From: Microbacterium festucae
GTDB lineage: Bacteria > Actinomycetota > Actinomycetes > Actinomycetales > Microbacteriaceae
Length of the DNA stretch: 64,000 nucleotides
Assembly: GCF_025421715.1 (NCBI RefSeq)
Contig: NZ_JAOEFC010000002.1
Coordinates: 682,001 to 746,000 of the forward strand
Direction of reading: 5' to 3'
The position numbers were made by a program, and so were the translations under genes. How positions within the stretch are numbered: position 1 is the stretch's first letter; every line of letters begins with the position of its first letter. Shown in pieces: positions 1-64,000 of this stretch. The notes under the pieces were generated by a model. It was not told the DNA's origin. It was given only the letters and a program-made list of their open reading frames with translations, and did not search any database.

Positions 1-437
1 TCTACGCGTTCGGCGAGGTCGACCGCTCCCCCAGCCGCGTCGTGTCGATCGTGTACTGGGCGCTCGTGCGCGAAGACGTCTCGCGGGCCGCCGAGCAGGA
101 GAACGTCGCCTGGTACGACGCGACCACCCACCCGCAGCTCGCCTTCGACCACGACCAGATCGTGCAGTACGCCCTCTGGCGCCTGCGCAACAAGGTCGGC
201 TACAGCCGCATCGCCCACGGGCTGCTGCCCGCCCTGTTCACCCTCGCCGACCTGCGCGAGGTGTACGAGGCGATCCTCGGGCGCCGCCTCGACCCCGCCA
301 ACTTCCGGCGCCAGGTCGAGGGCTCGGGCACCATCATCCCCACCGACGAGCACCGCACCGGCAGCCACCGGCCGGCGCGGCTCTACCGCTACAACCACGA
401 CGTCGAGCTCGCCGACCGCGGGCCGCTGCCCGATTGA
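1..437 (+). CDS. NrtR-like Nudix transcriptional regulator, C-terminal part
   Basis: The gene enters from the left edge (codons in phase from base 3) and ends at the TGA at 435-437. What remains is the end of a Nudix-fold domain (VVSIVYWALV) followed by a winged-helix segment (FDHDQIVQYALWRLRNKVGY, then TLADLREVYEAILGR and FRRQVEGSG). This is the layout of NrtR, which senses ADP-ribose and represses NAD biosynthesis genes. It lies 16 bp before nadA on the same strand, which fits a local regulator of the NAD operon. The operator would lie outside the window. Family assignment is by motif recognition; the role is inferred from position. Confidence 0.75.
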   Translation, partial: YAFGEVDRSPSRVVSIVYWALVREDVSRAAEQENVAWYDATTHPQLAFDHDQIVQYALWRLRNKVGYSRIAHGLLPALFTLADLREVYEAILGRRLDPANFRRQVEGSGTIIPTDEHRTGSHRPARLYRYNHDVELADRGPLPD

Positions 438-453
438 CCGAAAGCCGAAGCCC

Positions 454-1779
454 ATGGCCGCCACCCTCATCACCCTCCAGCCGCGTCCCGCCGACCAGCC
501 GATCGACCCGAGCGTCGACCACGGCATCCAGGCGATCGTCGCGGGAACCGTCGCCGCCGAGACCTGCAACACCGACCTCGCCGCCGGCCCGTGGGCCTTC
601 GACGCGCGCCCCGGCTACGGACCGGGCTCGTCGATGGGCGACGTCATCCCCACCGGCGCGCCGCGGCAGGGCGAGCTGCCGGCGGCCTACCGCGACGCGA
701 GCGAAGCCGAGCTCGACGCCCGCATCCGCGCGGCCAAGGCGGTCCTCGGCGACCGCGTCGTCGTGATGGGCCACCACTACCAGCGCGAAGAGATCATCGT
801 CCACGCCGACCACACCGGCGACTCCTTCCAGCTGGCGGGCTTCGCGCAGCAGCATCCGGATGCCGAGGCGATCGTCTTCTGCGGCGTGCACTTCATGGCC
901 GAGACCGCCGACCTGCTCTCGCGACCCGACCAGGCCGTCATCCTCCCCAACCTCGCCGCGGGCTGCTCCATGGCCGACATGGCATCCATCGACGAGGTCG
1001 AGGAGTGCTGGGAGCAGCTGGCCGACGTGTACGGCGACATGGATTCCGTCGACGCCGACGGCCTCGTACCCGTCATCCCCGTGACCTACATGAACTCGTC
1101 GGCGGCGATCAAGGGCTTCGTGGGGCGCCACGGCGGCATCGTGTGCACCTCCTCGAACGCGCGCACCGTGCTGGAGTGGGCGTTTGCGCGCGGCCGGCGG
1201 GTGCTGTTCTTCCCCGATCAGCACCTCGGGCGCAACACCGCCAAGGCGATGGGGGTGCCGCTCGCGCAGATGCCGATGTGGAACCCGCGCAAGCCCCTCG
1301 GCGGCTCCGACGAAGACCAGCTCGCCGACGCGCGCGTCATCCTGTGGCACGGGTTCTGCTCGGTGCACCGCCGCTTCACCGTCGACCAGATCGCCGCCGC
1401 GCGCGCAGAGCACCCGGGCGTGCGGGTGATCGTGCACCCCGAGTGCCCGATGGACGTCGTCGACGCCGCCGACGAGGCAGGATCGACCGACTACATCCGC
1501 AAGGCGATCGCCGCGGCGACCGAGCCGACCGTGTTCGCCGTGGGCACCGAGGTGAACCTCGTGCAGCGCCTGGCCGCCGAGCACCCGCAGCACACGATCT
1601 TCTGCCTCGACCCGGTCGTCTGCCCCTGCTCCACGATGTACCGCATCCACCCCGGCTACCTCGCCTGGGTGCTCGAGGGGCTCGTCGACGGCGAGGTGCG
1701 CAACCGCGTGACGGTGCCCGCCGACGTCGCCGACCCGGCCCGCGTCGCCCTCGAGCGGATGCTGGCGGCACGGCCATGA
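454..1779 (+). CDS. nadA: Quinolinate synthase NadA
   Basis: NadA condenses iminoaspartate with dihydroxyacetone phosphate to quinolinate, using a [4Fe-4S] cluster held by three cysteines. The 441-residue protein shows the expected sites: FCGVHFMAET near residue 143, VCTSSNAR near 231 and the late VVCPCSTMYRIHPG near 390, plus the triose-binding GHHYQREE. The N-terminal ~85 residues extend beyond the shortest NadA proteins but fit the longer class. The ATG at 454 has only a weak ribosome site, so translation may be coupled to the regulator gene ending at 437. The stop TGA overlaps the nadB start (ATGA). Confidence 0.96.
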   Translation: MAATLITLQPRPADQPIDPSVDHGIQAIVAGTVAAETCNTDLAAGPWAFDARPGYGPGSSMGDVIPTGAPRQGELPAAYRDASEAELDARIRAAKAVLGDRVVVMGHHYQREEIIVHADHTGDSFQLAGFAQQHPDAEAIVFCGVHFMAETADLLSRPDQAVILPNLAAGCSMADMASIDEVEECWEQLADVYGDMDSVDADGLVPVIPVTYMNSSAAIKGFVGRHGGIVCTSSNARTVLEWAFARGRRVLFFPDQHLGRNTAKAMGVPLAQMPMWNPRKPLGGSDEDQLADARVILWHGFCSVHRRFTVDQIAAARAEHPGVRVIVHPECPMDVVDAADEAGSTDYIRKAIAAATEPTVFAVGTEVNLVQRLAAEHPQHTIFCLDPVVCPCSTMYRIHPGYLAWVLEGLVDGEVRNRVTVPADVADPARVALERMLAARP

Positions 1780-3581
1780 CCACCCCGCACGTGGTGGTCG
1801 TCGGCTCCGGCATCGCCGGGCTCACCGCCGCGCACCATGCCGCCGCCGCGGGGGCGCGCGTGACGATCGTCACGAAGGCCGAGCTCGCCGAGTCGAACAC
1901 GCGCTACGCGCAGGGCGGCATCGCGGCGGTCATGTTCGCCGACGACCGCGTCGACGACCACATCCACGACACCCTCGTGGCCGGCGCGGGCCTGGCCGAC
2001 CCGGACGCCGTGCGTGTGCTGGCCGCCGAGGGGCCGGAGCTCATCCGCGAGCTCGTCGACGCCGGCGTCGCCTTCGACCGCGACGCCGCCGGCGACTTCG
2101 TGCAGGGCCTGGAGGCCGCCCACTCCTTCCCGCGGGTGCTGCATGCCGGCGGCGATGCGACCGGCGCGGTGATCGAGGCGGGGCTCGTCGCCCGCGCCCG
2201 CCGCGACGCCGCCGAGGTCGTCGAGCACGCCTTCCTCGTCGACCTGGTGATGGCGGGCGGCCGCTGCGTCGGCGTCGACCTGCTCGTCGCGGGAGCGCCC
2301 CGCCGCATCGCCGCGGACGCCGTGATCCTCGCCACCGGCGGCGCCGGGCAGCTCTACGCCCACACCACCAACCCGGCCATCGCCACCGGTGACGGAGTCG
2401 CGGCGGCGCTGCGGGCGGGAGCGACGGCATCCGATCTGGAGTTCGTGCAGTTCCACCCGACGGTGCTGGCCGTCGGCGCGGCGTTCCTCGTGTCCGAGGC
2501 CGTGCGCGGCGAGGGCGCCGTGCTTCGCGACGCGCACGGGGTGCGCTTCATGCCCGACGTGCACCCCGACGCCGAGCTCGCGCCCCGCGACGTCGTGGCC
2601 CGCACGATCGCCGAGGTCATGGCGCGGCAGGGCGGCAGCCCGGTGCTGCTGGACGCCACAGGCCTGCGCGAGACGCCCGCCGCGACGGCATCCTTCCTCG
2701 CCGCGCGCTTCCCGACGATCGACGCCGCCGTCCGCGCCCGCGGCCTCGACTGGGCCCGGCAGCCGGTGCCCGTCACCCCGGCCGCGCACTACGTGATGGG
2801 CGGCGTGGTCACCGACCTCGACGGCCGCACCGACGTGCCCGGACTCTTCGCCGCCGGAGAGGTCGCCCGCACCGGTGTGCACGGCGCCAACCGCCTGGCG
2901 TCGAACTCGCTGCTCGAGGGCGCCGTCTTCGGCGCCCGCGCCGGCCGCGCCGCCGCAGCCGCGCGCGGGCTCTCAGGCTCCGAGCGCCCCGCACGCGTCG
3001 CCCCTTCCGCCGAGCGTCCAGAACACGCGGCATCCGCGCCGTCGATGCCGCGCGTCTTGGACACTCGGCCGCCGTTCACGCGCGCGGCGCTGCAGGCGTT
3101 GATGTGGGAGTTCGTCGGGGTCGAGCGCGACGCGGCGGGGCTCGCGCACGCGGCGGCGGTGCTCGGCGCGTGGGGCGAGGCGCCCGGCGCGGGGGCCGAG
3201 GCGCTCGGCGCGTGGGCCGAGGCGCCCGGCGCGGGGGCGCCCGGCGCGTGGGCGGGGGCGCCCGGCGCGTGGGCGGGGGCGCCCGGCAGCGCCGAGACCG
3301 TCGCCGAACGCGAGGACGCGAACCTTCTGCAGGTCGCCCGGGCCGTGATCGCCGCCGCCCTCGCGCGCCCGGCATCGGTCGGTGCGCACCTCCGTCGCGA
3401 CGCGCGCCGCGACCAAACTCCTCCAATCCACGCCGGGAATGCGCGATCTGCTGCGGCCACCGCGCCCGCGGGCACGAAATGGAGGAGTTTCGCGGGGGCT
3501 CCGCCCGCACGCACCCCGCAGCTCGTCCCGGCGGGGCGCCCCGCCGCCTCCCCCACCCCCAGAACCGAAGAGGTCGCCTGA
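1776..3581 (+). CDS. nadB: L-aspartate oxidase NadB with repeat-expanded C-terminus
   Basis: NadB is the FAD enzyme that oxidises L-aspartate to iminoaspartate for NadA. Dinucleotide-binding GSGIAGLTAAHHAAAAG is at the N-terminus, followed by NTRYAQGGIAAV, DLEFVQFHPT, RGEGAVLRD and HGANRLASNSLLEGAVFG. The helical C-terminal domain starts at RAALQALMWEFVGVERD and reaches its usual end at SVGAHLRRD. At 601 residues it is longer than typical NadB (about 530-560). The extra length is a palindrome-encoded linker (residues about 411-431), an Ala/Gly/Pro/Trp repeat (about 459-505) and a tail after LRRD encoded by a second inverted repeat. The frame stays open, so the gene looks functional. The start ATG overlaps the nadA stop; the stop overlaps the nadC start (TGATG). 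Confidence 0.93.
   Translation: MTTPHVVVVGSGIAGLTAAHHAAAAGARVTIVTKAELAESNTRYAQGGIAAVMFADDRVDDHIHDTLVAGAGLADPDAVRVLAAEGPELIRELVDAGVAFDRDAAGDFVQGLEAAHSFPRVLHAGGDATGAVIEAGLVARARRDAAEVVEHAFLVDLVMAGGRCVGVDLLVAGAPRRIAADAVILATGGAGQLYAHTTNPAIATGDGVAAALRAGATASDLEFVQFHPTVLAVGAAFLVSEAVRGEGAVLRDAHGVRFMPDVHPDAELAPRDVVARTIAEVMARQGGSPVLLDATGLRETPAATASFLAARFPTIDAAVRARGLDWARQPVPVTPAAHYVMGGVVTDLDGRTDVPGLFAAGEVARTGVHGANRLASNSLLEGAVFGARAGRAAAAARGLSGSERPARVAPSAERPEHAASAPSMPRVLDTRPPFTRAALQALMWEFVGVERDAAGLAHAAAVLGAWGEAPGAGAEALGAWAEAPGAGAPGAWAGAPGAWAGAPGSAETVAEREDANLLQVARAVIAAALARPASVGAHLRRDARRDQTPPIHAGNARSAAATAPAGTKWRSFAGAPPARTPQLVPAGRPAASPTPRTEEVA
3009..3069. repeat. Inverted repeat inside nadB
   Basis: Arms 3009-3033 and 3045-3069 pair at 21 of 25 positions, with the pattern GCCGAGYGTCCA...GCGGCAT around an 11-nt centre. 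It falls between the FAD domain and the helical C-terminal domain of NadB and is read in frame. It looks like an interspersed palindromic element that landed at a tolerant domain boundary. Confidence 0.75.
3165..3292 (+). repeat. Tandem repeat encoding GAPGAWA-type units in nadB
   Basis: Imperfect 21-nt units around GCGCCCGGCGCGTGGGCG repeat several times, giving GAxGAW(A/G)(E/G)AP peptide units inside the helical domain. Unit lengths are multiples of three, so the frame is kept. Slippage expansion inside a conserved gene is the simplest reading. Confidence 0.8.
3415..3490. repeat. Inverted repeat near the 3' end of nadB
   Basis: AAACTCCTCCA (3415-3425) and TGGAGGAGTTT (3480-3490) form a perfect 11-bp inverted repeat. 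It lies just after the codons for the normal NadB end (GAHLRRD) and codes the odd tail of the protein. The right arm resembles a Shine-Dalgarno core but sits 90 nt before the nadC start. Confidence 0.7.
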
Positions 3582-4435
3582 TGCTCAGCCGCAGCCACAT
3601 CGAACGCGTCGTGCAGGCCGCTCTCGACGAAGACGCGCCCTGGGGCGACCTGACGAGTGCCTACCTGATCCCCGCGGATGCCGTCGCCACGGCCGACCTC
3701 GTCGCCCGTGAGCCCGGCGTCTTCAGCGGGGGCGAGGTGTTCGCCGCGGCGTTCACGCTCAGCGACCCGGCGATCCGCGTGAGCGTGCCCGTCGCCGAGG
3801 GCGCGGCGTTCGCGGTGGGCGATGTGCTGGCCACGGTCACCGGGCCCGCCCGGGGCGTGCTCACCGGCGAGCGGGTCGCGCTGAACTTCGCGCAGCGCAT
3901 GTCGGGCATCGCCACGCTGACCTCGCGCTACGTCGAGCAGGTCGCCCACACCGGCGCCCGCATCGCCGACACCCGCAAGACCACGCCGGGCCTGCGCGCG
4001 TTCGAGCGGCACGCGGTGCGCTGCGGCGGCGGTCACAATCACCGCTTCTCGCTCTCGGATGCCGTGATGGCCAAGGACAATCACCTCGCGGTGCTGACGG
4101 CGGGCGGCGCCTCGCTGACACAGGCCCTGCAGGCCGCGATCGCACGGCTGCCGCACACGGCGCACCTCGAGGTCGAGGTCGACCGCCTCGACCAGATCGA
4201 GCCGGTGCTCGCGGCGGGCGTCGACACAATCATGCTCGACAACTTCGGCCTCGACCACCTGCGGGCCGGGGTGGAGCGGGTGGCCGGGCGCGCGCAGATC
4301 GAGGCGTCGGGCGGGGTCGACCTCGACACCGTGCGCGCGATCGCCGAGACCGGCGTCGACGTCATCTCGGTCGGCGCGCTGACCCATTCGGCGCCGTCGC
4401 TCGACCTCGGCCTGGACGTGCGCATCGAGGCGTGA
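3581..4435 (+). CDS. nadC: Nicotinate-nucleotide pyrophosphorylase (carboxylating) NadC
   Basis: NadC joins quinolinate to PRPP to form nicotinate mononucleotide, the last step of the operon pathway. The 284-residue protein begins MLSRSHIERVVQAALDEDAP and has EDAPWGDLTS, the core ADTRKTTPGLR, then GGGHNHRFSLSDAVMAKDNH and IEASGGVDLDTV near the end, all family hallmarks. Length is normal. The ATG at 3581 overlaps the nadB stop, and its own TGA overlaps the ATG of the cysteine desulfurase, so all four genes are translationally coupled. Confidence 0.96.
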   Translation: MLSRSHIERVVQAALDEDAPWGDLTSAYLIPADAVATADLVAREPGVFSGGEVFAAAFTLSDPAIRVSVPVAEGAAFAVGDVLATVTGPARGVLTGERVALNFAQRMSGIATLTSRYVEQVAHTGARIADTRKTTPGLRAFERHAVRCGGGHNHRFSLSDAVMAKDNHLAVLTAGGASLTQALQAAIARLPHTAHLEVEVDRLDQIEPVLAAGVDTIMLDNFGLDHLRAGVERVAGRAQIEASGGVDLDTVRAIAETGVDVISVGALTHSAPSLDLGLDVRIEA

Positions 4436-5580
4436 TGCTCTACCTCGACCACGCCGCCACGACCCCGGTGCGCCCCGAGGTACTGCAGGCGATGCTCCCC
4501 CACCTCACCGAGGGGTTCGGCAATCCGTCGAGCCACCACACCGTCGGCGAGCGGGCGGCGCAGGCCCTGGCCGACGCGCGCGCCCGGGTGGCGGCGGTGG
4601 TCGGCATGCGTGCGGGCGACATCGTGTTCACCTCGGGCGGCACCGAGGCCGACAACCTCGCCGTGAAGGGCATCGCCCTGGCGGCGGCGCTGCGCGCGGG
4701 CGCCCCGGCCCACGTGATCACCTCCCCCATCGAGCACGAGGCGATCCTCGCCTCATGCGACTTCCTCGAGCGGGTGCACGGGTTCGCCGTCACACGGGTG
4801 CCGGTCTCGGCGACGGGGCGGATCGATCCGGATGCCGTCGCCGCCGCGCTCCGACCCGAGACGGCTCTCGTGTCGATCGGCTACGCGAACAACGAGATCG
4901 GCACCGTGCAGGACGTCGCCGGGATCGCCGCGCGCGTGGGCCGGGTGCCCCTGCACCTGGATGCCGTGCAGGCGGCCGGCTGGCTGCCGCTGGCGGGCAC
5001 CGGCGCCGCGGCCCTGTCGATCGCCGGCCACAAGATCGGCGCTCCGGCGGGAACGGGCGTGCTCGCGGTGCGCGGCCGCATCCCCCTCGAGCCCCTGCTG
5101 CACGGCGGCGGCCAGGAGCGGGGGCGCCGCAGCGGCACGGAGAGCGTCGCCGGTGCCGTGGCGTTAGCGACCGCGCTCGAACTGGCCGAGGCCGAGCGCG
5201 CCGCCGCGGCCGCGCGGGTCGGCGCGCAGACCGACGCGTTCATCGCGGCGGTGCTGTCGGCCCGCCCCGAGGCGCGCCTGACCGGCGATCCCGTGCACCG
5301 GCTGCCGGGGTCTGCGAGCTTCACGTTCGCCGGCACGAGCGGCGAGGCGGTGCTGCTCGAGCTCGAGCGGCGGGGCATCGTCTCGTCGAGCGGGTCGGCG
5401 TGCGCGGCGGGCGACACCGAGCCCTCGCACGTTCTGCTCGCGTGCGGCATCGCCCCCGAGGTGGCCCACACCGCGGTGCGCTTCACGTTCGCCCACGGCG
5501 CCCCCGCCTCCTCGATCGACCCGCTGGCACTGGCGGCGGCGGTGGGCGCCGCGGTGGCGGCAGTACGATCGGGCGAGTGA
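4435..5580 (+). CDS. Cysteine desulfurase (NifS/IscS family)
   Basis: A PLP enzyme that removes sulfur from cysteine to build Fe-S clusters. The 381-residue protein has the N-terminal YLDHAATTPV, TSGGTEADN, the PLP-lysine motif AGHKIGAPAG near residue 200, RSGTESVAG and the mobile loop SSSGSACAAG with the persulfide cysteine near 323. Its place as last gene of the nad operon suggests it supplies the NadA cluster, as NifS-type enzymes encoded with nad genes do in other bacteria. A GTG three bases upstream (4432) is possible; the ATG at 4435 gives the usual TGATG overlap. Confidence 0.93.
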   Translation: MLYLDHAATTPVRPEVLQAMLPHLTEGFGNPSSHHTVGERAAQALADARARVAAVVGMRAGDIVFTSGGTEADNLAVKGIALAAALRAGAPAHVITSPIEHEAILASCDFLERVHGFAVTRVPVSATGRIDPDAVAAALRPETALVSIGYANNEIGTVQDVAGIAARVGRVPLHLDAVQAAGWLPLAGTGAAALSIAGHKIGAPAGTGVLAVRGRIPLEPLLHGGGQERGRRSGTESVAGAVALATALELAEAERAAAAARVGAQTDAFIAAVLSARPEARLTGDPVHRLPGSASFTFAGTSGEAVLLELERRGIVSSSGSACAAGDTEPSHVLLACGIAPEVAHTAVRFTFAHGAPASSIDPLALAAAVGAAVAAVRSGE

Positions 5581-6536
5581 GCACGCCGGTCGTCACCGTC
5601 ATCGTCCCGGGGCGCGATGTCGCCGACTTCGCCGCCGAGGCCCTTGCTTCCCTGCAGGCGCAGACGCTGACTCGGTGGCGGGCGATCCTCGTCGACGACG
5701 GCTCGGTCGATGCCACCGGAGAGGTCTTCGCCGCGGCATCCGCCGCCGACGACCGGTTCGAACTCGTGCGGCACGACGTGCCCCGCGGCCTCGGCGCGGC
5801 GCGCAACGTGGCCCTCGACCGGGTGACGACCCCGTTCGTCGCGTTCCTCGACGCCGACGACGTGATGACCCCGGCGGCCCTGTCGACGCTCGTCGGCGCG
5901 CTCACGGCATCCGGCAGCGACATCGTCGCCGGCGCCTACGTGCGGCTGCGACCGGATGCCGACGGCTACCGCCCCGGCATCGTGCAGCCGTGGGTGGCCG
6001 CGGCCACCGACCCGGCGCGCACCGGCACGACGCTGGCCGAGCACCCCGAGGTGTCGGGCAACATCGTCGCGTGGTCGAAGGTGAGCCGCATCGAGCTCTG
6101 GCGCCGCAACGATCTGCGCTTCCCCGAGGGCCGCCTCTACGAAGACCAGAGCGTCGCGCAGCGGCTCTATGTGCATGCCCGCGGCATCGACGTGGTGCCC
6201 GACGTCGTCGTGCACTGGCGCGAGCGCGCCGACGGCTCGTCGATCACCCAGCACCGAGACGCCCTGCCGGTGCTGCACGACTACCTCGAGGCCATGCGGG
6301 CGGGCATCGCGGTGCTCGACGCCGCCGGGCAGCGCCGCGCCGCGCAGGCGCGCGTGCGCCTGATCCTCGACATGGACGTGCCGCCGCTCGTGCGCATCGC
6401 CCAGACCCACCCGGATGCCGCGTACCGCCGCGCGCTCGGCGGCTTCGTGCGGGAGCTCGCCGAACGCGCCGAGGCCGACGGCCTCGCCCTCGACGGCGCC
6501 GTCGCCGACCTGCGCGCCGCGGCGCGCCTGTGGTGA
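5577..6536 (+). CDS. Family 2 glycosyltransferase
   Basis: A 319-residue GT-A fold protein: VVTVIVPGRDVADF at the start, LVDDGSVDATG, and the metal-binding FLDADD. EGRLYEDQSVAQRLY and VVHWRERADGSS are typical of polymer-synthesising GT2 enzymes. No membrane segments are seen, so it is probably cytosolic and adds sugar to a surface glycan or teichoic-acid-like polymer; the acceptor cannot be read. The GTG start at 5577 overlaps the desulfurase stop, so it shares the nad transcript although function gives no reason for this. Confidence 0.85.
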   Translation: MSTPVVTVIVPGRDVADFAAEALASLQAQTLTRWRAILVDDGSVDATGEVFAAASAADDRFELVRHDVPRGLGAARNVALDRVTTPFVAFLDADDVMTPAALSTLVGALTASGSDIVAGAYVRLRPDADGYRPGIVQPWVAAATDPARTGTTLAEHPEVSGNIVAWSKVSRIELWRRNDLRFPEGRLYEDQSVAQRLYVHARGIDVVPDVVVHWRERADGSSITQHRDALPVLHDYLEAMRAGIAVLDAAGQRRAAQARVRLILDMDVPPLVRIAQTHPDAAYRRALGGFVRELAERAEADGLALDGAVADLRAAARLW

Positions 6537-6595
6537 CGGCACCGGCGCCGTCGTCGGCGCCCGCCGTGGCACCCGCGGGGCCGGACGGCACGGCT

Positions 6596-6601
6596 TATGC
6601 T
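6596..6601 (+). promoter_or_regulatory. -10 box of a leaderless promoter
   Basis: TATGCT ends 6 nt before the ATG at 6608, so transcription should start at or next to the start codon. Confidence 0.6.
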
Positions 6602-6607
6602 GACGGC

Positions 6608-6808
6608 ATGAGCGACACGTCCGAGACGCCCCTGCCCGCGACCCCGACCGGCCCCGACCTCGAGGAGCTCCGCGAGGAGATCGACGAGCTCAAGGACCAG
6701 ACCACGGAGGAGCTCGTCTCGCCCACCCCCGTCGACCTCGCCGACCGCGAGCCGCAGCCCGAGCCCACCGACGCGATCGGCTCGGAGGACTGGGGCGACA
6801 AGCGCTGA
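6608..6808 (+). CDS. Small acidic protein of unknown function
   Basis: 66 residues, rich in Asp, Glu and Pro, starting MSDTSETPLP and ending DAIGSEDWGDKR. A central helix (DLEELREEIDELKDQTTEEL) could form a short coiled coil; the rest looks disordered. No known domain recognised. The -10 box 6 nt upstream supports this start and independent expression. It ends 81 bp before the convergent ABC exporter gene; that gap shows no clear terminator. Confidence 0.7.
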   Translation: MSDTSETPLPATPTGPDLEELREEIDELKDQTTEELVSPTPVDLADREPQPEPTDAIGSEDWGDKR

Positions 6809-6889
6809 CCCCCGCGGGCTGAGCGGCCCTCGAGCCGAGCAGCACGCCTGACCGCGCCCGCGCCGCAAAGCCGCACACCCGCGCCCGCG

Positions 6890-8809
6890 TCACCCCTGCT
6901 CGGCGCGCGCGTCGAACTCCTCGATGCGCGCCGCCGCGAGCTGCTCGATCGCCAGCTGGGCGTAGAGGCCGCCGCCCGCCAGCAGCTCGGCGTGGGTGCC
7001 CGACTCGACGATGCGGCCCGCTTCCACGACGTGGATGACGTCGGCGCCGACCACCGTCGACAGCCGGTGCGCGATCGACAGCGTCGTGCGCCCGCGCGCG
7101 GCGGCGTCGAGGGCGTCTTGCACCACCCGCTCCGACACGGTGTCGAGCGCGCTCGTGGCCTCGTCCAGCAGCAGCACCGGCGGGTCTTTCAGCAGCACGC
7201 GGGCGATGGCGATGCGCTGCTTCTCCCCGCCCGACAGCCGGTACCCGCGCTCCCCCACCACGGTGTCGTAGCCCAGCGCGAACGACGTGATCACGTGGTG
7301 GATGTTGGCCGCCGTGCAGGCCGCCTCGATCTCGGCATCCGTCGCGTCGGGTTTCGCATAGCGCAGGTTCTCGCGGATCGTCGCGTGGAACAGGTAGGTC
7401 TCCTGCGACACGATGCCCACGTGGTCGATGATCGACTCCTGGGTGAGTGCGCGCACGTCCGCCCCCGCGAACAGCACCTCGCCACCGGAGGCCTCGTACA
7501 TGCGCGGCGCGAGGTAGAGCACCGTGGTCTTGCCGGCGCCCGACGGGCCGACGAAGGCGATGTGCTCGCCCGGCTCGGCCACGAACGAGACGCCGTCCAG
7601 CGACGGGCGGCTGTCGGGCGCGGCATCCGGGTAGCGGAAGACGACGTCGCGGAACTCGATGCGTCCCACCGGGCCCGGCGCCTGCGCCACGGTGACCGCA
7701 CCCGGCTGGTCGGAGATCGCCGGCGTCAGGTCGAGGTACTCGAAGATGCGGGCGAAGATGGCCGCCGAGGTCTGCAGGTCGAGCGAGACGCGCAGCAGGC
7801 CCATGAGCGGCTGCAGCAACCGGGCCTGCACCGTGGTGAACGCGACGATGGTGCCGGCGGTGATCGTGTCGGTTCCCGCGCCGATGAGCCAGCCCGAAAC
7901 CAGGTAGATGATGGCGGGGACGGATGCCATGATCACCTGCACCACGGCGAAGAAGCCCTGCCCGCTCATGGCCCGCTTGATCTGCAGGCTCACCTGGTTG
8001 CGGTTCTCATCCTGGTAGCGGGCCGATTCGGCGGCCTGCCGGTTGAACGACTTCGACAGCAGCACGCCCGACACGCTCAGGGTCTCCTGCGTGATGGAGG
8101 TGAGCTCCGACAGCGACTCCTGCGTCTGTCCCGCGATGCGGGCGCGCACCTGCCCCACCCGCCGCTGCACGAGCACGAGGATGGGCATGATCGCCACCGA
8201 GATGAGGGTCAGTCGCCAGTCGATGATGATCATCGCCACCAGCGCCGAGATGACGGTGACGGTGTTGCCGAGGATGCTGGTGAGCGTGTTGCTGAGCACG
8301 CCCGACACCGCGCCGACGTCGTTCTGCAGGCGCGACTGGATGACCCCGGTCTTGGTGCGGGTGAAGAAGGCCAGCTCCATCGCCTGCAGGTGCTCGAACA
8401 GGCGCACCCGCAGGTCGCCGGTGACGCTGTTGCCCACCGTCGAGGTGAGCCAGGTCTGCACGACGCCGACGGCGGCGGACAGCAGGTAGAGACCGATCGT
8501 GACGGCCACCAGCTGGGCCAGCAGGGTGAGGTCGGGGCCGCCGCCGGCCACCGGGAAGAGCGCCTCGTCGAAGATGCGCTGCACGATCAGCGGCGGCACG
8601 ACGGCGATCGCGGCGCCGGCGACCACGAGGATGCCGGTGACGATGAGCCGCGCGAGATACGGGCGGAACAGGGCCACGACCCGCTGTCCGAGGTGCGGCA
8701 CCTCGGGCGCCTCGGCGTTGAGCCGGCGCTGGGCCTTCTCGTCCACACCCCGGAAGCCGGGGCGTCCGCCCGGGTGCCCGCCGCCCCCGCCCGGCCCGCC
8801 CATGCTCAT
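6890..8809 (-). CDS. ABC exporter, fused membrane and ATPase domains
   Basis: A 639-residue half-transporter of the MsbA/LmrA type, expected to work as a dimer. A Gly-rich N-terminus (MSMGGPGGGGGHPGG) precedes six predicted membrane helices (about 60-340). The ATPase domain carries Walker A GPSGAGKT, Q-loop GIVSQETYLF, signature LSGGEKQRIA, Walker B VLLLDEATSALD and the switch histidine SIAHRLS. Substrate cannot be read; drugs or lipids are likely. The ATG at 8809 overlaps the upstream membrane-protein stop (ATGA), so the two are translated together. Confidence 0.92.
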   Translation of the reverse strand: MSMGGPGGGGGHPGGRPGFRGVDEKAQRRLNAEAPEVPHLGQRVVALFRPYLARLIVTGILVVAGAAIAVVPPLIVQRIFDEALFPVAGGGPDLTLLAQLVAVTIGLYLLSAAVGVVQTWLTSTVGNSVTGDLRVRLFEHLQAMELAFFTRTKTGVIQSRLQNDVGAVSGVLSNTLTSILGNTVTVISALVAMIIIDWRLTLISVAIMPILVLVQRRVGQVRARIAGQTQESLSELTSITQETLSVSGVLLSKSFNRQAAESARYQDENRNQVSLQIKRAMSGQGFFAVVQVIMASVPAIIYLVSGWLIGAGTDTITAGTIVAFTTVQARLLQPLMGLLRVSLDLQTSAAIFARIFEYLDLTPAISDQPGAVTVAQAPGPVGRIEFRDVVFRYPDAAPDSRPSLDGVSFVAEPGEHIAFVGPSGAGKTTVLYLAPRMYEASGGEVLFAGADVRALTQESIIDHVGIVSQETYLFHATIRENLRYAKPDATDAEIEAACTAANIHHVITSFALGYDTVVGERGYRLSGGEKQRIAIARVLLKDPPVLLLDEATSALDTVSERVVQDALDAAARGRTTLSIAHRLSTVVGADVIHVVEAGRIVESGTHAELLAGGGLYAQLAIEQLAAARIEEFDARAEQG

Positions 8810-9453
8810 CGCAGGCCCGCCACGAGGTTGACGACGGCGGCGAGGATCACGGCGCCGAACAGGTAGCCCAGCAGCGTCTGGGCGACCACGACGCGGCGGA
8901 TGGCGCCCGAGCGCACGTTGGTGTCGGACACCTGGTAGGCCAGCCCCAGCCCGATCGCGAAGTAGGCGAAATCGGAGTACATCGGAGGCTCCTCCTGGTT
9001 GAAGTCGATGCCGCCGGCGGCGGGGCCGTCGCCGTAGTACATGCGGGCGTAGTGCAGCAGGTAGTCGACCTGGATGAGCGCCCACGAGGCGACCACGGCG
9101 ACCACCGCGACGCCCGCCAGCTCGAACGCGCGCGCCGGCGCGGCATCCCGCGACAGCACCAGCATGACGATGACGGCGGCCAGGCTCGCACTGCTGCCGG
9201 CCAGCGCGATCAGCCGGGCGACCGGGCGTGCGACGTCTTCGCGGGCGGCGTGCGCGCGGGTGCGCCCGGCATCCATCGGCCACACCACCAGCAGCACCCA
9301 CGCGACGTTGACCGCGGCAAGCACCGCCCAGCCGGCCAGCACCGCCGGGGCCGCCCCGAGCAGCGGGGTGAGCACCACCGCGGCGACCACTCCGGCCGCG
9401 AGGGCGCACAGTCCGCGCAGGGCGACGCCGGAACCACGCAGAGTCACGGTCAT
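8806..9453 (-). CDS. DUF1345-like integral membrane protein
   Basis: About 215 residues with roughly five hydrophobic helices. The loop PVARLIALAGSSASLAAV and the segment YYGDGPAAGGIDFNQEEPPMYSDFAYFAIGLGLAYQVSD match the conserved core of the DUF1345 family (function unknown). The ATG at 9453 is preferred to an in-frame TTG at 9459. First gene of a two-gene unit with the ABC exporter. Confidence 0.8.
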   Translation of the reverse strand: MTVTLRGSGVALRGLCALAAGVVAAVVLTPLLGAAPAVLAGWAVLAAVNVAWVLLVVWPMDAGRTRAHAAREDVARPVARLIALAGSSASLAAVIVMLVLSRDAAPARAFELAGVAVVAVVASWALIQVDYLLHYARMYYGDGPAAGGIDFNQEEPPMYSDFAYFAIGLGLAYQVSDTNVRSGAIRRVVVAQTLLGYLFGAVILAAVVNLVAGLR

Positions 9454-9564
9454 CCGCAAATCGTGTCACGGATCGGGAATGCCGGGGTCGGGCGCACCGT
9501 TGCAGTCAGCGTTCGTCCCGGATCTCGGGTACGACTTCCCGCGCCTTCACGAGGAGTCCCCGGC

Positions 9565-11070
9565 TTGTCCACGACCACTACCGGCACCATCCGCACGCCC
9601 GCACCGACGGCCACCGTCGGCGCGAAGGAGAACCGCGTCATCTGGCTGCTGCTGGCGGCCGCCTTCGTCGCGATCCTCAACGAGACCACGATGGGCGTCG
9701 CGATCCCGCACCTCATCGGCGACCTCGGCATCACCGCCGTCGCCGCGCAGTGGCTCACCACCGCGTTCATGCTCACGATGGCCGTCGTCATCCCGACCAC
9801 CGGCTTCCTGCTGCGCCGCTACACGACCCGGCAGATGTTCGCCACGGCCATGGGGCTGTTCTCGGTGGGCACGCTGATCGCGCTGGTCGCCCCCGGGTTC
9901 GAGGTGCTGCTCGTCGGCCGCGTCGTGCAGGCCTCCGGCACGGCGATCATGATGCCACTGCTGATGACGACGCTCATGACCGTCGTCCCGCCGCACCTGC
10001 GCGGGCGCATGATGGGCCGCGTCAGCGTGGTCATCTCCCTCGCCCCGGCCATCGGCCCCACCATGGCGGGGATCGTGCTCGACACCCTCAGCTGGCGGTG
10101 GATCTTCGCGATCGTGCTGCCCATCGCCGTCATCGCCCTCGCGGTGGGTGTGCGCTGGATCCAGAACCTCGGCGAGCAGACGCGCGCACCGCTGGACGTC
10201 ATCTCGGTCATCCTCTCCGCGCTCGGCTTCGGCGGGCTCGTGTTCGGCCTCAGCCAGATCGGCGGAGGCGGCCACGGCGATGCCACGGCGGCCGCCGCCG
10301 CGGCATCCGACATGGCCACCGTCACCCTCGTCGTCTCGCTCGCGGTCGGCGTGGTGGGCCTCGGCCTGTTCGTGTGGCGCCAGATCGTGCTGCAGAAGGT
10401 CGACGACGCCCTGCTCGACCTGCGCATCTTCCGCTCGGGCAACTTCTCGCTGTCGGTGGCGCACTTCGCGGTCATGTCGCTCGCGTTCTTCGGCACGATC
10501 ACCGCACTCCCCCTCTACATGCAGGGCACGCTCGGCATGTCGGCCACCGAGTCGGGCCTGGTCGTGCTGCCCGGGGCCCTGGCCATGGGCTTCCTCGGAC
10601 CGGTGATCGGCCGCATCTACGACCGCTGGGGCACCCGCGTGCTGCTGCTGCCGGGCACGATCGTCGTGCTGGTGATCCTCTGGTGGTTCACCACCCTCAC
10701 CGAGTCGACCCCGGTGTGGGCGCTGGTGGTCACCCAGACGCTGCTGTCGATCGGCCTGGCGATGTCGTTCACCCCGCTGTTCACGGCCTCGCTCGGCTCG
10801 CTCGAGCCGCGCTTCTACTCCTACGGCAGCGCGACGGTGTCCACCGTGCAGCAGGTGGCCGGTGCCGCCGGCATCGCCCTGCTCATCACGATCATGTCGT
10901 CGGTCAGCGCCTCCGCCGCAGCATCCGGAGCCTCCGAGGCCGCCGCCGGCGCCGCCGGCGCCCGCGCCGCGTTCCTGCTCGCCGCGATCATCGGCACCCC
11001 GCTGCTGATCAGCGCGTTCTTCATCCGCAAGCCCGCCGACGCCCCCGAGGGCGTCCCCGCCGGACACTGA
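9565..11070 (+). CDS. MFS multidrug transporter, DHA2 (EmrB/QacA) family
   Basis: A 501-residue permease with about 14 hydrophobic helices. Motif A-like GFLLRRYTTRQMF follows the second helix and motif C is GRVSVVISLAPAIGPTMAG. The start is a TTG at 9565, chosen because GAGGAG at 9551-9556 sits 8 nt upstream; ATG starts in this frame are too far in. Likely a proton-driven drug exporter of the inner membrane. Divergent from the DUF1345 gene; convergent with the phosphonate module, from which a large hairpin repeat separates it. Confidence 0.9.
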   Translation: MSTTTTGTIRTPAPTATVGAKENRVIWLLLAAAFVAILNETTMGVAIPHLIGDLGITAVAAQWLTTAFMLTMAVVIPTTGFLLRRYTTRQMFATAMGLFSVGTLIALVAPGFEVLLVGRVVQASGTAIMMPLLMTTLMTVVPPHLRGRMMGRVSVVISLAPAIGPTMAGIVLDTLSWRWIFAIVLPIAVIALAVGVRWIQNLGEQTRAPLDVISVILSALGFGGLVFGLSQIGGGGHGDATAAAAAASDMATVTLVVSLAVGVVGLGLFVWRQIVLQKVDDALLDLRIFRSGNFSLSVAHFAVMSLAFFGTITALPLYMQGTLGMSATESGLVVLPGALAMGFLGPVIGRIYDRWGTRVLLLPGTIVVLVILWWFTTLTESTPVWALVVTQTLLSIGLAMSFTPLFTASLGSLEPRFYSYGSATVSTVQQVAGAAGIALLITIMSSVSASAAASGASEAAAGAAGARAAFLLAAIIGTPLLISAFFIRKPADAPEGVPAGH

Positions 11071-11079
11071 CCCCACCGC

Positions 11080-11206
11080 CCCCGCACAACCGCGGGAGCG
11101 AGAACACGACACGCCGAGCCCCGGCATCCGGGCTCGGCGTGTCGCGTGTGCGGTCATGCTGTTGTGCGGGCCACGACGGGCGGATGCCGTGGGCCGCGGT
11201 GCGGGC
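11080..11206. repeat. ~120-bp cruciform repeat, copy 1 (left flank of the phosphonate module)
   Basis: Outer arms CCGCACAAC (11082-11090) and GTTGTGCGG (11161-11169) enclose a perfect 15-bp hairpin (CGACACGCCGAGCCC, loop CGGCATCC). The first 90 bp match 18026-18115 with two mismatches and no gap; similarity continues about 30 bp further with a few indels. It sits between the convergent transporter (+) and hydrolase (-) genes, so it may also terminate both transcripts, though no T-run follows. Confidence 0.9.
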
Positions 11207-11208
11207 CG

Positions 11209-11883
11209 TTAGGCCAGGCCGGCGATCAGGGTCGGCAGGTCGGCGACCGAGTCGGCGATGGCGTCGTGGTCGGCCCCTTCCAGCGCGGCGCGCGGGGTGA
11301 GGCCGGTGAGCACGCCCACCGCGTAGGCGCCGGCGTTGCGGGCGGCCTGCAGGTCGACGACCGTGTCACCGGCCGCCAGCACCGTGCGCACATCGTGCAC
11401 CCCCGTCGCCGCCATCGCCCGGTGGATCATGTACGGTGCCGGACGCCCGGCGGGCACATCGGAGGTCGTGACGACGGCATCCAGGTGCTGCGGCACCGTC
11501 CAGCCGACCGAGGCCAGCAGCGGCTCGACGACGTCATCCGAGAAGCCCGTCGTCAAGGCCACCTTCACGCCGTCGCCGCGCAGCCGTGCGATCGCCTCGG
11601 CGACGCCCGGGATGATCTGCGGCGGATGCGTGGCGTACGACTCGGCCAGCACGACGCGGAAGCGCTCGAACGCGGCCGCCACGGTGGCCTCATCGGGCTC
11701 GAGACCGCCCAGCCGCATGAGGGCGCTGATGGCGGTGACCTTGTCGGTGCCCATCCAGGTCTGCAGGTCTTCGGCGGCGACGCTCGCGCCGGTCTCCTCC
11801 ACCGCGGTGCGCAGCGCGTCGTAGACCGCGCCGTGGTCGTCGATGGTCGTCCCGGCGATGTCGAGGGCGATGAGGTGGAACAT
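11209..11883 (-). CDS. Phosphonatase-like HAD hydrolase (phosphonoacetaldehyde hydrolase type)
   Basis: A 224-residue HAD enzyme expected to break the C-P bond of a phosphono-aldehyde. The nucleophile motif ALDIAGTT has the D-x-A spacing of phosphonatases rather than the usual DxD. MGTDK puts a lysine (about K48) where PhnX has its Schiff-base lysine (MGLLK). LTTGFSDD and AAGDTVVDLQAARNAG are the later HAD motifs. This fits the 'phosphonatase-like hydrolase' subfamily often encoded beside a DAO-type oxidase. A GTG at 11916 overlapping the upstream stop would add 11 residues; the ATG at 11883 fits family length better. Last gene of the module. Confidence 0.85.
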   Translation of the reverse strand: MFHLIALDIAGTTIDDHGAVYDALRTAVEETGASVAAEDLQTWMGTDKVTAISALMRLGGLEPDEATVAAAFERFRVVLAESYATHPPQIIPGVAEAIARLRGDGVKVALTTGFSDDVVEPLLASVGWTVPQHLDAVVTTSDVPAGRPAPYMIHRAMAATGVHDVRTVLAAGDTVVDLQAARNAGAYAVGVLTGLTPRAALEGADHDAIADSVADLPTLIAGLA

Positions 11884-11912
11884 GAGAGGACGATTCTTCG
11901 TGGTGGAGACGA

Positions 11913-12998
11913 TCACAGGGTGCCGGTGGCGGTGTTCCAGGACTGGACGTACTCGTCGAGGTTCTCGGAGATGTCCATCCAGTCCGGGTAGAGCACCGTC
12001 ACGCCCGACATGATCTCCGCGAGTGCATCAGCGGCCTCGCCGGTGGGGGTGATGTCGTCCCGGGCCGGGAACCCGCCGCCGGCGGTCGTGGCGAGCTCCT
12101 GCGCCTCGGGCGTGTACAGGTAGTCGAGCAGCTTCTTGGCGGCGTCCTCGTGCGGAGCGCCGGCCACCAGGCCCGCGTAGTACGGAACCGACAGCGTCGT
12201 GGGGGTGCCGTCGGTGCCCTCGAGGAAGAAGATGCCGAGGTTCGGCATCGCCCGCGACTGCGCGTAGTTCATCTGCACGTCGCCGTTGGCGATGAGCAGC
12301 TCGCCCTTGTCGACCTTCGCCGCCAGCTGACCGGTCGAATCCGACGGACCGACGTTGTTCACCTGCAGCTTCTCGAAGTACTCGGTGCTCTCCTGGTCAC
12401 CGAGCACCTCACGCGCCAGCATCAGCATCGCGGTGCCGTCACCGGCGATACCCGGGGTCGAGTACTGCAGCAGGCCCTGGTAGGCGGGGTCGAGCAGGTC
12501 GTCCCAGGTGCGGGGAGCCTCGTCGAGCTCGGCGGTGTTGCGGATGAAGCCGATGTAGTTCGACAGCAGCGCGGTGTAGGCGCCGTCGGCATCCTTCGCG
12601 TCGGCCGGCACGGTCTGGCTCCCCTCGGGCACGTAGTCCACGAGCAGGCCGTCTTCGTCGGCGCTCTGGATGAACGGCGGCAGGGTGACGAGGATGTCGG
12701 CCTGGGTGTTCGACTTCTCTTGGGCCACGCGCTGCAGCACCTCGCCGGATCCGCCCTCCACGACCTGCACCTCGATGCCCGTCTCGGCGGTGAAGGCGGC
12801 GAAGACCTGCTGGTAGTACGACTCGTCACCGTCGTTGAGGCCGTCGGCGGTGTAGACGGTGACGGTCGACGAGGAGGCGCCGGAGGGTTCGGTCGCGTCG
12901 CTGGCGGTGGGGGCGCACCCGGCGGTGACCAGGGCGGCGACGGCGAGGACGCCGAGGGTTCCGGCGGTGCGGAGGGAGGGAGCGTGGGTCATGATCAT
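11913..12998 (-). CDS. Aminophosphonate ABC transporter substrate-binding lipoprotein (PhnS-like)
   Basis: 361 residues with an N-terminal hydrophobic stretch ending AALVTAGC (lipid-modified Cys near 28), so it is anchored outside the membrane. TVTVYTADGLNDGDESYYQ and GSGEVLQRVAQEKSNTQADI resemble 2-aminoethylphosphonate-binding PhnS within the Fe3+/thiamine/spermidine-type binding-protein superfamily. It follows the second permease after 78 bp. Nearby oxidase and phosphonatase genes support an aminophosphonate ligand; other anions remain possible. Confidence 0.85.
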   Translation of the reverse strand: MIMTHAPSLRTAGTLGVLAVAALVTAGCAPTASDATEPSGASSSTVTVYTADGLNDGDESYYQQVFAAFTAETGIEVQVVEGGSGEVLQRVAQEKSNTQADILVTLPPFIQSADEDGLLVDYVPEGSQTVPADAKDADGAYTALLSNYIGFIRNTAELDEAPRTWDDLLDPAYQGLLQYSTPGIAGDGTAMLMLAREVLGDQESTEYFEKLQVNNVGPSDSTGQLAAKVDKGELLIANGDVQMNYAQSRAMPNLGIFFLEGTDGTPTTLSVPYYAGLVAGAPHEDAAKKLLDYLYTPEAQELATTAGGGFPARDDITPTGEAADALAEIMSGVTVLYPDWMDISENLDEYVQSWNTATGTL

Positions 12999-13076
12999 CC
13001 GTTTCTGTGGATCGTTGTGAGATGGCGAGCAGGTGGTGCGGATGGTGCGGGCGGAGCGGAGGGAGAAGGTGCGGGG

Positions 13077-13877
13077 TCAGCGGTGCCGGCGCGTCAGCGT
13101 GGCGCGCTGCAGCACGAGGAGGCAGACGAGGGTGATGAGCATCAGCACGACGGCGAGGGCCGCGCCCTCGTAGAGGCGGATGCCGCGGCTGGTGAACGAG
13201 AAGATCTGCAGCGGCATGGTGCGCCAGGTGGGCGGGGCGACCATCATCGTCGCGGTGAGCTCCCCCATCGACATGGCGATGCACAGCGCCGCAGCCCCCG
13301 CCAGTGCGGGACGGAGGGCGGGGAGGGTCACGGTGCGCAGCACCCGCAGTCGCCCGGCGCCCAGGGCGGCCGCCGCCTCTTCGAACGACGGCTCGAGGCG
13401 GGTCACCGCGGCCGAGATCGGCTGGTAGGCCAGCGCGAGCACGAGCACCGTGTGTGCGATGAGCACGATCACCACGGTGCCGTTGACGGTGAACGGCGGC
13501 GCCGAGAACGCCATGAGCACGGCCAGACCGACCGCCACCGAGGGCACCGCGACCGGCAGCAGGAACAGGGTGTCCACGACCCGACGCATCCGCGGTGCCG
13601 AGCGCGTCGACAGCGCCGCGACGGTCGCGACGACCAGCGCGATCAGCGTCGAGACGCCGGCGGAGATGACGGAGGCGATGATCGCGCCGACCGTCGCGGA
13701 CTCGGTGAACACGGCCTGGAAGTTGCCGAGCGTGATGCCGCTGGGCACGACGCCCGACCAGGAGGTGCTGAACGCGCCCATCACGAGGATCGCGAACGGC
13801 AGGGCGAACACCATCACGGCGATGACGGCGAGGATCGAGTGGACGACGAGTCGTCCCATCCGCGACCTAACGAGCAT
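13077..13877 (-). CDS. ABC transporter permease 2, aminophosphonate module
   Basis: 266 residues, six predicted helices, with the EAA-type loop FEEAAAALGAGRLRVLRTVTLP that contacts the ATPase. The ATG at 13877 is chosen because GGAGGT lies 7 nt upstream. It overlaps the end of the first permease gene by 11 nt. It forms the membrane channel with the other permease. Confidence 0.88.
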   Translation of the reverse strand: MLVRSRMGRLVVHSILAVIAVMVFALPFAILVMGAFSTSWSGVVPSGITLGNFQAVFTESATVGAIIASVISAGVSTLIALVVATVAALSTRSAPRMRRVVDTLFLLPVAVPSVAVGLAVLMAFSAPPFTVNGTVVIVLIAHTVLVLALAYQPISAAVTRLEPSFEEAAAALGAGRLRVLRTVTLPALRPALAGAAALCIAMSMGELTATMMVAPPTWRTMPLQIFSFTSRGIRLYEGAALAVVLMLITLVCLLVLQRATLTRRHR

Positions 13878-14760
13878 GGCGGGCACCTCCGATGGCGCGG
13901 GCGGCGACGCCGCGGTAGACGACGTACAGGGCGAGGGAGAGCACGATGTTCACGAGTGCGGCGATGGCGGCCACGTCGTAGTTGCCGCGGGCGATCGCCT
14001 GCCCGTAGACGAGGGTGGGGAGGGTCGTCACGCCCTTGGCGCCGGTGAACATCACGATGCCGAACTCGTTCATGGTGCGCATGAGGACGAGCGATCCCCC
14101 GGCCAGCAGTGCGGGGAGAACCTCCGGCAGGATGATGGTGCCGACGATGCGCCAGCCGCCCGCCCCGAGCGACTCGGCGACCTCCACGTGGGCGCGGTCC
14201 ATCACCTGCAGCGCGGCGAGCACGGGCCGCACGACGAACGGGGTGAAGTAGGTGACTTCGGCGAGGATGACGCCCCACTGGGTCTCCAGCAGCCGCACCG
14301 GCCCGAGCGCCCCGCCGGAGACGGCATCCAGCGCGCCGTTGACGATGCCGACGTTGCCCCAGATGAACACGAGCGCCAGGGTGATGAGGAACGACGGGAA
14401 CGACAGGTAGACGTCGAGGGCGCTGGTGAGCAGCGCGGAGCCTCGGAACGGCACGTAGCTGATGACGATCGCGACGAACGTTCCCAGCACGAGGGCGATC
14501 GCGGTGGAGATCGCCGCGATGCGCAGTGTCGTCCAGATCGTGTCGGTGAACACCGGGTTGGCGAACAGCACGCCCCACATGTCCACCGAGAAGCCGCCGT
14601 CCTCACCCTCGAACGCGTGCACGACGACCAGCAGCAGCGGGTAGACCACGAGCACGACCAGCAGGGTGATGGGGATCATCGCGACCACGGCCGCCAAGGG
14701 GCGACGCGGCGCCCGACGGCGGGCCGGCGGCGTCTGGGTCGCCTCCTCGAGCAGCGTCAC
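13867..14760 (-). CDS. ABC transporter permease 1, aminophosphonate module
   Basis: 297 residues, about six helices. The EAA loop is VEVAESLGAGGWRIVGTIILP. The GTG start at 14760 overlaps the ATPase stop (GTGA). Paired with the 266-residue permease as in PhnU/PhnV-type systems. Confidence 0.88.
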   Translation of the reverse strand: MTLLEEATQTPPARRRAPRRPLAAVVAMIPITLLVVLVVYPLLLVVVHAFEGEDGGFSVDMWGVLFANPVFTDTIWTTLRIAAISTAIALVLGTFVAIVISYVPFRGSALLTSALDVYLSFPSFLITLALVFIWGNVGIVNGALDAVSGGALGPVRLLETQWGVILAEVTYFTPFVVRPVLAALQVMDRAHVEVAESLGAGGWRIVGTIILPEVLPALLAGGSLVLMRTMNEFGIVMFTGAKGVTTLPTLVYGQAIARGNYDVAAIAALVNIVLSLALYVVYRGVAARAIGGARHAR

Positions 14761-15923
14761 GCGCGGGCCCCCGACACTTCCAGGGCGGCCGTCACCGGCT
14801 CGGCGGCGATCGCGGCCAGCTTCGCCTGCAGCGGTTCGGGCTCCTCGTAGCGCAGCAGGATCGCGTCGGCGGCGTCGAAGCCGACCCGCACCGACGATCC
14901 GAGGGCGGGAAGCTCGCGCAGCTCCAGAGACTCCACCGCGAACGGCACGCCGTTGACCGTGCCGGCGACCAGGTGGGTGGCGCCGCGCCACTGGATGTCG
15001 CCCACGACCATCGAGATGACGTTGTCGGCGCTCTCGCCCGGCTCGAGCAGTCGCACCCGGTGGGGGCGCACCGAGAAGTGCACGCGGAGCCCGGCGGGTT
15101 GCACGGTGGGGGCCACGGTGAGCACGCTGCCGGCGCCGCCCAGCAGCCGCACGCTCGTGCGCGACACGATCTCGGCGGCGAGCACGTTCGACGAGCCGAG
15201 GAAGCGCGCGGTGAACTCGAACTCGGGGTCGCGGTAGAGCTTCGCGGCGGAGCCGAACTCGACCAGGCGGGAGTTGGCCATCACGGCGATGCGGTCGGCG
15301 AGGGTGAGTGCCTCGTTCTGGCCGTGGGTGACGTAGAGCATCGACATGTCGGGCAGCTCACGGTGCAGTCGCGCCAGCTCGGCCATCATGTCCTGTCGCA
15401 GCTGCTGGTCGAGGGCGGAGAGCGGCTCGTCGAGCAGCAGCACCTCGGGCGACGGCGCGAGGGCCCGCGCGATCGCGACCCGCTGCTGCTGACCGCCCGA
15501 GAGCGAGCGCGGCATGCGGTCGGCGAACGCGCCCATCCCCACCATCTCGAGCGCCTCGTGCACGCGGCTGCGCAGCTGCGCCCGCGGGGTGCGCTGGATG
15601 CGCAGGCCGTAGGCCACGTTGTCGGCGACCGACATGTGCGGGAACAGCGCATAGCTCTGCACCACCATGCCCAGCCCTCGCCGTCGCGGCGGCAGGTGGG
15701 TCACGTCGCGGCCGCCGAGGAGGATCTGCCCCGACGCCACCGGAGCGAAACCGGCGACCGCGCGCAACGCCGTGGTCTTGCCCGCCCCGGAGGGGCCGAG
15801 CAGTGCGACGACCTCGCCGCGTTCGACGGTGAGCGAGAGGTCGTCGAGGATGACGGCGTCGCCGTTGCCGGTGATGGAGACGCCCCGGAACTCGATGCCG
15901 GGGGCGGATGCGGTTGCTCTCAT
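14757..15923 (-). CDS. ABC transporter ATPase, aminophosphonate module (PhnT-like)
   Basis: 388 residues. Walker A GPSGAGKT, Q-loop VVQSYALFPHMSV, signature LSGGQQQRVA, Walker B VLLLDEPLSALD and switch YVTHGQNEA. After residue ~240 comes a TOBE-type regulatory domain with VRPHRVRLLEPGE, as in importers of the PotA/FbpC/PhnT group. GGAAGAG lies just before the ATG at 15923. Drives import together with the two permeases and lipoprotein. Confidence 0.9.
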   Translation of the reverse strand: MRATASAPGIEFRGVSITGNGDAVILDDLSLTVERGEVVALLGPSGAGKTTALRAVAGFAPVASGQILLGGRDVTHLPPRRRGLGMVVQSYALFPHMSVADNVAYGLRIQRTPRAQLRSRVHEALEMVGMGAFADRMPRSLSGGQQQRVAIARALAPSPEVLLLDEPLSALDQQLRQDMMAELARLHRELPDMSMLYVTHGQNEALTLADRIAVMANSRLVEFGSAAKLYRDPEFEFTARFLGSSNVLAAEIVSRTSVRLLGGAGSVLTVAPTVQPAGLRVHFSVRPHRVRLLEPGESADNVISMVVGDIQWRGATHLVAGTVNGVPFAVESLELRELPALGSSVRVGFDAADAILLRYEEPEPLQAKLAAIAAEPVTAALEVSGARA

Positions 15924-15972
15924 GGTCTCTTCCTGCGGTCTTCCTGCGGTCGGGCGGTGGCGGGTCGGTGCG

Positions 15973-17112
15973 TCAGAGTGCGGGAACGCCCGCGAGCACC
16001 TGCGGGGCGATGCCGAGGGCGGTGGTCATGCCGATTCCCGTGGTCACCACGACCACCGTCACTCCCGGCATCGGGTCGTGGATGAGGAACTCGCGGCCGG
16101 GGGCGGTGGCGTAGACGCCCTGCCAACGTTCGACGACCTCGATCTGCGCGGCGCCGAACAGGCGGCGGGTCTGATCGATGACGAGGTCGAAGCCCGCTTC
16201 GCTCTGGAAGGGGATGTCGGCGATCCCCCGTTCGTGGGTGTCGCCGATCAGCAGGCTGCCGTCGCGCTGCGGGGTGAACATGAGGTTGAGGTCGTACTCG
16301 ATGCCCTGCGGCAGCTCGCGGGCGAGCTGTGCGCGCAGCTCGTCCGCTGCGGGCATGGTGGCGAAGCCCGAGTAGCGCAGCAGCGACCACCCGGTGAACA
16401 GCGGCCGGGTCAGCGGGAAGGCGAGCCCCACGCGGGCGCGCAGCATGTGCAGTCGGCAGCGGGCGGTGCCGGTGGCGGTCGCAAGCTCCGGGAACAGCTC
16501 GTCGACGTCGTGGTTGACCGCGACGATCACGCGCTCGGCGCGGATCACGCCGCGGGAGGTGCCCACCCGGCCCGTCTCGATCAGGTGGGCGCTCGTACGC
16601 CAGTGCAGCTGCACGCCGCGGGCCTCGAGCCACGCCGCGATGGCACCCACCGCCTCGCGGGGGTCGACCTGCAGGTCGGCGGGGAGCACCGCGCCGGCCA
16701 CGGCGCCGGTGACGGGAACTTCGGCGGCGGCGGTGGCGGCATCCCACAGGCGGATGCCGTCGTAGGCGGCGGCGTACTGCTCGAGGAGCGCCGCCTCGGG
16801 GGCGCTGCGGGCCACGACGGCTGTGCCCGACTCGCGCGCCCAGAAGCCGGCCGCCTCGCTCAGCTCGAGCCACCGCCGCCGGGCCTCTGCGGCGAACTCC
16901 GCGGCCTCGCCGCTCTGCGGAGTGACGCAAGCGTGCCCGAAGTTGCGCACCGAGGCGCCTGCGGCCGCCGAGCGCCGGTCGACGACGGCCACGCGCAGAC
17001 CCTGTCGCCAGCCCTCGTAGGCATGTGCCAGTCCGACGATGCCGGCGCCGATCACGACGAGGTCGACGTCGGCCAGCAAGGGGCCGGATGCGAAGTCTGC
17101 AGTGCTGCTCAT
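15973..17112 (-). CDS. DAO-family FAD oxidoreductase linked to aminophosphonate degradation
   Basis: 379 residues. The Rossmann motif VVIGAGIVGLAHAYEGWRQG binds FAD; RNFGHACVTPQSGE and the C-terminal GIGMTTALGIAPQ fit the D-amino-acid-oxidase fold. It matches in layout a proposed clade of oxidases found beside phosphonatase-like hydrolases, inferred to deaminate 2-aminoethylphosphonate relatives (hydroxylated or N-alkylated) to aldehydes. No PhnW transaminase is present, so this enzyme would supply the substrate of the hydrolase. The ATG at 17112 (MSSTADFASG) is preferred to longer frames. First gene of the module. Confidence 0.82.
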   Translation of the reverse strand: MSSTADFASGPLLADVDLVVIGAGIVGLAHAYEGWRQGLRVAVVDRRSAAAGASVRNFGHACVTPQSGEAAEFAAEARRRWLELSEAAGFWARESGTAVVARSAPEAALLEQYAAAYDGIRLWDAATAAAEVPVTGAVAGAVLPADLQVDPREAVGAIAAWLEARGVQLHWRTSAHLIETGRVGTSRGVIRAERVIVAVNHDVDELFPELATATGTARCRLHMLRARVGLAFPLTRPLFTGWSLLRYSGFATMPAADELRAQLARELPQGIEYDLNLMFTPQRDGSLLIGDTHERGIADIPFQSEAGFDLVIDQTRRLFGAAQIEVVERWQGVYATAPGREFLIHDPMPGVTVVVVTTGIGMTTALGIAPQVLAGVPAL

Positions 17113-17138
17113 GTGCCCAGGTTCACACAGTCGGTCGT

Positions 17139-17207
17139 TACCTAGGTACCCACCTGCCACCTCTTAACGGAGCTGAAACATGTTGTATATCTACGTGTCG
17201 CTACATG
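17139..17207. promoter_or_regulatory. Divergent control region of the aminophosphonate module
   Basis: An AT-rich island between the oxidase (-) and the GntR regulator (+). It holds a 10-bp palindrome TACCTAGGTA (17139-17148), TGTATATCTAC at about 17184-17194 (similar to HutC-family operators), and direct repeats CTACGTG / CTACATG 10 bp apart (17191-17197, 17201-17207). Candidate operator for the neighbouring regulator; not proven. Confidence 0.45.
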
Positions 17208-17258
17208 AACGGGAGGTTTCTTCTGGCTCCGCAGAACAATGCGGCGATCGGCGCCCGC

Positions 17259-17264
17259 TAGTAT
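17259..17264 (+). promoter_or_regulatory. -10 box of the GntR regulator gene
   Basis: TAGTAT ends 6 nt before the GTG at 17271: a leaderless arrangement. Confidence 0.6.
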
Positions 17265-17270
17265 TCCCAG

Positions 17271-18023
17271 GTGGCCGACATCCTGTACCGGCAGATAGCC
17301 GACGACCTGCGATCGCAGATCATCTCCGGCCGTCTCGCACCGGGCGACGACCTTCCGTCCGAAAGCGAGCTGGGCCAGCGCTGGAGCACCTCGCGCGGTC
17401 CCATCCGCAACGCGCTGGCGCTGCTGCGCGCCGAAGGCCTGGTCGAGACGCGCAAGGGCCGCCCGGGTCGCGTGCGCTCCCAGCAGGCCGGCCAGGCCGT
17501 GGACATGTACGTGCCCTTCACCACGTGGGCACGCGGGTTCGGCCGCACCCCGGGTGCCCACACCGAGCATCTCGCCCTGCGCCGCGCCGACCAGCGCCAG
17601 TCGCAGGCCCTCGGCGTCGAGGTCGACGCGATCGTCGTCGAGCTCGTGCGCCTGCGCCTGCTCGACGGCATCCCGGCGATGCTCGAGCGCACCACTTTCG
17701 TCGAGCACGTGGGCCGGCTGCTGTTCGCCGCCGATCTCGAATCGGGCTCGATCACCGAGTACCTCGCCGAGCGCGGGCACCGCTTCGCACGGGTCACGCA
17801 CGAGATCGACGCCGTCGCCGCCGACGAACTCGACGCGCGGCTGCTGCGCGTGCCCCAGGACTCCCCCGTGCTCCGGCTGCAGCGCACCTCCTACGACGCG
17901 CAGGGCGCCCCGTTCGAGTTCTCCGACGATCGGTATCGCTCCGACGTGGTGCGCTTCACCGTCGAGGCGGGCGGGCGTCAATCCGATGGCTCGCACCTCA
18001 TGCAGCCCGCCGTGCGCGACTAG
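17271..18023 (+). CDS. GntR/HutC-family transcriptional regulator
   Basis: 250 residues. The N-terminal winged helix reads DILYRQIADDLRSQIISGRLAPGDDLPSESELGQRW, then RGPIRNALALLRAEGLVETRKG. A UTRA ligand domain follows (about 95-240, ending FEFSDDRYRSDVVRFTVE). Divergent from the oxidase and the rest of the module, so it probably senses the phosphonate or a breakdown product and controls import and degradation. The GTG start is fixed by the -10 box 6 nt upstream. A cruciform repeat follows directly. Confidence 0.88.
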   Translation: MADILYRQIADDLRSQIISGRLAPGDDLPSESELGQRWSTSRGPIRNALALLRAEGLVETRKGRPGRVRSQQAGQAVDMYVPFTTWARGFGRTPGAHTEHLALRRADQRQSQALGVEVDAIVVELVRLRLLDGIPAMLERTTFVEHVGRLLFAADLESGSITEYLAERGHRFARVTHEIDAVAADELDARLLRVPQDSPVLRLQRTSYDAQGAPFEFSDDRYRSDVVRFTVEAGGRQSDGSHLMQPAVRD

Positions 18024-18025
18024 CG

Positions 18026-18151
18026 CCCCGCACAACCGCGGGAGCGAGAACACGACACGCCGAGCCCCGGCATCCGGGCTCGGCGTGTCGCGTTGGCGGT
18101 CATGCTGTTGTGCGGCCACGACCGGCGGATGCCGTGGGCCGGTGCGCGGGC
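18026..18151. repeat. ~120-bp cruciform repeat, copy 2 (right flank of the phosphonate module)
   Basis: Direct-orientation copy of 11080-11206, offset 6,946 bp, with the same 9-bp outer arms and 15-bp inner hairpin. It begins 3 bp after the regulator stop, again at a convergent gene junction, here with an aldo/keto reductase gene. Confidence 0.9.
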
Positions 18152-18164
18152 CGCGGGGCCGGCG

Positions 18165-19040
18165 TCAGTCGGTGCCGCTGGGCGGCGGGGCGCCGAGCGC
18201 GTCGACGGCGGCGAAGAACTCCGCCGGCACGTCGGCGGTGACGAGGCCGTCGAGGGCTGCGAGGCGTGCGGTGCTGGTGATGCCGACGACGGTCGCGTCG
18301 ACGAGGGGGCTCGTGAGCGAGAAGTGCAGCGCCGCGGCGGCGAGGTCGACACCGTGCTCGTCGGCCAGGGCGCGCACCCGCTGCAGGTGGGCGGCGAAGT
18401 CGGCGGGCATCTCGCGATAGCCGTAGTTACCCGAGCCGTTCGCGAGGGTGCCGCCGCCGAAAGGCGCCGCGTTGATCACGGTCATGCCGAGCTCACGCGC
18501 CAGCGCGAAGGTCGCGTGCGCGCTGCGGTCGACGAGGGTGTAGCGGTTGTGCGAGAGCACCGCGTCGAAGGCGCCGGTCTGCACGTAGCCGTGCACCTGC
18601 GCCATCGTTCCCGAGGCGATGCCGATCGCGCCGATCACGCCGTCGTCGCGGGCGCGGATGAGCGCCTCGACGGCACCGCCGCGACCCATGGCCTCGTCGT
18701 GGGTGATCGTGTACGGATCGTGCAGGTGGTAGAGCGGCAGCCGGTCGACGCCGAGACGGGTCAGCGACTCGTCGAGCGAGCGCCGCACCCGGTCGCCGTC
18801 GAAGCGGCCCGACTCGTCGGCATCCGCCTTCGAGTACACCAGAGTGCCGGCGGGAAGGCCCCCCGCACGCCGGATGGCCTCGCCGAGGCGGGCCTCGCTG
18901 CGCCCGCCGGCGTAGGCGTTCGACGTGTCGACACCGCCGAGCGGCGAGTGGATCAGGGCGTCGGCGAGTTCGTCCGCGCCGTCGCGGGAACCGAGCGACG
19001 AAGCGCCCAGAAGGATCGGGGTCAGAGGGATGGCGTGCAT
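18165..19040 (-). CDS. Aldo/keto reductase
   Basis: 291 residues, TIM-barrel NAD(P)H oxidoreductase. The tetrad is visible: Asp and Tyr in VDTSNAYAGGRSE, Lys in LVYSKADAD, His in LYHLHDPY. AALHFSLTSPLVDATVVGITS is the cofactor-side segment. Resembles L-fucose/D-threo-aldose dehydrogenase types; substrate not readable. The ATG at 19040 is set by TAGCGT 7 nt upstream. Confidence 0.88.
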   Translation of the reverse strand: MHAIPLTPILLGASSLGSRDGADELADALIHSPLGGVDTSNAYAGGRSEARLGEAIRRAGGLPAGTLVYSKADADESGRFDGDRVRRSLDESLTRLGVDRLPLYHLHDPYTITHDEAMGRGGAVEALIRARDDGVIGAIGIASGTMAQVHGYVQTGAFDAVLSHNRYTLVDRSAHATFALARELGMTVINAAPFGGGTLANGSGNYGYREMPADFAAHLQRVRALADEHGVDLAAAALHFSLTSPLVDATVVGITSTARLAALDGLVTADVPAEFFAAVDALGAPPPSGTD

Positions 19041-19047
19041 GCCGACC

Positions 19048-19053
19048 ACGCTA
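19048..19053 (-). promoter_or_regulatory. -10 box of the aldo/keto reductase gene
   Basis: TAGCGT on the minus strand, 7 nt before the ATG at 19040; leaderless. Confidence 0.5.
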
Positions 19054-19085
19054 GCGGTCGGCGCCGCTCCCCCGGCCGGCGCGGG

Positions 19086-19205
19086 TCAGTCAGTGCTGCA
19101 GCAGCCGCCGCCGCAGCAGGAGGCACCCTCTTCGGCCACGACGATCAGGTTCTTCTCGTCGGCGATGGGCTGCAGCGTGGGCGTGGGCAGGTTCGAGGTA
19201 GCCAT
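19086..19205 (-). CDS. 39-residue Cys-rich peptide with CCGGGCC tail, unknown function
   Basis: Short gene: MATSNLPTPTLQPIADEKNL, then IVVAEEGASCCGGGCCSTD and a stop. Four of 39 residues are cysteines, in two pairs split by three glycines. TAGCAT at 19213-19218 leaves 7 nt to the ATG, the same leaderless layout as verified neighbours, which argues the gene is real. A second in-frame ATG at 19214 overlaps the -10 box and is unlikely. It could be a metal-binding mini-protein, a modified-peptide precursor, or a cysteine-sensing leader for the reductase gene 45 bp on. I do not recognise a family. Confidence 0.65.
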   Translation of the reverse strand: MATSNLPTPTLQPIADEKNLIVVAEEGASCCGGGCCSTD

Positions 19206-19212
19206 GCGCTCC

Positions 19213-19218
19213 ATGCTA
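19213..19218 (-). promoter_or_regulatory. -10 box of the Cys-rich peptide gene
   Basis: TAGCAT on the minus strand, 7 nt before the ATG at 19205. Confidence 0.5.
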
Positions 19219-19271
19219 GACCGCCCCGGCCGCGCGAAGGCCGGGGAAATGCCGCCCGGGTGCCGCGCCGC

Positions 19272-20465
19272 TCACGCGGGGCGGTACGAGGCGACGACCG
19301 GGCAGTCGAACGGGTCGCGCGCGGCGAGTCCGACGCGGTTGAGGTAGGCGATGACGATGCCGTAGGAGCGCCACAGCGACGTCTCGGCGTAGGGCACCTT
19401 CAGCGTCTCGCACTGCTCGATGACGATGGCACGGGCCTTCGCCAGGTGCGGGCGGGGCATGTTCGGGAACAGGTGGTGCTCGATCTGGTAGTTGAGCCCG
19501 CCCATGAGCCAGGTCGCCCACCAGCCGCCGCGGATGTTGCGCGAGGTGCGCACCTGCTTGCTGAAGAAGTCGAGCTTGGCGCCCGGGGCGATCACCGGCA
19601 TGCCCTTGTGGTTGGGCGCGAACGAGGCGCCCATGTACACGCCGAAGACGGCCAGCTGCACACCCAGGAAGGCGAAGGCCATCCCCAGCGGCAGGAAGAC
19701 GAACACCGGCACGACGAAGATCGAGAAGCGCAGGGCGATGAGGCCGAGCTCGGTCCAGCGGCCCTTGACGGGCTCGCGGCTGAGCAGGTGGCGGATGCCG
19801 ATGGCGTGGAGGTTCAGACCCTCCAGCGTCAGCAGAGGGAAGAACAGCCACCCCTGCTTGCGGGTGATCAGCCGCACCAGACCGCGCGAGCGCGCGGCAT
19901 CCTCGTCGAGGAACGAGATCGTGTCGATCTCGATGTCGGGGTCTTTGCCGACGCGGTTGGGGTTGGCGTGGTGACGGGTGTGCTTGGTGGTCCACCACGA
20001 GTAGCTCATGCCGACGACGCCGTTGGCGAGCACCCGGGCGAGACGGTCGTTGGCCGGGCCCGAGGTGAGGATCTGGCGGTGCGCGGCCTCGTGACCGAGG
20101 AAGGCGACCTGCGTGAAGAGGATGCCGAGGGCGGCGGCGATCAGCAGCTGGAACCAGCTGTGGCCGAACAGCACGAACCCGGTGATGCAGCCGCCGAAGC
20201 CGAGGGCGACGACGGTGGCGACGAAAGTGTAGAACCAGGGGGTGCGTCGCAGCAGCCCCGTCTCACGCACGACGGCGGAGACATCGGTGAAAGCGCGTGT
20301 CAGCGGCGGGAACTCGTCGGTGCCGGCGTAGGTCTGCCGAACGGGGCCGAGACGGGCTTCGAGAAGTGTGGCGATGAGAGCACCTGCTCTGGGATCGGGA
20401 CCGCGGAGGCCGTAAAGCCAAAGGCGGGTGCCGATCGCTAAGGCCCACACTACGCGCGGCCACAT
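19272..20465 (-). CDS. Membrane fatty acid desaturase
   Basis: About 397 residues. Three histidine clusters bind the di-iron centre: GHEAAH, HTRHHANP and QIEHHLFP. The QxxHH third box is typical of acyl-lipid/linoleoyl-CoA-type desaturases. About four membrane helices flank the boxes. It likely inserts double bonds into membrane lipids, for example in the cold; a cold shock gene lies next to it on the same strand. The start is uncertain: conserved sequence begins near GPVRQTYAGTDEFPPLTRAF, about 50 residues in; an ATG at 20465 and a GTG at 20450 are the nearest in-frame options. Confidence 0.88.
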   Translation of the reverse strand: MWPRVVWALAIGTRLWLYGLRGPDPRAGALIATLLEARLGPVRQTYAGTDEFPPLTRAFTDVSAVVRETGLLRRTPWFYTFVATVVALGFGGCITGFVLFGHSWFQLLIAAALGILFTQVAFLGHEAAHRQILTSGPANDRLARVLANGVVGMSYSWWTTKHTRHHANPNRVGKDPDIEIDTISFLDEDAARSRGLVRLITRKQGWLFFPLLTLEGLNLHAIGIRHLLSREPVKGRWTELGLIALRFSIFVVPVFVFLPLGMAFAFLGVQLAVFGVYMGASFAPNHKGMPVIAPGAKLDFFSKQVRTSRNIRGGWWATWLMGGLNYQIEHHLFPNMPRPHLAKARAIVIEQCETLKVPYAETSLWRSYGIVIAYLNRVGLAARDPFDCPVVASYRPA

Positions 20466-20547
20466 GGCCGTAGCGGTATGCGCCGATACTCCCAGCATGC
20501 CGTCAGCCGGGGGCCGCGAAACGCGACCCCCGGCTGACGAGGAAACT

Positions 20548-20751
20548 TCAGAGCGGGCGGATGTTCGCAGCCTGCATGCCCTTGGGGCCCTGCTCAGCGT
20601 CGAACTCGACCTTCTGGTTCTCGTTGAGTTCCTTGTAGCCGCTGCCGGTGATCGCGCTGAAGTGCGCGAACACGTCGGCAGAGCCGTCGTCGGGAGCGAT
20701 GAAGCCGAAGCCCTTCTCGGAGTTGAACCATTTCACGGTGCCAGTGGCCAT
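20548..20751 (-). CDS. Cold shock protein CspA family
   Basis: 67 residues, one cold-shock domain. RNP1 is [10 protein letters not shown] and RNP2 DVFAHFS; start [14 protein letters not shown]. It binds single-stranded RNA/DNA and melts structure. AAGGAAAG lies about 6 nt before the ATG at 20751, so it can start on its own. The same frame is open upstream to 21063, so a longer fused product is possible. Confidence 0.94.
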
Positions 20752-21063
20752 CGTGTCTTTCCTTCTGTTGTTCGGACCGCCGAAGCGGCCATGTGTGCCA
20801 CGTCGACGTGTGCGACGTGGACGGTGCCTACCGGCGGTTGCCGGAAGTGTGAGGGGCGCGTGCGATGCGTCGACGGCGCCTTGCGCCGCATCGACGGTCG
20901 CGTGGCGGCCGAGCGGGGCGCCGAGTGCGCTGTGCGCTTCGAACGCTTCGCCGTCGCCGGCGACGAAGCCGGCGTACTCGCCGTCGACCGACGCGACGAA
21001 GACGTCGTGGTCGGCCTGTCGCCAGACGAGGGGCGCACTCGTGAGCAGTGCGGAGGGGAACAT
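20752..21063 (-). CDS. Uncharacterised small domain reading in frame into cspA
   Basis: From the ATG at 21063 (AAAGG upstream) 104 codons run into the cspA start with no stop. The first ~70 residues look like a true domain: [19 protein letters not shown], then [20 protein letters not shown]. The last ~30 ([17 protein letters not shown]) look like a translated leader. That leader holds a 12-bp palindrome CACGTCGACGTG (20799-20810) and a CCGC-CGAA-GCGG hairpin. Either the small gene lost its stop, or an N-terminally extended cold shock protein is made. Function unknown. Confidence 0.55.
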
Positions 21064-21202
21064 GGGAAACCTTTGAAGATGAGCGCTGCAGAACGCGCGC
21101 TCTGAGAATGGGGGCGCATCGAGCAAACCATCATCAACCCGCCTGCATCTCGTCGATGAGGCCGAGGATCGGGGACAAACCGGATCGAAGCACCAATGAA
21201 TC

Positions 21203-21208
21203 ACTGTA
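21203..21208 (-). promoter_or_regulatory. Candidate -10 of the extended cspA transcript
   Basis: TACAGT within TGATACAGT (extended -10) on the minus strand, about 140 nt before the ATG at 21063. This would give the long leader common for cold shock genes. No good -35 seen. Confidence 0.4.
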
Positions 21209-21244
21209 TCACGAAAAGGGGGCACGATGTGCGCCGGTCGAGCG

Positions 21245-21250
21245 TAGGGT
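21245..21250 (+). promoter_or_regulatory. -10 box of the YCII protein gene
   Basis: TAGGGT ends 6 nt before the GTG at 21257; leaderless. Confidence 0.5.
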
Positions 21251-21256
21251 GCGCGT

Positions 21257-21595
21257 GTGACCTTCTATCTGATCTCCTTCCCCAGCCCTGCCATGCAGAT
21301 CCCCGCGGGCGAGTTCGCCCAGGTGGTCGCCGACTCCCACGCCGTCATCGACGAGGCCAAGGCCGCGGGGGTCTTCGTCTTCGGCGGCGGCATCGCCGAC
21401 GTGCCGCCCGTGATGGTCTCCGGTCACGGCATCGTCACCGAGGGCACCTACCCGCAGACCCGCGAGATCGAGGGCGGCTACACGATCCTCGACCTCCCCT
21501 CGCGCGATGCCGCGATCGACTGGGCGGCCAAGATCGCCGCCGCCTGCCGCTGTGCGCAGGAGCTGCGCGAGTTCCACCCCGACGCGGCATCCTGA
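21257..21595 (+). CDS. YCII-related (DGPF) domain protein
   Basis: 112 residues with one ferredoxin-like YCII domain: [20 protein letters not shown] at the start, [36 protein letters not shown]. Such proteins are small dimers, sometimes linked to ECF sigma factors; exact reaction unknown. The -10 box fixes the GTG start. Single gene; the small acidic protein gene follows after 154 bp. Confidence 0.8.
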
Positions 21596-21666
21596 CCCTG
21601 GTCCTCCCGCGACGCCCAGGCGCACGGCGGGGTGTCAACCCCCGTTCGGTCGGCGCGCTGGGCACG

Positions 21667-21672
21667 TAGCCT
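21667..21672 (+). promoter_or_regulatory. Candidate -10 before the 21.7-24.2 kb operon
   Basis: TAGCCT about 78 nt before the ATG at 21750; it would give a leader of ~70 nt carrying the GAGGAGAGG ribosome site. Confidence 0.4.
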
Positions 21673-21749
21673 CGGTGCTCCGAGCGCCTGTCCCCGCCGG
21701 ACGGGCGGCACCGACACCCGGTGCGACGGGACGAGGAGAGGACTGCGAG

Positions 21750-21962
21750 ATGAGCGACAACGACGACGACCAGCGCACCGGCACGGACAGCGGCCACGAC
21801 GGCGGAACCCGCAAGCCCGGCGGCCTCGGCCCCGACGGCACGATCCCGCCGAGCGACGACGGCGTGGCCGCCGTACACACCGGCGTGGCCTCCACCTTCG
21901 AGCCCGAAGAAGACGAAGCGGCTCCCGGCGACGAGCAGGCTGGGGCGGACGGGCAGGGATGA
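21750..21962 (+). CDS. Small disordered acidic protein
   Basis: 70 residues, very rich in Asp, Gly and Glu (MSDNDDDQRTGTDSGHDGGT), ending EDEAAPGDEQAGADGQG. No fold or family seen. GAGGAGAGG about 8 nt upstream supports the ATG. It overlaps the next gene by ATGA, so it is the first gene of a glycan/lipid-type operon. Confidence 0.72.
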   Translation: MSDNDDDQRTGTDSGHDGGTRKPGGLGPDGTIPPSDDGVAAVHTGVASTFEPEEDEAAPGDEQAGADGQG

Positions 21963-22783
21963 CGCGGCGCCGCGCGCGCCGACGACATCCCCCGACACCC
22001 GGCGCCCCCGCGGTCACCGTGTCGGTCGTCATCCCCGTGAAAGACGACGCCGTCGCCCTGCGCAGGTGTCTGCGTGCACTGCAGCTCCAGACGCGACAGC
22101 CCGATGAGGTGATCGTCGTCGACAATGCGTCGACGGATGCCTCGGCGGCGGTCGCCCACGACGCGGGCGCGGTGGTGACCTTCTGCGGGGCGCCCGGCAT
22201 CCCCGCCGCCGCCGCGCACGGCTACGATCGCGCCGGCGGCGACCTCGTGCTGCGGCTCGACGCGGACTGCGTGCCGGCGGCCTCGTGGGCGGCGGAGGTG
22301 GTCGCTGCGTTCGAGCGTCGGCGCGACGTGTCGGCGTTCACGGGCGGCGCGCGCTTCATCGACGGGCCGCGCGCCCTCCGGCGGCCGCTGGCCGCCGCCT
22401 ATCTCACCGCATACGCGGTGGCCGCCGCCCCCGCCCTCGGGCACCTGCCGCTGTTCGGCTCGAACCTCGCCTTCCGCCGCTCCGCCTGGACCGATGTGCG
22501 CCACCGGGCGCATCGGCACGACCCCGAACTCCACGACGACCTCGACCTGTCGTTCCACCTGGGCGAACGCCACCGCATCCGCTTCGCCCGCCACACGGCG
22601 ATGGGCATGTCGATGCGGCCGTTCACCGACGCGCGCGGATTCGTCCGCCGCGTCGCCCGCGGCGCCCGCACGGTCACGGCGCACTGGCCGCAGGACTTCC
22701 CGCCCCTGCGCTGGACGCGGCTGCTGCTGCGGCGGGTGCTGGCGCGCCTCGCCGTCCCGACGCCGGCGCGGGTGCGCTCGTGA
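21959..22783 (+). CDS. Family 2 glycosyltransferase
   Basis: 274 residues. VTVSVVIPVKDDAVALRRCL starts the GT-A fold; VVDNASTDAS and LRLDADC (metal site) follow; GSNLAFRRSAW and ELHDDLDLSFHL are acceptor-side motifs. A basic N-terminal tail ([12 protein letters not shown]) precedes it. The ATG overlaps the previous stop; the next gene starts on its stop. Donor and acceptor unknown. Confidence 0.86.
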   Translation: MTRRRARRRHPPTPGAPAVTVSVVIPVKDDAVALRRCLRALQLQTRQPDEVIVVDNASTDASAAVAHDAGAVVTFCGAPGIPAAAAHGYDRAGGDLVLRLDADCVPAASWAAEVVAAFERRRDVSAFTGGARFIDGPRALRRPLAAAYLTAYAVAAAPALGHLPLFGSNLAFRRSAWTDVRHRAHRHDPELHDDLDLSFHLGERHRIRFARHTAMGMSMRPFTDARGFVRRVARGARTVTAHWPQDFPPLRWTRLLLRRVLARLAVPTPARVRS

Positions 22784-23601
22784 GCGCCCTGGTGGGCGCG
22801 GTGCCGCCCCCGCACCTGCACGTGATGACCTTCAACGTGCGACGCCCCTTGCCCGTGACGGCGCGGCCGGCCGACCGGTGGCGTCGCCGCGAGCCCGCGC
22901 TGCTGCGACTGCTCGCCACCGAGCGCCCGTCGCTGCTGGCTGCGCAGGAGGTGCTGCCCCTGCCGGCGCGGGCGATCGCCGCGGCGCTGGGGCCCGGCTA
23001 TCGCAGGATCGGGCACGGCCGGCAGCCCGGGCCGCGGGGCGAGGGTACCCCCCTTTTCTACGACAGCGCACGGCTCGAGCTGCTCGAGGGCGCGCAGTGG
23101 GCGCTGTCGGATCATCCCGACCGGCCCGGATCGACGGGGTGGGGCAGCCCCACTCCCCGCGTCGCCGTCGAGGCGGTGCTGCGCGACCGGGCGACCGGCG
23201 CGGTGTTCCTCACGATCGGCACGCACCTCGATGTCTTCTCGGTCCGCGCGCGCCGCTTGTCGGCGGCCGCCATCGGCGCCCGGGTCGCGGCGCGCGCCCT
23301 GCCGACGATCGTGCTGGGCGATATGAACGCGGGGCCGCACTCGGCGCCGCTGTCGATCCTCACCGCGAGCGGGCTGGGCGACGCCTGGCTCGTCGCCGAG
23401 CGCCACCTCACGCCGGAGTGGGGCACGCTCGCCGGCTATCGCACCCCGCGCGCGCACGGCCGACGCATCGACGCCGTGCTGGTCAGCGGCGACATCGGTG
23501 TGGCGCGCATCGGCATCCACGGCACGCCCACCGACGGCGTCTGGCCGTCGGATCACCTGCCCGTGCAGGCCGTGCTGCGACTGCCCGGGGGCCGCGTGTG
23601 A
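22780..23601 (+). CDS. Endonuclease/exonuclease/phosphatase (EEP) family hydrolase
   Basis: 273 residues of the DNase I-like fold: HVMTFNVRRPL, LLAAQEVLP (metal Glu), THLDVFSVRARRLSA, IVLGDMNAGPHS and PSDHLPVQAVL (catalytic Asp-His). Such enzymes cut phosphodiesters in lipids, nucleic acids or sugars. Company with a glycosyltransferase and a membrane protein suggests a lipid or glycan substrate; this is inference. The GTG start overlaps the glycosyltransferase stop. Confidence 0.87.
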   Translation: MSALVGAVPPPHLHVMTFNVRRPLPVTARPADRWRRREPALLRLLATERPSLLAAQEVLPLPARAIAAALGPGYRRIGHGRQPGPRGEGTPLFYDSARLELLEGAQWALSDHPDRPGSTGWGSPTPRVAVEAVLRDRATGAVFLTIGTHLDVFSVRARRLSAAAIGARVAARALPTIVLGDMNAGPHSAPLSILTASGLGDAWLVAERHLTPEWGTLAGYRTPRAHGRRIDAVLVSGDIGVARIGIHGTPTDGVWPSDHLPVQAVLRLPGGRV

Positions 23602-24203
23602 TCGAGAACTTCCTGCGACCGCCGCGCGGCTTCGTCGAGCTGCTCGCCGACGGCATCCGACTGGTGGGGCTGGTCAGCGTCATCGCCGCGACGATCTGGT
23701 GGCAGCCGACGGATGCCGGCATCCTCGCCCTCGCCCTGCCCGCGCTGCTGCTCCCCCGGTTCCTCGGCGTGCGCGCCGGCCTCGACGTCGTCTACGGCGT
23801 CGTCGTGCTGGCGGCGACGTGGAGCAACGTGATCGACCTCTACACGCGCGTGCCGTGGTGGGACGTGCCGATGCACGTGGCGGGCACCGGCGCCCTGACG
23901 CTCGTCGGCTACCTCGGCCTGGCACGGCTGGGTGCGGTGCCCCCGCCCCGCCGCCGCGGCGCTGCGCCGACCGGCGCGGATGACGGCAGGGCGCTGGGCC
24001 GGGTGCTCGTGGCCACCGCGATCGGGCTCGCCCTGAGCGCCCTGTGGGAGATGGTCGAGTGGCTCGGGTGGCGGTTCGTCTCCGACGAGATCTTCGTGGC
24101 CTATCAGGACACCATCGGCGACATGGCCGTGGGCGGTGTCGGCGCAGCCGCCACCGGGTGGATGCTCGCGACGATGCCGGTGCTGCGCAGCGACGCCCGC
24201 TGA
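23598..24203 (+). CDS. DUF2238/YjdF-like membrane protein
   Basis: 201 residues, about five or six helices. The loop DLYTRVPWWDVPMHVAGTGALT and the segment WEMVEWLGWRFVS...YQDTIGDMAVGGVGA match the His/Asp pattern of YjdF-type proteins of unknown function. GTG at 23598 overlaps the EEP stop (GTGA). Last gene of the operon. Confidence 0.72.
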   Translation: MIENFLRPPRGFVELLADGIRLVGLVSVIAATIWWQPTDAGILALALPALLLPRFLGVRAGLDVVYGVVVLAATWSNVIDLYTRVPWWDVPMHVAGTGALTLVGYLGLARLGAVPPPRRRGAAPTGADDGRALGRVLVATAIGLALSALWEMVEWLGWRFVSDEIFVAYQDTIGDMAVGGVGAAATGWMLATMPVLRSDAR

Positions 24204-24229
24204 TGCCGGGAGGCCGCGTGCGGCGTTGC

Positions 24230-24235
24230 TACGTT
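24230..24235 (+). promoter_or_regulatory. -10 box before the AAA ATPase gene
   Basis: TACGTT, followed ~26 nt on by the GTG start, leaving room for the GGAGG ribosome site at 24251-24255. Confidence 0.45.
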
Positions 24236-24261
24236 GGGGGCAACGAGCGAGGAGGCTGTGC

Positions 24262-25677
24262 GTGGACGAGCGCGACCGTGACCTGATGCTGGCCGTCGGC
24301 CGATACCTGCGACGCGTGAACGAGGTGGCCGAGCAGGAGTCGCGGGCCACGCGCACGCCGCTGGGCGACCTGATCAGCGAACACCTCGGTGCCGATGCCG
24401 CCGACGTGGCCGTGGTGCACGAGCAGATTCTCGACCATCGCCTCGTCGATGCCGACATCGCCCTCGAAGTGCTCGCCGACGGCGGGCGATTGATCGGCGT
24501 CTCGGGCGGAGAGCAGCGCCACCAACAGGGCCTCACCGAGCTCATCAGCAATCCCTACGTGCGCTACACCCCGGGCCCCGTCGACTACGTCGAACGCGCC
24601 ACCGGCCCCCAGGCGAACCGGCAGGTCGTCTCGCTCGGGCTGCGGCTGTTCCGCTTCGAGGGGGCGCCGCTGGCGGTCGCGCAGCGCGCCGCGATGCCCC
24701 ACTACGGGCGTGAGACCGCGCTCGTCGAGGTGCTCGGCGCTGACGCCGCCGTCGTCACGCGGTTCCTCGACGCCCTGCGGGCCGCGATGATCGAGCACAG
24801 CGTGCTGCGCGGGCAGGTGCTGTCGTTCGAGCCCACCGAGTACGGCCGCGGCGCCGGCGCGACCTTCCTCCCCCGCCCCGCCGTCGATGAGGACGACATC
24901 GTGCTGCCCGCCGGCGTGCTCGAAGAGACGATCGAGCACGTGGTGTCGATCGGCACGCACCGCGACGAGCTCATCCGCGCCGGGCAGCACCTCAAGCGCG
25001 GCGTCCTGCTCTACGGCCCGCCCGGAACCGGCAAGACGCTCACAGTGCGCCACCTGCTCACCATCACGCCCGGCACCACCGCGATCGTGCTCACCGGCTC
25101 CAGCATCCGGTTCATCTCGGCCGCCGCCGAGATCGCCCGCACGTTCACACCCGCCATCGTCGTGCTCGAAGACATCGACCTGGTCGCGATGGAGCGTCAC
25201 TCGTCGCCGCAGCCGCTGCTGTTCGAGGTGCTCGACGCGCTCGACGGCCTCGACGGCGACGCCGACGTCGCGTTCATCATGACGACCAACCGCGTCGAGG
25301 TGCTCGAACGCGCCCTCGCCGAGCGGCCCGGCCGTGTCGACCTCGCCGTCGAGGTGCCGCTGCCCGCGCTCGACGAACGCCGGCGCCTCTTCCGCCGGTA
25401 TGCGCACGCCCTCGATCTGTCGGATGCTGCGCTCGATGCGGCTGCCGAGAAGGCCGACGGGGTGACGGGGTCGTTCGCCAAGGAGCTGATGCGGCGCACC
25501 GTGCTGCGCGCGAGCCGGCGCGGCGACGCCCCCGTCGACGACGATCTCGCCGCCGAGCTGGGCCGCCTGCTCAGCGCGCGCGAGCAGCTCACCCGATCGA
25601 TGCTGGGGGCCGGCGGCGACGACCGGGTCCAGACGCCGCCCGAGCAGTACACCGCCGAGTTCGGGTGGATGGCGTAG
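24262..25677 (+). CDS. AAA-family ATPase
   Basis: 471 residues. An N-terminal region of ~220 residues of unknown fold precedes one AAA module with Walker A GPPGTGKT, Walker B VVLEDIDLV, sensor 1 IMTTNR and the arginine-finger segment RALAERPGRVD. The C-terminal lid follows. It resembles single-ring, CDC48-like ATPases with an unknown target. GGAGG 6 nt before the GTG at 24262 fixes the start. It stands alone between two operons. Confidence 0.85.
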   Translation: MDERDRDLMLAVGRYLRRVNEVAEQESRATRTPLGDLISEHLGADAADVAVVHEQILDHRLVDADIALEVLADGGRLIGVSGGEQRHQQGLTELISNPYVRYTPGPVDYVERATGPQANRQVVSLGLRLFRFEGAPLAVAQRAAMPHYGRETALVEVLGADAAVVTRFLDALRAAMIEHSVLRGQVLSFEPTEYGRGAGATFLPRPAVDEDDIVLPAGVLEETIEHVVSIGTHRDELIRAGQHLKRGVLLYGPPGTGKTLTVRHLLTITPGTTAIVLTGSSIRFISAAAEIARTFTPAIVVLEDIDLVAMERHSSPQPLLFEVLDALDGLDGDADVAFIMTTNRVEVLERALAERPGRVDLAVEVPLPALDERRRLFRRYAHALDLSDAALDAAAEKADGVTGSFAKELMRRTVLRASRRGDAPVDDDLAAELGRLLSAREQLTRSMLGAGGDDRVQTPPEQYTAEFGWMA

Positions 25678-25707
25678 GAGTCACTGCGGGCATCGTCTGC
25701 CGTGCTG

Positions 25708-25736
25708 TTGACGGCGCCCCACCGCATCCTTATCGT
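25708..25736 (+). promoter_or_regulatory. Promoter of the DUF2975-like/XRE pair
   Basis: TTGACG (25708-25713) and TATCGT (25731-25736) are spaced by 17 bp, close to the housekeeping sigma consensus. The -10 lies inside the TTATCG repeat, so a bound repressor would block it. Confidence 0.55.
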
Positions 25737-25760
25737 TGATCGATAACATCGTTTATCGTT
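25730..25760. promoter_or_regulatory. Candidate operator, TTATCG repeats
   Basis: TTATCG-N5-CGATAA (25730-25746) is an inverted repeat. TTATCGTT recurs directly at 25753-25760, 23 bp on. An AT-rich island in a GC-rich region, overlapping the -10 and ending before the ribosome site AAGGA. A good candidate binding site for the XRE regulator encoded downstream. Confidence 0.6.
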
Positions 25761-25769
25761 AAGGACCCC

Positions 25770-26531
25770 ATGTTCGCTGGACTCTTCGGTTGGCACGTGC
25801 TGATCCCCCTCGCCATCCTCGTCGTGCCGATCGTGCTGATCGTGATCTTCGTGCGCCGTGCGCGCCGTGCGCGCACCACCGGTGACACGTCGCCCGTCGT
25901 GAGCCTGACGCTGTCGCTCGCGGCCATCTGGGCGGCCGTCTCGCTCATCGGTGCGGCGATCGCATTCGTGGTCGCCCTCGCCGGCACCCCGACGATCACC
26001 ATCCCCGTGAACCAGTACTGGCCCACCGTTCCCGGGCTCACCGTCGACAGCGGGCCAACCGCCTCGTACGTGTCGGGCGGCTTCACCCAGGCCGAGGTGA
26101 CGGTCGAGGGACTCAGCCCTCAGACGCGGTGGACGTGGGCCGCCGGTCAGCTGCTGACCGGGCTCGTGCCCGTGGCGATCGCCGGCATGATCGCCGTGGC
26201 GTGCTTCCAGCTGCTGGCCGGACGTGCGTTCGCTCCGGCGGTGGCGCGGCTGTCGCTGGTCACCGGCATCGTGGTGGCCGTCGCCGGCTGCGCCGGCGAG
26301 CTGTTGTCGGGCATCGGCGGGTCGATGGCCGCGAACGAGCTGCTCAACGTCGTCTCGGCGCACGGCACCGTGATCCCGGGTATCGACGACCCGCTCTCGC
26401 TGCTGCCGACGACCTCGCTCGACTGGTCGCTGCCGTTGTGGCCGATCGCCGCGGGGCTCGCCTTCGCCGCCCTCGCGGCCATCTTCCGCTACGGGTCGGT
26501 GCTCCAGCGCGACACGCAGGGCCTGGTCTGA
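25770..26531 (+). CDS. Membrane protein, DUF2975-like
   Basis: 253 residues with about four or five helices (about 5-27, 48-75, 125-150, 155-180, 220-242) and an extracytoplasmic loop near 80-125. No catalytic motif. The pairing with a YozG-like XRE regulator 5 bp downstream is the usual partner of DUF2975 proteins. Function unknown. Confidence 0.65.
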   Translation: MFAGLFGWHVLIPLAILVVPIVLIVIFVRRARRARTTGDTSPVVSLTLSLAAIWAAVSLIGAAIAFVVALAGTPTITIPVNQYWPTVPGLTVDSGPTASYVSGGFTQAEVTVEGLSPQTRWTWAAGQLLTGLVPVAIAGMIAVACFQLLAGRAFAPAVARLSLVTGIVVAVAGCAGELLSGIGGSMAANELLNVVSAHGTVIPGIDDPLSLLPTTSLDWSLPLWPIAAGLAFAALAAIFRYGSVLQRDTQGLV

Positions 26532-26536
26532 CCCGG

Positions 26537-26767
26537 ATGAGTCCCGCCGACGACGACGAGCCCACCGGCATCCACTGCCGACTCGACGAGCTGCTCGCCG
26601 AGCGAGGGATGACGCTCACCCGACTCTCCGAACTCGTCGGGGTGTCGATCGTGAACCTCTCGATCCTCAAGAACGACCGCGCCCGCGCGATCCGCTACTC
26701 GACCCTCTCGGCGATCTGCCGCGCGCTCGACTGCGAGGTCGGCGACCTGCTGGTGCGCGCCGACTGA
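26537..26767 (+). CDS. XRE/YozG-like helix-turn-helix regulator
   Basis: 76 residues. LDELLAERGMTLTRLSELVG, then VSIVNLSILKNDRARAIRYS and TLSAICRALDCEVGDLLV form a compact Cro-type fold. Co-transcribed with the membrane gene 5 bp upstream. Probably binds the TTATCG repeats in front of the pair. Confidence 0.85.
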   Translation: MSPADDDEPTGIHCRLDELLAERGMTLTRLSELVGVSIVNLSILKNDRARAIRYSTLSAICRALDCEVGDLLVRAD

Positions 26768-26778
26768 CCGCCGGTCGG

Positions 26779-27855
26779 TCAGCTGCTGCGCGGGAGCGCC
26801 TCGGCCCCCTCGCGCCGACCGCGCTCGTGCGCCTCGGCGACGAGACGCCGCACGTGGTCGCCGCGGCGGCGGCGCCCCTGCGCGATGCCGACCACGAGCA
26901 GCGCGATGCCGACCAGCACCAGCAGCTGCGGCCACGGCAGCGCCCAGACACCCGCCGCGTGCGTCACGCTGTCGAGGTCGCGCGTCGTTCCGTCGGGGAG
27001 CACGAGCGCCTGGTCGACGACCACCGGCAGTGTCTGCCACCCCAGCGGCCAGACGTCGGCGACGCGCATCTCGAACGTACGGGTGTCGCCGGGCAGCAGC
27101 TCGACGCTGCGGTCACCGGGCGCGTCGGCATCCGGGCTCTCGTCGGCGGCAGCCAGCGCGGGTCCGGCCCCGGCGACGTGCGGGGCGACCATGAGCCGCA
27201 CGTTCCCGGTGTTACGGGCGATGAGGGTGACCACCGCCGAGCCGGGGCGCAGCGGATTCCACGACGTCTCGGCGACGGCGGCGCTCGACACGTCGAGGCC
27301 GGGTGCGACCTCGCCGGCGACCCGCACCATCACGCGGAAGCCCACCCTGCTCTCGACCGCGACTGCTGTCCCTCCCGCCGCACTCGACGACGGCACCGAC
27401 ACCGCGACGCCCGCGGCGTGGTCGCCAGGGGTGGCGCCCGCGGGAACGGTGATCGTGAAGGGCACGATCGCCGTCGCGCCGGGGTCGACCGTCACCGCGG
27501 GCGGGGCCGAGATCCACTGCCCCGCCCCCGTCGATGCCGTTCCGCCCGGAAGCATGCTGAAGCGCCCGGCATCCGTGAAGTAGCCGTCGGCGGCGTTCAC
27601 CTCGAACGACACCGGCGCGTCACCCAGATTCGTGACGGCGAGGTGTTCGGTCGCCGACGCACCGGGGTCGAGCTCGCGTTCCACCCACCGGCGGCCGTCG
27701 GGCCCGGATGCGTCGGCGGGGCGCACCGCCCACACCACCGCTGCATCGGCACCGGGGTCGCCGGGCGCGGGCGCCGCCGCGGCGGGCGCCGCGCCGACGA
27801 GGGGTGTCAGCACCGCGAGCGCGAGGGCGACGGATGCGAAGACGATTCTGGTCAC
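26779..27855 (-). CDS. DUF916-like cell-surface membrane protein
   Basis: 358 residues. A signal peptide (to about 30, ending APAAAAPAPG) is followed by two Ig-like beta domains (ATEHLAVTNLGDAPVSFEV; FTITVPAGATPGDHAAGVAV), then one membrane helix (PQLLVLVGIALLVVGIAQG) and a basic tail facing the cytosol. This is the layout of the DUF916 partner of WxL proteins. GGAAAGG 8 nt before the GTG at 27855 supports the start. It follows the WxL-like gene by 67 bp. Confidence 0.75.
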   Translation of the reverse strand: MTRIVFASVALALAVLTPLVGAAPAAAAPAPGDPGADAAVVWAVRPADASGPDGRRWVERELDPGASATEHLAVTNLGDAPVSFEVNAADGYFTDAGRFSMLPGGTASTGAGQWISAPPAVTVDPGATAIVPFTITVPAGATPGDHAAGVAVSVPSSSAAGGTAVAVESRVGFRVMVRVAGEVAPGLDVSSAAVAETSWNPLRPGSAVVTLIARNTGNVRLMVAPHVAGAGPALAAADESPDADAPGDRSVELLPGDTRTFEMRVADVWPLGWQTLPVVVDQALVLPDGTTRDLDSVTHAAGVWALPWPQLLVLVGIALLVVGIAQGRRRRGDHVRRLVAEAHERGRREGAEALPRSS

Positions 27856-27922
27856 GAGGCAGACCTTTCCCGGGCACGTCCGTCGGGGCCCGGGGGGGTG
27901 GGGCCGGGCCCGCCGGCGGCGC

Positions 27923-28549
27923 TCATTCGAACAGCGACAGCGTGATGGTGCCGGAGTAGTCTCCCGGCGCCACATCGGCGGGGGTGCGCAGCGTGAGATC
28001 GGCGTTGACCGACCACTGCCCCTCCGAGGCGATGTCGCCCGACCGGTTGGTGAAGGCGAGCAGCTCCTGGTCGACGAGACCGAACGGGGCCGGGGCGTCG
28101 CCGTCGAGCACGGTCTGCACCGGCTCACCCTCGGCCACGAGGCCCGACTCGCCCCCGTCGATCAGGTGCGGCGCCCACCCGAGGTGGCCCGCGCCGATGG
28201 CGGGCTGCCCCGCGTCGCCGGTCAGGTCGGTGGCGGTGCCGAGCACGTACCACCCGGCGCCGGCGGGGATGTCCTCGGGCGCGCGCGTGTCGGCGACCGT
28301 GACCGTCGGCAGCGTTCCCGTGAACTGGCGCACGAGCTCATCCGACCCGTCCTCCGCGAGCGTCGCCGTCGTGCCGGCCACACTCATCGCGAGCACGCCC
28401 GGCTCCTCGATCTCGGCGATGGCCACCTGCACCTCGACCGCCTCATCCCCGTACTGCTCATCGGCGGCCGCGGCGCCGGCAACGCCGACGAGCACCGCCA
28501 CACCCCCCGCTACGATCGCGCCCCGCACGATGCTCCCCATCGCCCGCAT
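27923..28549 (-). CDS. Secreted WxL-like domain protein
   Basis: 208 residues with a signal peptide (GAIVAGGVAVLVGVAGAAAA). VTVADTRAPEDIPAGAGWYV and LGTATDLTG resemble the core of WxL domains, which bind peptidoglycan; the C-terminus DYSGTITLSLFE also fits. Only a partial second motif (HLGWAPHL) is visible. AAGGAAG before the ATG at 28549. Together with the DUF916-like gene it looks like a reduced cell-surface complex, better known from Firmicutes. Confidence 0.68.
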   Translation of the reverse strand: MRAMGSIVRGAIVAGGVAVLVGVAGAAAADEQYGDEAVEVQVAIAEIEEPGVLAMSVAGTTATLAEDGSDELVRQFTGTLPTVTVADTRAPEDIPAGAGWYVLGTATDLTGDAGQPAIGAGHLGWAPHLIDGGESGLVAEGEPVQTVLDGDAPAPFGLVDQELLAFTNRSGDIASEGQWSVNADLTLRTPADVAPGDYSGTITLSLFE

Positions 28550-28645
28550 GTCGCTTCCTTTCGCTTGCGTCCCAGTCGTTGTCGGCCGACACCGGCGGCG
28601 TCGGGCGCGTTGAGCCTATTGAGTTGTCTAGCTTCATCGCGGGCG

Positions 28646-28667
28646 GTGAGCGAACCGTTCACCCAGT
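28646..28667. promoter_or_regulatory. Candidate regulatory site between surface-protein and PhoD genes
   Basis: In the 291-bp divergent gap, GTGAGC-N5-GTTCAC is an imperfect inverted repeat, and GTTCACCCAG resembles one unit of an actinobacterial PHO box. A second PHO unit 11 bp away is not evident, so phosphate control is only a possibility. The rest of the gap shows no other structure that I can support. Confidence 0.3.
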
Positions 28668-28840
28668 CGCCCCCAACCTGTCATCTCTCCTCTCCCGCGC
28701 GGTGCGCGCATCGATACCTACGCTGACGTTCGGGGCCGAGCTGACGGCATCCGACCGCGGCTTCTGACGCAGAAGTCACGCTCGAACGGCACATAGGCAC
28801 CTACCTTTGACGACGCAGGACACCCACCGAGGAGAGACCG

Positions 28841-31800
28841 ATGACACGCAGGACCGTTGACGAGCCCCGTTCGGGAGGGTTCTCGACCAGCCGACGAGGC
28901 TTTCTCGGAGGCGCTGCGACCGCCGCGGCGGCGGCACTGCTGGCCCAGCAGGCATCGCCGGCGATGGCCGCCGACGGCACGCCCCTGCGCGCGGCCGTGC
29001 TCGAGCACCGCGACCAGTGGACGGGCGGCACGGGCCTCGCGCAGCTGCTGACCAAGGCCGGCTTCACCGTCACCACGCTCGACACGACCAAGGATGCCGC
29101 AGCTCAAGACGCGCACGTCATCGCGTTCGGCGGCTTCACGAACAACGCGCCCGCCTACGGGCAGTACATCACCGCGCAGGCCCCCTCGCTGCAGGCGTTC
29201 GCCGCGGCGGGCGGGGTGATCCTCGATATGGCGCAGTCCGACCAGTTCCACTCGTCGGTCTCGTACCTGCCGGCGGGCATGACCGCCACCCGCAACGACT
29301 CCGACTACAACACGATCTATCCGGTCGCCACCGGGCACCCGCTGGTCTCGCACCTGCGGGTGGTCGACGGCAAGGTGTTCACCGGGCGTTCGACGCAGAT
29401 CCAGGTGAGCTGGGAGTCGCTGCTGAGCTGGACCAACATGCGCGTGCTGCTGGCGTGCCAGAGCTCGGGACGGCCGCCGGCGATGCTCGAGGGCGCGCAC
29501 GGCAAGGGTCGCATCGTGCTGACGAGCCTCACCATCGACAAGGTGTACAACGCCACCGGCGGCACGATCCAGCCCGCCGAGGCGGTGGCAGACAGCGAGA
29601 TGTTCTTCACTGCGTTCGCCGCCTATGTGCGCATGGTGCAGGACGGCACCGCGCCCGAGGTTCCCGTAACGCTGCAGCCGGTGGCCGGGCCCCTGGTGGG
29701 CGACACCGGCACGACGCACTCGCGGGTGCTGGTGCGCCCCGGCAGCGACCTGCACCACCACACGACCTGGCGACTGGAGTACGGCGAGCAGGGCGGCATC
29801 CGTCGCGCCGTCACGGCCGACATCTCGCCGGCCAACGACCACACGGTGCTCTTCGACATCGCGGGGCTCACGGCGGCCACGGCCTACACGTACTCGATCG
29901 CCCCGGCGGGGGCCGCGGTGACGGGGCTCGACATCTCGGGCTCGTTCGCCACGGCGACCGAACCCGACGCGCCGACCACGCTCACGATGGGTTTCGGTTC
30001 GTGCGTGTGGACCGAGCAGAACCACATCTGGGACACCATCCGCGCCGAGGGATGCGACGCGTTCGTGATGATGGGCGACACGCCCTACATCGACAGCACC
30101 AACCTGCAGACCGCGCGCGACAAGCACCGGGCCTTCCTGCAGCAGGCGCAGGTGCGCGAGGTGACCCGGTCGATGCCGATCTGGGGCACGTGGGACGACC
30201 ACGACTTCGGCGGCAACGACGTGCACGGCGACATGCCCGGCAAGCGCAACAACCGCACCGCGTTCGTCGACTACCGCGCCCACAATCGTTACGGACACAC
30301 TGCCGACGGCGCGGCGCTGACCGACCGCACCCAGGCCGGCGAGGGCATCTACACGTCGTTCCGGCGCGGGCCGCTCGAGGTGTTCCTGCTCGACCCGCGG
30401 TGGTTCAGCCGCACCGAGGACAGCTGGGCGGATGCCACCCGGCGCACGGCCATCGGGCGGGTGCAGTGGGAGTGGCTGCAAGAGAAGCTGCTGGCCAGCA
30501 CCGCCACGTTCAAGTGCATCGCCACCGGCATGATCTGGGACGACAAGATGAACGGCGAGTCCGACGACTGGGGCACCTACGCCCACGAGCGCGACGCGAT
30601 CTACGACTTCGTGCAGCAGCACCGCATCGGCGGGGTGTTCGTGATGGGCGGCGACATCCACGTCTCGCGCGCCCTCAACTACGGACCGCGCGTCGGCTAC
30701 GACCTGTGGCAGTTCATCGTGAGCCCCATGCACAGCTCGGTGATCCCGAGCCTCAACGTGGCCCACCCCGCGCTCGTGCACAGCGCAGTCGAGCCGCACG
30801 TGTTCCTCAAGCTCGAGATGGACACGACCGTCACCCCGGCCACCATGGTGGCCACGTGGATCAACCGCGACGGTGAGCGCATCTTCGAGGTGAAGACGGA
30901 TGCCGACGCGCTCACACCCCAGCCGGTGCTGGTGCAGTTCCCGTCGGCGGCGACCGAGATCCTCGCCGGCGAGACGACCACCCTCACCACCAGCGTGCTC
31001 AACCAGTCGGGTGCCGAGCTCGACCGGGCCGACGTGACGCTGGAGGGGCCCGCCGGCTGGCAGGTGACCCCGGCGACGGCGACCGAGTTCACCGACCTGG
31101 GCGACGCCGAGAGCGCCGAGACCAACTGGGCGGTCGAGCCCCCGGTGGGCACGGCGGCGGGCGCCTACGTGCTCACCGCACGCTCGCGGTTCCGCCCCGC
31201 GGGCGACGTCGCGGAGGTGAGCCGCCAGGTGGTCGTCACCGTCATCCCGCCGGGGACCGTGCCGCGCTCCCGGGTGTCGGTCGCCGGATTCAGCAGCCAG
31301 CAGGCGGGCGACCTCGCCGCCCACGCGGTGGACGGCAACCCCGCCAGCATCTGGCACAGCCGCTACTCCCCCGACGCCGCGCCCTTCCCGCACTGGATCG
31401 CGCTCGACGTGGCATCCGAGCACGTGCTCGACGGCGTCGGATACCTGCCGCGCCCGACGGGCACCAACGGCGACATCAAGAACTACGAGATCTACGTGTC
31501 GTCGGATGGCGCGTCGTGGGGCGCCCCCGTCGCCACCGGAGCCTTCCCCGAGGGCAAGGCGCTCACCCGGGTCGACTTCGCGCCGGTGACCGGCCGCTAC
31601 GTGAAGCTCGTGGCCCTCAGCTCGCAGAACGGGCTGCAGTTCGCCGCCGCCGGCGAAGTGACCCCCTACGGTCGCGCGGCGGGCGTCGACCGGCCGGCGG
31701 TGACGGTGGACGTGTCGCCGCGCGTGATGGCCGGCAAGGTGGTGCTCTCGGTGACGGTGACCAACACCGAGCAGGCACCCGTCGATGTGAAGATCACGAC

Positions 31801-31972
31801 CGACTACGGCACCAAGACCTTCACCGGCGTGCTGCCGGGGCGGAGCGCCGTGCACGGCTTCGCGACCCGCAAGACGACCATCCCGGACGGGCTCGCGACG
31901 GTCGACGTCACCGGCCGCGTGGCGGGAGTCGTGGCGAAGAACACGGTGGGGGTCCTGTACCCGGGGGTGTGA
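28841..31972 (+). CDS. Tat-exported multidomain PhoD-type phosphatase
   Basis: 1,043 residues. Tat signal (TSRRGFLGG, cleavage near SPAMAADG at ~44). A ThuA/glutamine-amidotransferase-like domain (~49-270) comes first, which is unusual. Then a PhoD unit (~275-690): GFGSCVWTEQN, MMGDTPYID, GTWDDHDFGGND and VMGGDIHVSR carry the metal ligands. Next an NPCBM-associated beta domain (~694-805), an F5/8-type C carbohydrate-binding domain (~809-942) and a C-terminal beta domain. It likely releases phosphate from phosphodiesters such as teichoic acids outside the cell. GAGGAGAG lies 5-6 nt before the ATG at 28841. Confidence 0.88.
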   Translation: MTRRTVDEPRSGGFSTSRRGFLGGAATAAAAALLAQQASPAMAADGTPLRAAVLEHRDQWTGGTGLAQLLTKAGFTVTTLDTTKDAAAQDAHVIAFGGFTNNAPAYGQYITAQAPSLQAFAAAGGVILDMAQSDQFHSSVSYLPAGMTATRNDSDYNTIYPVATGHPLVSHLRVVDGKVFTGRSTQIQVSWESLLSWTNMRVLLACQSSGRPPAMLEGAHGKGRIVLTSLTIDKVYNATGGTIQPAEAVADSEMFFTAFAAYVRMVQDGTAPEVPVTLQPVAGPLVGDTGTTHSRVLVRPGSDLHHHTTWRLEYGEQGGIRRAVTADISPANDHTVLFDIAGLTAATAYTYSIAPAGAAVTGLDISGSFATATEPDAPTTLTMGFGSCVWTEQNHIWDTIRAEGCDAFVMMGDTPYIDSTNLQTARDKHRAFLQQAQVREVTRSMPIWGTWDDHDFGGNDVHGDMPGKRNNRTAFVDYRAHNRYGHTADGAALTDRTQAGEGIYTSFRRGPLEVFLLDPRWFSRTEDSWADATRRTAIGRVQWEWLQEKLLASTATFKCIATGMIWDDKMNGESDDWGTYAHERDAIYDFVQQHRIGGVFVMGGDIHVSRALNYGPRVGYDLWQFIVSPMHSSVIPSLNVAHPALVHSAVEPHVFLKLEMDTTVTPATMVATWINRDGERIFEVKTDADALTPQPVLVQFPSAATEILAGETTTLTTSVLNQSGAELDRADVTLEGPAGWQVTPATATEFTDLGDAESAETNWAVEPPVGTAAGAYVLTARSRFRPAGDVAEVSRQVVVTVIPPGTVPRSRVSVAGFSSQQAGDLAAHAVDGNPASIWHSRYSPDAAPFPHWIALDVASEHVLDGVGYLPRPTGTNGDIKNYEIYVSSDGASWGAPVATGAFPEGKALTRVDFAPVTGRYVKLVALSSQNGLQFAAAGEVTPYGRAAGVDRPAVTVDVSPRVMAGKVVLSVTVTNTEQAPVDVKITTDYGTKTFTGVLPGRSAVHGFATRKTTIPDGLATVDVTGRVAGVVAKNTVGVLYPGV

Positions 31973-32063
31973 CCGCGGTCCCGCCGGCCCCGCCGCGGCT
32001 TCGGCCGTGTGCGGGGCGGTGGGGCGCCCGTGGGCCGCGCGTCAGCGGCCCGTCAGACGCGCG

Positions 32064-33137
32064 TCAGACGTTGAAGCGGAACTCCACGACGTCGCCGTCC
32101 TGCATCACGTAGTCCTTGCCCTCGAGGCGCGCCTTGCCCTTGGCGCGGGCCTCGGCGACCGAGCCGGTCTCGACCAGGTCGGCGAACGAGATGACCTCGG
32201 CCTTGATGAAGCCCTTCTCGAAGTCGGTGTGGATGACCCCCGCGGCCTGCGGCGCCTTCCACCCCTTCCCGATGGTCCACGCGCGCGACTCCTTGGGGCC
32301 GGCGGTGAGGTAGGTCTGCAGGCCCAGCGTGTCGAACCCGATGCGGGCGAGCTGGTCGAGGCCCGACTCGTCCTGACCCGTCGACGCCAGCAGCTCCGCG
32401 GCGTCTTCGGGGTCGAGGTCGATGAGCTCCGACTCGATCTTCGCGTCGAGGAACACCGCCTGCGCGGGCGCCACGAGGGCGGCCAGCTCCGCCTTGCGCG
32501 CGGCATCCGTCAGCACCGCCTCGTCGACGTTGAAGACGAAGATGAAGGGCTTGGCGGTCAGCAGACCGAGCTCCTTGATGGGCGCGAGGTCGATCTTCGA
32601 GGCCGACAGCAGGATGCCGCGCTCGAGGGCGTCCTTGGCGGCGGCTGCCGTCTCGAGCACCGACGGATCGAGCTTCTTGCCGCGCACCTCCTTCTCGAAG
32701 CGCGTGATCGCCTTCTCGAGGGTCTGCAGGTCGGCCAGCTGCAGCTCGGCGTTGATCGTCTCCATGTCGTTCTGCGGGTTCACCGCACCCTCGACGTGCA
32801 CGACGTCGTCGTCGGCGAAGCCGCGCACGACCTGCGCGATGGCGTCGGCCTCTCGGATGTTCGCGAGGAACTGGTTGCCCAGCCCCTCTCCTTCACTGGC
32901 GCCGCGCACGATGCCGGCGATGTCGACGAACGACACCGCGGCGGGCAGGATCCGCTCGGAGTGGAAGATGTCGGCCAGCGTCTGCAGACGCGGGTCGGGA
33001 AGGTTCACCACACCCACGTTCGGCTCGATCGTCGCGAACGGGTAGTTCGCCGCGAGCACCTGGTTCTTGGTCAGGGCGTTGAAGAGGGTCGACTTGCCGA
33101 CGTTCGGGAGTCCGACGATTCCGATGGTGAGAGCCAC
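32064..33137 (-). CDS. ychF: Ribosome-binding ATPase YchF
   Basis: 357 residues, the exact family length. G1 GLPNVGKST, FATIEPNVG, G3 DIAGIVRGASEGEGLGN; NVDEAV replaces the usual NKxD, as in YchF, which prefers ATP. A C-terminal TGS domain (GVIHTDFEKGFIKAEVISF, YVMQDGDVVEFRFNV) follows. Involved in translation and stress response. The GTG at 33137 has TAGACT 8 nt upstream, so it is leaderless. Confidence 0.97.
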   Translation of the reverse strand: MALTIGIVGLPNVGKSTLFNALTKNQVLAANYPFATIEPNVGVVNLPDPRLQTLADIFHSERILPAAVSFVDIAGIVRGASEGEGLGNQFLANIREADAIAQVVRGFADDDVVHVEGAVNPQNDMETINAELQLADLQTLEKAITRFEKEVRGKKLDPSVLETAAAAKDALERGILLSASKIDLAPIKELGLLTAKPFIFVFNVDEAVLTDAARKAELAALVAPAQAVFLDAKIESELIDLDPEDAAELLASTGQDESGLDQLARIGFDTLGLQTYLTAGPKESRAWTIGKGWKAPQAAGVIHTDFEKGFIKAEVISFADLVETGSVAEARAKGKARLEGKDYVMQDGDVVEFRFNV

Positions 33138-33145
33138 GGGATACC

Positions 33146-33151
33146 AGTCTA
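33146..33151 (-). promoter_or_regulatory. -10 box of ychF
   Basis: TAGACT on the minus strand, 8 nt before the GTG at 33137. Confidence 0.5.
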
Positions 33152-33269
33152 CGTGGCGCGCCCCCTCGCGCCGACGGGCACCTGTCCCGCCGAGGCCGAC
33201 GGGAAGAGTTTCGGCCGCCCTCGGCGCGTCCGACCGCCCGAGGTCGGACCCTCGCGCGAAAGTGGAGTC

Positions 33270-33869
33270 GTGCCCCTGGACTTCACCGCGATCGACTTCG
33301 AGACGGCGAACTCCTCCAGCGCCTCCGCCTGCGCCGTGGGACTCGCCCGCGTCCGCGACGGACGGGTGGTCGCCTCGCAGGGCTGGCTCATCCAGCCGCC
33401 TCCCGGCCACGACCGCTTCTTCGAGCTGAACGTCGGCATCCACGGCATCCAGGAAAGCGACGTCCTCGACGCGCTCGGGTGGAGCGCGCAGCTGCCCGAG
33501 CTCACCGCGTTCCTCGGCGACGACGTGCTCGTCGCCCACAACGCCGGCTTCGACATGCGGGTGCTGCGGGCGGCATGCGAGGCCACCGGCGACCTGTGCC
33601 CGCCCTACCGCTACGTGTGCAGCCTGCAGGTGGCGCGCAAGACCTACGACCTCGCCTCGTACCGGCTGCCGATCGCCGCCGCCGCGGCCGGGCACCTCGA
33701 CTTCGCGCACCACGAGGCCACCGCCGACGCGCTGGCCTGCGCGCAGATCATGATCGACGCCGCCGCCCGCGCGGGCGCCACCGACATCGTCGAGCTCGCG
33801 ATGCTGCTGGGGCTGCGCGTGCCGCAGATCCCCGCGCCGGTCGCCGCGCCGCTGGCCGCCACCGCCTGA
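33270..33869 (+). CDS. DEDDh 3'-5' exonuclease (DNA pol III epsilon-like)
   Basis: 199 residues. AIDFETAN (Exo I, Asp and Glu), AHNAGFDMRVL (Exo II) and HHEATADALACAQ (Exo III His/Asp) are all present. Resembles RNase T/DnaQ-fold exonucleases lacking other domains. The GTG at 33270 is preceded by GGAG but with short spacing, so the start is tentative. Divergent from ychF. Confidence 0.88.
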   Translation: MPLDFTAIDFETANSSSASACAVGLARVRDGRVVASQGWLIQPPPGHDRFFELNVGIHGIQESDVLDALGWSAQLPELTAFLGDDVLVAHNAGFDMRVLRAACEATGDLCPPYRYVCSLQVARKTYDLASYRLPIAAAAAGHLDFAHHEATADALACAQIMIDAAARAGATDIVELAMLLGLRVPQIPAPVAAPLAATA

Positions 33870-33933
33870 CGCCGCGCCGCGGCATCCGGGCGCGTCGCCG
33901 CGCCATGTCGGAGGCCCTCGGCATGCTGTTCAC

Positions 33934-35217
33934 ATGGATGCCGTCACCACCGCCAGCCTGGCCGTCGCCTTTCTGCTCGTCGGCCTGCTCGCCGGCTGGT
34001 TCGCCGGCTCTGCCCGCGCGGCCGCTCGCGCCGCCGACGCCCGCACGGGGCTGACCGCGCGCCTCGCCGCGGCTGAGGCCGGCGCCGATGCGCTCACCGC
34101 CCAGCTCGAGCAGCAGCGCGTGCTCACCCGCGAGCTCGGGGCCCAGGCGCGCGCCGACCAGATCGCCCAGCACGAGCGCGAACGGCGCGAGCAGCAGGTG
34201 CTGCGGGCCCTCGCGCCGGTGCACGAGTCGCTGCAGGCGATGCAGCAGAAGGTCGACGAGCTCGAGCGCGACCGGCACACCCAGTACGGGTCGCTGGCCG
34301 AGCAGCTGCGCCGCTCGCACGAGTCGGGTGAGGCCCTGCGCGCCACCACCGAGTCGCTGGCGGGGGCCCTGCGGTCCACGTCGGCGCGCGGGATGTGGGG
34401 CGAGACCCAGCTGCGCCGCATCGTCGAGTCGGCGGGGCTCACCCGCTACGTCGACTTCGAGACGCAGACGGCCATCTCATCGGATGCCGGGGCGGGCCGC
34501 CCCGACCTCATCGTGCGCCTCCCCGGCGACAAGGCCCTCGCGGTCGACGCGAAGGTGCCGCTGGATGCCTACCTCGAGGCCGCCGAGATCCCGCTCACCG
34601 CGCAGGGCGCCGAGGCCGCGCGCCGCCGCCACCTCCTCGACAAGCACGTCAAGGCCGTGCGCGCGCACGTGGACGCGCTCGCCAAGAAGGCCTACTGGGC
34701 GGGGCTGTCGTCGAGCCCCGAGTTCGTCGTCTGCTTCATCCCGAGCGAGTCGCTGCTGGCCGCCGCGCTCGAAGAAGACCCGGCGCTGCTCGACTACGCC
34801 TTCGGCCGCAGGGTGGCGCTGGCCTCCCCCGTCAACCTCTGGGCGGTGCTCAAGACCGTGGCCTACACCTGGACCCAGCAGGACGTCAGCGATGAGGCCC
34901 GGCGCCTGTTCGACCTGGGCAACGAGCTCTACCAGCGGCTGGGCACGCTCGCCTCGCACACCGACGACCTGCGGCGTGCGATCGAGCGCACCGTCGACAG
35001 CTACAACCGGTTCGCGGGAGCCCTGGAGTCGCGCGTTCTCGTCAGTGCGCGCAAGTTCCCCGGCATCGACGAGACCAAGCTCGACGCCACGGCCACCCCG
35101 GCCGCGATCGACAAGACGCCGCGACGGTTGACGGCGCCCGAGCTGACCGAGGCGCTGGTGACCGACGACGACCTGCGCGCCGACGTGGGCGAGCTGCGCG
35201 GGCGTCTCGAACCCTGA
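33934..35217 (+). CDS. rmuC: DNA recombination protein RmuC
   Basis: 427 residues. One N-terminal membrane helix (LAVAFLLVGLLAGWFAG), a long coiled coil (~30-125), then the nuclease-like RmuC domain: MWGETQLRRIVESAGL, RPDLIVRLPGDKALAVDAKVP and FVVCFIPSESLL. RmuC limits inversions between short repeats, of interest given the repeat-rich window. Stop 48 bp before the convergent small membrane gene. Confidence 0.95.
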   Translation: MDAVTTASLAVAFLLVGLLAGWFAGSARAAARAADARTGLTARLAAAEAGADALTAQLEQQRVLTRELGAQARADQIAQHERERREQQVLRALAPVHESLQAMQQKVDELERDRHTQYGSLAEQLRRSHESGEALRATTESLAGALRSTSARGMWGETQLRRIVESAGLTRYVDFETQTAISSDAGAGRPDLIVRLPGDKALAVDAKVPLDAYLEAAEIPLTAQGAEAARRRHLLDKHVKAVRAHVDALAKKAYWAGLSSSPEFVVCFIPSESLLAAALEEDPALLDYAFGRRVALASPVNLWAVLKTVAYTWTQQDVSDEARRLFDLGNELYQRLGTLASHTDDLRRAIERTVDSYNRFAGALESRVLVSARKFPGIDETKLDATATPAAIDKTPRRLTAPELTEALVTDDDLRADVGELRGRLEP

Positions 35218-35265
35218 CGGGCCGATCGACTCCCGCGCACGTGCGGCGTCAGAACGGGCGCGGCC

Positions 35266-35469
35266 TCAGAACGGGAAGAGGTTCAGCAGGCCGATGACGC
35301 CCACCGAGATGACGAGGAACGAGCCGATCATCCACCACGGGCTCATGCGGTGACCATCCGGCATCCGGCGTCGCAGCAGCACGTCGGGACGGCGCGCCGG
35401 GTCGATCGGGACGGTGATCTTGCCGGTGGCGGGACGGGCGCCGCCGGCGCCTTGCGATGCTGTGGACAT
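35266..35469 (-). CDS. Small single-span membrane protein
   Basis: 67 residues. A basic, soluble N-terminus (MSTASQGAGGARPATGKITV, then RRPDVLLRRRMPDGHRMSPWW) is followed by one helix (MIGSFLVISVGVIGLLNLFPF) at the very end. Family common in Microbacteriaceae by memory; function unknown. GGGGGAG about 4 nt before the ATG at 35469. ACAATA at 35521-35526 is a likely -10. Confidence 0.75.
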   Translation of the reverse strand: MSTASQGAGGARPATGKITVPIDPARRPDVLLRRRMPDGHRMSPWWMIGSFLVISVGVIGLLNLFPF

Positions 35470-35583
35470 AACTCCCCCGGGTCGTTGAACGGCGATCGTG
35501 TCGCCGGTGACACCGGGGCCTATTGTGCCAGAGCCCACCTGTGAGGCGCCCTCCCGACCCGCCGGGCGGCCCTCAACCGATGA

Positions 35584-36576
35584 TCACAGCCACTTCGACG
35601 TGAGGTGCTCCGAGGTGATGCGCCGGAGCGTTCCCGAGGCGCCGCGCAGCACGACGCTCTCGGTGATGAGGTAGTCGGGGCCCATGCGGCGCACCCCGCC
35701 GACGAGCTCGCCGTTGGTGACGCCGGTGGCCACGAAGATCGTGTTCTTCCCCTTGACCAGGTCGTCGGCCTCGTAGACGTAGTCGTCGAGGCGGAGGCCG
35801 GCATCGACGCCCTTCTGCTTCTCGTCGTCGTCGCGGGGCCACAGGCGCCCCTGGATGTGCCCGCCGAGCGCCTTGATGGCGCACGCGGTGACGATGCCTT
35901 CCGGGCTGCCGCCGATGCCGATGCACATGTCGGTGCGGGCGTTGTAGCGGGCCGCGTTGATGCCGCCGGCGACGTCGCCGTCGCTCATGAGGCGGGTGCC
36001 GGCGCCGGCTTCGCGGATCTCCTCGATGAGCCGTGCGTGCCGCGGACGGTTCAGCACCGAGACGACCAGCTCGTCGACGGGCTTGTCGAGCGCCTTCGCG
36101 AGCCGGCGGATGTTCTCGCCGACGGGCAGGCGGATGTCGACGACGCCCACCCCGGCGGGGCCCGTGACGATCTTGTCCATGTAGAACACGCTCGACGCGT
36201 CGAGCATCGTGCCGCGGTCCGACACCGCGAGCACCGACAGGGCGTTGTTGCGTCCCTCGGCGGTGAGGGTCGTGCCGTCGATCGGGTCGACGGCGATGTC
36301 GCACTGCGGGCCGCGCCCGGTGCCGACGTGCTCGCCGTTGAACAGCATCGGCGCGTTGTCCTTCTCGCCCTCGCCGATCACGATCACGCCGTCGAACGCG
36401 ACGGTCGACAGGAAGGCGCGCATCGCGTCGACGGCGGCGCCGTCGGCGAGCTCTTTCTGGCCGCGCCCGATGAACGGCACCGAGCGGATCGCGGCCGCCT
36501 CGGTCGCCCGCACCAGCTCGAGGGCGAGGTTGCGGTCGGGGTGGAGGGGGCTCATGTCGGCAGTCAGACTCACCAT
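35584..36576 (-). CDS. glpX: Fructose-1,6-bisphosphatase class II GlpX
   Basis: 330 residues. The Li+-sensitive phosphatase motifs are clear: GEGEKDNAPM and DPIDGTTLTAEGRNNALSV. Carries out the phosphatase step of gluconeogenesis; the class II aldolase gene 4 kb away acts at the adjacent step. TAGTCT 7 nt before the ATG at 36576 marks a leaderless start. Confidence 0.96.
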   Translation of the reverse strand: MVSLTADMSPLHPDRNLALELVRATEAAAIRSVPFIGRGQKELADGAAVDAMRAFLSTVAFDGVIVIGEGEKDNAPMLFNGEHVGTGRGPQCDIAVDPIDGTTLTAEGRNNALSVLAVSDRGTMLDASSVFYMDKIVTGPAGVGVVDIRLPVGENIRRLAKALDKPVDELVVSVLNRPRHARLIEEIREAGAGTRLMSDGDVAGGINAARYNARTDMCIGIGGSPEGIVTACAIKALGGHIQGRLWPRDDDEKQKGVDAGLRLDDYVYEADDLVKGKNTIFVATGVTNGELVGGVRRMGPDYLITESVVLRGASGTLRRITSEHLTSKWL

Positions 36577-36583
36577 GCTCCCG

Positions 36584-36589
36584 AGACTA
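36584..36589 (-). promoter_or_regulatory. -10 box of glpX
   Basis: TAGTCT on the minus strand, 7 nt before the ATG at 36576. Confidence 0.55.
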
Positions 36590-36666
36590 CGGCGAACCCG
36601 GCAGGCATCCGCGGTTTTCTCGCGCGGCGCCGGCGAAGGAATCCGATTTCTTTCGGTGCGGGTAAG

Positions 36667-37290
36667 TCACCGCAGGATGCCGCGGCGCCGCGCCTCGGAG
36701 ACGGCGGCGGTGCGCGAGCTGACGCCGAGCTTGGTGAAGATGTGCGCGAGGTGCGACTTGACCGTGGTCTCACTGACGAACAGGTCGGCCGCCGCCTCGG
36801 TGTTGGACCGGCCGGTGGCCACGAGGTCGAGCACCTCGATCTCGCGGGCGCTGAGGCTCGCCTGCGGGGCGCGCATGCGGTCGAGCAGTCGCGAGGCGAT
36901 CACCGGGGCCAGCGCACTCTCCCCCGCCGCCGCCGCACGGACGGCCGCGATGAGCTCGTGGGGCGGGGCGTCCTTCAGCAGATAGCCGCTGGCGCCGGCC
37001 TCGACGGCGCCGAGGATGTCGGCATCCGAGTCGTAGTTCGTGAGGATCAGCACGTAGGGGGCGGCATCGAGCGCACGGATGCGCCGCGTCGCCTCGGCGC
37101 CGCCGATCACGGCACTGCCGAACTGCAGGTCCATCAGCACGACGTCGGGGTTCTCGCGGCGGGTGGCCGTGAGCGCGTCGTCGGGCGTGGCCGCCTCGGC
37201 CACCACCTCGATGTCCGGTTCCGGCGCGAACAGCGCGGCGATACCGGCCCGGACGATGGGGTGGTCGTCGGCGACGATGAGCCGGATCAT
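36667..37290 (-). CDS. NarL/LuxR-family response regulator
   Basis: 207 residues. Receiver domain with acidic pocket ADD (8-9) and phospho-acceptor D54 (VVLMDLQF), then a LuxR-type helix-turn-helix (LSAREIEVLDLVATGRSNTE, then TTVKSHLAHIFTKLGVSSR). The ATG at 37290 overlaps the kinase stop. Together with the kinase it probably controls the ABC exporter encoded divergently. Confidence 0.93.
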   Translation of the reverse strand: MIRLIVADDHPIVRAGIAALFAPEPDIEVVAEAATPDDALTATRRENPDVVLMDLQFGSAVIGGAEATRRIRALDAAPYVLILTNYDSDADILGAVEAGASGYLLKDAPPHELIAAVRAAAAGESALAPVIASRLLDRMRAPQASLSAREIEVLDLVATGRSNTEAAADLFVSETTVKSHLAHIFTKLGVSSRTAAVSEARRRGILR

Positions 37291-38495
37291 ACGAGCGCCA
37301 CCGCCTCGAGGTCGATGCGCAGGGTCGTGCCGCGCCCCGGCGCGGAGACGACGGTCATCACCCCGCCGAGCTGGGCCACGCGCTCGCGTGCCGCCTGCAG
37401 GCCGAAGGAGTCCGACGTGTCGCGCGCCACCAGGGCATCCGGGTCGAAGCCGACGCCGTCGTCGCCGATGGTGAACTCCAGCCCCCCGTCGCCGACGGCG
37501 AGCGTGATCGTCGCCGTCGTCGCGTGGGCGTGCTGGATGACGTTCGCCACCGCCCCCTGCGCGATGCGCAGCAGGGCGGTCTGCACGTGCATCGGCAGAT
37601 CCACGGCATCCGACACCCGCACGGCGACCTCCAGTCCCTGCGCCCGCCACTGCCCGCCCGCAAGGCGCCGCAGCGCCCCGCCGAGCCCGCGGTCTTCGAG
37701 GTCGGGCGGCGTCAGCTCGCGGATGAACCGCCGCGCGTCGGCGAGGTTCGCCGCGGCCGTCTCCCGAGCGAGGCGGATGTGCTCGATGCCCGGCCGGTCG
37801 GGGTCGGCGCGCTCGGCGGCGTGCAGCAGCATCTGGATGCTCGACAGCCCCTGCGCCACCGTGTCGTGGATCTCGCGGGCCAGCCGGGCGCGCTCGGCGA
37901 GCACACCCGACTCGTGCTCGGTCGCGGCGAGCCTGTCGCGGGTGGCGAGCAGCTCCTGCATGAGGGCCTCGCGCGCCTGCGCCTCGCGGGACAGCGCCTG
38001 GTATCCGAGCCCGATGAGAAGGGCGACCCCCGCCCCCACGACAGGTCCGACGACGCCGCCGACCGTCCAGCCGGCGTGCACGCCGAGCGCGACCACCGCG
38101 ATCGCCGTGGCGACGACGATCGCGATCGGCCCGCCCACGCGGCCGAGCAGATGCAGATAGAGGAAGAAGAGCGGGAAGACGAGGTAGGCCGCGTCGGGGG
38201 TGAGCCAGACGAGCACGACCCACTCGAGGCTGAGCACCGCGAGCCACAGATACACCCACCCGTGACTCACCCGCCGGTCGCCGCCGGCGCCCTCTCGCCG
38301 CCCGCTCGCCCCGGGCACGGCGGCGCCCGCGCCGTAGGTGGCCAGCAGCAGCACCGCCACCACGATCACGGCGGCGCTCGACGGGGTCGGCACGATGATC
38401 GCGCGCACGATCACAAGGATCGTCAGGGCGACCAGCACCGCGTGCAGCCCGGTGCGCAGGCCCACGAAGACGGGCGTGAGCGGGGTGTGGGCCAT
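37287..38495 (-). CDS. NarL-type sensor histidine kinase
   Basis: 402 residues. About six membrane helices (to ~165) with no large sensor loop, a short coiled coil, the H-box REIHDTVAQGLSSIQMLLH (His near 210) of the HisKA_3 class, and an ATPase domain with GDDGVGFDP and SFGLQAARERVAQLGG. It probably senses an envelope signal. TACGAT lies 7 nt before the ATG at 38495. Confidence 0.92.
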   Translation of the reverse strand: MAHTPLTPVFVGLRTGLHAVLVALTILVIVRAIIVPTPSSAAVIVVAVLLLATYGAGAAVPGASGRREGAGGDRRVSHGWVYLWLAVLSLEWVVLVWLTPDAAYLVFPLFFLYLHLLGRVGGPIAIVVATAIAVVALGVHAGWTVGGVVGPVVGAGVALLIGLGYQALSREAQAREALMQELLATRDRLAATEHESGVLAERARLAREIHDTVAQGLSSIQMLLHAAERADPDRPGIEHIRLARETAAANLADARRFIRELTPPDLEDRGLGGALRRLAGGQWRAQGLEVAVRVSDAVDLPMHVQTALLRIAQGAVANVIQHAHATTATITLAVGDGGLEFTIGDDGVGFDPDALVARDTSDSFGLQAARERVAQLGGVMTVVSAPGRGTTLRIDLEAVALV

Positions 38496-38502
38496 GGCCT
38501 GA

Positions 38503-38508
38503 ATCGTA
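38503..38508 (-). promoter_or_regulatory. -10 box of the kinase/regulator genes
   Basis: TACGAT on the minus strand, 7 nt before the ATG at 38495; leaderless. Confidence 0.5.
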
Positions 38509-38529
38509 CGCGCCGAGGTGGCGCTGTCA

Positions 38530-38545
38530 TCGTCCGAAAGGACGA
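38530..38545. promoter_or_regulatory. Candidate response-regulator site 1
   Basis: TCGTCC-GAAA-GGACGA, a perfect 6-bp inverted repeat just upstream of the kinase promoter in the divergent gap. Candidate binding site for autoregulation. Confidence 0.4.
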
Positions 38546-38626
38546 CTCGAGGCCCCTCCTCGCGGTCGCCCGCGGCCGTGCCCGCGGCCGATGTCGCGGG
38601 CGGCGCCGCGCGGAAGAGTGAAGAGG

Positions 38627-38643
38627 GTCACCACTGCGGTGAC
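38627..38643. promoter_or_regulatory. Candidate response-regulator site 2
   Basis: GTCACC-ACTGC-GGTGAC, a perfect inverted repeat ending one base before the GGAAAGGA ribosome site of the ABC permease gene. A bound regulator would cover the permease gene leader. Confidence 0.45.
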
Positions 38644-38657
38644 GGGAAAGGACATCC

Positions 38658-39725
38658 ATGTTCGTCGCTGTGCGCGACCTGCGCTTCGCCCGAGGTCGCT
38701 TCATCCTCATCGGATCGGTCGTCGCGCTGATCACGGTTCTCGTCGGCTTCCTCAGCGGCCTCACCGGCGGCCTCGCCACGCAGAACGTGTCGGGTGTGCT
38801 GGCCCTGCCCGGCGACCGGCTGGTGTTCTCGGAGCCCACCACGGGCACCGGGGTGAGCTTCGCCGACTCGGCCCTCACCCCGGCGCAGGAATCGGCCTGG
38901 CAGGATGCCAGCGGCGTCACCGCGGTGCAGCCGATCGGCATCAGCCAGACCCGCGCCGAGGCCGGCGACACCCGCATCGCCATCGCGATCTTCGGGATGC
39001 AGCCGGGCGCCGACGCCGACGCGCCCGTCGCCGACGGCTCGCTGACGCTGTCCACCCCCGCGGCATCCGACCTCGGCGTCGGCCTCGGCGACACCGTGCG
39101 CATCGCGGGCACCGACTACACCGTGGCGGGGATCGCCGGCGACGACTGGTACAGCCACACTCCCGTTGTGCGGATGACCCTCGCCGACTGGCAGTCGTAC
39201 TCGGCCGCCACCGGCTCGCCCGACGCGTTCGCCACGGTGCTCGCCGTCTCGGGCGCGCCCGACTGGGCCGGCGCCGACGATGCGGCGCAGACCGTCTCGC
39301 AGACCCCGCTCGGCTCACTCACCGCGCTCAGCGCCTTCCGCTCCGAGATCGGCTCGCTGCTGCTGATGGTCGCCCTGCTGTTCGGCATCTCGGGCCTCGT
39401 GATCGGCGCGTTCTTCACGGTGTGGACCATGCAGCGCAAGGGCGATGTCGCGGTGCTGAAGGCCCTCGGCGCGAGCACCCGCTCGCTTGTTCGCGACGCA
39501 CTCGGGCAGGCGCTGATCGTCCTCGCCGCCGGCATCGGGGCGGGACTGGTCGTCGTCGTCGTCCTCGGCGCCCTCGCCGGCTCGGCGCTGCCCTTCCTGC
39601 TGAGCCCCCTCACCACCCTTCTGCCGGGCGCGATCATGGTCGCGCTGGGCCTGGCCGGAGCGGCCTTCGCGCTGCGCTCCGTCACCTCCGCCGACCCCCT
39701 CACCGCCCTCGGGAGCAACCGATGA
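38658..39725 (+). CDS. ABC transporter permease, FtsX/MacB type
   Basis: 355 residues. One N-terminal helix (FILIGSVVALITVLVGFLSG), an extracytoplasmic domain (~40-225), then three C-terminal helices with the FtsX-type loop MQRKGDVAVLKALGASTRSL. GAAAGGA precedes the ATG. Works with the ATPase that overlaps its stop; this class exports lipids, peptides or drugs. Confidence 0.9.
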   Translation: MFVAVRDLRFARGRFILIGSVVALITVLVGFLSGLTGGLATQNVSGVLALPGDRLVFSEPTTGTGVSFADSALTPAQESAWQDASGVTAVQPIGISQTRAEAGDTRIAIAIFGMQPGADADAPVADGSLTLSTPAASDLGVGLGDTVRIAGTDYTVAGIAGDDWYSHTPVVRMTLADWQSYSAATGSPDAFATVLAVSGAPDWAGADDAAQTVSQTPLGSLTALSAFRSEIGSLLLMVALLFGISGLVIGAFFTVWTMQRKGDVAVLKALGASTRSLVRDALGQALIVLAAGIGAGLVVVVVLGALAGSALPFLLSPLTTLLPGAIMVALGLAGAAFALRSVTSADPLTALGSNR

Positions 39726-40423
39726 TCCGCCTCGAACACCTCACCCTCACCTTCCCCGACGGCGACCGTCGCCTGACGGCCGTCGACGACGTCTCGCTCA
39801 CGGCGCATGCGGGCACCGTCACCGGCATCACCGGCCCGAGCGGCTCGGGCAAATCGAGCCTGCTCGCCGTGGCCGCCACCCTCATCCGCCCCGACGCGGG
39901 GCGCGTCATGATCGACGACACCGACGTGACCGCACTGTCGGCGACCGAGGCCGCCCGGCTCCGGCGCGACGAGATCGGCATCGTCTTCCAGCAGCCGAAT
40001 CTGCTGCCCGCCCTGACCGCCCGCGAGCAGCTGAGCGTCATGAACGAACTCGGCGCGAAGGGCAGCCGCGGCCGGCGCCGCGCCACCGCCGCCCGCGCCG
40101 ACGAACTGCTGGATGCCGTGGGGCTCGCCGGCCACGGCGACAAGCGCCCCCACCAGCTGTCGGGCGGGCAGCGTCAGCGCGTCAACATCGCCCGGGCCCT
40201 CATGAACGACCCCAGTGTGCTGCTGGTCGACGAGCCGACGAGTGCGCTCGACCAGGAACGCGGGGCCCGCATCATCGAGCTCATCCTCCGACTCACGGCC
40301 GAGCTCGACACCGCCACGCTTCTCGTGACCCACGACCTCGTCCACCTGCCGCGCATGCATGCCGTCGTCACCCTCGTCGACGGCGCCCTGTCCGAGCGCG
40401 CACTCGCGGCGGCCCCGGCGTGA
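39722..40423 (+). CDS. ABC transporter ATPase, LolD/MacB type
   Basis: 233 residues. Walker A GPSGSGKS, Q-loop VFQQPNLLPALT, signature LSGGQRQRVN, Walker B VLLVDEPTSALD, switch LVTHDL. The ATG overlaps the permease stop by 4 nt. Part of the two-component-system/ABC module at 36.7-40.4 kb. Confidence 0.92.
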   Translation: MIRLEHLTLTFPDGDRRLTAVDDVSLTAHAGTVTGITGPSGSGKSSLLAVAATLIRPDAGRVMIDDTDVTALSATEAARLRRDEIGIVFQQPNLLPALTAREQLSVMNELGAKGSRGRRRATAARADELLDAVGLAGHGDKRPHQLSGGQRQRVNIARALMNDPSVLLVDEPTSALDQERGARIIELILRLTAELDTATLLVTHDLVHLPRMHAVVTLVDGALSERALAAAPA

Positions 40424-40494
40424 GCAGACCGGCGAGCGGCGGCATCCGGTCGTTTTGCCCGGTGGCCGTCCCTCGCCGGCACAGCGCCCTTCGC

Positions 40495-40500
40495 TAGAGT
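40495..40500 (+). promoter_or_regulatory. -10 box of fba
   Basis: TAGAGT, ~36 nt before the ATG at 40537, leaving a short leader with a GAGGAG ribosome site. Confidence 0.5.
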
Positions 40501-40536
40501 GGCCGGTGGAGACATCCGCAGACCTGAGGAGTGGAA

Positions 40537-41568
<1,032 letters not shown>

Positions 41569-41582
41569 TCCGATACTCCCCG

Positions 41583-41613
41583 CGAACGCCCCGGCCCCGT
41601 GCCGGGGCGTTCG
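41583..41613 (+). terminator. Hairpin terminator after fba
   Basis: CGAACGCCCCGG and CCGGGGCGTTCG form a perfect 12-bp stem with a 7-nt loop. No long T-run, as usual in GC-rich actinobacteria. Confidence 0.8.
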
Positions 41614-41650
41614 TGCGTCCGGCCCCGGGCCGCGCCGGCTCGGCTCGGGG

Positions 41651-41744
41651 CGGCCACCGGCGCATAATGCAGGCAGAATCGGGTCGGCGGGGAGCCGCAG
41701 GGCCTCCGGCCGCCGGATCTGCCTGAGTTATGCGACTTGGCCGC
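41651..41744. repeat. 74-bp palindromic element, copy 1
   Basis: Starts CGCATAATGCAGGCAGA (41661) and ends TCTGCCTGAGTTATGCG (41734), with the shared outer flanks CGGCCACCGG before and ACTTGGCC after. Same length and ends as the next copy; interior sequence differs. Confidence 0.75.
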
Positions 41745-41823
41745 GTGTGTCGAGGTCGACACCCGACGGACGGCGAGGTCGCAGCGGCTCGCGCCGCGAG
41801 CCCGGAGGGGGCGACCCGCGCGG

Positions 41824-41917
41824 CGGCCACCGGCGCATAACTCAGGCGGAACCCGCCCCACGGGCCGCTGCGCGGCACCGGAGGGCGCAAACAGCCTGAG
41901 TTATGCGACCTGGCCCG
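41824..41917. repeat. 74-bp palindromic element, copy 2
   Basis: Starts CGCATAACTCAGGC (41834) and ends GCCTGAGTTATGCG (41907), 173 bp after copy 1 in the same orientation, with flanks CGGCCACCGG and ACCTGGCC. The 376-bp gap between fba and the MOSC gene holds these two units, the fba terminator and no gene. Confidence 0.75.
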
Positions 41918-41944
41918 TCCCGAGCGCAGCGAGTCCGGCGGGGG

Positions 41945-42496
41945 TCAGGCGGGGGCGCGGTAGACGTCGAGGATCGTCGGGGCGTCGTCGGCACGGTGGG
42001 TGACGACGATCTCGTCGCCGGCGGCGATACGGCCGGTCTGCACGACGCGCAGGTACGGTCCGAGGCGGCGGGCGTCGGAGAAGCGCCGCACCCATCCGCG
42101 CTGCTCGTCGCCCCCGACCCAGCGGGCGAAGGTCTGGCACGGGGTGCGGGGCATGGTGACCTCGACCTCGACGCGGTCGCCGATGCGCCACCGCTCGCCG
42201 ATGCGGGCGGCGTTGACGTCGATGCCCTCGGTGCGCAGGTTCTCTCCGAAGAAGCCCGGCTGCAGGCTGCGGCCCAGCTCGCCCTCCCAGAAGCGGGCGT
42301 CTTCGTCGGCGTAGGCGTAGAGGGCCTTGTCGAGGCCGCCGTGGTGCTTGCGGTCGGCCTGCACGTCGGCGTAGACGCCGTAGGCGCCGACCTTCACGGC
42401 GCCGTCGACAGCGCGCTTGTCGATCGCGGTGATGCCGACGGTGCCGGCATCGGGCAGCAGCTGACGCACCGCGCACACGGCCAACAGGCGCGCCAT
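41945..42496 (-). CDS. MOSC-domain protein
   Basis: 183 residues. GAYGVYADVQADRKHHGGLD, YAYADEDARFWEGEL and FGENLRTEGIDV are typical of MOSC proteins (molybdenum-cofactor sulfurase C-terminal type, YiiM-like), thought to handle sulfur or act in reductions. The catalytic cysteine matches PCQTFARWVG. The ATG at 42496 overlaps the stop of the upstream membrane-protein gene. Confidence 0.88.
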   Translation of the reverse strand: MARLLAVCAVRQLLPDAGTVGITAIDKRAVDGAVKVGAYGVYADVQADRKHHGGLDKALYAYADEDARFWEGELGRSLQPGFFGENLRTEGIDVNAARIGERWRIGDRVEVEVTMPRTPCQTFARWVGGDEQRGWVRRFSDARRLGPYLRVVQTGRIAAGDEIVVTHRADDAPTILDVYRAPA

Positions 42497-43203
42497 CACC
42501 GGCCCATGATCCCGGCGACGAGGGCGGGGTCGCCCATGATCGGCACCGTGAGGCAGAGGCTCACGAGCAGGAACGACAGCACGGCGCCGACCAGCGGTAT
42601 CCACCAGGCACGGTGGCCGCGCGAGATCACGCGCCAGCAGATGAGCGTGGTGAGCAGCCACCCGACGGCGAAGACGAACGCCGCGATGCGGCCCCAGAGC
42701 ACGCCCTGGTCGTAGTTGGTGAACTCCGCGTCGATGCCCGCCATCTGCATCCAGGTGTCGGCGAAGCCGGCGACGTCGAGCAGCTGCGGAATGGTCGTGA
42801 CGACGGTCCACAGGCCGTAGACGAGCAGCGCGATGGTGACGAAACGGTCGGTGCGGCGCACGGTGGCGGCGCGCACGGCAGGATCCACCGGAGCGCCCGG
42901 CACCCGCGGCGCACCCGCACCACCCGCACCACCCGCACCGCGTCCGCCGACCCCGCTCGGCGCGGTGGGCGGCGGGGCGCCGACCGGGACCGGCGCCGAG
43001 GTGACCACGGGCGCGGCCTCGGCCGCGGGCTCCGGTTCGGGCAGCGTGCCGCCGCCGCGCAGGATGCTCTCCCGCTGCTGCTCCGGCGTCGCGTACTCGC
43101 CGTACTGCGGCGCCGGGCGCGGCCCCGCACCGGACGTCGAAGCGGCCGCCGAACCCGAAGAAGTCCCGGGCTCCGCAGCCCCCGACCCCGCCGGCGTGCT
43201 CAC
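42496..43203 (-). CDS. DUF6264-like membrane protein
   Basis: 235 residues. The first ~115 are disordered and rich in Pro, Ala and Gly ([20 protein letters not shown]), followed by about three helices ([48 protein letters not shown]). Family name from memory; function unknown. The GTG at 43203 overlaps the ispH stop, so it is coupled to ispH. Confidence 0.75.
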
Positions 43204-44267
43204 GGGCGCCCGCTCACGCGGCCGCCGAGGGCGCGCTCGTCGCGGCGACCGCCGGCATCCTGACGCAGTTCCTTCGGCAACGAGAACATGAGGTCCTCCT
43301 CGGCGGTGCGCACCTGCTGCACGTCGGCGTAACCGGCGCCGGCGAGCTCGTCGAGCACCTCCTGCACGAGCACCTCGGGCACCGAGGCGCCGCTGGTGAC
43401 ACCGATGGTCGCCGCACCCGCGATCCACTCCTGCTGGATCTCGTGGGCGTAGTCGATGCGGTAGGCGCGCTCCGCGCCGTATTCGAGGGCGACCTCGACC
43501 AGGCGCACGCTGTTGGACGAGTTCGCCGAGCCCACGACGATCACCACGTCGGCGTCAGCGGCGACCTTCTTGATGGCGACCTGCCGGTTCTGCGTCGCGT
43601 AGCAGATGTCATCGGACGGCGGATCGTTGAGCTGGGGGAAGCGCTCGCGCAGCCGGCGCACCGTCTCCATGGTCTCGTCGACCGACAGGGTGGTCTGCGA
43701 GAGCCACACCACCTTCGAGGGGTCCTTCACCACGACGCGGTCGGCGTCGTCGGGCGAGTTGACCACTGTCACGTGGTCGGGAGCCTCACCGGCGGTGCCT
43801 TCGACCTCTTCGTGGCCGTCGTGCCCGATCAGCAGGATCTCGAAGTCATCGCGGGCGAAGCGCACCGCCTCGCGGTGCACCTTGGTCACCAGCGGGCAGG
43901 TCGCGTCGATCGCGTGCAGGCCGCGGTCGGATGCCGCGGTGACGACGGCCGGCGACACCCCGTGCGCGCTGAAGACGACGTGCGCGCCCTCGGGCACCTC
44001 GTCGACCTCGTCGACGAAGATCGCTCCGGCACGCTCGAGTTCGGTGACGACGTGGATGTTGTGCACGATCTGCTTGCGCACGTAGACGGGGGCGCCGTAG
44101 CGCTCGAGCGCCTTCTCGACCGCGATGACGGCCCGGTCGACGCCGGCGCAGTAGCCCCGGGGGGCTGCCAGCAGCACGCGCTTGGGTCCCGAGACCGGGA
44201 TATCCTGTAGCCGCCCGCGCGGCCCCGGAACATGGGGCACGGGAAGACGGACGGCGGTTGCACTCAC
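43200..44267 (-). CDS. ispH: 4-hydroxy-3-methylbut-2-enyl diphosphate reductase IspH
   Basis: 355 residues. Final step of the MEP pathway, making IPP and DMAPP with a [4Fe-4S] cluster. Cysteines occur in [20 protein letters not shown] and [11 protein letters not shown]; the active-site glutamate area is [13 protein letters not shown] and the end [12 protein letters not shown]. The GTG at 44267 has TAGACT 6 nt upstream. The uppS product at 54.3 kb would use its output. Confidence 0.97.
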
Positions 44268-44273
44268 GCCTCG

Positions 44274-44279
44274 AGTCTA
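44274..44279 (-). promoter_or_regulatory. -10 box of ispH
   Basis: TAGACT on the minus strand, 6 nt before the GTG at 44267. The complementary GTCTAC on the plus strand may serve xseA. Confidence 0.55.
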
Positions 44280-44313
44280 CGAGCACGGCCTGGATGCGGG
44301 CCGGAAGGGACGC

Positions 44314-45585
44314 ATGACTTCGTTCGAGCCTGCACCGGGCCAGACGCCGCCGCCGGATGCCGTGCACCCGCGCGACTCGTCGCCGGAGGCCCCCACCTCG
44401 GTGTCCCGTCTGAACGAGACGATCCGCGATTTCATCCAGCGCTGGAACAGCGTGTGGGTCGACGGCGAGATCACCGCGTGGAACCTGCGCGGCGGTCACG
44501 TGTTCGGACGCCTGAAAGACGCGGACGGCGCCGCCTCGCTGAGCTTCAAGCTGTGGGCCTCGACGCTGCAGCGCCTGCCCGAGCCGCTCAAGGTCGGCGA
44601 CCGCGTGGTCGCGTGCATCAAGGCCGACTTCTTCGTCAAGACCGGCGAGTTCTCGTTCACGGCATCCGCCATGCGCCCCACCGGCATCGGCGACCAGCTG
44701 GAGCGCCTGGAGCGCCTGCGGGCGACGCTGCGCGCCGAGGGGCTGTTCGACGCGTCGCGCAAGAAGCCGATCCCGTTCCTGCCGCACGTGGTGGGCCTCA
44801 TCACCGGTGAGCGCAGCGACGCCGAGAAGGATGTGCACCGCAACGCCGAGCTGCGCTGGCCCGAGGTGCGCTTCCGCACCGTGCACGCGGCCGTGCAGGG
44901 TGAGCGCTGCGTGCCCGAGACGCTCGCGGCGCTGGCCGCCCTCGACGCCGACCCCGAGGTCGACGTCATCGTCATCGCCCGCGGCGGCGGCGACCCGCAG
45001 ACCCTCCTGGGCTTCTCGGACGAGCGGCTCGTGCGCGCGGTGGCCGCCGCGACCACGCCGATCGTCTCGGCCATCGGTCATGAGAACGACCACCCGCTGC
45101 TCGACGACGTGGCCGACCTGCGCGCGTCGACCCCGACCGATGCCGCCAAGAAGGTCGTGCCCGACGTGGCCGAACAGCGCGCCCTCGTGCAGCAGCTGCG
45201 CAGCCGTGCCCGCACCCGCATGACCCAGCGCGTGTCGACCGAGCTGCACCACCTCGAGCAGGTGCGCTCGCGCCCGGTGCTGCGCGACCCGGAGTCGCTG
45301 CTGACCGGCCGTGCCCAAGAGGTCTGGACCCTCGCCTCGCGCGGCCGCGAGGTGATGACCCGCCGCCTGGATGCCGCGGGCCGCACCACCGCCGAGCTGC
45401 GGGCCTCGCTGCGTGCGCTCTCCCCCGGCGCGACCCTCGCCCGCGGCTACGCGATCGCCCACATCGGCGACGGCGTGATCGTGCGCGACGCCGCCCAGGC
45501 ACCCGCCGGCACCCCGCTCACGGTGACCGTGGCCCGCGGCTCGATCGCCGCTCTTTCGGAGGGGGAGGTCGCGGAAGCCGAGTGA
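44314..45585 (+). CDS. xseA: Exodeoxyribonuclease VII large subunit
   Basis: 423 residues. OB-fold (SVWVDGEITAWNLRGGHVFG, LKDADGAASLSFKLWAS), then the nuclease domain with VVGLITGERSDAEKDVH, VIARGGGDPQTLLGFSDE, AIGHENDHPLLDDVADLRAS and LARGYAI near the end. With XseB it degrades single-stranded DNA. GGAAGGGA lies about 5 nt before the ATG at 44314. Divergent from ispH. Confidence 0.96.
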   Translation: MTSFEPAPGQTPPPDAVHPRDSSPEAPTSVSRLNETIRDFIQRWNSVWVDGEITAWNLRGGHVFGRLKDADGAASLSFKLWASTLQRLPEPLKVGDRVVACIKADFFVKTGEFSFTASAMRPTGIGDQLERLERLRATLRAEGLFDASRKKPIPFLPHVVGLITGERSDAEKDVHRNAELRWPEVRFRTVHAAVQGERCVPETLAALAALDADPEVDVIVIARGGGDPQTLLGFSDERLVRAVAAATTPIVSAIGHENDHPLLDDVADLRASTPTDAAKKVVPDVAEQRALVQQLRSRARTRMTQRVSTELHHLEQVRSRPVLRDPESLLTGRAQEVWTLASRGREVMTRRLDAAGRTTAELRASLRALSPGATLARGYAIAHIGDGVIVRDAAQAPAGTPLTVTVARGSIAALSEGEVAEAE

Positions 45586-45595
45586 GCGCCGCACC

Positions 45596-45601
45596 TAGGA
45601 T
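45596..45601 (+). promoter_or_regulatory. -10 box of xseB
   Basis: TAGGAT, 7 nt before the ATG at 45609. It gives xseB its own leaderless transcript besides read-through from xseA. Confidence 0.5.
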
Positions 45602-45608
45602 GGATGAC

Positions 45609-45830
45609 ATGACCAGCGACGCCGATCCCGACGTCCAGACCCTGTCGTTCGAGCAGGCCCGCGACGAGCTGATGCGCGTCGTCGCCGAACTCGAGCAGGG
45701 CGCACCGACCCTCGAGCACTCGCTCGAGCTGTGGACGCGCGGCGAGGCCCTCGCGGCCCGCTGCGAGCAGTGGCTGCTCGGCGCCAAGCGCCGCCTCGAC
45801 GACGCGCGCCCCGGCGCCGCGGAGGCGTGA
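45609..45830 (+). CDS. xseB: Exodeoxyribonuclease VII small subunit
   Basis: 73 residues. LSFEQARDELMRVVAELEQG, then LEHSLELWTRGEALAARCEQWL is the two-helix XseB pattern. The ATG at 45609 is chosen by the -10 box; a GTG at 45582 overlapping the xseA stop would add nine residues. Confidence 0.94.
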   Translation: MTSDADPDVQTLSFEQARDELMRVVAELEQGAPTLEHSLELWTRGEALAARCEQWLLGAKRRLDDARPGAAEA

Positions 45831-46459
45831 TGTCCGCCAAGGAACCCCGCATCGTCGCCGAGCTCGGCCGCCCCGAGACCCCCGACGAGACCGCGGCGCG
45901 CAAGGCCGAGTCGTCGCGGGTGCACCGCGCGAGCCAGAACACGCGCAACCTCATCGCCGCCCTGCTGGTGACCGTCGCCGTCGTCGCCGTCATCTACTTC
46001 GGCGTCCCCCGCGGCACCCCGCCCGAGCCCGAGCCCGTCGACGTGTCATCCTCGGCCGCCGCCGCGGAGGACTCGCTCGGCCGCACCGTGATCGTCCCCG
46101 AGGCGCCGGCCGAGTGGCGGGCCAACTCTGCCCGCGTCGAAGACGGCGTGTGGCGGGTCGTATACGCCCCGGCATCCGGATTCGTGCGCATCGCGCAGGG
46201 CTTCGACGAGGCCGACACCTGGGTCAGCGGCGAGCTCGGCGGCCTCGCGCCCACCGACTCGACCACGATCGACGGCATCACGTGGGACGTCTACGACATG
46301 ACCCGCTCGTCGCGCGACGACAACCTCACCTACGCCCTGGCCACGACCGCCGGCGATGACACCGTGCTCATCTACGGCGACCTGACCGCCGAGACCGCCG
46401 AGAAGGCAGCCACCGGTCTGACCGACCAGATCCGAGCCCTGCAGGAGGAGCAGCAATGA
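45830..46459 (+). CDS. DUF4245-like membrane-anchored protein
   Basis: 209 residues. A cytosolic N-terminus rich in charge, one helix (NLIAALLVTVAVVAVIYFGV, ~42-62), then an outer domain (VPEAPAEWRANSARVEDGVW, ITWDVYDMTRSS). DUF4245 is an actinobacterial family of unknown function. The ATG overlaps the xseB stop (TGATG); its own stop overlaps the carbonic anhydrase start. Confidence 0.85.
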   Translation: MSAKEPRIVAELGRPETPDETAARKAESSRVHRASQNTRNLIAALLVTVAVVAVIYFGVPRGTPPEPEPVDVSSSAAAAEDSLGRTVIVPEAPAEWRANSARVEDGVWRVVYAPASGFVRIAQGFDEADTWVSGELGGLAPTDSTTIDGITWDVYDMTRSSRDDNLTYALATTAGDDTVLIYGDLTAETAEKAATGLTDQIRALQEEQQ

Positions 46460-47097
46460 CCGACACCCTGACGCCGCAGCAGGTCTGGGACGAGATGCGC
46501 GCCGGCAACGAGCGCTTCATCACCGGAGCCCCGCAGCACCCGCACCAGGACGTCGACCGTCGCCACGAGCTCGCCTCCGGACAGACCCCGCACACCGCGC
46601 TGTTCGGCTGCGCCGATTCGCGTCTGGCGGCCGAGATCATCTTCGACCAGGGCCTGGGCGACCTGTTCGTCGTGCGCAACGCCGGGCAGGTCAACTCCGA
46701 CTCGGTCGTGGGCAGCCTCGAGTACGCCGTCGCCGTGCTGGGCGTGCCGCTGATCGTCGTGCTCGGTCACGACGCCTGCGGCGCCGTCGCCGCGGCGATC
46801 GACTCGACCTCGCTCGACGCGCCCACCCTGCCCCCGCACATCTGGCACCAGATCGCCCCGATCGTGCCCGCCGTGCGCCGCGTGCTGCGCGCCACCCCCG
46901 GCGCCACCGCCGAAGACGTCGACGCCGAGCGCGTCGGCCGCGAGCACCTGCGCGACACCGTCGCCGAGCTCGTGCACTCGTCGGAGGTCATCAGCCAGGC
47001 CATCGCCGAAGGCCGGCTGGCCATCGTCGGCGCGAACTACCGACTCGCCGAGGGCGCCGCGGTGCCCGACGTGGTCGTCGGCGACGTGACCCTCTGA
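46456..47097 (+). CDS. Beta-class carbonic anhydrase
   Basis: 213 residues. Zinc ligands: Cys in FGCADSRL (about C52; Asp54-Arg56 is the catalytic dyad), His and Cys in LGHDACGAV. Interconverts CO2 and bicarbonate. AGGAGGAG just before the ATG. It ends 67 bp before fumC. Confidence 0.94.
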
Positions 47098-47164
47098 ACT
47101 CCGGCGCGCTGACGCACCGGCATCCGCACCCCCACCCATCACGAGGAAACAAGGACGTGACCCT

Positions 47165-48559
47165 ATGACCGACGCCGAATACCGCATCGAGCACGACACG
47201 ATGGGCGAGGTGCGCGTTCCGAAGGACGCGCTGTACGCCGCGCAGACCCAGCGCGCCGTCGAGAACTTCCCGATCTCGGGCTCGGGGCTGGAGTCGACGC
47301 AGATAGCCGCCCTCGCGCGCATCAAGAAGGCCGCCGCGCTGGCCAACAAGCAGCTCGGCACCCTCGACGGCGCCATCGCGGATGCCATCGCCGCCGCCGC
47401 CGATGACGTGATCACCGGCGCCTACGACGCGCACTTCCCGGTCGACACCTACCAGACCGGCTCGGGCACCAGCTCGAACATGAACATGAACGAGGTGCTC
47501 GCCGCCCTCGCCACGCGCAAGCTGGGCGCGCCGGTGCACCCCAACGACCACGTCAACGCGTCGCAGTCGTCGAACGACGTGTTCCCGACGTCGGTGCACA
47601 TCGCCGTCACCCAGGCGCTCATCGACGACCTCATCCCCGCCCTCGACCACCTGGCCGTCGCCCTCGAGGCCAAAGCCGAGCTGTGGAAGGACGCGGTCAA
47701 GTCGGGTCGCACGCACCTCATGGATGCCACGCCCGTCACCCTCGGCCAGGAGTTCGGCGGCTACGCGCGCCAGATCCGCCTCGGCGTCGAGCGCGTGCAG
47801 GCCGTGCTCCCCCGCGTCGGCGAGGTGCCGCTGGGCGGCACGGCCGTCGGCACCGGCATCAACACCCCGCTCGGCTTCCCGCAGAAGGTCATCGAGATCC
47901 TGCAGGCCGAGACCGAGCTGCCGATCACCGAGGCCAAGGACCACTTCGAGGCCCAGGCCAACCGCGACGGTCTCGTCGAGACGTCGGGGGCACTGCGCAC
48001 CATCGCCGTCTCCCTCACCAAGATCAACAACGACATCCGCTGGATGGGATCGGGACCCAACACGGGGCTCGGCGAACTGCACATTCCCGACCTGCAGCCG
48101 GGCTCGTCGATCATGCCGGGCAAGGTCAACCCGGTCGTGCCCGAAGCGACCCTCATGGTCTGCGCACGCGTGATCGGCAACGACGCGACCGTCGCATGGG
48201 CCGGCGCCTCGGGCTCGTTCGAGCTCAACGTCGCCATCCCGGTGATGGGCACGGCCCTGCTCGAGTCGATCCGCCTCCTCTCCAACGCGATGCGGGTGCT
48301 CGCCGACAAGACGATCGACGGCCTCGAGGCCAACCTCGAGCGCACCGCCGCCTACGCCGGCATGTCGCCGTCGATCGTGACGCCGCTGAACAAGCTGATC
48401 GGCTACGAGGCGGCCGCCAAGATCGCCAAGCACTCGGTCGCCAAGGGCATCACGGTGCGCGAGGCGGTCATCGATCTGGGCTACATCGAGCGAGGCGAGC
48501 TGACCGAGCAGCAGCTCGACGAGAAACTCGATCTCCTGTCGATGACCCACGCGGGTTGA
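47165..48559 (+). CDS. fumC: Class II fumarate hydratase
   Basis: 464 residues, normal length. [26 protein letters not shown] and the superfamily signature [11 protein letters not shown] show the active site. Interconverts fumarate and malate in the TCA cycle; takes up fumarate without an Fe-S cluster. AAGGA lies ~9 nt before the ATG. A promoter for the next gene is embedded over its stop codon. Confidence 0.97.
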
Positions 48560-48563
48560 TAAT
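48558..48563 (+). promoter_or_regulatory. -10 box of the kinase gene overlapping the fumC stop
   Basis: GATAAT overlaps the fumC TGA and ends 6 nt before the GTG at 48570, the best -10 match in the window. Confidence 0.6.
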
Positions 48564-48569
48564 CGGAGC

Positions 48570-49547
48570 GTGAACCGCTCGTCGCCGTCCCGATCGCGCC
48601 GCGCCCGCACCCTGGCGCTGCTCGTCGCGGTCGCGGCGATCGGGTTCGCCGTGGCGGCGCTCGGCGTGCTGCTGGTGCACGTGCTCACCGACCAGCCGCT
48701 GCCCTGGGTGGCGGTCGTCGTCTACGCGGTGGTCGCGGTCGTCACGGTGGCCGTGATCGCCGTCGCGGGGTGGGCGGTGCTGCCGCCGGATCCCATGGAG
48801 GGGCTCCCCGCCGACTCGGCCGAGACCGCGTTCGATGTGCAGCGGCGCCTGCTCGACGACGTGCGGCACGAGCTGAAGACCCCGATCACGATCGTGCGCG
48901 GACACCTCGAGGTCATGGACCCCCACGACCCCGAAGACGCCGCCGCGATCCGTGACATCGGCCTGGCCGAGCTCGACCGCATGACGCGGCTCATCGGCGA
49001 CATCGACCTGCTCGCCGCCGTCGAGACCGACAAGTTCAGCTTCGCCGAGGTCGACCTGGCCGGCCTCACCCAGCGGGTCGGCGAGCTCGTCGCCGTCATC
49101 CCCGGGCACGAGTGGAGCATCGAGCACACCGCGGATGCCGTTGTGCGCGGCGACGCGGACCGCCTGCTGCAGGCGTGGCTCCAGCTCGCCGACAACGCCG
49201 CCAAGTACACCCCCGCCGGTTCCCCCATCCAGCTCGGCAGCGCCGTGCACGCCGCGGGCGCGCAGCTGTGGGTGCGCGATCACGGTCCCGGCATCCCTCC
49301 CGCCATGCGCCACCGCATCTTCCGTCGCTTCGACCGCGGCGCCGGCAAGCGCACCGTGGGCGGCTCGGGGCTGGGGCTGGCGATCGTCGACACCATCGCC
49401 AAAGCCCACCGCGGGCACTGCGCCATCGGCGACACCCCGGGAGGCGGGGCCACGTTCACCATTGAGATCCCCATCGGCACGCGCGCGGAGCTTCCCTCCC
49501 CGGTGCGCGCCGGCGACGTGCTGTTGCAGCGAGAGGCCACCGGATGA
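48570..49547 (+). CDS. Sensor histidine kinase
   Basis: 325 residues. Two membrane helices (about 14-35 and 44-65) with a very short outer loop, a HisKA domain with LLDDVRHELKTPITIVRGHL (His near 99), and an ATPase domain with DNAAKYTP, VRDHGPGIPP, FRRFDRGAG and GGSGLGLAIV. The small loop implies sensing in the membrane or inside. Leaderless by its -10 box. Overlaps the regulator gene by 4 nt. Confidence 0.93.
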   Translation: MNRSSPSRSRRARTLALLVAVAAIGFAVAALGVLLVHVLTDQPLPWVAVVVYAVVAVVTVAVIAVAGWAVLPPDPMEGLPADSAETAFDVQRRLLDDVRHELKTPITIVRGHLEVMDPHDPEDAAAIRDIGLAELDRMTRLIGDIDLLAAVETDKFSFAEVDLAGLTQRVGELVAVIPGHEWSIEHTADAVVRGDADRLLQAWLQLADNAAKYTPAGSPIQLGSAVHAAGAQLWVRDHGPGIPPAMRHRIFRRFDRGAGKRTVGGSGLGLAIVDTIAKAHRGHCAIGDTPGGGATFTIEIPIGTRAELPSPVRAGDVLLQREATG

Positions 49548-50197
49548 CCCGCATACTCGTCGTCGACGACGAACCCCACATCGTCTCCCTCGTCACCCGA
49601 GGACTCCACTCCGAGGGCTACGAGACCGCGGTCGCCGAAGACGGCGCCGAGGCCCTCGAGCGCGGTCTGGAAGACGACATCGACCTGATCGTGCTCGATG
49701 TGGGACTGCCCAGCATGGACGGCTTCGAGGTGCTGCGCACTTTGCGCGCCCGCGGCAGCGCGGTGCCGGTGATCATGCTCACCGCCCGCAGCGGCACCAC
49801 CGACACCATCGAGGGCCTCGACGCCGGCGCGAGCGACTACATGCCCAAGCCGTTCGCCGTCGCCGAGCTCCTCGCCCGGGTGCGCTCGCGGCTGCGCGAG
49901 CGGGGCGCCGCGCCGGTCACCCTCACCCGCGGACCGGTCAGCCTCGACGTGCTCGGGCGCCGCGCCAGCGTCGACGGCCGCGACGTCGACCTCTCGGCCC
50001 GTGAGTTCGCCCTCGCCGAGCAGTTCCTCCGCCACCCCGGACAGGTGCTCACCCGCGACGTGCTCCTCAGCCGCGTGTGGGGCCTCGACTTCGACCCCGG
50101 CTCCAACGTCGTCGACGTCTACGTGCGCTACCTGCGCGCCAAGCTCGGCGCCGACAACATCACCACCGTCCGGGGCGAGGGCTACCGCTGGGAGTAG
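49544..50197 (+). CDS. OmpR/PhoB-family response regulator
   Basis: 217 residues. Receiver with DDE (8-10) and D52 (LIVLDVGLPSMDG), K near 105 (MPKPF), and a winged-helix domain (DLSAREFALAEQFLRHPGQV, RVWGLDFDPGSNVVDVYVRY). Partner of the kinase whose stop it overlaps. Target genes unknown. The unusual repeat arrays begin 43 bp after its stop. Confidence 0.94.
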   Translation: MTRILVVDDEPHIVSLVTRGLHSEGYETAVAEDGAEALERGLEDDIDLIVLDVGLPSMDGFEVLRTLRARGSAVPVIMLTARSGTTDTIEGLDAGASDYMPKPFAVAELLARVRSRLRERGAAPVTLTRGPVSLDVLGRRASVDGRDVDLSAREFALAEQFLRHPGQVLTRDVLLSRVWGLDFDPGSNVVDVYVRYLRAKLGADNITTVRGEGYRWE

Positions 50198-50239
50198 GCG
50201 GGGCCGGGCGACGGCGTTTGAGGGTCTGCCTCTCGGTCC

Positions 50240-50506
50240 GTGTGGCGCTCGCGGGTGCCGGGCTGGCGGTATCTGGGGGTCGGTCGCCTGGGTCGTGTGA
50301 TCGTCGCGGGCGCCGGCGGGCGGCATCCGGGGGTCCGAGCCTTGGTCGTGTGATCGTCGCGGGCGCCGGCGGGCGGCATCCGGGGGTCCGAGCCTTGGTC
50401 GTGTGATCGCCGCGGGCGTTGGCGGGCGGCATCCGGGGGTCGGCAGCTCAGTCGTGCGACGCGCGGGGGCGCCGGCGGGCGGCATCCGGGGGTCTGCCGC
50501 CGACTC
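50240..50506. repeat. Five tandem copies of a 53-bp unit
   Basis: Units start at 50240, 50295, 50348, 50401 and 50454. Copies at 50295-50347 and 50348-50400 are identical; the outer ones have drifted. Each holds GGCATCCGGGGGTC and begins GTGTGATC or similar. No coding sign. Confidence 0.9.
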
Positions 50507-50531
50507 TCAAAGCACCGCGGGCGGATGGCGA

Positions 50532-51286
50532 GTCCCGCAATCGGCGGGTGGGACGGCTGGTCTCCCGCACTTCGGGGGACCCCAGCGCGCACCATGTCCC
50601 GCAAACCGCGGGTGCGGCGCGCAATACCCGCAGATAGCGGGACGCGCTCGGCGGTGGCGTCCCATATTCGGCGAGTTCCGACTCCCGCACCCGCCAGGTG
50701 CGGGACATGGTCCCGGGCCCGTCCCGCGAACGGCGGATGCCATCGCTCGGGCATCACCCGGAGCCCGCGCGCACATTCCGTAACGCACCTCGCGACCGTG
50801 TTCCGCAATCGGCGACTCTTGGCCGCGGCATCCGCAGACTGCGGGACGCATCCCGCCAGCAGGTCCCGCAATCTGCGGGTGCGGAGACTCCCACCCGCAC
50901 TCTGCGCGACGCGCCCCGACACCACGTCCCGCATTCGGCGGGTGCAGGCTCCCACACCCGCACATCGCGGGACATGCTCCGGAGGCAGGTCGCGCAATCA
51001 GCAAGCAAGAGACCCCACTCACACATCACGGGACGCGCCCCGAAGCCGGGTCCCATAACTGGCCAGTACGGAGCCTCCCCCGCACACATTGCGGGACGCA
51101 CCCCGAGTGCAGGTCTCGCATTCAGCGGGTGCAAGACCCACCACCCACACATCACGGGACACCACCCGAGTGCAGGTCTCGCATTCAGCGGGTCCACACC
51201 CCACCACCCACGCATCGCGGGACGCACCCCCACCGCACGTCCCGCAACCACCGGGCGCCCGCCCCACCACCCGCACACTGCGGGAC
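50532..51286. repeat. Array of 24 alternating CCCGC-N5-GCGGG motifs, 63-bp period
   Basis: Twelve units. Each has a forward 19-mer like GTCCCGCAATCGGCGGGTG, a ~10-bp spacer, a reverse 19-mer like CACCCGCACATTGCGGGAC and a ~15-bp spacer. Forward copies begin at 50532, 50596, 50659, 50721, 50800, 50863, 50926, 50989, 51050, 51113, 51176 and 51239: steps of 63 bp with a few of 61, 62 or 64 and one of 79. Reverse copies lie 29 bp after most forward ones. Spacers are also related, so this is a tandemly grown composite, unlike CRISPR. It fills most of the 1.2-kb gap between two convergent genes; the last 120 bp before 51411 show nothing else. Confidence 0.9.
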
Positions 51287-51410
51287 ACGGCACGAGCCCG
51301 CGTCACACGACGCGCGCGGATGCCGTCGGCCGCACACCGCGCACGCCCGCGCGGCGGGGACACCGACCACCGGCATCCCCGCCGCGCAAGCAACCCCAAG
51401 CGCGCCCCGA

Positions 51411-52781
51411 CTAGCTGAGTTCGCCGGCCTCCAGGAGTTCGGTGACGAGGGCGGCGATGGCCGAGCGCTCCGAGCGCTGGAGGGTCACGTGGCCGAAGAG
51501 GCCGTGCCCCTTCAGCGTCTCGATCACCGAGGCGACGCCGTCGTGGCGGCCGACGCGCAGGTTGTCGCGCTGGCCGACGTCGTGGGTGAGCACGACGCGC
51601 GAGTTCTGTCCCATGCGGCTGAGCACCGTGAGCAGCACGTTGCGCTCCAGCGACTGCGCCTCGTCGACGATCACGAAGGCGTCGTGCAGCGAACGTCCGC
51701 GGATGTGGGTGAGCGGCAGCACCTCGAGCATGCCGCGGGCGACGACCTCTTCGAGGACGTTGCCCGAGACCACCGATCCGAGGGTGTCGAAGACCGCCTG
51801 GCCCCAGGGGCCCATCTTCTCGGACTGGTCACCGGGAAGGTAGCCGAGCTCCTGCCCGCCGACGGCGAACAGTGGGCGGAAGACGATGATCTTCTTCTGC
51901 TGCTGTCGTTCGAGCACCGCTTCCAGTCCCGCGCACAGGGCGAGGGCCGACTTGCCGGTGCCCGCGCGTCCGCCCAGCGACACGATGCCCACCTCGGGGT
52001 CGAGCAGCAGGTCGATGGCGATGCGCTGCTCGGCGGAGCGTCCGTGCAGGCCGAACACGTCGCGGTCGCCGCGCACGAGGCGGTACGCGCCGTCGCCGGT
52101 GACCCGGCCGAGCGCCGAGCCCCGCTCGGAGTGGATGACCAGCCCGGTGTTGACCGGCAGTCCGCGCACGGGCTCGCCGGTGGCGACCTCGCTCTCGTAC
52201 AGGTCGCTGATCTCGTCGCCCGACACGTGGATATCGGCGATGCCGGTCCAGCCGCTGTCGACGGCCTGCTCGGCGAGGTACTCCTCCGCCGGGATGCCGA
52301 GGGAGGCTGCCTTCACGCGCATGGGCAGGTCCTTGGAGACGACCGTCACCTCCTGGCCCTCCTGGGCCAGGTGCATCGCGACCGACAGGATGCGGGTGTC
52401 GTTGTCGCCCAGCCGCATGCCGGCCGGCAGCACGCTCGGGTCGGTGTTGGTGAGTTCGACGCGCAGGGTACCGCCCTCCCCCACCGGGACGGGGAAGTCG
52501 AGGCGACCGTGCTCGACGCGGAGCTCGTCGAGGTGGCGCAGGGCCTGGCGGGCGAAGTAGCCGATCTCCGGGTCGTGACGCTTCCCCTCGAGCTCGGTGA
52601 TCACCACCACGGGGACGACGACCGAGTGCTCGGCGAACCGGAAGAACGCCCGCGGATCGCTCAGCAGGACCGAGGTGTCCAGCACGTAGGTGCGGAGGTC
52701 CTGGTCGAGGTGCTGCAGATCCGCGGCGGCCTGGCCGTCCGCTCCGACGTGACGCTGGTGCTGTGCTGCTCGTGTGGTCAC
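51411..52781 (-). CDS. PIN-domain/PhoH-family ATPase
   Basis: 456 residues. N-terminal PIN nuclease domain ([43 protein letters not shown]) and C-terminal PhoH ATPase ([38 protein letters not shown]). This YlaK-like fusion probably unwinds and cuts RNA. The GTG at 52781 follows GGGAGTGG. The leader just upstream carries strong hairpins. Confidence 0.93.
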
Positions 52782-52796
52782 AACCCACTCCCGCCC

Positions 52797-52816
52797 CGGG
52801 TGGGAACCCACCCGGC
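52797..52816. promoter_or_regulatory. Perfect 20-bp palindrome in the leader of the PhoH gene
   Basis: CCGGGTGGGAACCCACCCGG lies 15 bp before the GTG start (minus strand). Upstream again, CGGGCGC-TTT-GCCCG can form another hairpin, and TAGCTT near 52890 is a possible -10. The leader may control translation, or the palindrome may be an operator. Confidence 0.45.
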
Positions 52817-52948
52817 AGTCTCGAGTCGACCGTGGGCCACGAGTCAGTGGACGGCCGACTCGACCGGGCGCTTTGCCCGATGGGGCCAAGCTACGACTCC
52901 GGGGCGTCGGCATTCGCAATCGACACGCCGCGAGACGTGTCGGACGCG

Positions 52949-54226
52949 TTAACTCTCGATGACCCCGCGGGGCTCGTCGGCCGGTCCCGTCTCGATGATG
53001 GTCGGGCCGTCACCGGCCGCACCGCCGTCGAAGATCGATCCGCCGTCGAAGATCGAGGCGCCGTCGCCGGTGGCCTCCACCGCACCGACCGGCTCGCCCA
53101 GGGCCCGGGCGCCGGCCGCCTCGGCGAGGGCGTCGCCCAGCAGGTGCAGGGTGTCGGCGGCGGTGCCCGCGTGCGCGCTCAGGCGGATGACGCCGCCGCG
53201 CGCGGTGGCGGTGACGCCGTGGTTGGCCAGGGCCGCGGCGATCACGCCGGCATCCTGCGCCGACGGCAGCAGCGAGACGATGCCGGCGTGGGCATCGCGC
53301 GGGGTCAGCACCGGCACGTCGTACCGGTCGGCGAGGGCGAAGATGTGGCGGGCGCGGTCGGCTACCTCGGCCGCGACGGCGGGCACACCCACGTCGCGCA
53401 GCTCCTGCAGCGACGAGGCCAGGCGCGCGACGGCCAGGGTGTCTTCACCGGTGACGACGAACGCCTCGGCGCCGGGGTGGGCGGGGCCCACGCCGGTGGA
53501 TCCCGGCTCGGCCAGGGCGCCGCGGAAGCCCGACAGCACGGGGCGCAGCCGCTCGCGCGCGGCGGCCGAGAAGCGGGCGAAGCCGGTGCCGCGGCCCGAC
53601 CGCAGCCACTTGTAGCCGTTGCCGCAGACGACATCGGCCGCGTCGTAGTCGGCGTCGACGACGCCGAAGCCCTGCACGGCGTCGACGATGAGCAGGCGGT
53701 CGCCGATGACGTCGCGGATCGCGCCGAGGTCGGCGAGGTAGCCGGTGCGGTAGTCGACGAGGCTCAGCGCGACGGCGGTCGTCTCGTCGGTGAGCTGGTC
53801 GCGGACGGCATCCGGGGTCACGAAGCCGAGCCCGTCGGCGGTCTCGAGTTGGCACACCCGCATGGTGCCCAACGCCTCTTGCGCCCGGTGGGCGGCCACG
53901 GTGAGGGCGGGGAACTCCAGCGGCGAGAGCAGCAGCTCGCCGCTGAGGCCGTAGACGGCCTGCATCAGCCCGTAGGTGGTGGACGGCTGGAAGGTGACCT
54001 CGTCGGTCGGGCAGTCCAGCAGCTCGGCGAGCAGCCCGCGGGCCTCGTCGCTGTGGCCGGCGACCAGGTCGATGCCCGATCCGCGGCCCGAACCCAGAAG
54101 CTCGGCGTCGGCGTGCACCTCGTCGCGCACCGCCGGGGAGAGCGGACCGAAGGCCGCCCAGTCGAGATAGCCGGGTTCGGCGTCGAATGAATCGAGGTAC
54201 GACTCCAGTGCGCTCACGTACTCCAT
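52949..54226 (-). CDS. Class V aminotransferase-family PLP enzyme
   Basis: 425 residues. [36 protein letters not shown] (PLP-binding Asp) and [18 protein letters not shown] (Schiff-base Lys) show the fold. Not IscS-like: no active loop cysteine. Could be an isopenicillin-epimerase/selenocysteine-lyase-type enzyme; substrate unknown. The C-terminal ~45 residues are acidic, Gly-rich and contain a recent duplication ([13 protein letters not shown], near 53026-53064). Confidence 0.85.
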
Positions 54227-54295
54227 TGTCTCACGCGCCTCGGCAGCAGCCTCCGGCGATACCTCCGTCGAAAACCCCGGGCGCCGCGCGGCGGG

Positions 54296-55081
54296 TCAGC
54301 TGCCGTAGCGCCGGTCGCGCGTGGCGTAGTCGCGGATCGCCCGCAGGAAGTCGACCTCGCGCAGGTCGGGTCCGAGCGCCTCGACGAAGTAGAACTCGCT
54401 GTGCGCCGACTGCCAGAGCAGGAAGTCGCTGAGCCGCTGCTCGCCCGAGGTGCGGATGACGAGGTCGGGGTCGGCCTGTCCGCCGGTGTAGAGGTGCTCG
54501 CCGATCTGCTCGGGGGTGAGGCTGGCGGCGAGGTCTTCGAGCGAATTCCCCTGCCCCTGATGCTGGGCGATGATGCTGCGCACGGCGTCGACGATCTCGC
54601 CGCGGCCGCCGTAGCCGACAGCCAGGTTCACGTGCAGCCCGGTGTTGCCGGCGGTGCGCTCCTCGGCGGTGCGCAGCACGCGGGCGAGCTCCGGCGGAAG
54701 CAGTTCGGCGCGGCCGACGTGCTTCACCCGCCAGCCCGGCTCGTGCGACAGAGCCTCGGCCAGCTCGGCGATGATCTCGATGAGGTCGGCGAGCTCTTCG
54801 CTGTCGCGCTTGGTGAGGTTGTCGGTGGACAGCAGATACAGCGACACCACGGCGATGCCGAGCTCGTCGCACCACCGCAGGAACTCGCGCATCTTGGCCG
54901 CGCCGGCGCGGTGTCCCTCGGCCACCGACGGGTACCCCGCCTGCCGGGCCCAGCGGCGGTTGCCGTCGATCATCATGGCCACGTGGTGCGGCACGGTCTC
55001 GGGCGTCAGGCGCCTCTTGAGCCGCGAACTGTAGAGACGATAGAGAACGCCCCTGCCTTCGGCGGATCCGCGCGCTGTCAC
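54296..55081 (-). CDS. uppS: Z-isoprenyl diphosphate synthase (UppS family)
   Basis: 261 residues. MMIDGNRRWARQAG (catalytic Asp), LYLLSTDNL, NLAVGYGGRGEIVDA and RTSGEQRLSDFLLWQSAHSE are the family motifs. Adds isoprene units in cis to make the lipid carrier of cell-wall synthesis; actinobacteria often have a second, short-chain copy, and which this is cannot be told. Leaderless: TAGCGT 6 nt before the GTG. Confidence 0.92.
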   Translation of the reverse strand: MTARGSAEGRGVLYRLYSSRLKRRLTPETVPHHVAMMIDGNRRWARQAGYPSVAEGHRAGAAKMREFLRWCDELGIAVVSLYLLSTDNLTKRDSEELADLIEIIAELAEALSHEPGWRVKHVGRAELLPPELARVLRTAEERTAGNTGLHVNLAVGYGGRGEIVDAVRSIIAQHQGQGNSLEDLAASLTPEQIGEHLYTGGQADPDLVIRTSGEQRLSDFLLWQSAHSEFYFVEALGPDLREVDFLRAIRDYATRDRRYGS

Positions 55082-55087
55082 TCCCCT

Positions 55088-55093
55088 ACGCTA
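55088..55093 (-). promoter_or_regulatory. -10 box of uppS
   Basis: TAGCGT on the minus strand, 6 nt before the GTG at 55081. Confidence 0.5.
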
Positions 55094-55141
55094 TCGCGCC
55101 GCCCGCTCACGCGTATGTGTGCGGGCGCATACCCGAGCGCC

Positions 55142-55147
55142 TAGGCT
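55142..55147 (+). promoter_or_regulatory. -10 box of the hemolysin III gene
   Basis: TAGGCT, 6 nt before the GTG at 55154. Confidence 0.55.
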
Positions 55148-55153
55148 CGTCCC

Positions 55154-55894
55154 GTGACCCCTGCTGCGGCCGATGACGGCGCCGAGATGCCCCAGCTCCC
55201 CCTCCTGGATGCGGCGGCCGTCAGCGCCCATGTGGAGCTGCGCCCGAGCTGGCGAGGCTGGATCCACGCGGGCACCTTCCCCGTGGCGATCGCCGCCGGT
55301 GTGGTGCTCATCGCGCTGGCCTACGACTCGGCTCCCGCCAAGTGGGCCTGCGCCGTGTTCATGGCCACATCGCTGCTGCTGTTCGGCAACTCGGCGCTCT
55401 ACCACCGGTTCGACTGGGGTCCCAAGACCAAAGCGGTGCTCAAGCGCATCGACCACGCCAACATCCTGCTGCTGATCGCCGGGACCTACACGCCCATCGC
55501 GGTGCTGGCCCTGCCGCCCGGCAAGGGCGCGCTGCTGCTGACCCTCGTGTGGAGCGGGGCGCTGCTGGGCATCCTCTTCCGCGTCTTCTGGATCCACGCG
55601 CCGCGCTGGCTCTACGTCGCGCTCTACCTGCTGCTGGGGTGGGCGGCGGTCATGTACATGGGCGATCTGCTGGTGGCCAACCTCGCCATGATGATCCTGG
55701 TGATCGTCGGCGGGCTGCTCTACACCGGCGGCGCCGTGGTCTACGCGCTCAAGCGCCCCAACCCGTGGCCCGGCCACTTCGGCTTCCACGAGATCTTCCA
55801 CGTCTGCACGGTGCTCGCCTTCCTCTGCCACTGGACGGCGTGCCTGCTGATCGCCCTCGAGCCGCTCAGCCCTTCGCTGGGGGTGCCTGCGTAG
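55154..55894 (+). CDS. Hemolysin III / PAQR-family membrane protein
   Basis: 246 residues, seven helices. Conserved SALYHRFDW (first helix-end His), RIDHANILLLIAGTYTPI and HEIFHVCTVLAFLCHW form the predicted metal site. Bacterial members are of uncertain function, linked to lipid homeostasis. Divergent from uppS; its last 29 nt overlap the end of the convergent next gene. Confidence 0.9.
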   Translation: MTPAAADDGAEMPQLPLLDAAAVSAHVELRPSWRGWIHAGTFPVAIAAGVVLIALAYDSAPAKWACAVFMATSLLLFGNSALYHRFDWGPKTKAVLKRIDHANILLLIAGTYTPIAVLALPPGKGALLLTLVWSGALLGILFRVFWIHAPRWLYVALYLLLGWAAVMYMGDLLVANLAMMILVIVGGLLYTGGAVVYALKRPNPWPGHFGFHEIFHVCTVLAFLCHWTACLLIALEPLSPSLGVPA

Positions 55895-56162
55895 GAGGCT
55901 CGTCGGCGGGGCGCTGCGGGGCCTCGGCCTCGGCCGCTGCGGCGGCCTGCTCTTCGGCATCCAGCTCTTCGACGATGTCGGCGCGGTACCCGGCGCGGCG
56001 GATGCGACGGAGCATGTCGACCAGCAGGAACACCACGACGACGGCGAGGAACGCGATGCCGACGAAACCGATGAAGCCGGGACTCACCACCTGCGGATCG
56101 ACCGTCATCGACGGCGTCGGAAGCGGTGTCGCGTCGGCGAGCAGCCACATCGGCAGATGCAT
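55866..56162 (-). CDS. Small membrane protein with acidic tail
   Basis: 98 residues. One helix (FIGFVGIAFLAVVVVFLLVDM), then RRIRRAGYRADIVEELDAEE and a Pro/Ala-rich end. Function unknown. The start ATG at 56162 follows GGGGA. Its 3' end overlaps the hemolysin III gene on the other strand. Confidence 0.72.
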   Translation of the reverse strand: MHLPMWLLADATPLPTPSMTVDPQVVSPGFIGFVGIAFLAVVVVFLLVDMLRRIRRAGYRADIVEELDAEEQAAAAAEAEAPQRPADEPPTQAPPAKG

Positions 56163-56207
56163 GATTCCCCGTTCTGCGCGCGAGCGCATAGCCTGGAGTT
56201 CCAGCCT

Positions 56208-56627
56208 ATGTCCTCCCCCACAACGCCCATGACCTCGCCCACCGCCCAGCAGCGCCTCGACGACCGCTACGGTCGCACCCGGCGCCGCCGCCTGCCGTGG
56301 GTGGTGTTCATCGCCGTCGTCGTGGGCCTCGTGGGCTGGTACGGCTGGTCGACGATCACCACGTCGATGGACACGCTCGACACGGATGCCACCGGCTACG
56401 AGGTGATCGAGGGGCAGCGCAGCGTGGTCGTGAACTTCCAGACCACCGGGCGCGCCGACGTGCCGATCGCCTGCGCGCTGGAAGCGCAGGACGTCGAGCA
56501 CGGCGTCGTCGGCTGGCGCATCGTGCAGTACGAGCCGGCACCTGCGACGACGCGCAGCTTCAGCGAGACGATCCCCACCACCGCCGAGGCCACCACGGGT
56601 TTGGTGACCTCCTGCTGGATCCCGTAG
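56208..56627 (+). CDS. DUF4307-like membrane protein
   Basis: 139 residues. RLDDRYGR...RRRRLPWVVFIAVVVGLVGW, with one helix, then a beta-rich outer domain ending VTSCWIP; the Cys pair (IACALEAQD, TSCWIP) may bond. Matches the actinobacterial DUF4307 layout; function unknown. TAGCCT at 56189-56194 gives a very short leader. A terminator follows. Confidence 0.85.
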   Translation: MSSPTTPMTSPTAQQRLDDRYGRTRRRRLPWVVFIAVVVGLVGWYGWSTITTSMDTLDTDATGYEVIEGQRSVVVNFQTTGRADVPIACALEAQDVEHGVVGWRIVQYEPAPATTRSFSETIPTTAEATTGLVTSCWIP

Positions 56628-56646
56628 GCTGACCGACACACATCCG

Positions 56647-56669
56647 CGCCCCGGCACGTCGCCGGGGCG
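56647..56669 (+). terminator. Hairpin terminator after the DUF4307 gene
   Basis: CGCCCCGGC-ACGTC-GCCGGGGCG: a 9-bp stem followed by TTCGGTTT. Confidence 0.8.
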
Positions 56670-56739
56670 TTCGGTTTAGCCCCCGGCATCCGCAGCCCCC
56701 GGCGCGGCCCTGCCCGGCAGAGACACCCCAGGAGACGAC

Positions 56740-57228
56740 GTGTCCGACCGCACTGACACCTTCCTCACCCAGGAGGCGTACGACCGCCTCGCCAACGAGC
56801 TCGAGCACCTGTCCACGACGGGGCGCGAAGAGATCGCTAAGCGCATCGAGGCCGCCCGCGAAGAGGGCGACCTGAAGGAGAACGGCGGCTACCACGCCGC
56901 CAAGGACGAGCAGGGCAAGCAGGAGGCGCGCATCCGCACGCTGCAGGCGCTGCTGAAGGACGCCAAGGTGGGCGAAGCGCCCGAGTCGGACGGCACCGTG
57001 CTCTCGGGCACCGTCGTGACGGCCATCGTCGCCGGCGGCGAAGAGGTCTTCCTGCTCGGCAACCGCGAGATCGCGGCCAACTCCGAGCTCGACGTCTACA
57101 GCGAGGCCTCGCCCCTGGGCGCGGCCATCCTGGGCCTCGCCGAGGGTGCGAAGACGTCGTACACCGCCCCCAACGGCCGCGAGATCAGCGTCGAGATCGT
57201 GAAGGTCGAGACCTACGCGGGCCAGTGA
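56740..57228 (+). CDS. greA: Transcription elongation factor GreA
   Basis: 162 residues. N-terminal coiled coil with EAAREEGDLKENGGYHAAKDEQ, whose tip acids enter the RNA polymerase channel, and C-terminal FKBP-like domain (SPLGAAILGLAEGAKTSY). Rescues backtracked polymerase. CAGGAG lies before the GTG at 56740. Confidence 0.96.
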   Translation: MSDRTDTFLTQEAYDRLANELEHLSTTGREEIAKRIEAAREEGDLKENGGYHAAKDEQGKQEARIRTLQALLKDAKVGEAPESDGTVLSGTVVTAIVAGGEEVFLLGNREIAANSELDVYSEASPLGAAILGLAEGAKTSYTAPNGREISVEIVKVETYAGQ

Positions 57229-57255
57229 CCCGCGCCGCGCCGCGCGCTGCCGGGG

Positions 57256-58482
57256 TCAGTCCTCGAGCAGCCGCGGCGCGAAACCGGCCCGGTCGAGGGC
57301 GTCGATCACGAGCCGACGGTGGTCTTCGCCGCGCGTCTCGACACTCAGCTGCAGGATGACCTCGCTGATCTGCAGGCCCTGGCCGTGCCGGGTGTGCAGC
57401 ACCTCGATGACGTTGGCGCCCACCGAGGCGAGCAGCTCCGACACGCGCGCCAGCTGACCGGGACGGTCGGGCAACGGGATCTGCAGGGTCATGTAGCGAC
57501 CGGATGCCGCGAGCCCGTGCGACACGACGCGCTGCAGCAGCAGAGGGTCGATGTTCCCGCCCGACAGCACCGACACGGTCGGGCCGCTGGCACGCACCTT
57601 GCCGGCGAGGATCGCGGCGACCCCGACGGCACCGGCCGGCTCCACCACCTGCTTGGCACGCTCGAGCAGCACCAGCAGGGCGCGGGCGATGTCGTCGTCG
57701 CTGACGGTGACGACCTCGTCGACCAGCTCGCTGATCACCTCGAAGGGGAAATCGCCGGGTCGGGCCACCGCGATGCCGTCGGCGATCGTCGGAGTGGTCG
57801 GCACGGTGAGCGGCGCGTGGGCGGCGAGGGAGGCCGGGTAGGCGGCGGAGTTCTCGGCCTGCACGCCGATGACGCGCACGGTGCGCCCCGCCGCGGCGGC
57901 GCGGGCCTTGACGGCCGCGGCGATGCCGGCGATGAGCCCGCCCCCGCCGATGCCGACGATGACGGTGTCGAGGTCGGGAACGGCGTCCCAGAGCTCGAGG
58001 CCGAGCGTCCCCTGTCCGATGACGATGTCGCGGTGGTCGAACGGATGGATGAGCACGGCGCCGGTGCGCTCGGCGAACTCGGCCGCCAGTCGCAGCGGCG
58101 TCTCGACGGTGGCGCCCTCGAGGATGACCTCGGCACCGTAGCCGCGGGTGGCGAGGAGCTTGGGCACCGGCACGCCGAGCGGCATGAAGATCGTCGCCGC
58201 GATCCCCAGCTTCTGCGCGGCCAGGGCCACGCCCTGCGCGTGGTTGCCGGCGGAAGCGGCGACCACGCCGCGGGCGCGCTCCTCGGCGCTGAGGCGCGAG
58301 AGGCGATAGGCGGCGCCGCGGATCTTGAACGAGCCGGTGCGCTGCAGGTTCTCGAACTTGAGGTGCACGGGGGCGCCCAGCACGTCGCTGAGGTGCTCGG
58401 ACACGTCGAACGGCGTCTTGGTGATGACGGCGTCGAGGAAGGCGGCGGCGTCTTCGAACTCCGCCAGGGTGGGTATGCTCAC
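57256..58482 (-). CDS. ilvA: Threonine ammonia-lyase with ACT domain
   Basis: 408 residues. RTGSFKIRGAAYRL holds the PLP lysine, SAGNHAQGVALAA and GIGGGGLIAGIA bind the cofactor phosphate. A C-terminal ACT domain (DRPGQLARVSELLASVGAN) is present. Makes 2-oxobutanoate for isoleucine synthesis or degrades threonine. GGAGGAG before the GTG at 58482, which overlaps the upstream stop (GTGA). Confidence 0.95.
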   Translation of the reverse strand: MSIPTLAEFEDAAAFLDAVITKTPFDVSEHLSDVLGAPVHLKFENLQRTGSFKIRGAAYRLSRLSAEERARGVVAASAGNHAQGVALAAQKLGIAATIFMPLGVPVPKLLATRGYGAEVILEGATVETPLRLAAEFAERTGAVLIHPFDHRDIVIGQGTLGLELWDAVPDLDTVIVGIGGGGLIAGIAAAVKARAAAAGRTVRVIGVQAENSAAYPASLAAHAPLTVPTTPTIADGIAVARPGDFPFEVISELVDEVVTVSDDDIARALLVLLERAKQVVEPAGAVGVAAILAGKVRASGPTVSVLSGGNIDPLLLQRVVSHGLAASGRYMTLQIPLPDRPGQLARVSELLASVGANVIEVLHTRHGQGLQISEVILQLSVETRGEDHRRLVIDALDRAGFAPRLLED

Positions 58483-59666
58483 GCGGGGCTCCTCCGGGTG
58501 CGGGGCACCGTGCTCCAGATCAGGTCTTCGGGTTCGGGTCTGTCGCCGGTCTTCCACTGCCGCCGGGACAGGTAGACCGCGACGACGTTGATGAACGCGG
58601 CCAGCGGCACGGCGAACAGCGCGCCGGGGATGCCGGCGATCATCGCGCCGCCGGCGACGACGAGCACGACCGCCAGGGGATGCACCTTGACCGCCGAGCC
58701 CATGAGCAGGGGCTGGAGCACGTGGCCCTCCAGCTGCTGCACGGCGAGCACGGCCACGAGCATCCACAGCGCGATCCACGGCCCGTTGTAGACGAGGGCG
58801 AGGAAGACCGCGAGGGCTCCGGTGACGACGGCGCCCACGAACGGGATGAACGCGCCGAGGAACACCAGGACGGCGACGGGGATGGCCAGCGGCACACCCA
58901 GGAAGAACGCGGCGGCGCCGATGCCGATCGCGTCGATGGTGGCCACGAGCAGCTGCGTGCGCGCGTAGTTGATGACGGTGACCCAGCCGGCGCGGCCCGC
59001 CCCGTCGACGGCGGCCCGGGCGTCGGACGGGAACAGCCGCACCACCCAGCGCCAGATGCCGCCGCCGTCGGCGAGGGTGCACAGCAGGATGAAGACGGTC
59101 AGCAGGGTGCCGGTGGCGACGTGGCCGACGGTGGAGCCGATGGCGAGGGCGCCCGACAGCAGCAGCTCGACCTGCTGCTGCGCGAAGCTCCATGCCTGCT
59201 CGAGCATGTCGTCGATCTGGACGGCCGTGAGGTGGAGCGGGCCGTCGATAAGGTACTGCCGGAACTGCTCGATGGCGGCGCCGGTGCGGTCGCGCACCGA
59301 CCCCCACTGGCGGGTGATCTGCCAGATCGCGAGGTAGAGCAGGCCGCCGACCACGGCGATCGTGCCGAAGAGGCTGAGCACGATCCCCAGCCACCGCGGC
59401 ACCCGGTGGCGCAGGAGGAAGGTGAACCCCGGCCACAGCAGCGCGGTCAGCAGCAGCGCGACGAGGAAGGGGATGACGAGGAGCTTCAGCTGGATGACGA
59501 TCCAGATCGCCACGCCGATGGCGGCGGCGATGACCACGAACCGCCACGCGTAGGCGGTGGCCACCCGCAGCCCGTGCGGCAGCGACTGACCGATCTCGGT
59601 GGAGACGGTCTTGCTGCGCAGGGCGTCGAGGAACGTGCCGCGCGGCCGCTGGTCGTTGCCGCTCAT
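58479..59666 (-). CDS. AI-2E/PerM-family membrane protein
   Basis: 395 residues, about seven or eight helices. LVYNGPWIALWMLVAVLAVQ and QQLEGHVLQPLLMGSAVKVHPL plus the GAFIPFVGAVVTG segment are family hallmarks. Possible transporter; substrate unclear. First gene of a pair with ilvA. Confidence 0.9.
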   Translation of the reverse strand: MSGNDQRPRGTFLDALRSKTVSTEIGQSLPHGLRVATAYAWRFVVIAAAIGVAIWIVIQLKLLVIPFLVALLLTALLWPGFTFLLRHRVPRWLGIVLSLFGTIAVVGGLLYLAIWQITRQWGSVRDRTGAAIEQFRQYLIDGPLHLTAVQIDDMLEQAWSFAQQQVELLLSGALAIGSTVGHVATGTLLTVFILLCTLADGGGIWRWVVRLFPSDARAAVDGAGRAGWVTVINYARTQLLVATIDAIGIGAAAFFLGVPLAIPVAVLVFLGAFIPFVGAVVTGALAVFLALVYNGPWIALWMLVAVLAVQQLEGHVLQPLLMGSAVKVHPLAVVLVVAGGAMIAGIPGALFAVPLAAFINVVAVYLSRRQWKTGDRPEPEDLIWSTVPRTRRSPA

Positions 59667-59676
59667 GCGTGCCGCC

Positions 59677-60249
59677 TCAGAACTGGATGCGCGGCGGCTC
59701 GGAGATGGCCGCGCCGTCGACGACCTCGAAGAACTCGCGCTCGGTGAAACCGAGGCGGCGGGCGAAGAGGTTGTTGGGGAACACCTTGATCTTGGTGTTC
59801 AGCTCGCGCACGCCGCCGTTGTAGAAGCGACGCGATGCCTGGATCTTGTCCTCGGTGTCGACGATCGACTGCTGCAGCTGCAGGAAGTTCTGGCTGGCCT
59901 GCAGCTGCGGGTAGGCCTCGGCCACCGCGAACAGCGACCGCAGCGCCTGCTGCATGTGCCCTTCGGCAACACCGGCGTCGGCGGGCGAACCGGCGGCGAG
60001 CGTCTCGGCACGCGCACGGGTGACGTTCTCGAAGACGGCCTTCTCGTGGGCCGCGTAGCCCTTGACCGTCTCGATGAGGTTCGGCAGCAGGTCGGCACGG
60101 CGCTTGAGCTGCACCGTGATGTCGCTCCACGCCTCCTCGACCCGCACATTCAGTGCGACCAGCGAGTTGTACGTCGCCCACAGGTAGACGCCCACGGCGA
60201 CGATGAGGGCGACGACGAGCAGGATGGGGATCAGCAACTGCCATTCCAT
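59677..60249 (-). CDS. LemA-family protein
   Basis: 190 residues. N-terminal helix (LLIPILLVVALIVAVGVYLW), then YNSLVALNVRVEEAWSDITV, QLKRRADLLPNLIETVKGYA and KVFPNNLFARRLGF, as in LemA. A helical-bundle surface protein of unclear role. GAGGAGAA 3-5 nt before the ATG. It lies 10 bp upstream of the AI-2E-family gene in the same direction. Confidence 0.93.
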   Translation of the reverse strand: MEWQLLIPILLVVALIVAVGVYLWATYNSLVALNVRVEEAWSDITVQLKRRADLLPNLIETVKGYAAHEKAVFENVTRARAETLAAGSPADAGVAEGHMQQALRSLFAVAEAYPQLQASQNFLQLQQSIVDTEDKIQASRRFYNGGVRELNTKIKVFPNNLFARRLGFTEREFFEVVDGAAISEPPRIQF

Positions 60250-60341
60250 GGGTTCTCCTCGAGATCCTGCCCATCCTATCGGCGTCGCCGGGATGCTCCC
60301 GGGCCCCGGCGGTCACTCCCAGCCGATGCCCATCGACCGGC

Positions 60342-60355
60342 GCCGCCGCGGCGGC
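60342..60355. terminator. GC-rich palindrome after the oxidase gene
   Basis: GCCGCCGCGGCGGC, a 14-bp perfect palindrome just past the oxidase stop on the minus strand; possible weak terminator, no T-run. Confidence 0.35.
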
Positions 60356-60361
60356 CGGCGC

Positions 60362-61675
60362 TCAGTCGCCGAGCACCCGACCGAGGTACGGATTGCGGAA
60401 GACCCGCTGCGGGTCGAGCCGGTCGCGCAGCGCCACGAAGTCGTCGAAGTGCGGGTAGCGGGGCCGCAGCGCATCGGCATCCAGGGTGTGCATCTTGCCC
60501 CAGTGCGGACGCCCCTCGTGGGCGAGCATCACCTCTTCCACCGCGGCGAAGTAGACGTGCGGATCGGCGCGCCAGTAGCGGTGCACGGCGATGTAGCCGG
60601 TCGCGCGGCCGTGGGCGGTCGACATCCACAGGTCGTCGCCGGCTGCCATGCGCACCTCGACGGGGAACTCGATGCGCCAGTCGTGCTCGTCGATGACGCG
60701 CTGCATGTCGCGGAAGGCATCCGCGAGTCGCTCGACGGGCACCGCGTACTCCATCTCGCGGAAGCGCACGCCGCGGCTGGTGGCGAACACGCGGTGCGAC
60801 GCGTCGGAGAACGTGCGGTCGCCCCACACCTTCGCCGACAGCCGGTTGACGGTCGGCACCAGCGGCGGCACCGCGCGGCCCAGGCTGCAGACGGCCTGGT
60901 GCACGCCGTTGCCGATGACCACGTCGTCGACGAGTCGGCGACCGGGCGAGAGCGGCGCGGTCGCGGCATCCGCCGGCAGCCGCGCGTTGGTCTTGGTGAG
61001 GGCGACGTCGGTGTGGGGGAACCAGTAGAACTCGAAGTGGTCGGCGGCGGCCGCGCGCGCGGGCAGGTCGCCGATGATCTCGTCGAGCGGCTCGGGGCGC
61101 TCCAGCGCCGAAAGCACGAAGGCGGGCACGCACTGCAGGGTGACCTCGACGAGGATGCCGAGCGCGCCGAGCCCGACGGCCACCGCCGGCAGCAGCTCGG
61201 GGTTCTCGTCGGCGCAGATGCGCAGCAGCTCGCCATCGGCGGTGACCAGCACCGCACCGACGAGCTGGGTGGCGATGCCGCCGAAGCGCTCCCCCGTGCC
61301 GTGCGTGCCGGTGGACACGGCGCCCGAGATCGACTGCCGGTCGATGTCGCCGAGGTTCTGCATCGCGAGGCCGTAGGGGGCCAGGAGCGCCGGGATGCGG
61401 TGCAGGCGCGTGCCGGCGAGCAGCCGCACCTGCGCCCGCTCGCGGTCGACCGCGATGAGGCCGGACAGGTCGGCGAGCTCGAGCAGCACGCCCGGCGCCA
61501 CCGCGATGCCGGTGAAGCTGTGCCCGGCTCCGACGGCCTTCACCGCGAGGCCGCGGGCCGCCGCGGCGCGCACCGACCGGCGCACCGCCTCGATGGTCGC
61601 GGGGTACTCCACCCGCTGCGGGCGCACCTGCTCGGTGCGGGCCCAGTTCTGCCAGGTGCCGCCGATGCGGGTCAC
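60362..61675 (-). CDS. FAD-linked sugar-lactone/alditol oxidase family protein
   Basis: 437 residues of the vanillyl-alcohol oxidase fold. AVGAGHSFTGIAVAPGVLLE (here His is the potential FAD attachment site), QSISGAVSTGTHGTG, and the C-terminal ALO domain with HWGKMHTLDADAL and PQRVFRNPYLGRVLGD. Probably D-arabinono- or L-gulono-lactone oxidase-like. The GTG at 61675 overlaps the PLP enzyme stop, so the two enzymes are coupled. Confidence 0.9.
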   Translation of the reverse strand: MTRIGGTWQNWARTEQVRPQRVEYPATIEAVRRSVRAAAARGLAVKAVGAGHSFTGIAVAPGVLLELADLSGLIAVDRERAQVRLLAGTRLHRIPALLAPYGLAMQNLGDIDRQSISGAVSTGTHGTGERFGGIATQLVGAVLVTADGELLRICADENPELLPAVAVGLGALGILVEVTLQCVPAFVLSALERPEPLDEIIGDLPARAAAADHFEFYWFPHTDVALTKTNARLPADAATAPLSPGRRLVDDVVIGNGVHQAVCSLGRAVPPLVPTVNRLSAKVWGDRTFSDASHRVFATSRGVRFREMEYAVPVERLADAFRDMQRVIDEHDWRIEFPVEVRMAAGDDLWMSTAHGRATGYIAVHRYWRADPHVYFAAVEEVMLAHEGRPHWGKMHTLDADALRPRYPHFDDFVALRDRLDPQRVFRNPYLGRVLGD

Positions 61676-62904
61676 AGGAAGCTCTTCCCTTCGCCGCGGT
61701 AGGTGGCGCTCTCGCCCACGAGCCGGTCGCCGCTGGTGAGGTGATACCGGTCGACGCGCTCGGCGAGCTCGCCGCTCTTGGCGTGCCGGAACCACACCCG
61801 GTCGCCGATCGACAGGGCACGCGCTGCGTCGCCCTGCAGCGGGGTCTGCACCTCGCCGGCGCCCTCACGGGCGAGGGTGTGCAGGCCCGCGGGCCACACC
61901 GGCGCGGGTTGGCGCGAGGCCACGGGCGGGCCCGAGGCGATCCAGCCGCCGCCGAGCACCGTGACGATGTCGGGTGTCGGGCGGCGCACGACCTCGAGGG
62001 CGAACGCGGCCGCGGGGGCCGGTGAGAAGGCGCGGTACCCGTCGAACAGGTGCCCGGCCAGCAGACCGCTGCCGGCGGTGGTCTCGGTGACCGCGTCGTC
62101 GGCGGAGGTGTATTCGAGCGAGCCGGTGCCGCCGCCGTTGACGAACTCCAGTTCGGCGACCTCGCGCAGCGCGGCGACGATGGCGCCGCGCCGCTCGCGC
62201 AGCTCGTCACCCGACTTGCGCTGCATCCAGCGCACGACGGCGTCGCCGGAGCCGGTGTCGTCGGGCTGGCCGGCGATCTGGGCCTCGTACATCATGAGTC
62301 CCACCAGCGCGAAGCCGGGCCGCGCGGCGATCGCGCGCCCGAGGGCGGCGACCTCGGCGGCGTCGTGCACGGGCGAGCGCCGCACGCCCAGGTGGCCGAG
62401 CACCGGGGCCCGCCACGACGCGTCGGCGTCGATGGCGACGCGGATGCGGGGGCGCGAGGCCGCGGGCGCGACGGCGTCGACGAGGTCGAGCTGGGCCAGG
62501 TCGTCGACCATGAGCGTGATGCGCTCGGCCGCCCGCGGATCGGCGGCCAGGGCGGCCAGGGCGGCGCGGTCGGCGGTCGGATAGCCGAGCACGATGTCGT
62601 CGTGGGTCTCGGCGAGCCACAGCGCCTCGGGCAGGGTGAAGGCGAGGATCCCGCGGTAGCCGGGCAGGGCGAGGGCGGCGTCGAGCACCTCGCGCACCCG
62701 GATCGACTTGCTGGCCACCCGGATGGGCACGCCGCCCGAGCGCACGACGAGGTCGAGCGCGTTGTGGCGCAGGGCGTCGACGTCGATCGTGGCCACCGGA
62801 CCCGACAGGCCCGCGATGGCGGCGGTGCGCTCCCGCCAGGAGGCGGCGGGCGACGGATCGGCGGCGCGCGCGGGGGCCGGGGCGGCGAGCAGGTCGATGC
62901 TCAT
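61672..62904 (-). CDS. Fold-type III PLP enzyme (amino acid deaminase/D-threonine aldolase-like)
   Basis: 410 residues. ATIDVDALRHNALDL and PIRVASKSIRVREVL (PLP Lys) give the alanine-racemase barrel; GGGTGSLEYTS is the phosphate-binding loop. C-terminal beta domain with IGDRVWFRHAKSGEL. AAGGAG 6-7 nt before the ATG at 62904. Substrate unknown; its coupling to the lactone oxidase suggests a common pathway or an oxidative step on the product. Confidence 0.85.
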   Translation of the reverse strand: MSIDLLAAPAPARAADPSPAASWRERTAAIAGLSGPVATIDVDALRHNALDLVVRSGGVPIRVASKSIRVREVLDAALALPGYRGILAFTLPEALWLAETHDDIVLGYPTADRAALAALAADPRAAERITLMVDDLAQLDLVDAVAPAASRPRIRVAIDADASWRAPVLGHLGVRRSPVHDAAEVAALGRAIAARPGFALVGLMMYEAQIAGQPDDTGSGDAVVRWMQRKSGDELRERRGAIVAALREVAELEFVNGGGTGSLEYTSADDAVTETTAGSGLLAGHLFDGYRAFSPAPAAAFALEVVRRPTPDIVTVLGGGWIASGPPVASRQPAPVWPAGLHTLAREGAGEVQTPLQGDAARALSIGDRVWFRHAKSGELAERVDRYHLTSGDRLVGESATYRGEGKSFL

Positions 62905-62969
62905 GGGCACACTCCTTCGGGACGGAGGCGGGGTCTTCAGCCTAGGGCCGCGGGGGCGCGGAATGACAC

Positions 62970-62994
62970 CGCGTCGCACGGCGTGTGCGACGCG
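62970..62994 (-). terminator. Hairpin terminator after the ABC ATPase gene
   Basis: CGCGTCGCAC-GGCGT-GTGCGACGCG: a perfect 10-bp stem 13 bp after the stop at 63007 on the minus strand. Confidence 0.7.
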
Positions 62995-63006
62995 AGTTCA
63001 GCGCGG

Positions 63007-63687
63007 TCAGGAGCGGCCGGTGACGCGGCCGTCGTGCAGTTCGACGACGCGGTCGGCGCGCTGCACGACGAGCGGGTCGTGGGTGGCGACGACGGCGGCC
63101 AGTCCCTCGCCGTGCACGAGGTCGCCGACCAGGTCGATGACGGCGGCGGCGGTGCGCGAGTCGAGCTGCGCGGTGGGCTCGTCGGCGATGAGCACGCGGG
63201 GGCGGCCGACGATGGCGCGGGCGATCCCGACGCGCTGCTGCTGCCCGCCCGACAGCTCGCCCGGGCGCTGGGCGGCGTGGTCGGCCAGGCCCACCAGCCG
63301 CAGGGCGTCGGCCACGCGGGCATCGCGCTCGGCCGCCGGGGTGCCGGCGATCCGCAGCGGCAGCTCCACGTTCTCGGCGGCGGAGAGGATGGGGATGAGC
63401 CCGAACGACTGGAACACGAAGCCGAGCCGCTCGCGCCGCAGCGCCGCCAGCGCATCCTCCCCCTGCGCGGTCGCGTCGATGTCGTCGAACCACACCGTGC
63501 CGGTGGTGGGCCGGTCGAGCCCGCCGAGCAGGTTAAGCAGCGTCGTCTTGCCGGCGCCCGACGCACCGCGCACGACCACCAGCTCCCCCTCCGACACCTC
63601 GATGTCGACGTCGGTGCAGGCGTGCACCTCGCCCGCGCCCGACGCGTAGACCCGTCCGAGTCCGACGCCGCGCAGTGCCGCGCTCAC
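63007..63687 (-). CDS. ABC transporter ATPase, LolD/MacB type
   Basis: 226 residues. Walker A GASGAGKT, Q-loop VFQSFGLIPIL, signature LSGGQQQRVG, Walker B VLIADEPTAQLD, switch VATHDPL. The GTG at 63687 overlaps the stop of a second ATPase gene. Likely part of an exporter whose permease is outside the window. Confidence 0.92.
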   Translation of the reverse strand: MSAALRGVGLGRVYASGAGEVHACTDVDIEVSEGELVVVRGASGAGKTTLLNLLGGLDRPTTGTVWFDDIDATAQGEDALAALRRERLGFVFQSFGLIPILSAAENVELPLRIAGTPAAERDARVADALRLVGLADHAAQRPGELSGGQQQRVGIARAIVGRPRVLIADEPTAQLDSRTAAAVIDLVGDLVHGEGLAAVVATHDPLVVQRADRVVELHDGRVTGRS

Positions 63688-64000
63688 GAGGCATCCTCGC
63701 TCTCACCGGTCGCGACCCCGGGCGCATCGGCTCCGCGGCCGGGGCGCACCTGCACGTGGTCGGGTTCGAGCGAGAGGCGCACCCGGTCGCGCAGGTCGAG
63801 GGCGGCGACGAACTCGTCGGGCAGCTGCAGGCGGCCGACGCGATCGAGCACCGCGTACTCCTCGGCCACGTGCTGCTCGGCGCCGTGCTCGTCGGTGCGG
63901 GTGGAGCGCAGCACCTCGGTGGAGGTGCGGCCGTCGCGGATCTGCACGGTGCGGGCGACGTGCTCCGAGACGCCGGGGTCGTGCGTGACGATGAGGGTCG
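63684..64000 (-). CDS. ABC transporter ATPase with AbrB-like tail, C-terminal part
   Basis: Runs off the right edge. The visible part starts in the switch region (TLIVTHDPGVSEHVARTVQI) of an ATPase and continues ~85 residues beyond the normal end. The extension has EEYAVLDRVGRLQLPDEFVA, then DRVRLSLEPDHVQV, the swapped-hairpin pattern of SpoVT/AbrB domains. Such a tail may mediate pairing or regulation. Confidence 0.8.
   Translation of the reverse strand, partial: TLIVTHDPGVSEHVARTVQIRDGRTSTEVLRSTRTDEHGAEQHVAEEYAVLDRVGRLQLPDEFVAALDLRDRVRLSLEPDHVQVRPGRGADAPGVATGESEDAS

Follow-up and report, generated by a model that had tools for sequence, protein, structure and literature searches.

A conserved 39-residue Microbacterium peptide with a C-terminal C-x4-C motif, possibly a detached FrnE-type redox tail

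A short gene whose product ends in a run of paired cysteines raises two questions: is the peptide real, and what might its cysteines do? The window, the whole 64,000-nucleotide stretch of Microbacterium festucae DNA analyzed here, carries on its minus strand a 39-codon frame encoding MATSNLPTPTLQPIADEKNLIVVAEEGASCCGGGCCSTD, which begins with an ATG at 19205, ends in CCGGGCCSTD, and closes with a stop codon at 19088..19086. Read along that strand, the sequence TAGCAT is followed by a 7-nt spacer, GGAGCGC, and then by the ATG; thus, the -10 box that an earlier note had placed 7 nt ahead of the start codon was borne out. A longer listed ORF of 42 amino acids was rejected as the leaderless start because its ATG overlaps this -10 box. 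The features of the locus are collected in the table.

Table. Features of the peptide locus and its surroundings (window coordinates; the peptide gene includes its stop codon)
Feature	Position	Strand	Remarks
-10 box TAGCAT	19213..19218	-	TANNNT at -12/-13 in homologues; spacing would place transcription initiation on the A of the ATG or beside it
Gene of the 39-aa C-x4-C tail peptide	19086..19205	-	Conserved frame, purifying selection, single copy
CCGGGCC codons, two overlapping C-x4-C pairs	19098..19118	-	C-x4-C in 56/56 Microbacterium members
Codons of the hydrophobic patch NLIVVA, 5' of the acidic linker	19134..19151	-	Patch before C-x4-C in 40/56 members
Aldo/keto reductase gene	18165..19049	-	Neighbour in this genome only; not counted as part of the system
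DHA2-type MFS gene	9517..11070	+	Usual convergent neighbour in Microbacterium; about 8 kb off here

Homologues of the peptide were found in 27 of 59 Microbacterium genomes in a first search and in 115 of 247 by a profile search. Divergent relatives, such as MSGDTTPDTETPQKPLIALLTPETDDDVPPAARCCGGGACSLD, occupied the syntenic site in several genomes that lacked a profile match. When the frame was compared with those of its nearest relatives, pN was about 0.07 against a pS of 0.37–0.47, and the pooled pN/pS ratio, calculated from uncorrected distances, was 0.41. The earlier note had named conservation of the reading frame in relatives as a point to check; the frame is kept in the Microbacterium homologues and is under purifying selection. 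A TANNNT element was present at offset -12 or -13 in all 49 distinct homologues, with its last base 6–7 nt from the ATG, while the same upstream stretches gave a background of 0 in 1960 positions. Because the box stands at this distance in 49 of 49 cases, the peptide mRNA is probably leaderless.

No sequence match to the peptide was found in Pfam, NCBIfam or the PDB, and a tblastn search against plasmids returned no match. Structure prediction from the single sequence was uninformative (pLDDT 56) and lent no support to the docking proposed below. The gene is present as a single copy in its own genome and, with its homologues, its conserved cysteines and the selection acting on the peptide itself, the claim that the 39-residue frame ending in CCGGGCC is a real gene stood. 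These data identify a real, conserved and uncharacterised small protein that had previously been overlooked.

The number and position of the cysteines vary among family members, whose ends include CCGGGCC, CCGGGSC, CCGGSAC, CCGGFC, CCGGTSCC, CACGGCGC and CAGGFC. In most Microbacterium members there are just three cysteines, and in a single member two. C-x4-C is the only cysteine spacing common to every Microbacterium member (56 of 56, the two-cysteine member included), and it was also found near the C-terminus in 7 of 7 others. The linker ahead of it is net acidic in all members. A hydrophobic patch (NLLTVV, for example) precedes the motif in 40 of 56 members, as against a mean of 9 and a maximum of 17 in shuffles; the pattern was defined post hoc and the rows are related, which makes this count descriptive. 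A C-x4-C, and perhaps a patch and an acidic linker as well, are common to these peptides and to the fused tails of FrnE proteins. However, the same post-hoc patch pattern matched only 6 of 16 fused FrnE tails. One Microbacterium peptide (L052) carries CGVDGC, which is itself a motif of fused FrnE tails.

FrnE is a cytosolic disulfide reductase of the DsbA family. According to a review, FrnE proteins often end in CXXXXC, and in crystals of Deinococcus radiodurans FrnE a molecule's tail is found at the active site of a second molecule, with a Cys244-Cys22 intermolecular disulfide seen (PMC8945050). The tail cysteines of that enzyme are needed for full activity driven by NADPH and thioredoxin reductase, their loss lowering it, and for tailless FrnEs another mechanism of regeneration is assumed (PMC8945050). 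Similar to the D. radiodurans tail (DR_0659, PDB 5CNW, DsbA family cd03024), the Microbacterium peptide carries its C-x4-C close to the C-terminal end, with a flexible stretch and a hydrophobic patch ahead of it, and the FrnE tail, though fused, acts between molecules in the crystals (PMC8945050). In contrast to a fused tail, the peptide is a separate 39-aa protein, the cysteines are usually doubled (CCGGGCC), and the gene has its own, putatively leaderless, promoter and does not stand beside frnE.

In relatives, CC-tail peptides and FrnE do occur side by side, a link that, like the invariant C-x4-C, lay out of reach of the earlier note. A CC-tail peptide gene lay directly downstream of frnE in 14 sampled genomes from four other Microbacteriaceae genera (g15, g48, g64 and g79, the last being Cryobacterium) and in two named Cryobacterium species, with peptide ends such as SCCGGGCCS, GCCGGACCATS and SCCGGSCCSV. 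The upstream partner in these four genera is a DsbA-family oxidoreductase with a CPWC motif, a tailless FrnE, whose closest solved structures are FrnE (5CNW) and SCO1869 (3GL5). Fused C-x4-C tails (CGPDGC, CGVDGC, CADGSC) were found in 12 of 24 actinobacterial FrnE-like sequences read, and also on plasmid copies of FrnE from E. coli, Klebsiella, Pantoea and Burkholderia.

A comparable arrangement was found on plasmids of Lactiplantibacillus, Pediococcus, Levilactobacillus and Leuconostoc (L402, L406, L457-L459), where a tailless FrnE is followed, 5–12 nt past frnE, by a “hypothetical protein” of 42-44 aa containing CGPDGC or CGPNGC. The operon there reads trxB-frnE-peptide-(trxA)-oxidoreductase, with trxA in some. 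Like the Microbacterium peptide, these are free-standing proteins of about 43 residues with a C-x4-C and a hydrophobic patch (TPFQVVGD..CGPNGC), here next to a tailless FrnE; unlike it, they belong to a trxB-frnE operon, have a Lys-rich end after the motif, and lack CC doubling. The two show no sequence similarity beyond the motif. In the lactic-acid bacteria the FrnE tail seems to have been split off a second time, independently.

Taken with the architecture of the peptide and the published finding that the fused tail docks in trans, the frnE linkage in relatives makes a detached tail the simplest reading: the peptide would serve in trans as a redox tail of FrnE type that stands on its own, a proposal we favor tentatively, as a little short of probable. 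It would be a small cytosolic protein, probably disordered, whose hydrophobic patch would dock it and whose acidic, flexible linker would lead to the C-x4-C. Acting in trans, the thiols of that motif would open the oxidised CPWC site of FrnE, or of another thiol oxidoreductase related to it, after which the thioredoxin or mycothiol system would restore them to the reduced state. For Microbacterium itself we infer FrnE as the partner, along with docking and thiol exchange. Searches of the open-access literature turned up neither a description of a FrnE tail as a separate protein nor an experiment on any free-standing tail peptide.

The weak point of the detached-tail proposal is that the peptide gene stands away from frnE in Microbacterium. 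In the genome under study, about 538 kb separate the peptide gene from frnE, which lies in a uppS-frnE-dusB region and whose product ends in WAEKQA, with no tail cysteine. No frnE adjoining the peptide was found in Microbacterium; the linkage was seen in g15, g48, g64 and g79. None of the readable copies of canonical Microbacterium FrnE, including those from genomes without the peptide, had a tail cysteine. A Microbacterium clade without a detectable peptide has a tailless FrnE too, and FrnE is likewise tailless in most other Microbacteriaceae genera. Because a tailless FrnE occurs without a detectable peptide, the tail is not essential, and this occurrence also counts against the proposal. 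The complementary pattern, fused tails on the FrnE of peptide-less Microbacterium, was looked for and not found. Some FrnE-like protein was present in every genome compared; three peptide-less genomes had distant copies only, a distribution so confounded by ancestry that we set it aside. Small-genome Microbacteriaceae (g47, g60, g84; L344-L353) encode CC-tail peptides of 31–32 residues, such as MATANIKLETPSATVGGGEEGGCCGGACCGGK, with neighbours unrelated to frnE; that these peptides do not stand beside frnE is a further point against a detached tail.

CCGGGCC is also found at the ends of other proteins. A global scan for C-terminal CCGGGCC returned, among the matches listed, mostly FmdB zinc ribbons, which have only the tail in common with the peptide; on actinobacterial FmdB-type zinc ribbons it is widespread (L175-L254, among the matches listed). 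CopZ-like heavy-metal-associated proteins carried the sequence at the C- or N-terminus (L145, L146, L151), and at a further locus (L171, G107:C1:2322424-2322444) the frame with CCGGGCC runs into a putative ferrochelatase. FmdB proteins (TIGR02605) and CopZ-like proteins share with the peptide an identical last seven to eight residues, and differ in that their tail is fused to a folded metal-binding domain.

Given these FmdB and CopZ-like ends, CCGGGCC may be a tail of general use in thiol or metal chemistry. The main rival to the detached tail is accordingly a soft-metal-binding peptide, a possibility that the earlier note had also raised under metal binding: a small chaperone or buffer that would hold Cu(I), Zn(II) or some toxic soft metal at its C-terminal cysteines. 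Such metals are well matched by vicinal cysteines, and the motif both ends many actinobacterial FmdB zinc ribbons and is fused, in other genera, to either end of CopZ-like heavy-metal-associated domains. However, no conserved copper, zinc or arsenic gene adjoins the Microbacterium peptide, and with mostly three cysteines, two in one member, and an invariant C-x4-C pair, there is no fixed multidentate set. We consider metal binding unlikely, while giving it real weight.

Less probable still is a general mycothiol- or thioredoxin-linked thiol peptide, a redox buffer or sensor without specificity for FrnE. Such a role would fit the genes that often adjoin the peptide in Microbacterium, which encode a Nei/Fpg-type DNA glycosylase, a DJ-1/PfpI protein and an AhpD-like protein of the carboxymuconolactone-decarboxylase (CMD) family, and it would fit the thioredoxin near one CC-tail gene in g85. 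However, these neighbours vary among genomes and are not thiol-specific, and the frnE linkage seen in four genera favours a single enzyme. A 169-aa membrane protein is another frequent neighbour.

In the usual Microbacterium layout the peptide gene is convergent to a DHA2-type MFS gene, which is followed by DUF1345 and then by an ABC exporter. Here the reductase and a cassette of about 7 kb stand between the peptide and the MFS, DUF1345 and ABC genes (11070..6890). The cassette encodes a HAD hydrolase, an ABC transporter, an FAD oxidoreductase and a GntR-like regulator, and looks like one for phosphonate use. It is flanked by a direct repeat at window positions 11080-11215 and 18026-18160 (90 nt at 98% identity, with 47 nt next to it at 85%); the repeat is an imperfect palindrome, and the genome has just two full-length copies. 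The cassette may have been inserted by recombination at this terminator-like repeat.

With ABC and MFS transporters nearby, and with a conserved N-terminal part (LQP..DKNLLxVV) and a Cys-rich end that resemble the leader and core of a RiPP precursor, the peptide might be thought to be modified and exported. However, no maturation enzyme was conserved within 5 kb in 26 genomes, and the core tolerates shifts and loss of cysteines. The MFS gene is retained in genomes without a detectable peptide, and for this reason we set aside the ABC/MFS neighbourhood as an exporter of a modified peptide. The earlier note had raised a modified-peptide precursor with the aldo/keto reductase as the possible maturase; with no conserved enzyme near the peptide and the reductase absent from the other loci, that idea found no support, and a RiPP precursor is very unlikely.

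The reductase gene itself begins with a GTG at 19049 or an in-frame ATG at 19040, 36 or 45 nt past the peptide stop codon, the latter being the 45-bp gap previously described. Neither this gene nor the fatty-acid desaturase on the other flank was beside the peptide in any of 40 other loci. What comes next differs from locus to locus in both identity and strand; about half of these loci have no same-strand gene directly downstream, and in about half the gene next to the peptide is convergent. Past the Cys codons, a search for terminators or alternative structure yielded 0 terminators, no Rfam match and an unremarkable folding z of -1.27. Leaderless Cys-rich upstream ORFs of mycobacteria, the precedent for a leader, likewise end in Cys codons; in contrast to the Microbacterium peptide, whose downstream gene is unconserved, they are proposed to act in cis, and the precedent rests on a conserved downstream gene (PMC4633059). 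The earlier suggestion of a cysteine-responsive leader ORF controlling the reductase, attractive for its leaderless start, terminal Cys codons, 36–45 nt spacing and proposed mycobacterial counterpart (PMC4633059), is thus scarcely credible, because the reductase flanks the peptide in none of the 40 other loci, and selection acts at the protein level.

The conserved peptide adds a small-protein family without a Pfam or NCBIfam model. If the detached-tail reading is true, a separate tail peptide could recycle FrnEs that have no built-in tail, whose regeneration the literature calls different and leaves unexplained. More broadly, and more doubtfully, the resolving C-x4-C tail of FrnE may have become detached repeatedly in bacteria, as a free, diffusible peptide. 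Working in trans on FrnE, and perhaps on other oxidoreductases too, this peptide would act as a thiol relay that links NADPH-driven reductases to cytosolic disulfide repair.
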